The notes under the pieces: generated by a model
The model's input: the letters and a program-made list of their open reading frames with translations, nothing else
What the model was told of the DNA's origin: nothing
Database searches by the model: none
DNA from: a virus
Direction: 5' to 3' (one strand)
Virus record (IMG/VR): IMGVR_UViG_3300010885_049979
Location: 1 to 33,305 of that record
DNA length: 33,305 nucleotides
Shown here: piece by piece, positions 1-33,305 of the stretch
How the letters are laid out: the number at the start of each line of letters is the position of its first letter
Position numbering within the stretch: the stretch's first letter is position 1
Position numbers and translations under genes: made by a program

Positions 1-81
1 TCCCTAAGTATATTTTTATTGCTGTATGAAGCAAAGAGAAAAGTGTTCTGGACGGGGGTGCGAATCCCCCCAGGTCCACCA

Positions 82-152
82 TAAACATATTGAGTGAAGC
101 ACATCTTTTAAACCAAGCGGGTTTGAGTCCCGAGGCTTAATATGTTTTTGAT
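82..152 (+). other. Intervening segment of the permuted tmRNA precursor
   Basis: This spacer lies between the encoded CCA end and the 5' acceptor strand and should be cut out during maturation. AAACATATT (83-91) pairs perfectly with AATATGTTT (139-147), which extends the acceptor stem and closes the precursor into a loop. Inside is a second small hairpin (about 115-138) with GGG TTTGAGT CCC, which looks like a tRNA T-arm, preceded by CTTTTAA, which looks like a lysine anticodon loop. In permuted tmRNAs, processing is expected from RNase P at the 5' side and a 3' nuclease or RNase Z at CCA. Confidence 0.8.
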
Positions 153-236
153 GGGCCTGCATAGTTTCGACAGGGCAAAGAGTAACAGAGTGGACAGCAC
201 ATCAGCAACGATGTAAAAAGAAGAAAAACCGTAAAT

Positions 237-269
237 GCAAACGACTCTGCATATCGCCTAGCTGCTTAA
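237..269 (+). other. tmRNA proteolysis-tag reading frame (ANDSAYRLAA)
   Basis: Reading from the resume codon GCA gives A-N-D-S-A-Y-R-L-A-A followed by TAA. The E. coli tag is ANDENYALAA: same length, same AND start and same LAA end, the part recognised by ClpXP-type proteases. The preceding GTAAAT occupies the place of the resume-codon determinant. The 3' part of the frame (GCCTAGC, 256-262) can pair with GCCAGGC (270-276) with one mismatch, forming a P5-like hairpin that includes the stop codon, as in bacterial tmRNAs. Confidence 0.88.
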
Positions 270-355
270 GCCAGGCTGAGGTTTCGCCAACTGTCCTTAT
301 AATCAAATCAGTTGGCATGAGGGTGTTAGCCCCTCAATTTAACAAAGGAATAATA

Positions 356-889
356 ATGGTAAGAATACTAAACTTAGTTGTAAAATTAAGCCTAGTGGCG
401 ATAGCGATATTTGCTATTGCAAAAGTTACTGAGAATAAAATTAATTACTTGAAAACCAATCCGTTTAATAGCACGCCTATCACTATGGCAGAAAGAGACA
501 AACAGCTTGTCTGTCTGGCTAAGAACATTTATTTTGAAGCAGCTCAAGAGCCATTTGAAGGTAAAGTTGGTATAGCCCAGGTAACAATAAATCGCTCTGA
601 ATCTAAAAAATGGCCTCAAGACATTTGCAATGTTGTATATCAAAAGAACGTAATATACGGTAAAGTTATCTGTCAGTTCTCTTGGTACTGCGAGAACGGA
701 CCTACTGTTAGATCAAATGCAGCATATAAAGAATCCATGGAAGTAGCTAAAAAAGTATTACTGGAAAATTTTAGACTCGCATCGTTAAAGAATGCATATT
801 ACTATCATGCGGACTACGTGCAACCTAATTGGGGTAAGCCTAAAATTACTCAAATCGGACATCATATTTTTTACGGCGATAACATCTAA
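356..889 (+). CDS. Membrane-anchored cell-wall hydrolase, SleB family
   Basis: Predicted 177-residue peptidoglycan hydrolase of the SleB/CwlJ type (Hydrolase_2), probably the lysis enzyme. Residues about 5-25 form one hydrophobic helix (VVKLSLVAIAIFAIAKV) that could act as a signal anchor or signal-arrest-release segment. The catalytic domain starts with AKNIYFEAAQEP, with Glu61 in the YFEA motif expected to be catalytic. It continues with GKVGIAQVTINR, a CQFSWYC stretch and the C-terminal YYYHADYVQPNW and HIFYG motifs typical of the family. ATG 356 was chosen because AAGGA lies 9 nt upstream. An in-frame ATG at 317 lies inside the tmRNA hairpin and was rejected. It is followed 11 nt later by a small membrane protein, which could be its holin partner. 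Confidence 0.85.
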   Translation: MVRILNLVVKLSLVAIAIFAIAKVTENKINYLKTNPFNSTPITMAERDKQLVCLAKNIYFEAAQEPFEGKVGIAQVTINRSESKKWPQDICNVVYQKNVIYGKVICQFSWYCENGPTVRSNAAYKESMEVAKKVLLENFRLASLKNAYYYHADYVQPNWGKPKITQIGHHIFYGDNI

Positions 890-900
890 TAGGAAGTAAA

Positions 901-1209
901 ATGGAAAAGATAAATTTATTTAAAGAAAAAGCGGTAACTTTTTTCGAAGGGTTTACCAAGGCCACAGCAGATACTATTGCGTGGTTTAGTATTATCATTA
1001 TCATGGCTGCTACTATTCCTAGTTTTATTGCTGCTATGTCTGGTCATACCGACAAGATGCCTCCGTTAGATATTACCTTACTAATGTGGGCAGGGCTGTT
1101 GCTTTATTTTATTCGATCAGCTATAATTAAAGATATGCTGATGGTAGTTACTATCGGTCTTGGCTTTGCTGCACAAGCTATCTGTTTGGGTTTAATATTT
1201 TTCGTATGA
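901..1209 (+). CDS. Small membrane protein with three predicted helices (holin candidate)
   Basis: A 102-residue protein, mostly hydrophobic. Three likely membrane segments lie at about residues 25-46 (IAWFSIIIIMAATIPSFIAA), 55-75 (DITLLMWAGLLLYFIRSAII) and 78-101 (MLMVVTIGLGFAAQAICLGL), with a charged amphipathic N-terminus. AGGAAG just upstream of ATG 901 serves as ribosome binding site. It follows the SleB-type hydrolase directly, which fits a holin or lysis accessory role. Family membership is not recognised, so the holin idea rests on size, topology and position. The stop overlaps the start of the next gene (ATGA). Confidence 0.7.
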   Translation: MEKINLFKEKAVTFFEGFTKATADTIAWFSIIIIMAATIPSFIAAMSGHTDKMPPLDITLLMWAGLLLYFIRSAIIKDMLMVVTIGLGFAAQAICLGLIFFV

Positions 1210-1469
1210 TAGAAACAAATGATACACTTACTGACTCGTTAATTATTACCAAGAGATTTCGATCTCCTAACGAGTTTTGCATATACATCGATGAAATGAA
1301 AGTTAAATACAATATAAGCTATATGGATGCTGTAATTAATTACTGCAATGAAAAAGATATTGATATTGATAGTATTGGTCCTCTAATTAATCAAAAGCTC
1401 CGTGAAAAGATTCAGATAGAAGCTGAACAAGAAAATTTAATTAAACCCCGAGGGCACCTTCCTGTATGA
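1206..1469 (+). CDS. 33: Late-promoter transcription coactivator, T4 gp33-like
   Basis: An 87-residue protein. In T4, gp33 bridges host RNA polymerase and the gp45 sliding clamp and activates late transcription with sigma-like gp55. The pattern fits short gp33 proteins of T4-like cyanophages: an acidic helical core (YMDAVINYCNEKDIDIDSIGPLI), then NQKLREKIQIEAEQENLIKP, and a C-terminal hydrophobic tail ending LPV, comparable to the clamp-binding tail. Gene order strongly supports it, since T4 also has 33-59-32. TATAAATA late promoters elsewhere in this window show that such a factor is needed. It starts inside the stop of the previous gene (ATGA) and overlaps the next start in the same way. 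Confidence 0.75.
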   Translation: MIETNDTLTDSLIITKRFRSPNEFCIYIDEMKVKYNISYMDAVINYCNEKDIDIDSIGPLINQKLREKIQIEAEQENLIKPRGHLPV

Positions 1470-2083
1470 TTGCTATGACGCCGTTTGATGTTTACCGCCA
1501 CTATCTAGCCTTGAGGTTGCATTTTACAACCGATAAGTACGATGTGATTAAACAGCAGGGTAGAGTACGGGCCACTAAAGAGTCGTTTCTTAAACGAAGA
1601 GATCTCGTATCTATAACAAGAGTGGCAGAGAGTTATTCGGATAAAGATGTTGTTGAATTTCTAGTTGCTAATTTTATTTCTGGAGACCGCTGGGGCGGGG
1701 TTTTTAATACAGATGCTAAGGAAAGATATCTTGATTGGAAGAAGCGCATTGAATCTATGTCTTATAATTTCGAAAAAGAAATTAAGCATATCAATAATCT
1801 AGCAGAAGATAATAATCGAGAATTTAAAGATCTTTTCTCTGTACAAGAAGGTCAGCATCCCCCTATCGTTAAGATGTATATGAAGGGTGTTGTATCTATT
1901 GAAACTCTTGTTATCCTAAATAAATTAAATAGTTTTGCAAGTAAATTAGATCTGGAATTAAAAGATGATTTGGTCTGGCCTGATATATCCAGAATTGTAA
2001 AAAAGTATTCACCATTCCTTAGTGTAAATAAAGAAAAATATAATGCCATTCTCAAGAGATCCATTGGATATATCACAGAATAA
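1466..2083 (+). CDS. 59: DNA helicase loader, T4 gp59-like
   Basis: A 205-residue protein, close to T4 gp59 (217 residues), which binds forks and loads the gp41 replicative helicase onto gp32-coated DNA. The N-terminus (MTPFDVYRHYLALRLHFT) and the KDVVEFLVANFI segment match the gp59 family. The C-terminal half (IVKMYMKGVVSIETLVILNK) is also characteristic. The gene lies between gp33 and gp32 as in T4. Two in-frame starts are possible: ATG 1466, which overlaps the preceding stop as ATGA, and ATG 1475, which matches the usual MTPF start. Neither has a strong ribosome binding site, so translation is probably coupled to gp33. Confidence 0.88.
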   Translation: MIAMTPFDVYRHYLALRLHFTTDKYDVIKQQGRVRATKESFLKRRDLVSITRVAESYSDKDVVEFLVANFISGDRWGGVFNTDAKERYLDWKKRIESMSYNFEKEIKHINNLAEDNNREFKDLFSVQEGQHPPIVKMYMKGVVSIETLVILNKLNSFASKLDLELKDDLVWPDISRIVKKYSPFLSVNKEKYNAILKRSIGYITE

Positions 2084-2258
2084 AATTATGGAATTAGAAA
2101 GAAGCATTTTCTTATTGCAAGAGAACGTTACTGAGTTGTCTCGTCACATCAAAGAAACTCAGCAGTACCTAGTTAAGCTTGCACACCATCAGTCGGATAT
2201 TGCAAAAAGGCTGTCTACATGGCCCTTCCTTGCAGTAGACACCTCAGGAGAAAAGTAA
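2043..2258 (+). CDS. Small helical protein between gp59 and gp32, unknown function
   Basis: A 71-residue protein with a predicted coiled coil (residues about 16-56, ELERSIFLLQENVTELSRHI) and a hydrophobic C-terminal segment (TWPFLAVD). From ATG 2043 it overlaps gp59 by 41 nt; ATG 2088, five codons downstream of the gp59 stop region, is an alternative giving a 56-residue protein. Small proteins of this kind occur near replication genes of T4-like cyanophages, but no function is known to me. The AGGAG near its end serves as ribosome binding site for the next gene, and the stop overlaps that start as TAATG. Confidence 0.7.
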   Translation: MPFSRDPLDISQNKIMELERSIFLLQENVTELSRHIKETQQYLVKLAHHQSDIAKRLSTWPFLAVDTSGEK

Positions 2259-2371
2259 TGTTAGAAACTATATTTTGGATTCTAGTTGGTGCTTTTATAG
2301 GTTGGCACATCCCTCAGCCCCAATGGGCCGTCAATCTTCAAATTAAATTATTGGGGCTATTTACCAAATAA
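2258..2371 (+). CDS. Small 37-residue membrane protein
   Basis: ATG 2258 overlaps the stop of the preceding gene (TAATG) and has a perfect AGGAG at 2246-2250. The 37-residue product begins METIFWILVGAFIGWHIPQP after an MLE start, with one hydrophobic helix (residues about 4-17), then a Pro/Trp-containing turn (PQPQW) and a hydrophobic tail. Very short proteins with this WILVG.FIGW pattern are common in T4-like marine phages in my recollection. The function is unknown. The strong ribosome binding site and exact junction make it a real gene despite its size. Confidence 0.7.
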   Translation: MLETIFWILVGAFIGWHIPQPQWAVNLQIKLLGLFTK

Positions 2372-2380
2372 CATGGACAT

Positions 2381-2584
2381 ATGACGTACGAGAAGAACAG
2401 GGACTGGCGGGAAAAGAAAATTCGTAAAGTACTAAAAGGTACCGATACAGTTGCAAAGCACCGCAAAAGCATATATAATATGTTATCTGAGGAAGAAGAC
2501 GATTCGGAATTAGATGACCTAGGAAGTGAAGTTGATATGGATTTAGATGATGATTATGATGATACCTATATTAAACGACGCTAA
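2381..2584 (+). CDS. Small charged protein, unknown function
   Basis: A 67-residue soluble protein with a basic N-terminal half (KNRDWREKKIRKVLKG, HRKS) and a very acidic C-terminal half (residues about 38-61, EEEDDSELDDLGSEVDMDLD) ending in KRR. Such split-charge proteins can bind nucleic acid or a basic partner, but nothing specific is recognisable. It lies directly upstream of gp32 in the same direction with a 35-nt gap. No clear ribosome binding site is seen before ATG 2381, so the start is moderately certain. Confidence 0.65.
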   Translation: MTYEKNRDWREKKIRKVLKGTDTVAKHRKSIYNMLSEEEDDSELDDLGSEVDMDLDDDYDDTYIKRR

Positions 2585-2619
2585 TACATCGCAATACAAC
2601 GTATACAAAGGAAAAAAAT

Positions 2620-3513
2620 ATGGCAATGGACTTTAATGCTCTAAAAACGAGCCGTGGTACTTTTGATGGTCTACTCAAAGAGGTTGAGAAGATCGCAGCA
2701 CCGCAGACACAAGAAAATAACTCTAAAGACGACCGCTTCTGGCAACCAGAAGTAGACAAAGCCGGTAACGGTTATGCGGTCATTCGATTCTTGACGCCAC
2801 CTAAAGGCGAAGAGCTACCCTGGGTACGTATTTGGAATCATGGATTTCAAGGACCGTCTGGTAAGTGGTATATCGAAAACTCTCTAACTACTCTTAATAA
2901 AGCTGATCCTGTTTCCGAACTTAATACTGAGTTGTGGAATTCTGGCATCGAAGCTAACAAGGATATTGTACGTAAGCAAAAACGTCGTCTAACGTATATT
3001 GCTAATATCTACGTTGTTAAGGATCCTGCACATCCTGAGAACGAAGGTAAGGTATTCTTGTATAAGTTTGGTAAGAAAATCTTTGATAAAATTAAAGATG
3101 TAATGCAACCTCAATTTGAAGACGAGGATCCTGTTAATCCTTTTGACTTCTGGAAAGGTGCAAATCTTAAGTTAAAGATTCGTAATGTTGAAGGCTATCG
3201 TAACTACGATAAGTCTGAATTTGAAAAAGCAAGCCCATTATCAGAAGATGATAGTGAGCTTGAAAAGATTTGGAGTAAGCAATATTCATTGACTGAGTTT
3301 CTTGATCCTAAAAACTTTAAGTCGTATGGTGATCTTAAAGCTAAGCTCCAAATGGTTCTTTCAGCAACTGGTACACAAACTGCTCGAGCAGATGAAATCA
3401 GCTTACCTGAAGAACGTGCAAAACCTCAGCCTGCAAAATCTACCCCCAAGGTAAGCTTTGATGATGAGGATGAATCTCTATCTTACTTTGCAAAGCTAGC
3501 CAATAGCGACTAA
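2620..3513 (+). CDS. 32: Single-stranded DNA-binding protein, T4 gp32-like
   Basis: A 297-residue protein, similar in size to T4 gp32 (301), which coats ssDNA in replication, recombination and repair. Domains are in the usual order. The short basic N-terminal cooperativity region (NALKTSRGTFDGLLKE) comes first. The OB-fold core follows at about residues 38-250, with clear matches such as NHGF, KWYIE, VVKDPAHPENEGKVFLYKFGKKI and FWKGANLKLKI. The acidic C-terminal tail (FDDEDESLSYFA) contacts partner proteins. T4 gp32 binds zinc through one His and three Cys. Here His74 is kept but the region 82-102 has no Cys, and the whole protein has none. AAAGGA precedes ATG 2620 at good spacing. Confidence 0.95.
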   Translation: MAMDFNALKTSRGTFDGLLKEVEKIAAPQTQENNSKDDRFWQPEVDKAGNGYAVIRFLTPPKGEELPWVRIWNHGFQGPSGKWYIENSLTTLNKADPVSELNTELWNSGIEANKDIVRKQKRRLTYIANIYVVKDPAHPENEGKVFLYKFGKKIFDKIKDVMQPQFEDEDPVNPFDFWKGANLKLKIRNVEGYRNYDKSEFEKASPLSEDDSELEKIWSKQYSLTEFLDPKNFKSYGDLKAKLQMVLSATGTQTARADEISLPEERAKPQPAKSTPKVSFDDEDESLSYFAKLANSD

Positions 3514-3521
3514 GGAAACAC

Positions 3522-3713
3522 ATGAAAAAACTTATCAGCGTACTATTACTTAGTATGTTTACTTTTTCAGCAATGAGCGCAATTCCTGTATCAGGTACTC
3601 ATGCTAAGAAGATTATGAAGCCATGTAAAGCAGGTCAAACCGCTGTGGATGGTTGCAGGGTTACCAAAAAGGTAAAGAAAAAACCTGTTAAGAAGACTTC
3701 AACTAAGAAGTAA
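3522..3713 (+). CDS. Small basic secreted or periplasmic protein
   Basis: A 63-residue protein with a clear signal peptide: KK, hydrophobic LISVLLLSMFTFSAMSA, likely cleavage after MSA (about residue 19). The mature part is about 44 residues, carries two Cys (KPCKAGQTAVDGCRV) that could form a disulfide, and ends in a lysine-rich tail (KKVKKKPVKKTSTKK). AAGGA is present before ATG 3522. It lies just after gp32 and before a terminator. The function is unknown. Similar short Lys-rich secreted proteins are common in marine bacteria and their phages, so a host-derived envelope role is possible. Confidence 0.75.
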   Translation: MKKLISVLLLSMFTFSAMSAIPVSGTHAKKIMKPCKAGQTAVDGCRVTKKVKKKPVKKTSTKK

Positions 3714-3738
3714 AAAAGGGGCTCCTAGGAGCCCTTTT
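3714..3738. terminator. Bidirectional intrinsic terminator between convergent genes
   Basis: GGGCTC (3719-3724) pairs with GAGCCC (3729-3734) around a CTAG loop. The stem is extended by a G-U pair (3718/3735) and A-T pairs (3715-3717/3736-3738). An A-run on the left and TTTTCTTTT on the right let it work on both strands. It separates the rightward gp32 group from the leftward tail block that ends at 3742. Confidence 0.85.
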
Positions 3739-3741
3739 CTT

Positions 3742-6087
3742 TTAGTATACCGCTGTCCTGTTCATATACCTATCTAGAGAAGACCCTGAGTCAGCTCTAG
3801 GTGCTGCTCTCATTGGTACATACTTAGTTGTATCGCTATTAGATACACTATTAGATATAATAGGTGCTGCAGGTGCTGGTGCCTTAACAGCATCTCTCTC
3901 CATGTCTTTATTTTCAGTAGACAGCTTGTTAAGTTGGGTACCCGCATTTGGGCTTACACTAATGCTACTACCCATCGGATCAACATTTGATAAAGCTGGT
4001 ATTCCTGCGGTTTCTTTTTTACTTTGGCTAGTAAGAGAGTCAAAAGCTCCCTTAGCTATCCCTACTGCAGGTGATGCTTTACTAAGTACTCCTGATAGCT
4101 TACTACCAACACTTTCCCCACCCTTATCACTGCTAAAAAAGTTAGATATTGAATTACCAATACTTTTAGCTTTATCTCCTACATAACTACCGGCAGCACT
4201 AGCTACATTACTGACTGCACCAGCAGCATTGGATGCAGCATTACCTACCATACCGGCAGCATTTGAGGCTACTCCTCCAACCGTACTAGCAGCATTACTT
4301 ATTGCTTCACCAGCTTTATGAATACCTTGTGATGCAGTCTTTTCATCTAAGAGACCAAATGTAGCTCCAGAAGCAATACCACCTAGCGTGGAAGATACTT
4401 TTTGACCAGTAGTAGCGTCTTGTCCTTCTTTTAAATCAAAATTTTGATTTGTATTTTGATATCCTTCAAAACCACTGTATGCGGCCCCGGCTATAGCAGC
4501 CGCTGGTCCAAGAAACTTAGCGGCTTTGCCCAGACCTCCGAGAATTTTACTACCAATACCTTTACCTGCTTTACCTGCTGTACCTCCTCCACGACCATAA
4601 CTTAACAGATCTCCAGCTGTACTGGCAACATCTAGTAACCCGGGTCCTTTTTCTTCTGTAGGCGTAGCTGGTGAAACAGACGCCACAGGGGTTGCTAGAG
4701 CTGCTGGGGCAGGCTCTTTATGCTGACCAGGACCTGCAATTGGAGATTCTGTTTTACTAACTAATCCCCCAGCCACAGGGCTAGCTGTACTTTGACCAGC
4801 TGCTTTGTCTACTTTAGATCCTGGTGATACTGGTACCTTGGATTTAGATTCTATCTTAGTTTCTTTAGATCCCAGCGTTTTAGATTTAGATTCTACTTTA
4901 GATCCTGGTGATACTGGTACCTTGGATTTAGATTCTATCTTAGCTTCTTTAGATCCCAGCGTTTTAGATTTAGATTCTATCTTAGCTTCTTTAGATCCCA
5001 GCGTTTTAGATTCTATCTTAGCTTCTTTAGATCCTGGTGATACTGGTACCTTGGATTTAGATTCTATCTTAGCTTCTTTAGATCCTGGTGATACTGGTAC
5101 CTTGGATTTAGATTCTATCTTATCATTAAGATCATCTTCTTTCTTAGGCTCTAATGCAGTTTTTATAGCTTTAAGTTCTGCTAATTGTTCTTTTAATAAT
5201 GTTAATTGTTCTTTTGAATTTTCTAAATCAGTTTTAGCAGTATTAGTAGTTACTTCAGCGTTCTTAAATTCTTTATCTGCTTTAGGGTTAATACCCGTTA
5301 TCACTGCTTCTTTAGTAACAGGTTTTCTAGCTTTATCATCAGGAATCATTCCTGCATCCTTATGGATTTCTGTAAGCCCTTTCTCGGCTTTTTCTAATTC
5401 TTTTAAATCTTTTTTAAGTGGTTGAAATCCAGAATCTTTTTGTGCAGCAATCTTTTGCTCTAATACTTTTATTTCTTCTTCTTTTTTAATTATTTTTTCA
5501 AATAATTCACCGCCAACTTCTTTAGAACTCTTACCTTCTTTTTGAAATTGATTTCCTGTAGCAGATCTAGAATATGCTTCAACAAATTTAGTCTTAGCAT
5601 CTTCTTTTTTATCTACAGGTCCTGAGAAGAAAGCTTTAGTATTACTGAATCCTTCTTTAAGGCCTTGGCCGAAGTCTTTTAAGTTACCGAAACGAGGGCG
5701 TTCATTTTCTTTTTCTTGTTCTTTTAAATACGCTTCGCTTAATCGTTTAGGAGTAATAATACTCTTTGAATCTACTGCAGGCTTAGAGCCTTTAATTTTT
5801 GTATCTTTGTTTTTAGATTCATACTTACTATTTTGTTTTTCAGGATTAGCAATTAACTTTAACCCTGTAACAGCCTCGCGGACAGATACGACACTATTCT
5901 TAACTTCTTTAAGAGCTTTAATTATTTCATCAAGTTGTTTTTCACCCTTAATGCTTTCCTTATCAATATCTCTCTCAGCCTTTAATTGAAAAAGCTGCGT
6001 ACCGAGCTGAAGTTGATTCTGCTCATGTATTTTTTCTATCAGCCTAGTGAAAGTTTCACTACTCTTTGCTTGTATGTTATCTGCCAT
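3742..6087 (-). CDS. Large repeat-containing tail protein, tape-measure candidate
   Basis: A 781-residue protein encoded last in the leftward tail block. The N-terminal half is highly charged and helical (coiled-coil-like, residues about 1-320). Residues about 321-426 are tandem repeats built from KSKVPVSPGSK and EAKIES. Then come a Pro/Ala linker, a Gly/Ala-rich hydrophobic region (about 490-540, KFLGPAAAIAGAAYSGF) and an alanine-rich repeat segment (SNAASTVGGVASNAAG), ending SLDRYMNRTAVY. Long helical proteins with a Gly/Ala hydrophobic patch downstream of tail chaperone genes are usually tail-length tape measures (T4 gp29 has this job). Identity is inferred from length, composition and position; a different virion structural protein is possible. 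Confidence 0.6.
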   Translation of the reverse strand: MADNIQAKSSETFTRLIEKIHEQNQLQLGTQLFQLKAERDIDKESIKGEKQLDEIIKALKEVKNSVVSVREAVTGLKLIANPEKQNSKYESKNKDTKIKGSKPAVDSKSIITPKRLSEAYLKEQEKENERPRFGNLKDFGQGLKEGFSNTKAFFSGPVDKKEDAKTKFVEAYSRSATGNQFQKEGKSSKEVGGELFEKIIKKEEEIKVLEQKIAAQKDSGFQPLKKDLKELEKAEKGLTEIHKDAGMIPDDKARKPVTKEAVITGINPKADKEFKNAEVTTNTAKTDLENSKEQLTLLKEQLAELKAIKTALEPKKEDDLNDKIESKSKVPVSPGSKEAKIESKSKVPVSPGSKEAKIESKTLGSKEAKIESKSKTLGSKEAKIESKSKVPVSPGSKVESKSKTLGSKETKIESKSKVPVSPGSKVDKAAGQSTASPVAGGLVSKTESPIAGPGQHKEPAPAALATPVASVSPATPTEEKGPGLLDVASTAGDLLSYGRGGGTAGKAGKGIGSKILGGLGKAAKFLGPAAAIAGAAYSGFEGYQNTNQNFDLKEGQDATTGQKVSSTLGGIASGATFGLLDEKTASQGIHKAGEAISNAASTVGGVASNAAGMVGNAASNAAGAVSNVASAAGSYVGDKAKSIGNSISNFFSSDKGGESVGSKLSGVLSKASPAVGIAKGAFDSLTSQSKKETAGIPALSNVDPMGSSISVSPNAGTQLNKLSTENKDMERDAVKAPAPAAPIISNSVSNSDTTKYVPMRAAPRADSGSSLDRYMNRTAVY
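4811..5125 (-). repeat. Tandem repeats inside the tape-measure candidate gene
   Basis: About 315 bp made of two alternating in-frame units, one coding KSKVPVSPGSKEAKIES and a shorter one coding KTLGSKEAKIES. Copies are nearly identical at DNA level, with TTTAGATCCTGG and GATTTAGATTCTATC recurring on the + strand. Such identical in-frame copies can expand or contract by slippage or recombination. Confidence 0.9.
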
Positions 6088-6088
6088 T

Positions 6089-6715
6089 TTAGTTATTGAT
6101 TATCGGCTTGATAATTGGTTTTCTTACTACAGTAGTAGTTGCTGGGTTGACGACAGGTTGACCTGGATCTCCGAATCCAGAAGTAGCTGTTGTTGGGGAC
6201 CCAAATCCGGTATTTGTTGCTGGAGAATTAAACCCGGGATTGGATGCTGGGGTACTAAAGTTACTGGGGGAGTTGAATCCAGCTGATGACGGAGAGCTAA
6301 ATGTTGTTGAGCTGCTTGTTGGTGAATTGAATCCGCCATTATTACCTCCGAAATTATTATTAGGTTGATTACTTACGTTAACTGTATTCTGTGATCCTGG
6401 AGGAACATATGTAGTACCTGCATTAGCAGGGAATTGCATACCACCAGATTCTGCACCATTTATTTTTTCTTGAGTACGACCATGAGCAGCAATACCCAGT
6501 ACAGCACCCATGGCGAGGTGAAACAGCCCGGCTCCTTGCAAAGTTAGAGGTTGCCATTGACTAGTAACTTGCCCGTGAAATATAGACTGAAGTAAGCTCC
6601 AAAAAACCGGAAAAAGGACAAAATCAAATATACATACCCCCATGTACATCCATCCCATGGCTGGTCGCCATTTCTTTTGCATCCAATCTTCTGGTTCTTT
6701 TTTATGTTTTGTCAT
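6089..6715 (-). CDS. Membrane protein with Gly-Phe-rich C-terminal tail (holin-like domain)
   Basis: A 208-residue protein. Residues about 1-80 hold a cytoplasmic basic start (KHKKEPEDWMQKKWRP) and likely two membrane helices (MGWMYMGVCIFDFVLFPVFW and GAGLFHLAMGAVLGIAAHGR), followed by TQEK. This WRP...G...R..EK layout resembles phage holins of the three-helix, gene-transfer-agent type, though the similarity is by eye. Residues about 95-190 are low-complexity Gly/Asn/Ser/Thr/Pro with three GFNSP motifs plus GFGSP and GFGDP. It ends with a basic segment (VVRKPIIKPIINN). It starts inside the stop of the upstream frame (ATGA at 6715) and sits between the gp26 fusion and the tape-measure candidate, so a tail-assembly or lysis role is possible. 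Confidence 0.65.
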   Translation of the reverse strand: MTKHKKEPEDWMQKKWRPAMGWMYMGVCIFDFVLFPVFWSLLQSIFHGQVTSQWQPLTLQGAGLFHLAMGAVLGIAAHGRTQEKINGAESGGMQFPANAGTTYVPPGSQNTVNVSNQPNNNFGGNNGGFNSPTSSSTTFSSPSSAGFNSPSNFSTPASNPGFNSPATNTGFGSPTTATSGFGDPGQPVVNPATTTVVRKPIIKPIINN

Positions 6716-6912
6716 TGGTTCCTCGCGTTTTGCTTTAATATTTTTAGTTTTTCATTCTCTTCTTTTATATGATTAAGCAATAATGTAACGTAGACTTCCC
6801 TTTCCCAAGGCATCATATCTTCTAATTCAGTAAGACTATATTTGTGATGTTGCATTAAGGAAAAATTAAGATTAAAATAATTTATTAAGTTTTCTTGCGA
6901 AAGGGTTAGACG
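6712..6912 (-). CDS. C-terminal extension of gp26 reached by -1 frameshift (tail chaperone-like)
   Basis: An open frame of 66 codons from 6912 to the TGA at 6714-6712, in the -1 frame relative to gp26. It reads RLTLSQENLINYFNLNF, then SLMQHHKYSLTELEDMMPWE and REVYVTLLLNHIKEENEKLK. The section before the first ATG (6855, MQHHKY) has no ATG, GTG or TTG start and ATG 6855 lacks a ribosome binding site. Yet the NLINYFNLNFSLMQHHKYSL stretch reads as one continuous helical protein. It is therefore most likely made as a gp26 fusion of 296 residues through the heptamer at 6912-6918. T4 has gene 51 after gene 26, but T4 gp51 is considerably longer as I remember it, so homology is not claimed. A short product from ATG 6855 (47 residues) is the alternative. 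Confidence 0.7.
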   Translation of the reverse strand, partial: RLTLSQENLINYFNLNFSLMQHHKYSLTELEDMMPWEREVYVTLLLNHIKEENEKLKILKQNARNQ

Positions 6913-7601
6913 AAAAAATTGTGTAGCCCTTCAATTCTTGAAATATTGTGTTTACCACACTTAGGGCAATCGCACTCCACTGTCTGCACAACCTTAGGAG
7001 CAGTAACAAAGAATTCTTCAATTTTATCGAATTGTTCTTTAGTTAAAGATTGAATAAACTCGTTAATTTCTTCTTTAGTTTGATCAGCTGCTTCCCAATA
7101 ATTTTCATTATCGAAGATACCTTTAACGCAGTCTACAACCATATCCACAATATCATCGGACTTATCAGATGACGATAGAAGAATAACATCTCGTATGCTA
7201 GGATATTTCATTTCGATACCAACATCATCGTTAATCATAATTTTGTTTGTATGGCCTTCTTTTTTCTCTACAACAATATTATCAATGCTAAAACTGGTAT
7301 TAATCTTTTCTTCACACTCACATGTAACAATAACCTCTACCGTTTCACCAATTGACTTTGCGCGAAGGTTCATAAAGATATATTCGATATCAAAATGAGG
7401 TAGGTTCTGAGTATTAAGTTCTTTAAATGTACAAACATCTACAAGATCTCTAATAATTCTAGAAACTTCCTCATCATCTGCCTCAGACATAGTTAAAAGA
7501 ATTTTATGCTCTCTAACTAAGAAAGGTCTATACTTAATTTTTAAGCCAGTAGATGGTAAAATCAATTCATATGTGGGGGTGGTTAATTTTGGTAAAGACA
7601 T
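6906..7601 (-). CDS. 26: Baseplate hub protein or chaperone, T4 gp26-like
   Basis: A 231-residue protein; T4 gp26 has 208 residues and is needed for baseplate hub assembly. Family features are the N-terminal KIKYRPFLVREHKILLTMSE, the segment LPHFDIEYIFMNLRAKSIGE (residues about 67-86) and a C-terminal cysteine knuckle. Cys94 and Cys96 (TCECEE) together with Cys210, Cys212 and Cys215 (ECDCPKCGKH) could form a zinc site. A good TAGGAG precedes ATG 7601. The last codons before TAA are AAT TTT TTC GTC, containing a -1 slippery heptamer in the correct phase, so a longer fusion product is likely. It lies between the tube-fold protein and the tail membrane protein. Confidence 0.85.
   Translation of the reverse strand: MSLPKLTTPTYELILPSTGLKIKYRPFLVREHKILLTMSEADDEEVSRIIRDLVDVCTFKELNTQNLPHFDIEYIFMNLRAKSIGETVEVIVTCECEEKINTSFSIDNIVVEKKEGHTNKIMINDDVGIEMKYPSIRDVILLSSSDKSDDIVDMVVDCVKGIFDNENYWEAADQTKEEINEFIQSLTKEQFDKIEEFFVTAPKVVQTVECDCPKCGKHNISRIEGLHNFFV
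6912..6918 (-). other. Slippery heptamer T TTT TTC for -1 frameshifting
   Basis: On the minus strand the sequence reads T TTT TTC with codon phase X XXY YYZ exactly as required (AAT TTT TTC GTC TAA). After slippage the next codons are CGT CTA ACC CTT TCG CAA, which stay open for 66 codons. The zero-frame stop comes one codon after the heptamer. An SD-like GAAGGG lies about 10 nt upstream, where such elements stimulate frameshifting. No strong downstream hairpin is apparent. Confidence 0.75.
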
Positions 7602-7619
7602 AATAACTCCTATAATATA

Positions 7620-8330
7620 TTAAAAGCGTCCAATAAAATTACCAAGTTCATCGTAATGATCCTCAGCGGTGTTGTTGTTATCAACTGTGTAATTTCTGAT
7701 GATAGTTGGATCATCTAATCTAATATCTTCTCTAGCAATATCAGGAAACTGAATCTGTTCAGGAATATCGGTTGGCGTTGTCCCTTCCGTTCTTCTCCAG
7801 TACCTGTACGCAAATACAACATTAAGTCTATGTGTTTGATTTTGACTAGAGTTGTTTAGTTCCATGGGGTTTAGATTTCTCGGAAACGCTTCCAGAAGTT
7901 CTATTTCATACGTAATGTTATCTTGTTCGTCGAGTTGAGAAATTGTAATAGTTGTTGCATATGTGTCTTGATAACTTACGGTAAAGTTATTTTTATCTAC
8001 AATAGTATGCATCCAATCTTCAAAAAACGTCTTAACTCTCATGTTCCTATCTACGTGGAAGTTAAGAGATATTCCTTCACCACCATACTCAATACCCATC
8101 GGTCTTTGATATGTTGGTCCAAATATTTTAAAAGATTTAGAAGAGATATTAAGGCCCGGTAGTATAGCTTGCTCGCAATATAGGCTAATCAGGGTTGGAT
8201 CATACGCGCTCCCACCTCGACTTAGACTTTGTGGAGTAACTATTTTAACTTCAAACCTGTTCGTTCTAGCCAGGCCACCACTAAGAACTGTGTCTCTAAA
8301 CTTATCGAGACTGAATGTTGCATTTGCCAT
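7620..8330 (-). CDS. 54: Tail-tube-fold protein, probable T4 gp54-type tube initiator
   Basis: A 236-residue protein with the tail-tube layout: N-terminal FRDTVLSGGLARTNRFEVKI, then LISLYCEQAILPGLNIS, the GPTYQRPMGIEYGG segment, a strand-rich middle (LNFHVDRNMRVKTFFEDWMH) and HRLNVVFAYRYWRR. This resembles gp19 tail tube and gp54, the baseplate protein that starts tube polymerisation on gp48. The neighbourhood of gp48 and gp26 and the absence of a sheath gene favour gp54, though T4 gp54 is longer (320 residues). AAGGA precedes ATG 8330. The C-terminal 40 residues are acidic and Asn-rich (RNYTVDNNNTAEDHYDE). A tail tube gp19 elsewhere in the genome would settle the choice. Confidence 0.6.
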   Translation of the reverse strand: MANATFSLDKFRDTVLSGGLARTNRFEVKIVTPQSLSRGGSAYDPTLISLYCEQAILPGLNISSKSFKIFGPTYQRPMGIEYGGEGISLNFHVDRNMRVKTFFEDWMHTIVDKNNFTVSYQDTYATTITISQLDEQDNITYEIELLEAFPRNLNPMELNNSSQNQTHRLNVVFAYRYWRRTEGTTPTDIPEQIQFPDIAREDIRLDDPTIIRNYTVDNNNTAEDHYDELGNFIGRF

Positions 8331-8902
8331 TAATATTTTTTCCTTGAGTCTCTCCAGACTTGTGTCTTACTAGCTCCGACAAATCTTTCAACTGGTAATT
8401 GAGATGCTGTTACCCAGTCTGGGTACTTAATATTTAAAAATCTTGTCTGCACATGGCTATAAAGATAATGCTTAACACATGCTTTAACAGGTGCATACTT
8501 TGATGAGCTATCCAGAATTTGCCAACTCATTCGTAATCTATTATTTTCCGATATAGTGGTATCTGCAGCAAGATTGTGCAGTGAGCCTAGCAATTTAAAT
8601 CTAATCGGGTATGGTAGGTAGTGTAGGTTAATACCCAGGAACCCATCTGGTACTTTTTTAAACGGCAATACCAGCGGAAATTTATCCCAGTATGGTAGGG
8701 TATCTTTATGCTTAGCGTCATAAAAGAAAAAATACATACGACCGGGTAGAACCTGGGTGGTTAGATCCGGGGTATTTTTCATTAATTTATTTGGACTCAG
8801 TCCGCTGAGAGACTTAACCTGCTCTTGATACCAGTTAGCTGATTTTGTATCAGCTCCTGCCTGAGCTCGAATATTTAAAAATGGATTTGTGGTTGTTGCC
8901 AT
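8330..8902 (-). CDS. Conserved T4-like phage protein next to gp4, unknown function
   Basis: A 190-residue protein. Recognisable stretches are GRMYFFFYDAKHKDTLPYWD, FPLVLPFKKVPDGFLGINLH followed by YLPYPIRFKLLG, then LRMSWQILDSSSKYAPVKAC and HYLYSHVQTRFLNI, ending SKTQVWRDSRKKY. I recall this pattern (PYYD.FP...GF.GIN.HYLP) from structural regions of other T4-like marine phages, without an assigned function. In T4 the neighbours of gene 4 are genes 2 and 3 (DNA end protector and tail completion), so a head- or tail-completion role is a reasonable guess. A GATAAATA late promoter ends 5 nt before its ATG. The stop overlaps the next start. Confidence 0.6.
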   Translation of the reverse strand: MATTTNPFLNIRAQAGADTKSANWYQEQVKSLSGLSPNKLMKNTPDLTTQVLPGRMYFFFYDAKHKDTLPYWDKFPLVLPFKKVPDGFLGINLHYLPYPIRFKLLGSLHNLAADTTISENNRLRMSWQILDSSSKYAPVKACVKHYLYSHVQTRFLNIKYPDWVTASQLPVERFVGASKTQVWRDSRKKY

Positions 8903-8907
8903 ATGGA

Positions 8908-8915
8908 TATTTATC
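8908..8915 (-). promoter_or_regulatory. T4-type late promoter (GATAAATA) in front of the 190-residue gene
   Basis: On the minus strand the sequence is GATAAATA TCCAT ATG, one base off the T4 late -10 consensus TATAAATA. Transcription normally starts about 5-7 nt downstream, which would place the first base at or next to the start codon at 8902, so the message may be leaderless. It overlaps the end of gp4. Confidence 0.55.
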
Positions 8916-8917
8916 CA

Positions 8918-9361
8918 TTAAATACCCAAGTCTTTCTCTGTAAGAACAAGGAATTGCATGCTGCGATCAACGCAAAACTCATTAGCAGCTTTCCATTTAG
9001 CTTGATTTGTACCGTATTGAAATACCTCTTGTATAAAACGTTTTGTCTTACGTTGTGGGATTTCAGGTGGTTTAGTGAATTTAAGTGGTTTTATCTCCAC
9101 TAAATATCTGGTAATCTTACCCGTTCTATCTTTTACCTTAATGTAGAAGTCTACAAAGTATCGATGGATCTTATTGTCAACTGGGGATTTATAAGGGATA
9201 ACAACTGTTTCGGAGCCCCACTCGAGTACCGAAGAGTTTGTATCACACCATTTCATGAATTTTAATTCCCAGGAAGAGCGATAGGTTACATCCTGAGAGT
9301 CACCCCTATATTTGGATGGATTAATTACCCTATATCTCCCTTTATAGGTAGCTTTGTACAT
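8918..9361 (-). CDS. 4: Head completion protein with nuclease fold, T4 gp4-like
   Basis: A 147-residue protein (T4 gp4 has 150). It matches over its whole length: NPSKYRGD, TYRSSWELKFMKWCD, WGSETVVIPY, RYFVDFYIK, YLVEIKP, RFIQEVFQYGTNQAKWKAA and QFLVLTEKDLGI. The pattern Glu in SSWE, Asp in FVDF and E-I-K is that of PD-(D/E)XK nucleases; in T4 gp4 is needed to finish filled heads before tail joining. It is the first gene of the leftward block and diverges from gp48. A TATAAATA late promoter on the minus strand lies at 9387-9394, about 26 nt before its start. Confidence 0.92.
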   Translation of the reverse strand: MYKATYKGRYRVINPSKYRGDSQDVTYRSSWELKFMKWCDTNSSVLEWGSETVVIPYKSPVDNKIHRYFVDFYIKVKDRTGKITRYLVEIKPLKFTKPPEIPQRKTKRFIQEVFQYGTNQAKWKAANEFCVDRSMQFLVLTEKDLGI

Positions 9362-9365
9362 TTAG

Positions 9366-9373
9366 GATAAATA
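9366..9373 (+). promoter_or_regulatory. Late-promoter-like element for gp48 and the rightward block
   Basis: GATAAATA on the + strand, one mismatch to the T4 late consensus, 29 nt before the gp48 ATG. With the opposing element at 9387-9394 it forms a compact divergent promoter pair within 42 bp. Confidence 0.6.
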
Positions 9374-9386
9374 AGTTAGTAGATAA

Positions 9387-9394
9387 TATTTATA
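9387..9394 (-). promoter_or_regulatory. T4-type late promoter driving the leftward tail block
   Basis: TATTTATA on the + strand is TATAAATA on the minus strand, a perfect T4 late -10 element. The expected start site (about 9381) leaves a short leader before the gp4 ATG at 9361. No other perfect late promoter was seen on the minus strand, so it probably serves all genes to 3742. Confidence 0.75.
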
Positions 9395-9402
9395 GGTTTT
9401 AA

Positions 9403-10527
9403 ATGTCCTTACAAGATACCGCGTTAAATAGAATATATTCCACCACAGGTAGCACCAGAGATCCTAGATCTCGAGGTAGGGATAATTTTAATATTTCGCT
9501 TTTTCAATACCCTGAAGATTTAGGTGAACCAGATCTCAAGCACTATATTGAGTTTGGTATTACTATGCGGGGAAAATCTGAATATCTAAAAAAATTAAAA
9601 GATGCAGGTCAAGCCAGAGTAATAGAGTCTTCTGTTAATCCAGATGGTGGTAGAATGTCTGCAGAGAATGTATCTCAGGCTGCTGCAACATCTTTTGTTG
9701 CTGGTTCAGCGATTGTAGGTGGCGCTGTTGCTAAAAGTATCCTAGGCAAGGTAGATAATACAGGTAATAAAGCGTCTGGGTCTTTCCTACAAAGAAATGC
9801 TGTTCCAATTGTAGCTGCCACTGCAGCAGCTGCTGCAGCCGCCACTGCATTAAAGTTTAACGATTTGCTTGCTCCAGATACTACCTACCGTATTTCCGAT
9901 GTAATTGCTCTATACGTAGATGGGCCTCCTACAGTTAAGTACTCTATGAATTATGCTAACAGCAGCCTGGGTACGCTAGCTGGCGCGCTTGGAGGCGGCC
10001 TTTTTGAAAGCAAAGGTTCTCCCGGAGCTTCAGAATCTATGGTTGCGATGGGTACACAATTGGCCGCTATTCCTGCTGCGCTTGGCTCACTTGGTCAAGT
10101 AAGCGGTAAAGATCTTAATTCTGTAAGAACTGGTACTGCATTAAATCCATTTAAAGAGGTTATATTTGAATCAGTAGACTTTAGAACCTTTATGTTTAAG
10201 TATAAATTTATGCCCAAGAGTGAGAACGAGACTAAAAAAGTGCAAGAAATTATAAAGATGTTTAAGTTTCACATGCATCCTGAAATGTCTAATGGAAAGC
10301 TTTTCTTTATTAATCCTTCTGAGTTTAATATTTCTTATAACTTTGAAAATGGGCCTAATGGGTATTTTCATAAATTTGCACCATGTGTGTTAACAGATAT
10401 GGATGTGTCATATGGTGGTGAGCAATTTGCCTCATTTCAAAATGGAACACCGACAGAAATACATGTAAGTTTGACGTTCCGTGAAAAAGAAATTCTAACT
10501 AAGAAGATGATCGAGGATGGCTACTAA
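9403..10527 (+). CDS. 48: Tail tube cap / baseplate protein, T4 gp48-like
   Basis: A 374-residue protein (T4 gp48 has 364). gp48 sits on top of the baseplate hub and, with gp54, nucleates the tail tube. The N-terminal PDLKHYIEFGITMRGKSEYL precedes a long Ala/Gly-rich hydrophobic insert (residues about 88-150, including SFVAGSAIVGGAVAKSILG and AAATAAAAAAATALKF). A tube-like C-terminal domain follows: FESVDFRTFMFKYKFMPKSE, EIIKMFKFHMHPEMSNGKLF and CVLTDMDVSYGG. The stop overlaps the gp53 start (TAATG). Confidence 0.85.
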   Translation: MSLQDTALNRIYSTTGSTRDPRSRGRDNFNISLFQYPEDLGEPDLKHYIEFGITMRGKSEYLKKLKDAGQARVIESSVNPDGGRMSAENVSQAAATSFVAGSAIVGGAVAKSILGKVDNTGNKASGSFLQRNAVPIVAATAAAAAAATALKFNDLLAPDTTYRISDVIALYVDGPPTVKYSMNYANSSLGTLAGALGGGLFESKGSPGASESMVAMGTQLAAIPAALGSLGQVSGKDLNSVRTGTALNPFKEVIFESVDFRTFMFKYKFMPKSENETKKVQEIIKMFKFHMHPEMSNGKLFFINPSEFNISYNFENGPNGYFHKFAPCVLTDMDVSYGGEQFASFQNGTPTEIHVSLTFREKEILTKKMIEDGY

Positions 10528-11225
10528 TGTATTTTAATAAATTTCCTCTGACTTACTATACTCTGGACGACTTAAATTCTGTTCAGATAGTAACTAACAT
10601 TATGACTCGGGCTGTTTTTTCAGACGATGTAAAAAATAACTTAAGTCTTTATGATGAAATTGATATTCAGGACGGCGAGACACCTGAAATACTTGCATAC
10701 CAGATATACGGTAATTCAGACTATCACTGGATTATTCTTCATACAAATGATATTATTGATCCCAGATACGACTGGCCACTAACTACTGATAGCCTGTATG
10801 CTTATATTGACGATAAGTATACAAGTAGAACAGGAATACATCATTACGAAGATACAGATGGAAATTATGTAAACGGCAATGTTTATCTTAACTCTAATGC
10901 AGAGTTTTCTTACTTTACATCAGGTACAGTAGTTTCAACAAGTGCTAGTGTAGGTGCTGTAACCTCACAGATTGATAGCTCTAATGTTATGATAACTGTA
11001 TCTACAGGTGGGTTTGAAACTGGAGAGGTGGTGGGGTTGTATTCTAACAGCAGTATAAATGCTACTATTACCAGCACTGTTGTTATATCAGGTATTCCAG
11101 TAACCAACGAGGACTATGAAATTACTGTTAATGAATCCAAACGCCGTATAAAAATTTTAAAAATAGATTACCTGCAAGCTATAATTAAAGACTTCAACAG
11201 TAAGTTTGACAATACCAATGGATGA
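10527..11225 (+). CDS. 53: Baseplate wedge protein, T4 gp53-like
   Basis: A 232-residue protein (T4 gp53 has 196). gp53 joins neighbouring wedges around the hub. The family signature is DIQDGETPEILAYQIYGNSD followed by YHWIILHTNDIIDPRYDWPL. This occupies the first 100 residues and resembles the LysM-like fold known for gp53. Residues about 130-190 form a Ser/Thr/Val-rich insert (SGTVVSTSASVGAVTSQIDS) absent from my memory of T4 gp53. The C-terminus (RRIKILKIDYLQAIIKDFNS) is again typical. The gene starts in the gp48 stop and its end overlaps the next gene by 8 nt. Confidence 0.85.
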   Translation: MYFNKFPLTYYTLDDLNSVQIVTNIMTRAVFSDDVKNNLSLYDEIDIQDGETPEILAYQIYGNSDYHWIILHTNDIIDPRYDWPLTTDSLYAYIDDKYTSRTGIHHYEDTDGNYVNGNVYLNSNAEFSYFTSGTVVSTSASVGAVTSQIDSSNVMITVSTGGFETGEVVGLYSNSSINATITSTVVISGIPVTNEDYEITVNESKRRIKILKIDYLQAIIKDFNSKFDNTNG

Positions 11226-12567
11226 TCAAGGCGTACAAAAAGCTGGCGATGTACGAATCGACCAACTTAAGTTAATTACAAGTACAAATGTTGTAATTGA
11301 TCTGGTAGATTTTTTAGCCGAATTAAACATATATGAGGATATGTTCTCCGGGTGTATGCATGGTAATATGGTTCTTTCTGATAGTAGAAACCTAATAGAA
11401 AAAGGCCCTGTTATTGGTGAAGAGTTTTTAATGGTAAAAGTAACTTCACCGACATTTGAACAATCAATATCAAAAACATTCAGGGTATATAAAGTATCTG
11501 ATAGAGAAATTGTTCGTGATAATAATACTCAAACGTTTATTCTACATTTTGCATCGGTAGAATTATTTTATGACGTTCTATTACCGCTATTTGTACCATT
11601 TGAGGGGGTTATCACCGATGTAGTATCAGAGATATTTGCTAACTACATTATGGCTAATAGGGAGTTTACAGTAAGTGAAACAACAGACGAGGTTAAAGAA
11701 ATCGAGACTGTTACCCCTCTGGTTGTTTTAAACGATACAGATAATAAAGTTAAGTTTGTATCTCCTGGCTGGTCTCCCTTCAAATGTATTAATTGGCTAG
11801 CATCTAAGTCAATACCCAAGAATGAAAAGGCTAAAAACTTTTTATTTTATGAATCAAACAAAGCATTCTATTTTGGTTCTATAGAATATCTTCTTAAAGA
11901 CGTTCATGAGAATAAAAATTACATAGGTGAATATACAATATCGGCTTCAAACATACGCGATGGTGCAGCAACACCGGATATTAATAGAGAGTATTTTATT
12001 GCTAAAGACGTTTCTATGGTTGATACCACGGATCATATAAAAAATTATACCAGTGGGTATCTGGCTAATAGAATTATAACGCTGGACGTCTACAATAAAA
12101 TTTACCAGTCTATAGATTATGACTATGTGAAGGAATATAAAAATCAACACCATACATCAGGCCCAGGTGATAAAGCAGTCCCGGTCTTTTCGGAAGATTC
12201 TTTAAGAAATTCTGCTACTAATATTAGTTACTACCCTGTAAATCCAAAACTTTTTGATAACTTTAAAAACAATGTTAATGAGAAGATAGGGGACATACAT
12301 GGAAATAGACTGTCTAGTATGTTAGATCTTACTAATTTAAAAATGAATTTGACTGTCCCCGGTAGGACGGATGTTGAGATAGGGCGTGTAATGTACTTTA
12401 ACTACCCCTCATTAGGAGATAAATCTTCTGTAACGGATGATGCAGGAGATAAGAATTATTCTGGTTATTACTTAATTACTGCAATTCACCATGTAATTAA
12501 TAAAACCAAACACTTGATGACCATGGAGATGGTTAAAGATTCACTTTATGTAGATTCTGAAAAATAA
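11218..12567 (+). CDS. 27: Baseplate hub protein, T4 gp27-type
   Basis: A 449-residue protein. gp27 forms the trimeric torus of the hub that holds the gp5 spike. The N-terminal INIYEDMFSGCMHGNMVLSD, the strand-rich first domain, WSPFKCINWLASKSI (residues about 190-205) and the C-terminal LTVPGRTDVEIGRVMYFNYP with YLITAIHHVINKTKHLMTME are typical of gp27/Mu-P-like hub proteins. It directly precedes the OB-fold lysozyme protein. ATG 11218 is preferred; a TTG four codons upstream (11206) is in frame but less likely. Longer than T4 gp27 (391 residues). Confidence 0.75.
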   Translation: MDDQGVQKAGDVRIDQLKLITSTNVVIDLVDFLAELNIYEDMFSGCMHGNMVLSDSRNLIEKGPVIGEEFLMVKVTSPTFEQSISKTFRVYKVSDREIVRDNNTQTFILHFASVELFYDVLLPLFVPFEGVITDVVSEIFANYIMANREFTVSETTDEVKEIETVTPLVVLNDTDNKVKFVSPGWSPFKCINWLASKSIPKNEKAKNFLFYESNKAFYFGSIEYLLKDVHENKNYIGEYTISASNIRDGAATPDINREYFIAKDVSMVDTTDHIKNYTSGYLANRIITLDVYNKIYQSIDYDYVKEYKNQHHTSGPGDKAVPVFSEDSLRNSATNISYYPVNPKLFDNFKNNVNEKIGDIHGNRLSSMLDLTNLKMNLTVPGRTDVEIGRVMYFNYPSLGDKSSVTDDAGDKNYSGYYLITAIHHVINKTKHLMTMEMVKDSLYVDSEK

Positions 12568-13658
12568 TGCAAAAAATATTTAACAAAGATGGATTTAATT
12601 GGTGGATTGGTGTTGTAGAAGACCGCATGGATCCTGAGAAGCTTGGTCGTTGTAGAGTTCGTATATTTGGATATCATACTGATAGTAAGGAGCTTTTACC
12701 TACAAAAGATCTACCCTGGGCAACACCCATACAGCCAATAACATCTGCTGCTATTTCAGGGCTAGGATCATCTCCTCTTGGTCCTGTCGAAGGTACTTGG
12801 GTAATAGGATTTTTTCTTGATGGCGATGACATGCAACAGCCAGCTATGTTTGGTACGATTGCTACCAAGGCTGCTACCCTTGCATTCACCGCGCCCTCTA
12901 TAGATAAACCAGCTATCTCAAATCCAACAGGAGAAGAGGTTACAGATACAACTACCGGTAAACCTGTAACTGATACAGCAGGGAATCCTATAAAAGTTAC
13001 ATCCCCTTCTGTACCTGATTGGGAGCTTGGTAAAACGTCTGAGCAGTATGAATCTGGCGGCAAGGGCCCGGGGACAATAAATGATTATGAAGGGGCAGCA
13101 GCAGGGGATTATGGTGGTGCATCTTATGGTACCTACCAATTTGCATCCTATCTGCCTCCTATAATGAAAGGCGGTAAGTCTAGACCGTCTTCTAAAAATT
13201 CTCCTGTCTTGCAGTACATTTCTAATTCTAAGTTTAAAGATAAGTTTGTAGGGCTAGACCCTGCTACCGCTGCCTTTGATAGTAAATGGGGTGAAGTTGC
13301 CTCAACTAACAAAGATGAATTTAAAGCCGACCAGCATGACTATATTAAAAGAAAATACTATGATGTTCTAACAGCTAACTTACAGCGCGCTGGGTTAGAT
13401 TTATCTAAGTATGGTCCTGCAGTACAAGATCTAGTTTGGTCTACTGCTGTGCAGTTCGGACCTGCGAAGACTAAGGTGTTTACATCTGCCCTCAAAGGTA
13501 AGTCAGAGTTAACGGATAAAGATGTTGTAACAATTGTTAGTGACTATAAGATTTCCAATGTGGACGAATTCTTTGCATCAAGCTCTCAAGAAATAAAAAA
13601 TAGTGTTAAAAGCAGGTATCAAAGTGAAAAAACAGCATTACTAGGAATGATAAAATAA
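12567..13658 (+). CDS. 5: Baseplate hub lysozyme, T4 gp5-type OB domain plus glycosidase domain
   Basis: A 363-residue protein. Residues 1-115 are the gp5 OB-fold domain (WWIGVVEDRMDPEKLGRCRV, RIFGYHT, LPWATPI, GTWVIGFFLDGDDMQQPAMF GTI). A Thr/Pro-rich linker follows. Residues about 155-363 hold a muramidase-like domain beginning YESGGKGPGTI with Glu162 as likely catalytic acid, then Asp181 in GDYGGASYGTYQF. This GH-type domain occurs in VgrG and cyanophage gp5 proteins, rather than the T4-lysozyme domain of T4 gp5. The beta-helix needle that T4 gp5 carries is not present here and is found in the next gene. The gene starts in the stop of the hub gene (TAATG). Confidence 0.8.
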   Translation: MQKIFNKDGFNWWIGVVEDRMDPEKLGRCRVRIFGYHTDSKELLPTKDLPWATPIQPITSAAISGLGSSPLGPVEGTWVIGFFLDGDDMQQPAMFGTIATKAATLAFTAPSIDKPAISNPTGEEVTDTTTGKPVTDTAGNPIKVTSPSVPDWELGKTSEQYESGGKGPGTINDYEGAAAGDYGGASYGTYQFASYLPPIMKGGKSRPSSKNSPVLQYISNSKFKDKFVGLDPATAAFDSKWGEVASTNKDEFKADQHDYIKRKYYDVLTANLQRAGLDLSKYGPAVQDLVWSTAVQFGPAKTKVFTSALKGKSELTDKDVVTIVSDYKISNVDEFFASSSQEIKNSVKSRYQSEKTALLGMIK

Positions 13659-16048
13659 TGAATGATTTAACATCTACCGTTCAGGCTGGGTTACAGATAG
13701 CATTACTTTCCCAGGTAAGAGCCCTCAACCTCGGGGTAAGCGATACAGTACTTCAAGGAATTGTATCTAGAGTAGCCGCTCAGACAGCCACGGATACAAC
13801 TCAGCAGGTGCATGCAGAGGCAAATAATCAATTAAATGTAATTCCAAGAAATTTAATTGGGGTTAATAACCCTGTCAACTTAGTATCGCAAAATCTTAGC
13901 CCTAGGGGGTTAACCAGTACTCTTACAAATCCATTGCAGACTCAACTTACACCAGGTCTAACTAGTAGTTTGATTACAAGTCTGCAAAACGAATTAACTA
14001 GATCTCTACCCCCAGATAAATTAAAACTAATTAACTTTGCAAATTTTTCAACGTCGCTGAACAGTAGTCTAACACCGACTGTCAATGGTAGTGTTACAAC
14101 GGCATTGTCTGGATTTTCTAACTCGTTATTTAATAACAGTATACCACAGGTACCGGTCTTACAAAATGTTGCCGGGCTTTTTGGATCCTTAAGCCCTACC
14201 CAAGCTCTCGATGCAGTAGATAATCAGTTTGTAAGCTCAACAGCTAGTAAGTATCTTACCCAGGCTAAAACTTTCGATGTAAATTCCAATGAAAATCAAG
14301 AGAAATTAATTGTAACTAAAGTGGGATTTACGGATCCAAATGCAAATTATCCTACCAAGGAATACGCTGGTGGATCAGAGACTAATAAACTAGCTCAGGG
14401 GGACGTGAAGGGTACAATCGTACAGAAGAAAAATTCTAGTAGAATGACAGGTGCTAAGTTACCTGGTGGTACTGCCTGGGATCAGCCAGAGTCAGCTTTT
14501 AAAGGCCAGTACCCGTACAACAAAGTTACACAGACTGAATCTGGGCATATTATTGAAGTGGATGATACACCAGGTGCTGAACGTCTACACATCTATCATA
14601 CATCAGGTACATTTATAGAAATAGATTCAAATGGTTCTATGGTTAGGAGAACTGTAGGATCATCTTATGAAATTATAGATAGAAATGGTAAGATTTCTAT
14701 TGCTGGTAAAGCCGATATTTCTATTAATGGTGCTTGTAACATTTATGTCGGTAATGATGCTAGCATTGAGGTGGAGGGGGATGTTAATTTAACCTGCCAT
14801 AATGATATTACAGCCCAGGCTGGAGGTACGCTGAATCTTTAAGCTACGGAGGAAGTTAATATAACCGGTGGCAGCGTTAACATACAGGCGTTTGAATATG
14901 CAAATATAACATCTAATGTTCAGTTGAATCTGCATGCAACTTCTGATATTAACATACTAGCAAATGCAAGTATATTTGTGGAAGCTGTCGATGTATATAC
15001 TGCTGCAACTACAGTTTATAATCAGGCAGATGATTTCTATCATAAAGCTAATGTAAGTGTATATACTGAGGCAGATACAGATATAAATCAAAAGGCGGGT
15101 GGCGATATAAAAACTCAAGCTGCTGGTGTGATTAGCAACAAAGCAGCAGGAGATGTAAAAACTCAAGCTGGTGGGGCAATTAGTAATAAGGCATCAGGAA
15201 ACTTTGCTGCAGATGGCAGTGCTGTACATCTTAATTCTGGTTATTCATCTGACTCGGTTAGTGCTGAAGCTTCTAAAGAAAGTTTGCCTGCAGAACTTGC
15301 AGGGGTCTCTAACATTGGTGTTCTATCTGGACGCAGTGATCCTCAATATATTGATCTTGTAGATCCAACTGCCTTGACCCTTGCAGATGCCCATTCAGTG
15401 TTAATGGAAGAAGCTACGCATACAGAAGAAGAATATAAAGCTCATCGTGATTTAATTATTACATCTGGTTTTGCAACTGCTACAGGATTTGGTGCCGCTC
15501 CTATTGTTATTGAGAGCGAATCTGTTCAATCGACACAGAGCATAGTTGTACCTCCTGCCGACAGCCTGAAATCAGTGAAAGAACTTCCGGGTAATTATAA
15601 ACTATCTCCAAATTTTACATTGGAAATGTTATCCAGTAAGGCAGCACTAACTAAAGACTTTATTGAAGCATCTGAAAAGTTATCGTATGGTGAGATTGTT
15701 TACAATTTACAAGCCGTAGCTTTAAACGTACTTGAGCCTTTATACAATCTATATCCAAATCTAATTATAACCTCAGCGTATCGTAAACCATCTAAATCGA
15801 TTGGTACTTCTCAACATCCGCTAGGTCAAGCGGTAGACTGTCAGTTTAAGGGTATATCTAAATCAGAATATTATACAATAGCTACTAAGTTGGCCAAAGT
15901 ACTAAGCTACGATCAAATGTTGTTGGAGTATTGCAATTATACTAATAATCCTTGGATTCATATTTCCTTTACGCTTAATAATAGAAATCAAGTCTCGACA
16001 TTCTTTAATCATGCCAAGCATTCTGATGGTCTAACTAATCTAGCATAA
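13658..16048 (+). pseudogene. Central spike protein with beta-helix and M15 peptidase domain, interrupted by one in-frame TAA
   Basis: Read through, this is a 796-position frame with TAA at codon 395 (14840-14842). Residues 1-250 are helical and low-complexity (LQIALLSQVRALNLGVSD). Residues about 270-395 start a gp5-C-like beta-helix (SGHIIEVDDTPGAERLHIYH, GTFIEIDSNGSMVRR, ISIAGKADISING). The helix continues without a break after the stop (EEVNITGGSVNI, then repeats GGDIKTQAAGVISNKAAGDV). The C-terminal 150 residues are an M15 peptidase domain with zinc ligands His720 and Asp727 (SQHPLGQAVD) and His768 (WIHIS). The TAA would be one C-to-T change from CAA (Gln). A truncated 394-residue product would lack the peptidase. 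No good start codon lies just after the stop (TTG 14924 at best), so the causes are mutation, sequence error or readthrough. Confidence 0.75.
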
Positions 16049-16638
16049 TGCCAGGAAATACAAGTAATGTAATCGCTACTCAAACTAATTTAGTTGGTAA
16101 CGGTACTGTAAGTCCAGATCCTCTAATGGAGGTAAATGATAGAGGCCTCCCGGCTGAACAAGCAACGTATGTCTTTAGCATATATGGTGGAAATTATTAC
16201 AGCGTGGATATTGCATTTACAGCAGAATATTTTGCAGGAGGAAGTAGTCTCGGAATAGTGAACGTAACTAATGTGACATGTGATTTTGATTTTGCTGCCC
16301 ATGGAATAACAGCAACAAAATTAAATGCTTATACCTACCGGCTAGCAGGAACTTATACAAATGCTTTTGCTGATGAATACTATAATTTTGTATTAAGGGA
16401 TATGTCTCAACAGGTACTTCTTCCGAACACAACCGTAGATTTTCTGGCATTGATTCAATATCATATGCCAAATCCAACCACACAAAAAAATACGTATAAT
16501 TTTACTGTTACACTACCTCAAGCTTATGGTGTACCAACTCCTACTGAAAATAAGACATTTACTATGTACCAGTGGATAGCATGGTATTATCCCCCCGCTG
16601 TTACTAATGTTCAGAATCTAGTTGCAAGAGGTGTATAA
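16048..16638 (+). CDS. Unknown baseplate-associated protein
   Basis: A 196-residue protein predicted to be all-beta, rich in Thr, Asn and Tyr (FSIYGGNYYSVDIAFTAEYF, TYRLAGTYTNAFADEYYNFV, KNTYNFTVTLPQAYGV). No domain is recognised. It starts in the stop of the spike gene and ends in the start of the PAAR gene (TAATG at both ends), so it is very likely part of the central spike or tip assembly and translated in fixed ratio with it. It could be an adaptor between spike and PAAR tip or a bound periplasmic enzyme partner; neither is shown by the sequence. Confidence 0.75.
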   Translation: MPGNTSNVIATQTNLVGNGTVSPDPLMEVNDRGLPAEQATYVFSIYGGNYYSVDIAFTAEYFAGGSSLGIVNVTNVTCDFDFAAHGITATKLNAYTYRLAGTYTNAFADEYYNFVLRDMSQQVLLPNTTVDFLALIQYHMPNPTTQKNTYNFTVTLPQAYGVPTPTENKTFTMYQWIAWYYPPAVTNVQNLVARGV

Positions 16639-16949
16639 TGCCAGCAATTTCTAGACAGGGAGACACAGTACTTTCTCCAGATGGAACAGGGTATAAGTGT
16701 TATTTTCCAATGGAGACAAGTGTAGGTGAGGTTAATTCAAATAGCGTTTATGCAAATGGCATTTTAGTGGTAGTTCAAGGTAATAAAGTTGCACCTCATC
16801 CGAAACCTTCCCTATGTTTAACAGATGAGTCTACCCTCAGCTCTTATTCTTCTCGGGTATATGTTGGAGGTCTTGGTGTTGGTCGTATCGGTGACCAATA
16901 TGGAAACAATCTAATTACTCAGGGGTCCCCTTCGGTATTTGCAGGTTGA
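16638..16949 (+). CDS. PAAR-type spike tip protein (T4 gp5.4 counterpart)
   Basis: A 103-residue protein. PAAR proteins form a sharp metal-stabilised cone on the end of phage and type VI secretion spikes. The start MPAISRQGDT, the NSVYANGILVVVQGNKVAPH stretch with His and Pro, a Cys in KPSLCLTD and the closing VGRIGDQYGNNLITQGSPSV form the PAAR repeat pattern. T4 gp5.4 (97 residues) has the same role. Its position right after spike-related genes and before gp25 fits. It is the last gene of the overlapping group that begins with gp48. Confidence 0.85.
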   Translation: MPAISRQGDTVLSPDGTGYKCYFPMETSVGEVNSNSVYANGILVVVQGNKVAPHPKPSLCLTDESTLSSYSSRVYVGGLGVGRIGDQYGNNLITQGSPSVFAG

Positions 16950-16963
16950 TGTCCTTTTTAACC

Positions 16964-16971
16964 TATAAATA
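16964..16971 (+). promoter_or_regulatory. T4-type late promoter in front of gp25
   Basis: A perfect TATAAATA. The last base lies 5 nt before the gp25 ATG (16977), so the expected transcription start falls on or next to the start codon, with no room for a ribosome binding site. It could give a leaderless gp25 message or mainly serve gp6 and later genes. Confidence 0.7.
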
Positions 16972-16976
16972 TAAAC

Positions 16977-17372
16977 ATGTCTACTAGATCTTCCAGAACA
17001 TATTCCGATTTAAATCTGCTTTTTTCTACACACCCGGTAACAGCCGATGTATTGAAGAAAACGGATGAAGAAGCTATAAAAGCTTCAATTCGAAATTTAA
17101 TCTCGACTAAGAATTACGAGAGACCTTTCCACCCGGAAATCGGATGTCAGATTCATGGGCTGTTATTTGAAAACTTTAACAAAATTACCAGTAGGGTAAT
17201 GAGAAAAACAATTATTGATGTAATTACAAAGTTTGAGCCTAGAGCCACTATTATAAATGTCAATATTCGTGAGAATCAAGATACAAACGATTTAAATGTA
17301 GACATTATTTTTAGCATTAATAATACTGATAAACCAATAACTTTAACAACTGCAATTTCAAGAGTAAGATAA
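16977..17372 (+). CDS. 25: Baseplate wedge protein, T4 gp25-like
   Basis: A 131-residue protein (T4 gp25 has 132). It belongs to the GPW/gp25 family shared by contractile tails and type VI secretion (TssE) and forms part of the inner wedge that triggers sheath contraction. Key matches: LFSTHPVTADVLKKTDEEAI, IRNLISTKNYERPFHPEIGC with the conserved ERPF.PE.G, LLFENFNKIT and FEPRATIINVNI. Upstream spacing of only 27 nt to the PAAR gene contains the late promoter. Confidence 0.95.
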   Translation: MSTRSSRTYSDLNLLFSTHPVTADVLKKTDEEAIKASIRNLISTKNYERPFHPEIGCQIHGLLFENFNKITSRVMRKTIIDVITKFEPRATIINVNIRENQDTNDLNVDIIFSINNTDKPITLTTAISRVR

Positions 17373-17376
17373 AATA

Positions 17377-19221
17377 ATGGCTAATCTAAGAATAGCAGAG
17401 TTAGATTTTGATACAATCAAGACTAATCTAACAACATTTCTTCAATCTCAATCAGAATTTACCGACTATGACTTTACTGGGTCAGGCCTAGCAGTTTTAA
17501 TTGATTTGCTTGCATACAATACCCACTACAATGCATATTTGGCAAATATGGTTGTAAATGAAATGTTCTTAGATTCTGCAGTGAAAAGAGCATCAGCGGT
17601 CTCTATTGCAAAGCACCTAGGGTATACTCCCACATCAGCTAGAGGCGCTATTGCTAATTTATCCGTAACGGTAACAAGCCCGCCTGGGCTTCCAAGTAGC
17701 ATTACCATGGATAGGTATACTCCTTTTACAACATCTATTGGCGGAACACCTTATACATTCTTGACAACAGAAGCTAAAATAGCACCCAGGGTTGGCAGTA
17801 CATATACTTTCTCTAGCGTTGACGTTGTAGAGGGCGCTGTCAAGCAGTATAGTTTTGTTGTGAGTGCAGTTGGACCAGATCAAAAGTATGAAATTGCAAA
17901 CAATGCTATCGACACAACAACACTTTCAGTAACTGTTCAGAATTCTGCTACAGATACAACTACCAATACATATACCCTTGCAACCGATATTACAGGGCTA
18001 ACATCAACTTCAAATGTTTTCTTCTTAGAAGAAAATACCCAGGGTAACTACTACATATATTTTGGGGATAATATTCTAGGTAGACAACTTACAACTGGAA
18101 ATATAATTAATATTCGATATGTTGCTACTAACGGAACAGCGGGTAATATTTCTAGCAAGATCGCTCAGTCCTTTGCTGCTAGTGGTACAATAGGTGATAC
18201 GTCTAACATTGTAGTTGTTGTTAACTCTAAATCCACTGGCGGCGCAAATAAAGAGACGATCACATCTATTAAATATAATGCCCCAAAGGTAAATGCGGCT
18301 AGTAATAGACTAGTAACAGCTGCGGACTATGAGGCTATTATTGCCGCTCAATTTACTGCAGCAGAATCGGTCTCAGTTTGGGGTGGTGAGGATAATGATC
18401 CACCCATCTATGGTAAAGTTGTCATCTCACTAAAGCCCTACAACGGTTATACAATTTCCGAAAATACAAAAATAGATATAATTAATAATATTCTTAAACA
18501 GAAAAAAGTATTAGCAATTCAACCTGTGTTTGTGGATCCTACTTACTATTATGTCGGAATTACTGCTAGTGTTAGCTATAATCCTATTTTAACAACACTA
18601 TCATCTAGTGGGATACAAACCCTTGTTAGTCAAGCTATAACGAGCTACTTCTCCTCGGATCTACAAAAGTTCAATAAGACCTATAATAGATCAACATTAA
18701 TTAACAATATAAAAATTGCTAATAAATCTATTGAAAGCGTGAATATTGTTGAAAAACTTCAAAGAAGAATACAATTAGTACTTAACACGGATAATATTTT
18801 TACCTCTAAAACTGCTATAAAGTTTAGAAATTCTATTCAGCCTGGTCAATTAAGCTCCAGTTATTTCTATGTATTGTATAACAATGCATCTACTCTGGTA
18901 AAGATTGTAGATATTCCAGACGATTCACCACCCAATTTAAATGGTTATGGTACACTGCGTCTAGTTAATACTGCAACAGGAAGTACGGTAAGTACAAGTA
19001 TTGGTACTGTAGACTATGCAAACGGTATTGTAAGCATCACTAAGATCACCCCGGTTGGTTTCCCTACTGATGTTGGGGAGTTAGCTATAACTTGCGGATT
19101 ACAAAATATTGGAAATAATCTAAATCTTTCTCGCAATGAAATTTTCGTACAAGATGACTATACACTTAACGCAGTAGGTGGTCGTCAAGCTGGTACAACT
19201 TTTAACATATCTACTGTATAA
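17377..19221 (+). CDS. 6: Baseplate wedge protein, T4 gp6-like
   Basis: A 614-residue protein (T4 gp6 has 660). gp6 forms the ring of wedges that opens when the baseplate changes to its star form. Typical N-terminus: ELDFDTIKTNLTTFLQSQSE, FTDYDFTGSGLAVLIDLLAY and NTHYNAYLANMVVNEMFLDS, then KRASAVSIAKHLGYTPTS. The middle holds VTAADYEAIIAAQFTAAESV with VWGGEDNDPPIYGKVVISLK, the baseplate J-like part. Starts 4 nt after gp25. Confidence 0.93.
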   Translation: MANLRIAELDFDTIKTNLTTFLQSQSEFTDYDFTGSGLAVLIDLLAYNTHYNAYLANMVVNEMFLDSAVKRASAVSIAKHLGYTPTSARGAIANLSVTVTSPPGLPSSITMDRYTPFTTSIGGTPYTFLTTEAKIAPRVGSTYTFSSVDVVEGAVKQYSFVVSAVGPDQKYEIANNAIDTTTLSVTVQNSATDTTTNTYTLATDITGLTSTSNVFFLEENTQGNYYIYFGDNILGRQLTTGNIINIRYVATNGTAGNISSKIAQSFAASGTIGDTSNIVVVVNSKSTGGANKETITSIKYNAPKVNAASNRLVTAADYEAIIAAQFTAAESVSVWGGEDNDPPIYGKVVISLKPYNGYTISENTKIDIINNILKQKKVLAIQPVFVDPTYYYVGITASVSYNPILTTLSSSGIQTLVSQAITSYFSSDLQKFNKTYNRSTLINNIKIANKSIESVNIVEKLQRRIQLVLNTDNIFTSKTAIKFRNSIQPGQLSSSYFYVLYNNASTLVKIVDIPDDSPPNLNGYGTLRLVNTATGSTVSTSIGTVDYANGIVSITKITPVGFPTDVGELAITCGLQNIGNNLNLSRNEIFVQDDYTLNAVGGRQAGTTFNISTV

Positions 19222-19227
19222 TATTTC

Positions 19228-20958
19228 ATGGCGGAAAATCGAATTAGAGAAAGAATTTCTACGCTGGTTAGTAACCAGCTACCGGAGTTTATTCGTTCAG
19301 ATTATACCACGTTTGTTTCGTTTATAGAAGCTTATTATCGATTTTTAGAGCAAGATCAGGGCGCTCTTGAAATAATTCAAAATACTAGATCGTACAGTGA
19401 TATAGATTTAACTGCAGAATCTTTTGTAAATTATTTTCTTAATAATTATGCAAAAGACATCCCCTACAGTGTATTGGCGAATAAGAAACTTCTAGTAAAA
19501 CAGATACGAAGTCTATATGAGTCTAAGGGAAGTGAAATATCCTTTAAACTATTATTCCAATTACTTTATAATGAACCTGTAACGGTTTCATATCCTTATG
19601 AAAATGTATTAAAAGCATCTGATGGGGAATGGGTACAGAAGACAACAGTTCGCGTTAGCCTGCTTACAGGTAGCACGGATGATATAAGTGACCGTTATTT
19701 AGAATTAATCCAAAACGGTATTTACTACAGAACTTCAATTATTAGTGTTAAGTTTTTAGCTAGTAATTTATACGAACTTACCCTCGAACATGGTGAAGTT
19801 GCTCCTTATATAATTAATGACTATGTTACCGTAAGTAACGGAACTGATATAATCTTTACTGGATTGATATCAGGTACAACGACCGGTGCTTCTATAGTTA
19901 GCCCCGGAACAGGATTTAAAGTCGCGCAAATATTTACAGTTAATGTTGGCGGTGCTGTCGGCACCCAGGTGCAAGTCCTTGGAGTTGATTCTAACGGAGG
20001 GGTAACCAAGGTAAGAATATTAAGTTATGGCTATAACTTTACTGAAGATATTGAGGTCAGTCTATCTTCTACAGGCACGGTTTCTCGTGTAGATGAAACT
20101 ATAAGATCTAATACGCTTGGTTTTACGGATATAATTTCTCTCCAGCAAGAATATTCGATAACAGATCTTGATAGGTACTTTCTTTCTGATTATGTTGTAG
20201 ATTCTCCTGTTGGGTATAATGGTAGAGTTATAGCCTCTACAGCAACCTATCAGACAAACGCCCCCGTATCTGAAAAAGGTAACGATGATCCTGCCCTGTG
20301 TAAGATTTTACTTAAAGTGGGTGTTGTTGGACGTTACCCTGGTAAGTATGTCTCCAACAAAGGATTTTTGTCTGACGACATTATAAGACTACAAAACGAA
20401 AAGTTATACCAGCCGTTCGCATATCAAACTGAATCGTCTTTAGAATACTCTAAGTTTTATGATATTGTAAGTAAGTTGGTGCACCCAGCTGGTCAACGAT
20501 TATTTAATAATAGAGTTTTAACCAATACAATTAATGTTGCATCAAGTATTAATGTTTTTGATAAACGGGATGTTTTTGAAGAATTAAGAGATACATTTGC
20601 TGTAAATGATAGCATGTATGTTGCACTCTTAATTCCAAAGAGTGATGCTGCAACGGTTACTGACAGCTTGTATGTTACTTGGTTGTTATCAAAATCAGAA
20701 GAAGCAACAATTAGTGATAGCCCATCGCTACTATTTAAACAAAATACAACCGAGGAAGTTTCCGTTACTGAGAGTATAGCCCTTAACGCTAACAAAGTAT
20801 TTACAGATAATGTTATTGCAAGTGATTCAGTAGCAGTCAGTCTCGGAAGAGTCTTTGCTGATCTGTATGCAGTAGATGATAGCGTAGTAGGATTACTTAT
20901 AAATTACGCAGATACAACATACTTTGCAGAAACGTATGCTGGGGAACAGGTTATTTAG
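19228..20958 (+). CDS. Baseplate wedge protein, probable T4 gp7 counterpart, with C-terminal 18-residue repeats
   Basis: A 576-residue protein between gp6 and gp8, the position of gene 7 in T4. The first 130 residues (LPEFIRSDYTTFVSFIEAYY, RFLEQDQGALEIIQ, LYESKGSEISFKLLFQLLYN) match the wedge protein N-terminus of T4-like marine phages. The middle has one Gly-rich strand module (GASIVSPGTGFKVAQ, ILSYGYNF). Residues about 395-450 (RLQNEKLYQPFAYQTESSLE, VSKLVHPAGQRLF) close the conserved part. Residues 458-565 are six consecutive 18-residue repeats. T4 gp7 is far longer (1032), so the assignment rests on order and N-terminal likeness. Confidence 0.7.
   Translation: MAENRIRERISTLVSNQLPEFIRSDYTTFVSFIEAYYRFLEQDQGALEIIQNTRSYSDIDLTAESFVNYFLNNYAKDIPYSVLANKKLLVKQIRSLYESKGSEISFKLLFQLLYNEPVTVSYPYENVLKASDGEWVQKTTVRVSLLTGSTDDISDRYLELIQNGIYYRTSIISVKFLASNLYELTLEHGEVAPYIINDYVTVSNGTDIIFTGLISGTTTGASIVSPGTGFKVAQIFTVNVGGAVGTQVQVLGVDSNGGVTKVRILSYGYNFTEDIEVSLSSTGTVSRVDETIRSNTLGFTDIISLQQEYSITDLDRYFLSDYVVDSPVGYNGRVIASTATYQTNAPVSEKGNDDPALCKILLKVGVVGRYPGKYVSNKGFLSDDIIRLQNEKLYQPFAYQTESSLEYSKFYDIVSKLVHPAGQRLFNNRVLTNTINVASSINVFDKRDVFEELRDTFAVNDSMYVALLIPKSDAATVTDSLYVTWLLSKSEEATISDSPSLLFKQNTTEEVSVTESIALNANKVFTDNVIASDSVAVSLGRVFADLYAVDDSVVGLLINYADTTYFAETYAGEQVI
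20599..20922 (+). repeat. Six 18-residue repeats at the C-terminus of the gp7-type protein
   Basis: Residues 458-565 divide exactly into six blocks of 18, for example TVTDSLYVTWLLSKSEEA, TISDSPSLLFKQNTTEEV and SVTESIALNANKVFTDNV. The shared core is (V/I/A)x(D/E)S with alternating hydrophobic residues. DNA copies have diverged, so the repeat is old and kept at protein level. Confidence 0.85.
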
Positions 20959-20990
20959 TAATTTATGATAGCATATTCTGATTTGCCTGG

Positions 20991-20998
20991 TATAAATA
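20991..20998 (+). promoter_or_regulatory. T4-type late promoter before the 149-residue structural gene
   Basis: A perfect TATAAATA 31 nt before ATG 21030, with a leader that contains AAAGGA. This is a classical late promoter arrangement. Confidence 0.85.
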
Positions 20999-21029
20999 TA
21001 ACATAGAACTTTTTTTCAAAGGAAAAAAC

Positions 21030-21479
21030 ATGATCACAGAATCAATTGCCTTAAAAGGTAAAGTAAAAATCGTCCACCTAGATCAATTTGGTAATAAAAA
21101 AGATGAGCGCCTTATTGATAATCTGATTGTAACTGCAGGTAAGACTGTTATTGCATCCAGAATGGCGGGTAATACATCTGCATTAATGAGTCGTATGGGG
21201 GTTGGTACCAGTAACACTGCAGCGACAATCAGTGATACAACTCTAGGTACTCCCGTTGCAGCTGGTAATGTTGCATTAGATTCAACAACTGCATCTACAA
21301 ATACAATCACCTATGTTGCAACATTCCCCGCAGGAACAGGTACTGGATCACTTACCGAGGCAGGTATTTTTAACGGGTTCCCAGGGGTAGGATCGATGCT
21401 TTGCAGAACCGTATTTTCTACAGTTACAAAAGGCGTAAGCGACGTTATCGTTATTACATGGACAGTAAGCATATCGTAA
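21030..21479 (+). CDS. Small virion-type structural protein
   Basis: A 149-residue protein, strand-rich, Thr/Ala/Gly-rich. Distinct parts are ALKGKVKIVHLDQFGNKKDE at the start, DNLIVTAGKTVIASRMAG and the ending LTEAGIFNGFPGVGSMLCRT followed by VSDVIVITWTVSIS. This layout (N...LIV..G....A.....G ... EAGIF) is seen in short tail or fibre-associated proteins of many phages. It has its own late promoter and a good ribosome binding site and lies between the wedge genes, so it is probably a baseplate or fibre component made in high copy. Exact role unknown. Confidence 0.75.
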   Translation: MITESIALKGKVKIVHLDQFGNKKDERLIDNLIVTAGKTVIASRMAGNTSALMSRMGVGTSNTAATISDTTLGTPVAAGNVALDSTTASTNTITYVATFPAGTGTGSLTEAGIFNGFPGVGSMLCRTVFSTVTKGVSDVIVITWTVSIS

Positions 21480-21480
21480 T

Positions 21481-23613
21481 ATGTCTTTTTTATTAAAAGA
21501 TACCTTCCACAACACGCTTGTGGAGACGGTATACGATGAAATTCTATCTGGTCGTTCCATCTACCATTATTTTATTGGTAGAGTTTTGCCCTGGTCGGAT
21601 GAAACGAGTCCACCGTCCCCAGAGGCAACAAGTAGCTACGAGTATGATACACGTAATGGTATCTTAAGTGTAAAAAGGGTAAATTCAACCGATGTATCTT
21701 TAGTTATACCAAGAAGAGACTGGGCTACGAGTACTGTTTATGATCAGTATGATGAAAACTATTCTGCAACTGCGCCAGCTAGTTCTGGGGCAACAAGCCT
21801 GAAGACATCTTTATTTTATGTAATGAATACAACATATGAGGTGTATAAGTGTATAGGTAATAATAATGGGGCAGCGTCTACAGTGGAGCCTACAGGTACC
21901 GATCTTACACCTACAACCTATAGTGATGGATATACATGGAAATACATGTATACTATTCCTCCTTCTTTACGTAATCGTTTCTTGACTGACGATTATATTC
22001 CTGTTCAAAAATCTGTATACAGTCGATTTTATTCAGGTGGTGCAATTGATTCTATTATTATAGATAACGCTGGTTCTGGATACCTGGGTAATTCTGCAGT
22101 AACTTTAACTGTTAGTGGTACTTTTAATGGCGGTACAGGTAATTCTGTTGCTAATCTAACCGCAGTATTGAATGAGACCGGGCAATTTCTTGATGTAGTA
22201 ATTAGCAATAGTGGGGCTAATTACAGCAATGCTATTATTTCAATTACGGATAGTCGTGGCACTGGTACCAGCTACTATCAAGGTCTAAGTAATGTTATAA
22301 TTACGAATGTAGGTGCAGCTTATTATTCTAATGTAACCGCTAATACAACCGCTAATGTATATACAACCGGTGCTTTCCAGCCTGGATCTAATGCTAAGAT
22401 ATCTTTAAATTTTACTAATAACGTATTATCTGGTATTAATATACTAAACAAAGGTAGTGGTTATTCTACAGCTGTCTCTGCTAATACTGCAGTGGCTATA
22501 ACAACTACAGGTACAAAACAGCCTACTACCAATGCAACTGCAAACGCGTATTTTGCTAAATCAGCAGTGCTTACCCCGGTAATCTATAATGGCTATATTG
22601 ACCGAGTAGTAATCGAAGACCCGGGTACTAATTACAGCGCTAATAATCAGACATTTATCTCTTTAGTTGGTGATGGTACCGGTGCAATATTAACACCGTT
22701 CGTCAATACTGCAGGGCAGATTGCAGACGTTTATATTGAAGAAAGAGGCCAAGGATACACTTACGCTGATCTTCAATTTATTGGTGATGGTACAAGTGCA
22801 AATGCTCGGGTAAATCTTACAACAGGTGATTTAAATTCAGAGCAGAGTGGGGTTGAATTAGCTGCTATTAATGGTGCAATTTATGCTTTAAGAATACATA
22901 GCGGCGGGAATAACTATGCAAATGCAAACATCACTATAACAGGTGATGGTACAGGATTTATTGGCAACGTTGTAATTAGTAACAACACAATAACTTCCGT
23001 TACTGTAGTTAACCCTGGTTATGGTTACTCTTTTGCAAACGTTGCAATTACTGGAAATGCAGGTAGTGGTAATGCAAATGTATCTGCAATTCTATCTCCT
23101 TACAAAGGGCATGGATTTAACCCCGTAAAAGAATTGTTTGCCGATACCATTATGTTATTTTCTACTATAAATGATGAAAAGAATCAAGGTATAAGTATTG
23201 TTAATGACTATAGACAGTTTGGGTTAATTAGAGATGTCAAACAATACAATAGTGAAAAGAATTTTGGCAATATAATTGGCAGTGCAGGATTTCTTATTTC
23301 GGTTAGTAGTGTAGGATCACTTACCCGAGATACAGTTCTTACAATCAAGAACGATAGTACTAAAGTATACGAGGTAGTAGAGGTAGTAAGCAGTACCAAT
23401 CAAATACTACTTAACAATAAAAATAACTATACATTACAAGTAGGCTATATACTGAATGATCCGGCTACAAATACCGACTTTACAATTACATCTATAGATA
23501 GATACCCCACTATAAATAAGTTCAGCGGTGATATGCTCTTTATAGATAATAGAACTAGCGTGAGCTATAGTGATGAGCAGCTTGTAAAACTAAGAACAAT
23601 TATTGAGTTATAA
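21481..23613 (+). CDS. 8: Baseplate wedge protein, T4 gp8-like, with inserted Gly-rich strand repeats
   Basis: A 710-residue protein; T4 gp8 has 334. The N-terminal 190 residues match gp8 of marine T4-like phages: YHYFIGRVLPWSDETSPPSP, YDTRNGILSVKRVNSTDVSL, VIPRRDWATSTVYDQYDENY, FYVMNTTYEVYKCIGNNNGA and DGYTWKYMYTIPPSLRNRFL. Residues about 190-540 are an insertion of roughly seven strand repeats of the form I...I.N.GSGY..A.V.I.G.GTGA (IIIDNAGSGYLGNSAVTLTV; VTVVNPGYGYSFANVAITGN). The C-terminal 170 residues return to conserved wedge sequence (FNPVKELFADTIMLFSTIND). The insertion more than doubles the usual size. Confidence 0.85.
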   Translation: MSFLLKDTFHNTLVETVYDEILSGRSIYHYFIGRVLPWSDETSPPSPEATSSYEYDTRNGILSVKRVNSTDVSLVIPRRDWATSTVYDQYDENYSATAPASSGATSLKTSLFYVMNTTYEVYKCIGNNNGAASTVEPTGTDLTPTTYSDGYTWKYMYTIPPSLRNRFLTDDYIPVQKSVYSRFYSGGAIDSIIIDNAGSGYLGNSAVTLTVSGTFNGGTGNSVANLTAVLNETGQFLDVVISNSGANYSNAIISITDSRGTGTSYYQGLSNVIITNVGAAYYSNVTANTTANVYTTGAFQPGSNAKISLNFTNNVLSGINILNKGSGYSTAVSANTAVAITTTGTKQPTTNATANAYFAKSAVLTPVIYNGYIDRVVIEDPGTNYSANNQTFISLVGDGTGAILTPFVNTAGQIADVYIEERGQGYTYADLQFIGDGTSANARVNLTTGDLNSEQSGVELAAINGAIYALRIHSGGNNYANANITITGDGTGFIGNVVISNNTITSVTVVNPGYGYSFANVAITGNAGSGNANVSAILSPYKGHGFNPVKELFADTIMLFSTINDEKNQGISIVNDYRQFGLIRDVKQYNSEKNFGNIIGSAGFLISVSSVGSLTRDTVLTIKNDSTKVYEVVEVVSSTNQILLNNKNNYTLQVGYILNDPATNTDFTITSIDRYPTINKFSGDMLFIDNRTSVSYSDEQLVKLRTIIEL
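23511..23518 (+). promoter_or_regulatory. Possible late promoter inside gp8 for the downstream giant gene
   Basis: TATAAATA occurs 114 nt upstream of ATG 23625, inside the end of gp8. It is a perfect match to the T4 late element and well placed for the next gene. An 8-bp match inside AT-rich coding sequence can also occur by chance. Confidence 0.45.
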
Positions 23614-23624
23614 CTAGGTAAAAG

Positions 23625-26600
23625 ATGGCAATTAATTTTAACACTGACCCGTATTACGATGACTTTAGTGAAGATAAAAATTTTCACCACATCCTCTTTA
23701 AGCCGGGTGTGGCTGTTCAAGCTAGAGAGTTAAATCAGGTTCAATCGATATTGCAAAACCAAGTATCGAAATTTGGTAGCCATATTTTTAAAGATGGTAC
23801 GAGAGTTCTAGGTGGAGAAATCTTTTTAGATACAGGTGTTAAAGCAGTAAGACTTAAACCAACTTATAACAGCACAGATATTGTTGTAACAAATTTTTCT
23901 AACCTATTTATTAAGGGATCCACTACGGGGGTTATTGGGGAGGTTAGATATGTGTATGCAGCAGATGATCCTGTTGTTGGTGATCCTGCGACAGTTATAA
24001 TTAAGCCAAGCAATACATCTAATGCATCTATTTTTGCTGCAGAAGAAACGCTGAATTTTTACCCTACCCTTTTAGACGCTCTTAATGAAGGTAATTTATC
24101 TTCGTATCATGCAATAACGGTTGCAGATGTTGTAGTTGCTAAAACTGGTAGTTGCTCGGAATACTCTCAAGTATTAACTTTAGCGAGTACAACCAATATT
24201 AACGTAGGGGATTTAGTAACTGCATCTGGTCTATCTAAAACTTTGTATGTTATAGAAATTACTTCCTCGACAGCGGTAAAAGTAAATGAATACGCTGGAG
24301 TTACATTAGCTAGTACAACATTTACTTTTACACAAAAAGCAACGCAACCTACGATGGAAGTTGCTGTAACCGATGGTGTGTTTTTTAAGAACGGGTATTT
24401 TCTTAAATCTCAAGCGCAATCTGTTATTCCTGCAAAGTATAGTAGCTATCCCTCCGCGTCTGTAGGGTATAGCATTACTGAGAGTTCGATTACTTCAGAT
24501 GACGATGAAACTTTATTAGACCCAGCAATCAGTACTTATAACTATTTTGCACCAGGTGCTGATAGATTTAAAGTTGCTCTAGATTTAGTTTCATTAGACT
24601 TAATTGATGAAAATCCTGATCTAACAAATAATCCAGACTTTATTGAGATTATCCGTGTTAAAGAAGGTCAAACTTTAAAATCTAAAAAAACAGAATATTC
24701 CGAGTTAGATAAAGCGCTTGCGCGTAGAACATTTGATGAATCAGGTAATTACATCGTTAAGAATTTTATCTTACATCTTAACGACACAACAGATTCAGCA
24801 AATACAATCAACACAGACGTCTTACCAGGTAAGGCATATGTTAGCGGATACGAAATAGAGACGGTTGCCCCTACCCGTCTATTGTTAGATAAAGCAAGAG
24901 ATACTGAGAACGTAGCAGGGTTTGATATTTCGCCTTTCTATGGTAACTATACAGTTGTAGGAGTACCAGGATACTCTTTACCAGCACTTGGCTCTAATGT
25001 AGAACTGCATACTGCTAATACCACAATTTCTTTTAAAACAAGAGCTGGTACTGCGCATGTTAAGCAGATTGAATATGATTCAGGATCTAATACAACAGCT
25101 GTATATAAGTTGTTCTTAAGCAGTATTAATCTAACAGCAAATACATTTGCAAATGTAAGATATATTGTAGGTATAACTAATAACACGTATAATACAGCTA
25201 ACACTACATTCCGCGCTAACGTAGATACTTCCGCGATTGTTTCTGGTAATGCACAGTTGTATGATTCGTCATATGATACAATGATATTCGCTATACCGCA
25301 AAATAACATTGAAAACGTTACTGCGACAACTTATCAGTTTAGAAGACGTTTTGCGGACGTAGCCTTCACTTCTGGTACCGCTACAATTACCACTAATATT
25401 TCTGCAGAAGATTTTGTAGGGGGATCGGGTGTTCTTCCAGCAGCTACTGCCAGAACATATTACTATGTTGTAGCTAAGACCGCTTCTGGTACGTTTACAG
25501 CCGGTCAGGTCATCCCCATGGATGGCGGTGCAAGAACAGTTACTATCCCGGTGGTTGGATCAGGTGCAGTCGGTCAAGCGGTTTTCAATGTGTCTGATGC
25601 AACATTCAACGGTACATGCGATATATACGCGACTATTGAAGTACAATCAGATACAAGAAAGAATAAAACGTTAGTTGCAAATACAATTGTTTCAGCTAAT
25701 ATTTCTGCAGCTAATACCTATGTGAGTCTAGCAGTATCCGATGTTTATCAACTAAACAAAGTGTACAAAGTTTTAGGTAGTAATGTTTACTCTGGTGCAT
25801 GGTCATCAGTAACTACCTATCCTAAATCCGGCAATGTAGTCACGTATTCCGGGCTTGCCTATACTGCCAATGCTATTAGTACTAATATTAACCCTGTTGG
25901 TAATACTGCCTATTGGACAGAAGTAACTACTCAAACTCTTACTGACTTTACATTGGATACTGGTCAGCGAGACAATCATTACGATCACGGTCGAATTAAA
26001 TACAACGGTGCAACCGCTCCTGGTAATGTTGTAATTATGGCCAATTACTTTACCCATTCCGGTGGTATTGGTTACTTTACGAATGACTCCTATCCTATTG
26101 ATTACAGCTTAATACCATCTTATACAACAACTAAGACCGGTACCACGTATAAATTAAGAGATTGTTATGATTTCCGTCCACGTAGAACAGATGGATCTTC
26201 GTCACTAACATTTGACTCTTATCAAATTCCTATACCTTACGATGCTATTCAAAGTGATTTTTCTTATTATATGGGTAGAATTGATAAGATTGCATTAACC
26301 CCGTCTGGTAACTTTAAGATTATTAGAGGGGTAAGCTCATTTACGAACCCCGGGGTACCTTCAGATGATGCAGATGCCATGACATTGGCTACATTAAGAA
26401 TACCTGCATACACATTTAATTCTTCTGATGTAAAGTTAGATTATGTAAGCAGAAGAAGATATACAATGAAAGATATTGGTCAAATTGATCAACGTCTAAA
26501 ATCTGTAGAGTACTATACAGCCCTCTCTTTGTTAGAAAAAGAAGTGCTAGCTGCATCGGTGTTAGACACTAACAATACCGCGTTGTTTAAGAATGGATAT

Positions 26601-28907
26601 TTGGTAGATTCTTTTGCAGGTCACTCAGTTGTCGATGTATTGAACAGAGAGTATGATAATGGTGCCAATATTAAAGTCTCAGTAGATTCACTAGGAGGTT
26701 TTGCAAGACCTTCATTTGAATCTACATCTTATAATTTTACCTTCTCTTCTGGTGGAAACCCTGACGTTACAAAAACAGGTGACTTATTATCTCTACCATT
26801 TACAGAGTCAACTTTTGTACAGCAAAATACTGCAAGTAAAATTATTAATGTTAATCCATTCAGCGTAGTTAACTTTATTGGGGTAATGAGAATCACCCCA
26901 TCGTCAGATACTTGGTATGATACAACGTCTAAACCAATTATTAATGTTGTTGAGAATGGCAATAAAGATGCATGGTTAGCTGCTGAGTCAGCTACAGGTA
27001 CACAGTGGAATGATTGGCAGCTTAACTGGTCAAGTCAGCAAGTAACTGATAGAGATGTTATTTCAAGAATTACTAACGGTAATGAAATCACAACGATTAC
27101 AAGAGAGACTTTATCCACATCTGCTACATCGTCTCGTACTGGTGTTAACACCACAACTGGAACTAAGCTAGTTTTAAGTAGTGATTCAACAGCAGTTGTA
27201 TCGCAAGAAATAATTCCTTTTGCAAGACAAAAAACAATTACATATAAAGTATATGGTATGCCCCCGCTTACCCGCCTATACATGTATGTAAACAATACAA
27301 TTGACATTACTAGTTATGTAACTCCTGATGGGGGCACTGCTGGTGATAATGTAATAACAGACAATAGCGGTTATGCTACTGGTACGTTTACGATACCAAA
27401 TAACAGCTCAATAAAGATACCAACAGGTAGAATTAGATTTGCTTTTATTAATGATCCATCATCGTTTACGAATGCAACTGCATATGCAGAAGCCGGGTTC
27501 ATATCTGCAGGTACATTGAATACAGAGCAAAGAACAATTATTTCTACTAAAGAACCAATTCTAATTAGAAATGATGTTACCCAGACAAAAACAGATACAA
27601 GTACAACATCACGAGATGTAACTTCAACCCAAACAACGCAACCACGGGTTACATGGATAGACCCGGTTGCTCAAACTTTCATGGTTGATGCTACAGTATA
27701 CCCTAACGGTATTTACTTAAGTTCAGCTGATCTTTATTTTGCTACAAAAGATTCAACACTACCGGTCTCTATTCAAATTAGACCAACAGTATCTGGTTTC
27801 CCAAGTTCGTCTGTCATTCTTCCTATGTCAGAGGTGTATAAGAACCCATCTGAAATTAACATACCAGATGCAGCTAATATTTACGACGGTATTAGTACTG
27901 CTACTAATTTTGAATTTGAGTCTCCTGTATACCTTGCACCGGGTGAGTACTGCTTGGTAGTTATTTCAAATTCAAATAAGTATACCCTATATGCAGCTGA
28001 AATTGGTCAAACGGTTCTAGGTACAACCAACAAGATTTCAACACAGCCATATCTAGGCGTTTTGTTTAAATCGCAAAATGGGTCTACTTGGACACCATCA
28101 CAAACAGAAGATTTATGTTTTAAACTTAATCAATGTGTGTTTAATAGAGGTACAGTTAGTTTTACCGTTGATTTAGAAGTACCAACAGCATCTACGAATT
28201 TTGATTTATTAAAACTGACTACACAGGAACTTAATTTTGGTAATGATACAAGCATTACATATGAAATAAAAACCAAGCCTAAAGCAACAGGTGTATTTAC
28301 AGATTTTGTAAGTCTACCGATTGGCTCAAATTATGAATTTTCTCAAACAATGACTGCTGTTTCTGCGGGTGATATTGTACTCCGTGCAACTATGCGTAAC
28401 GTAGATCAAAACGTATCTCCGGTGGTTGACTTAGAACGTGTCAGTGCTATTTTGGTTAAAAATAAAATTGATGTATACTCAAGCGGTATTAATACTACGG
28501 AGTTAACCGCATTTGGAGGAACAGCTCAAGCCAAGTATATTACAAGACGTGTCACACTTGCTGATGGATTTGATGCTACGGGATTAAACGTTAATGTTCT
28601 CGTTAACAGAAGATCAGGTACATCTATTAAAGTGTATTACAAGATACTTAATAAGTACGATACAACAGATTTTGATGATAGAACTTATGTAGAAATACCC
28701 CAGACAACTCTCGCAGGAAGTACAGTATTAACAAACAATCCGGATGTATATTCTGAAGAAAACTATCAGGCTTTAAACATTAATTATGCAAGTGGAACTA
28801 CTACTTATAGTGATTTTAACGTGTTTGCAATTAAAATTGTATTCTTCAGTTCTAATCAATCGGTTGTACCTCAGATTAAAGCTCTGAGAGTTACGGCGGT
28901 GACGTAA
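23625..28907 (+). CDS. Giant baseplate or tail structural protein, DUF4815-type
   Basis: A 1760-residue protein. The N-terminus (NFNTDPYYDDFSEDKNFHHI, LFKPGVAVQARELNQVQSIL, QNQVSKFGSHIFKDGTRVLG) matches the DUF4815 structural proteins of T4-like marine phages, which take the place of the outer wedge and fibre-connecting proteins. Around residues 726-768 lies a segment resembling carbohydrate-binding module 5/12: aromatic W726, YPKSGNVVTYSGLAYTAN, then P..NTAYW. Residues about 830-1000 contain YKLRDCYDFRPRRTDGSSSL and YTMKDIGQIDQRLKSVEYYT. The C-terminal third has a strand-rich fibre-head-like domain (WIDPVAQTFMVDA, NGIYLSSADLYFATK, PVYLAPGEYCLVVISNSNKY). The ribosome binding site AGGTAAAAG is weak. 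Confidence 0.85.
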   Translation: MAINFNTDPYYDDFSEDKNFHHILFKPGVAVQARELNQVQSILQNQVSKFGSHIFKDGTRVLGGEIFLDTGVKAVRLKPTYNSTDIVVTNFSNLFIKGSTTGVIGEVRYVYAADDPVVGDPATVIIKPSNTSNASIFAAEETLNFYPTLLDALNEGNLSSYHAITVADVVVAKTGSCSEYSQVLTLASTTNINVGDLVTASGLSKTLYVIEITSSTAVKVNEYAGVTLASTTFTFTQKATQPTMEVAVTDGVFFKNGYFLKSQAQSVIPAKYSSYPSASVGYSITESSITSDDDETLLDPAISTYNYFAPGADRFKVALDLVSLDLIDENPDLTNNPDFIEIIRVKEGQTLKSKKTEYSELDKALARRTFDESGNYIVKNFILHLNDTTDSANTINTDVLPGKAYVSGYEIETVAPTRLLLDKARDTENVAGFDISPFYGNYTVVGVPGYSLPALGSNVELHTANTTISFKTRAGTAHVKQIEYDSGSNTTAVYKLFLSSINLTANTFANVRYIVGITNNTYNTANTTFRANVDTSAIVSGNAQLYDSSYDTMIFAIPQNNIENVTATTYQFRRRFADVAFTSGTATITTNISAEDFVGGSGVLPAATARTYYYVVAKTASGTFTAGQVIPMDGGARTVTIPVVGSGAVGQAVFNVSDATFNGTCDIYATIEVQSDTRKNKTLVANTIVSANISAANTYVSLAVSDVYQLNKVYKVLGSNVYSGAWSSVTTYPKSGNVVTYSGLAYTANAISTNINPVGNTAYWTEVTTQTLTDFTLDTGQRDNHYDHGRIKYNGATAPGNVVIMANYFTHSGGIGYFTNDSYPIDYSLIPSYTTTKTGTTYKLRDCYDFRPRRTDGSSSLTFDSYQIPIPYDAIQSDFSYYMGRIDKIALTPSGNFKIIRGVSSFTNPGVPSDDADAMTLATLRIPAYTFNSSDVKLDYVSRRRYTMKDIGQIDQRLKSVEYYTALSLLEKEVLAASVLDTNNTALFKNGYLVDSFAGHSVVDVLNREYDNGANIKVSVDSLGGFARPSFESTSYNFTFSSGGNPDVTKTGDLLSLPFTESTFVQQNTASKIINVNPFSVVNFIGVMRITPSSDTWYDTTSKPIINVVENGNKDAWLAAESATGTQWNDWQLNWSSQQVTDRDVISRITNGNEITTITRETLSTSATSSRTGVNTTTGTKLVLSSDSTAVVSQEIIPFARQKTITYKVYGMPPLTRLYMYVNNTIDITSYVTPDGGTAGDNVITDNSGYATGTFTIPNNSSIKIPTGRIRFAFINDPSSFTNATAYAEAGFISAGTLNTEQRTIISTKEPILIRNDVTQTKTDTSTTSRDVTSTQTTQPRVTWIDPVAQTFMVDATVYPNGIYLSSADLYFATKDSTLPVSIQIRPTVSGFPSSSVILPMSEVYKNPSEINIPDAANIYDGISTATNFEFESPVYLAPGEYCLVVISNSNKYTLYAAEIGQTVLGTTNKISTQPYLGVLFKSQNGSTWTPSQTEDLCFKLNQCVFNRGTVSFTVDLEVPTASTNFDLLKLTTQELNFGNDTSITYEIKTKPKATGVFTDFVSLPIGSNYEFSQTMTAVSAGDIVLRATMRNVDQNVSPVVDLERVSAILVKNKIDVYSSGINTTELTAFGGTAQAKYITRRVTLADGFDATGLNVNVLVNRRSGTSIKVYYKILNKYDTTDFDDRTYVEIPQTTLAGSTVLTNNPDVYSEENYQALNINYASGTTTYSDFNVFAIKIVFFSSNQSVVPQIKALRVTAVT

Positions 28908-29119
28908 TGGGCAACCATGTTCCAATAAGCGAACACCCTACGCTTGTTAGAGATAGGAATAGTAAAGCGCTAATTAACACGGATATTGCGGCACTTAACG
29001 AGTATAAAAATAAGAAAAAACTTGTTGAAGATGTGAGAGAGTTAAAACAGGATATACAAGAAATTAAGCAGTTGCTATTTCAATTAAACCACAGTAGAAA
29101 CACAGATACATCTTTATAA
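28907..29119 (+). CDS. Small conserved phage protein with coiled coil
   Basis: A 70-residue protein. The N-terminal half (VPISEHPTLVRDRNSKALIN, TDIAALNEYKNKKKL) is a pattern I associate with small proteins next to baseplate genes in T4-like marine phages. The C-terminal half (residues about 38-62, LVEDVRELKQDIQEIKQLLF) is a clear heptad coiled coil. It starts in the stop of the giant gene (TAATG) and ends within the next late promoter. Possible linker or chaperone in wedge or fibre assembly; no function is known to me. Confidence 0.7.
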   Translation: MGNHVPISEHPTLVRDRNSKALINTDIAALNEYKNKKKLVEDVRELKQDIQEIKQLLFQLNHSRNTDTSL

Positions 29120-29122
29120 ATA
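29115..29122 (+). promoter_or_regulatory. T4-type late promoter for the fibre block
   Basis: A perfect TATAAATA overlapping the stop codon of the preceding gene. It is followed by an AT-rich leader of about 85 nt before ATG 29212, longer than the other leaders, containing a weak hairpin TTGTA/TACAA. AAAAGG near 29197-29203 can serve as ribosome binding site. Confidence 0.8.
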
Positions 29123-29211
29123 TAGGTATGAATTATTGTAAAGTAGAAGTTGTATATAACATATCTACAATTATACCCTACTTATAGCACGATTTTAAAA
29201 AAGGCTTTTTA

Positions 29212-29427
29212 ATGGCAGCTTCACTTATCTTAAGAACGGTTAAAGGTTCTCCTTTAACAAACTTAGAGGTTGATAATAACTTCTCTAATCTTAGTACATA
29301 TTCTAACACTATAGATGCTAATATTGGCTTGTTGTCGTCATTGACAACCTCTACCAAAAGTAATGTTGTTGTTGCGATTAATGAAATAAACGCTGCTGTA
29401 ACAGCAATTGCAATTGCACTTGGATAA
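29212..29427 (+). CDS. Short fibre-related protein
   Basis: A 71-residue protein. The segment LILRTVKGSPLTNLEVDNNF SNL is the common opening of fibre or fibre-linker proteins in marine myophages, here followed only by a short helical part (NVVVAINEINAAVTAIAIAL) with a trimerisation-like heptad pattern. It may be a complete short fibre connector, or the remains of a longer fibre gene whose distal part was lost. A ribosome binding site and a late promoter upstream support expression. Confidence 0.7.
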   Translation: MAASLILRTVKGSPLTNLEVDNNFSNLSTYSNTIDANIGLLSSLTTSTKSNVVVAINEINAAVTAIAIALG

Positions 29428-29438
29428 CAGGAAACAAA

Positions 29439-29771
29439 ATGGCAAACACATTCACCCGAAAACTATCTCGTAGTATAGGTACCACAGCCACACGCGTGGG
29501 CGCTTATACAGTGGCAGCTTCTACATCCACAACCGCAATCGGACTATCGGTAGCAAATACATCTACAGCAGCTATAAATGCTAATGTATTTCATTCCGAT
29601 GGTTCTAACAACACATATATTGTCTATAATGCTCCAATACCTGCAGGTGGTTCATTGGTGGCAGTGGGAGGCGATCAAAAAATTGTACTGGTTACCGGTG
29701 ATGGTATTTTCGTACAGTCTACAGCAGCAAGTTCGGTAGATGCAATTCTGTCAATACTTGAAATTACTTAA
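29439..29771 (+). CDS. Small virion-type protein of the fibre region
   Basis: A 110-residue all-beta protein beginning MANTFTRKLSRSIGTTATRV with a strand-rich jelly-roll-like pattern (AAINANVFHSDGSNNTYIVY, IPAGGSLVAVGGDQKIVLVT, SVDAILSILEIT). I recall similar small proteins near tail fibre genes of marine T4-like phages. AGGA lies before the ATG and the gene is 11 nt after the previous one. It may decorate the virion or cap a fibre. Function unknown. Confidence 0.7.
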   Translation: MANTFTRKLSRSIGTTATRVGAYTVAASTSTTAIGLSVANTSTAAINANVFHSDGSNNTYIVYNAPIPAGGSLVAVGGDQKIVLVTGDGIFVQSTAASSVDAILSILEIT

Positions 29772-29785
29772 ACGGGAATAGAAAA

Positions 29786-30851
29786 ATGGCTTATCTTGGT
29801 CAACCGCCAGCTAACGCGGCATTAACTGCCTCAAATTTCTGATAATATAATTACAGCGGCAAAAATTGCAAATGAGACAGGTACTGGTGAAGTAGTATTT
29901 TCGGTCAGCCCCACAATATCTTTACCTGCAATTGATAACATAAAATTAGGATACGCAACAACTGCAACAGCAGCGGGTACGACTACCCTGACAAGCGCAA
30001 GCGCTTATCACCAATACTTTACAGGTGTTACTACACAGACAATTCAAATGCCTGTGACAAGCACTTTAGCACTTGGTTCGTCATACCATATTGTCAACAA
30101 CAGCACAGGAAATTTAACATTAACCTCTTCCGGTGGGAACACCATTGGAACTGTATTGCCTGGTACGACAACACACATTACTTGTATTGATACTACGGTG
30201 TCCACCGCTGCTGGTTGGGACTTTGGGTATACTGATTTTGGTACTCTTACAGGTACAGGTAGTGTGGTATTATCAGCAAACGCTGTCTTAACTACCCCTG
30301 CACTAGGTACACCTTCTGCTATCGTATTAACTAATGGTACGGGGCTACCTTTAACTACAGGGGTAACGGGAACGCTACCAGCAGCTAATGGTGGTACTGG
30401 TGTTACTAGTAGCACAGGCACAGGTAATGTGGTATTATCAACAAACGCTGTCTTAACTACCCCTGCACTAGGTACACCAGCATCAGGTACACTTTCTTCT
30501 TGTACAGTTGATGGTACAAACAAGGTGGGCTACCTCAACGTCCCCCAGGTGGGCGCTGCTAAAGTTGCAAGTTATCAATTAGCGATTGGCGATGTGGGTA
30601 AATTTGTAGTGCTGGGAACCAGCGGGACGATAGTAATTCCAGCTAGTGTGTTCGCAGTGGGTGATGCAATCAGTATTGTTAACAATACAACCGGAAGTAT
30701 TGCCTGTACTTGTTCTGCAATAACTACTGTATACAAGGGTGGTACAGATACTAACATTTCCGCTACGGGATTTACCATAACAACAAGAGGGGTTTGTACA
30801 ATATTGTTTGTTACAGCAACAACCGTGGTCATAACTGGCAACTTAGCATGA
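29786..30851 (+). pseudogene. Tail fibre protein gene with a two-base frameshift near its start
   Basis: ATG 29786 opens MAYLGQPPANAALTASN, a typical fibre start, but codon 19 is TGA (29840-29842). The +1 frame continues at once as SDNIITAAKIANETGTGEVV and stays open to 30851. The usual fibre motif would be SNISDNIITA; a loss of two bases (AAT ATT TCT to AAT TTCT, about 29835-29838) explains the break, and restoring them gives a 355-residue protein. Later parts are GTGSVVLSANAVLTTPALGT, LPAANGGTG and a strand-rich end that may bind the receptor. Its tail overlaps the RCC1 gene (ATGA). Sequence error and true inactivation cannot be told apart here; a start at 30048 would give only a fragment. 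Confidence 0.75.
30255..30478 (+). repeat. Near-identical 59-bp direct repeat in the fibre gene
   Basis: Positions 30255-30313 and 30420-30478 differ at only two or three bases and code for (A/S)TNAVLTTPALGTP-type shaft sequence, 165 bp apart. Such repeats are common in fibre genes and allow domain swapping or deletion. Confidence 0.85.
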
Positions 30852-33037
30852 GTGGTATTATGCTTACTGTGTGGGGCGGCAGTTTTATTGCAACAGTAAC
30901 TAGCGGACCTTTTTTGTATGTCTGGGGACAGGCTGGTAGTGGTCAGCTGGGCCTTGGTAATGGTACAAATAGATCCAGCCCCGTACAGCTCGGCACGTCA
31001 ATTAATTGGTCCAATATTGCTGGTAATATTGCTGGTGGTGCTACCCACACTATAGCCACCAAAACCGATGGTACTTTGTGGCTTTGGGGCGGCGGTAGTT
31101 ACGGTCAGCTGGGTAATAATACAAATGTGGCTGTATTGAGCCCTATTCAGGTGGGTGCTTTAACTACCTGGTCTAAAGTTAATACTGGGGATTATCATTC
31201 TGCGGCTATTAAAACCGATGGTACTTTGTGGACCTGGGGGCGTAATGATCAAGGCCAACTGGGAGATGGAACAGCAATAGCTAGATCCAGCCCTATACAG
31301 GTTGGTGCATTGACTACCTGGTCTCAAATTGCTAATAATAGACATACTATAGCCCTTAAAACCGATGGTACATTGTGGGCTTTTGGATACAATACTTCCG
31401 GTCAACTGGGTGATAATACTAGCGTACCTAGATCTAGCCCTGTTCAGATTGGTTCTTTGACTACCTGGTCTCAGATTTCTGTTCATTTAAGAGGCACTAT
31501 GGCTATTAAAACTGATGGTACATTGTGGCTTTGGGGTAATAGTAATTATGGGCGTATGGGTGATAACAATACAATAGCTAGATCCAGCCCTGTCCAAATA
31601 GGTGCATTAACTAATTGGTCTAAGATCGCCGCTGGCCAGGAGCACTCCGTAGCTGTTAAAACAGATGGTTCGTTGTGGATCTGGGGGCGTAATAATAACG
31701 GCCAACTGGGAGATAGTACAACAATAAGTAAATCCAGCCCCGTACAAGTTGGTGCACTTGTATATGGTTGGTCACAAATTGGTGCGGGCACCCATTCTAT
31801 GGCCATTAGAGCCGATGGTACATTGTGGGCTGTGGGAAATAATGGTAACGGTGGTCTAGGTGATAATACAACAATAAGTAAATCCAGTCCTGTACAGGTA
31901 GGATCATTAACTACCTGGTCAAGTTTATTTACTTCTAGCGGTGGCTTTTTTAACGGTACCTTAGCCATTAAAACTGATGGTACAATGTGGGTCTGGGGAC
32001 AAAATAATAATGGCCAGGTGGGAGATAATACATTAATAGATAGATCTAGCCCTGTCCAGATTGGCGCATTAACCACCTGGTCCAAGACTGCTAGTGGTGG
32101 TGCTCATTCTATGGCCATTAAAACCGATGGTACATTATGGACCTGGGGAGAAAACGCTCAGGGTAAGTTGGGTGATAATACATCATCAATAAATAGATCC
32201 AGCCCTGTCCAAATAGGCGCATTAACCACATGGTCTCAAATTGCTGGTGGTAGTACCCATTCTATGGCCCTAAAAACAGATGGTACAATATGGACCTGGG
32301 GTAGAAATTCTTTTGGGCAACTGGGTGATAGTACAGGGTATGTTAATAAATCCAGCCCCGTACAGGTAGGGTCATTAACTACCTGGTCTCAGATTAATAC
32401 TGGTGGGCTTCACAATATAGCCATTAAAACCGATGGTACGTTGTGGACCTGGGGGCGTAATAATAACGGCCAACTGGGTGATAATACAGTAATACATAGA
32501 TCTAGTCCTGTACAGGTTGGCGCTTTGACTACCTGGTCAAAGATCGCTGGTGGAGAAAGTTATTCTTTAGCCATTAAAACTGATGGTACATTGTGGTCTT
32601 TTGGATATAATACGTTTGGCCAGCTGGGTAATAACACAACCGCTGGTAATAGTTCAAGTCCTGTACAGGTGGGGTCATTAACTACCTGGTCCAAGATTTC
32701 TGGTGGTCAAAATCACACCGTGGCTGCTAAAACTGATAGTGCATTATGGACCTGGGGTAGGAATGAAACCGGGCAACTGGGTGATAATACAGTAATAAAT
32801 AAATCTAGTCCTATACAGGTTGGCCTCACCCCTGGAGCTACTTGGTCAAAAATTGCTAGCGCTGATCATACTATAGCCCTTAAAACCGATGGTACAATGT
32901 GGCTCTGGGGACGAAATAGTTATGGTTCGCTGGGTGATAATACATTAATAGATAGATCCAGCCCCGTTCAGATTGGTACATCAAATACCTGGTCGTTAGT
33001 TACTACTGGTCAATATCACAACATGGCCATAGGATAA
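30848..33037 (+). CDS. RCC1-repeat double beta-propeller, fibre-associated
   Basis: A 729-residue protein made almost wholly of RCC1-type repeats of about 51 residues. I count fourteen (R/K)SSP(V/I)Q(V/I)G blades, each followed by TTWS.I..G..H..AIKTDGTL and W.WG.N..GQLGDNT. RCC1 folds as a seven-bladed propeller from seven repeats, so fourteen fits two propellers in one chain. A short hydrophobic start (MSGIMLTVWGGSFIATVTSG) precedes the blades. ATG 30848 overlaps the TGA of the fibre gene (ATGA) and is preferred over an upstream TTG-type start. Position after a fibre and before another fibre gene suggests a receptor-binding tip. Gene is intact. Family function in eukaryotes (GTPase exchange) is not implied. 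Confidence 0.85.
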   Translation: MSGIMLTVWGGSFIATVTSGPFLYVWGQAGSGQLGLGNGTNRSSPVQLGTSINWSNIAGNIAGGATHTIATKTDGTLWLWGGGSYGQLGNNTNVAVLSPIQVGALTTWSKVNTGDYHSAAIKTDGTLWTWGRNDQGQLGDGTAIARSSPIQVGALTTWSQIANNRHTIALKTDGTLWAFGYNTSGQLGDNTSVPRSSPVQIGSLTTWSQISVHLRGTMAIKTDGTLWLWGNSNYGRMGDNNTIARSSPVQIGALTNWSKIAAGQEHSVAVKTDGSLWIWGRNNNGQLGDSTTISKSSPVQVGALVYGWSQIGAGTHSMAIRADGTLWAVGNNGNGGLGDNTTISKSSPVQVGSLTTWSSLFTSSGGFFNGTLAIKTDGTMWVWGQNNNGQVGDNTLIDRSSPVQIGALTTWSKTASGGAHSMAIKTDGTLWTWGENAQGKLGDNTSSINRSSPVQIGALTTWSQIAGGSTHSMALKTDGTIWTWGRNSFGQLGDSTGYVNKSSPVQVGSLTTWSQINTGGLHNIAIKTDGTLWTWGRNNNGQLGDNTVIHRSSPVQVGALTTWSKIAGGESYSLAIKTDGTLWSFGYNTFGQLGNNTTAGNSSSPVQVGSLTTWSKISGGQNHTVAAKTDSALWTWGRNETGQLGDNTVINKSSPIQVGLTPGATWSKIASADHTIALKTDGTMWLWGRNSYGSLGDNTLIDRSSPVQIGTSNTWSLVTTGQYHNMAIG
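30905..33030 (+). repeat. Fourteen tandem coding repeats of about 150 bp
   Basis: Recurring DNA blocks such as AAAACCGATGGTAC(A/T)TTGTGG, AGATCCAGCCC and ACTACCTGGTC recur every 145-160 bp. Several copies are nearly identical at DNA level, showing recent duplication or gene conversion between blades. Confidence 0.9.
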
Positions 33038-33127
33038 TATATGTACATGATTTTTATACAAACAATTAGATGCGTAGATCTACCCAGTGTTCAAATTTGT
33101 TTATGAACCCGTGCCCTCCGATTAACG

Positions 33128-33135
33128 TATAAATA
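33128..33135 (+). promoter_or_regulatory. T4-type late promoter before the last fibre gene
   Basis: A perfect TATAAATA, 28 nt before ATG 33164, with AGGA in the leader. The 126-bp gap between the RCC1 gene and this start otherwise holds a short palindrome (GTAGATCTAC, 33074-33083) without a T-run. Confidence 0.85.
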
Positions 33136-33163
33136 TTACAAAGCATTTAAATAGGATTAAAAA

Positions 33164-33305
33164 ATGGCGTATATCGGAACAGCACCCTCTGTATCTATAG
33201 CTAACACCCTGATCTCTGGTAATATTATCAGTTCGCAGATTACTTCGGTGGCTAACACCCAGATCACCGGCAACATTATTAGTTCCCAGATTACTTCGGT
33301 AGCCA
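33164..33305 (+). CDS. Tail fibre protein, start only (runs off the window)
   Basis: The first 47 codons read MAYIGTAPSVSIANTLISGN and then tandem NIISSQITSVANTQITG units. It shares the MAY(I/L)G(T/Q)(A/P)P opening with the broken fibre gene at 29786, so both are paralogues with a common baseplate-attachment end. The 51-bp units (copies at about 33206-33256 and 33257-33305) are nearly identical and code for a fibre shaft. The end lies outside the window. Confidence 0.8.
   Translation, partial: MAYIGTAPSVSIANTLISGNIISSQITSVANTQITGNIISSQITSVA

Follow-up and report, generated by a model that had tools for sequence, protein, structure and literature searches.

The closest described counterparts of the locus analysed here are the tail-assembly chaperone genes of T4-like phages. 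In the abstract of Vladimirov, Gautam and Davidson (Virology 2022, 566:9-15), genes 26 and 51 of T4 are reportedly identified as the short and long forms, and the frameshift is said to be conserved in several T4-like groups. Other papers credit Vladimirov et al. (2022) with poly-T signals for -1 frameshifting in the short-form genes of T4-like phages (PMC12846349), and with T4-like phages in which the long fusion has a gene of its own in addition to the short one (PMC10274946). Both gp26 and gp51 of T4 are listed as hub-assembly chaperones, and in 2010 gp51 was described as an essential protein that has no known function and is missing from the virion (PMC3004832). Frameshifting by -1 at a poly-T signal, which lies at the 3' end of the short-form gene and is followed by an open -1 frame, is also described in the Vandenendeviridae and Andersonviridae, where the region of the extension is routinely left intergenic or hypothetical (PMC12846349). 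In phage lambda, the short form gpG and its -1 frameshifted long form gpGT are encoded between the genes for the major tail protein and the tape measure protein, and neither product is found in the virion (PMC5009743).

The window analysed here is a contig of 33,305 bases from an uncultivated IMG/VR virus, not itself described before. On its minus strand lies a gene (6906..7601) for a protein of 231 aa that carries the domain of the T4 gp26/gp51 family (PF12322 T4_baseplate in Pfam, E 8e-64; phrog_150, E 8e-66), and this gp26 would be the short chaperone form (TAC-N). An earlier, sequence-only reading of the window had proposed that a programmed -1 frameshift fuses it to a 66-codon extension. 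The 3' end of the gene reads ...CAC AAT TTT TTC GTC TAA, and the slippery heptamer T TTT TTC (6912..6918, minus strand) is indeed phased exactly as X XXY YYZ and lies one codon ahead of the TAA stop (6906..6908). From the heptamer onward (after FF), the -1 frame is uninterrupted as far as a TGA at 6714-6712; base 6912 is reused by its first codon, CGT, and the 66 open codons of the extension (6712..6911, minus strand), a putative gp51-like C-terminal domain (TAC-C), bring the translated fusion to the 296 residues that had been predicted. The locus thus has the plan of TAC loci, in which an extension in the -1 frame overlaps or adjoins the end of a short ORF. Judged from the comparative sequence data below, it is very probable that one gene specifies both a short and a long tail-assembly chaperone by way of programmed -1 frameshifting.

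The likeness to lambda gpG/gpGT, which the sequence-only reading had already drawn, lies in a short form accompanied by a -1 frameshifted long form; the two systems are compared by arrangement and not by sequence, and the comparative evidence favours the parallel. The slippery site of lambda is a G/A heptamer, and in the window, unlike lambda, a holin-like ORF comes between extension and tape-measure candidate. The Vandenendeviridae and Andersonviridae belong to a different lineage and are likewise comparable by arrangement, their motif being GTTTTT against TTTTTTC here. With the T4-like chaperones, as their treatment by Vladimirov et al. (2022) is relayed by the sources quoted above, the locus shares both gene family and arrangement, and no essential difference is apparent. 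The sequence-only reading knew of no described frameshift at gp26 in T4-like phages; the arrangement is credited to that paper. Since, by the same accounts, the chaperone genes of T4-like phages had been identified there, the present finding is right in substance but not new: it is a new, well-supported instance of a known arrangement rather than a discovery. The support added here consists of counts over 162 loci, statistics of the heptamer and codon controls that include T4-type genes; a candidate Shine-Dalgarno-like (SD-like) element is described as well.

The conserved part of the extension is well recognized. From NLINYF onward it matches phrog_634 (E 5e-24), the 'baseplate hub assembly catalyst' family (gp51), and as a tblastn query the extension retrieved 478 phage records, mostly of cyanophages. 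In relatives, this domain is annotated under the name gp51, "baseplate hub assembly catalyst". Upstream of the NFxL motif, as far back as the gp26 stop, the -1 frame contains stop codons in none of 144 loci, against 96 and 139 loci for the other frames, and in comparisons of close pairs 66% of single-base codon differences are synonymous in the -1 frame versus 10% and 18% in the others. These figures support a coding -1 frame, and the comparison of loci indicates selection on the extension as protein from the slip site onward, with no conserved start of its own. The real product of the so-called gp51 extension is very likely the long form of the tail-assembly chaperone, and this reading mends an annotation error across hundreds of cyanophage records, which either show the extension as a gene in its own right ('baseplate hub assembly catalyst') or leave it unannotated.

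Conservation of the heptamer was examined first in nine relatives, all of which carry it in phase, and then, after the addition of 160 IMG/VR loci, in a set of 162 non-identical loci. A T TTT TTN sequence is present in phase at the end of gp26 in 162/162, always with the extension in the -1 frame, so the alignment across relatives that had been suggested as a check on the frameshift came out in its favour. The commonest variant is TTTTTTC (127 loci), followed by TTTTTTT (22) and TTTTTTA (13), and in 158/162 the gp26 stop lies 0-1 codon past the heptamer. One apparent exception (L059) was an artefact of the profile anchor; read by eye, its DNA is AGT TTT TTC GGC TAA. In a diverged subset of 89 representatives (<70% protein identity), the six T positions are invariant at 2.0 bits each, including two third positions that are synonymous in gp26, and neighbouring gp26 third positions vary. 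A further hallmark of TAC loci is that relatives share an in-phase X XXY YYZ slippery site close to the stop of the short form, and here both the site and its phase are well supported at the level of sequence.

In T4 the corresponding proteins are encoded by two separate, divergently oriented genes, gp26 being homologous to the short form described here and gp51 to the long form, and T4 gp26 lacks the heptamer, whereas the window has one gene with it. The whole of T4 gp51 aligns with the gp26 family (PF12322, E 4e-52; phrog_150, residues 3-248), and its C-terminus matches phrog_634. When the deduced fusions were compared with the gp51 profile (hhalign), the alignment ran straight through the junction (E 4e-18), and each half alone was also significant (gp26 part, 5e-11; extension, 9e-8), which supports homology of the extension with the C-terminal part of T4 gp51, and colinearity across the junction. 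As the match is unbroken over the junction and significant on both sides, T4 would encode the long form in frame, in a gene of its own, and by these profile matches T4 gp51 is evidently a gp26 paralogue carrying the extension in frame. This supports T4 gp51 as a long chaperone form, in agreement with the 2022 paper as far as its content is quoted above. AlphaFold models are in keeping with this: that of the window gp26 (pLDDT 93.8) ends where a helix begins, and that of a T4-type gp51 (pLDDT 84.4) continues into a bundle of helices. Searches for solved-structure relatives of the window gp26 gave none that was significant by sequence or fold, the comparison of its model with the HK97 tail assembly chaperone 2ob9 giving an E value of 3.9 and a probability of 0.11. 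In one T4-like contig (L189), the gp51 gene (1501-2246) has 16 stops in the given frame, which suggests a frame disruption or a sequence error.

Separate initiation and transcriptional slippage are both weaker explanations of these data than a programmed frameshift. If the extension were an independent small protein, gp51, it would need its own start or re-initiation after the gp26 stop, and public records of many relatives do annotate a separate small gene. In the window, the first ATG of the -1 frame is at 6855, and in some relatives an ATG lies nearer the stop. However, the ATG at 6855 is located 3' of NLINYFNLNFSL, and the conserved first part of the extension lies upstream of it; no ATG, GTG or TTG precedes it in the frame, in line with the sequence-only reading, which saw no plausible start codon for that part. 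An own start with a ribosome binding site in relatives had been named there as evidence that would speak against frameshifting. An ATG does occur in the first part of the extension in some relatives (e.g., P-SSM2) but its position is not conserved, and in 51/162 loci ATG, GTG and TTG are wholly absent from the stretch that leads from the gp26 stop to the NFxL motif. Across the annotated relatives that were fetched, the conserved extension lies at a near-constant distance from the gp26 stop, while the annotated gp51 starts differ between phages (locus positions 1489, 1522, 1534, 1537 and 1576) against a fixed start of the match, a scatter to be expected if annotators seek a start that does not exist. 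Given that independent initiation explains neither the invariant phase of the T6 run nor the in-frame fusion in T4 gp51, we regard it as quite improbable. Slippage of RNA polymerase on the T run, with loss or gain of an mRNA base, would lead to the same fusion, and 6-7 consecutive Ts are present in every locus. Six Ts are, however, short for efficient slippage, and 140/162 loci have only six; moreover, polymerase slippage does not depend on the X XXY YYZ phase and would leave its invariance unexplained. We take this mechanism to be a shade less likely still.

It could also be argued that the extension is fortuitous and that the heptamer simply reflects a conserved Phe-Phe pair in T-rich genomes as a by-product, since gp26 keeps its FF and about 75% of Phe codons are TTT. 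Under a codon-usage null, the probability of NNT followed by TTT in all 89 representatives is log10 P = -28.8 with loci treated as independent; because the loci are related, a P of ~10^-29 is an overstatement, but the null is rejected. Other FF pairs within the same genes match the heptamer pattern in 3/87 only, a control that is rough as the preceding residue differs. The T4-type genes provide another control: the in-phase heptamer is found in 0/9 of the gp26 genes with a readable end that adjoin a separate gp51. These nine mostly end in the same EFF, with the codons TTC TTT in most and otherwise non-slippery codons, so that the same FF encoded in a non-slippery way counts against the by-product reading. 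The extension, for its part, is a named conserved family under protein-level selection. A chance origin of the heptamer thus appears contradicted by the comparative data, and we give it a vanishingly small probability. The programmed -1 frameshift put forward by the sequence-only reading is favoured instead by the invariant phase of the heptamer, selection on the -1 frame, the lack of a conserved start and the in-frame version in T4 gp51.

For the programmed frameshift, we infer a slippage event of low rate, in which most ribosomes would terminate at 6908-6906, leaving the short form of 231 aa. A minority would slip back by one base with tRNA-Phe anticodons on TTT TTC in the P and A sites, re-pairing from T TTT TTC to TTT TTT C, and would then read 66 further codons, so that the long form, of 296 aa, would carry a helical domain at its C-terminus, the part named gp51 in relatives. 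If lambda gpG/gpGT is a guide, the tape-measure protein may be coated by many short and few long copies, and the C-terminal domain may recruit tail-tube subunits.

A candidate upstream stimulator is the SD-like GAAGGG (6928..6933, minus strand), identified by pairing with the anti-SD sequence, which ends 9 nt ahead of the heptamer. Over the 89 loci, positions -15 to -10, counted from the heptamer, pair best with the anti-SD (mean -6.0 kcal/mol), and an SD-like element at such upstream spacing stimulates the shift in E. coli dnaX. The stretch overlaps a conserved Glu-Gly, and it may encode these residues rather than act as a stimulator. Folding of the sequence downstream of the heptamer against codon shuffles gave a mean z of about -1.5. 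A conserved downstream stimulatory hairpin was rejected: in no register was pairing conserved beyond the amino-acid constraint, and a strong hairpin occurs in ~10/89 loci. A stem spanning the heptamer (GAGGG with CCCTC) showed no consistent excess of pairing. Four loci (L016, L043, L060 and L067) have a strong, compact hairpin 6-7 nt past the heptamer (about 13-31 nt after its start), which most relatives lack; it is plausible as a lineage-specific stimulator.

The in-phase T run with a -1 extension extends to more diverged T4-like phages, namely Vibrio KVP40 and Va3, Cronobacter S13, Aeromonas Ah1, Stenotrophomonas BUCT608, Sinorhizobium phiN3, Pseudomonas pf16 and Synechococcus Sf-FS3, and KVP40, S13, Ah1 and Va3 are Straboviridae carrying the same heptamer class. 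An alignment-based search for diverged extensions found no stretch that was conserved enough. In gp26 genes of the Ackermannviridae type the heptamer is absent, and the extension is still in the -1 frame. Loss of the heptamer with both frames kept had been expected not to occur if frameshifting was used; this holds for the 162 close loci and the diverged T4-like phages listed above, but not for this distant group. Some of its members (K444, YC, K445 and Dickeya PP35; L177 2124, L197 1311, L198 1323 and L199 1401) have a TAATG stop/start overlap leading into the frame of the extension, and others (CBA120, Kuja and phiA8-29; L196, L178 and L175) have neither the heptamer nor an overlapping ATG. 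The TAATG overlap could reflect translational coupling or a non-standard slip. A tentative, and rather doubtful, generalization is that the gp26/gp51 pair has taken three lineage-specific routes to a long or second product: a -1 frameshift at T6 in Kyanoviridae and many other T4-like phages, an in-frame duplicate (gp51) in T4-type phages, and loss of the heptamer in the Ackermannviridae type, several with TAATG.

All genes around the locus described here are on the minus strand. Directly upstream of gp26 is a gene for a tail-tube-like protein (7620..8330; phrog_45 tail tube, E 6e-39). Downstream of the extension is a 208-aa ORF (6089..6715) with a holin-like N-terminal part (PF11351 GTA_holin_3TM, E 8e-6; phrog_3427 holin, E 9e-9), the start of which overlaps the stop of the extension (ATGA), followed by a 781-aa tape-measure candidate (3742..6087) that matches phrog_1535 (tail length tape measure) weakly, at E 6e-4. 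The position of the extension upstream of the tape-measure candidate, as given in the sequence-only reading, is therefore correct in order, but the 208-codon holin-like ORF (6715-6089) intervenes and the tape-measure assignment is weak. The candidate contains 42/84-nt tandem repeats (KIESKSKTLGSKEA-type) at 4808-5117, possibly a length-variable region. Elsewhere in the window, on the plus strand, a gene for a gp5-like tail lysozyme/hub protein (13658-16048) is cut by a single in-frame TAA (14841-14843 region). The two resulting ORFs (13658-14842 and 14924-16048) both match phrog_430 and are in the same frame (GGTLNL*ATEEVNITGG), and the interruption may stem from a sequencing error or represent a real split or a case of readthrough.
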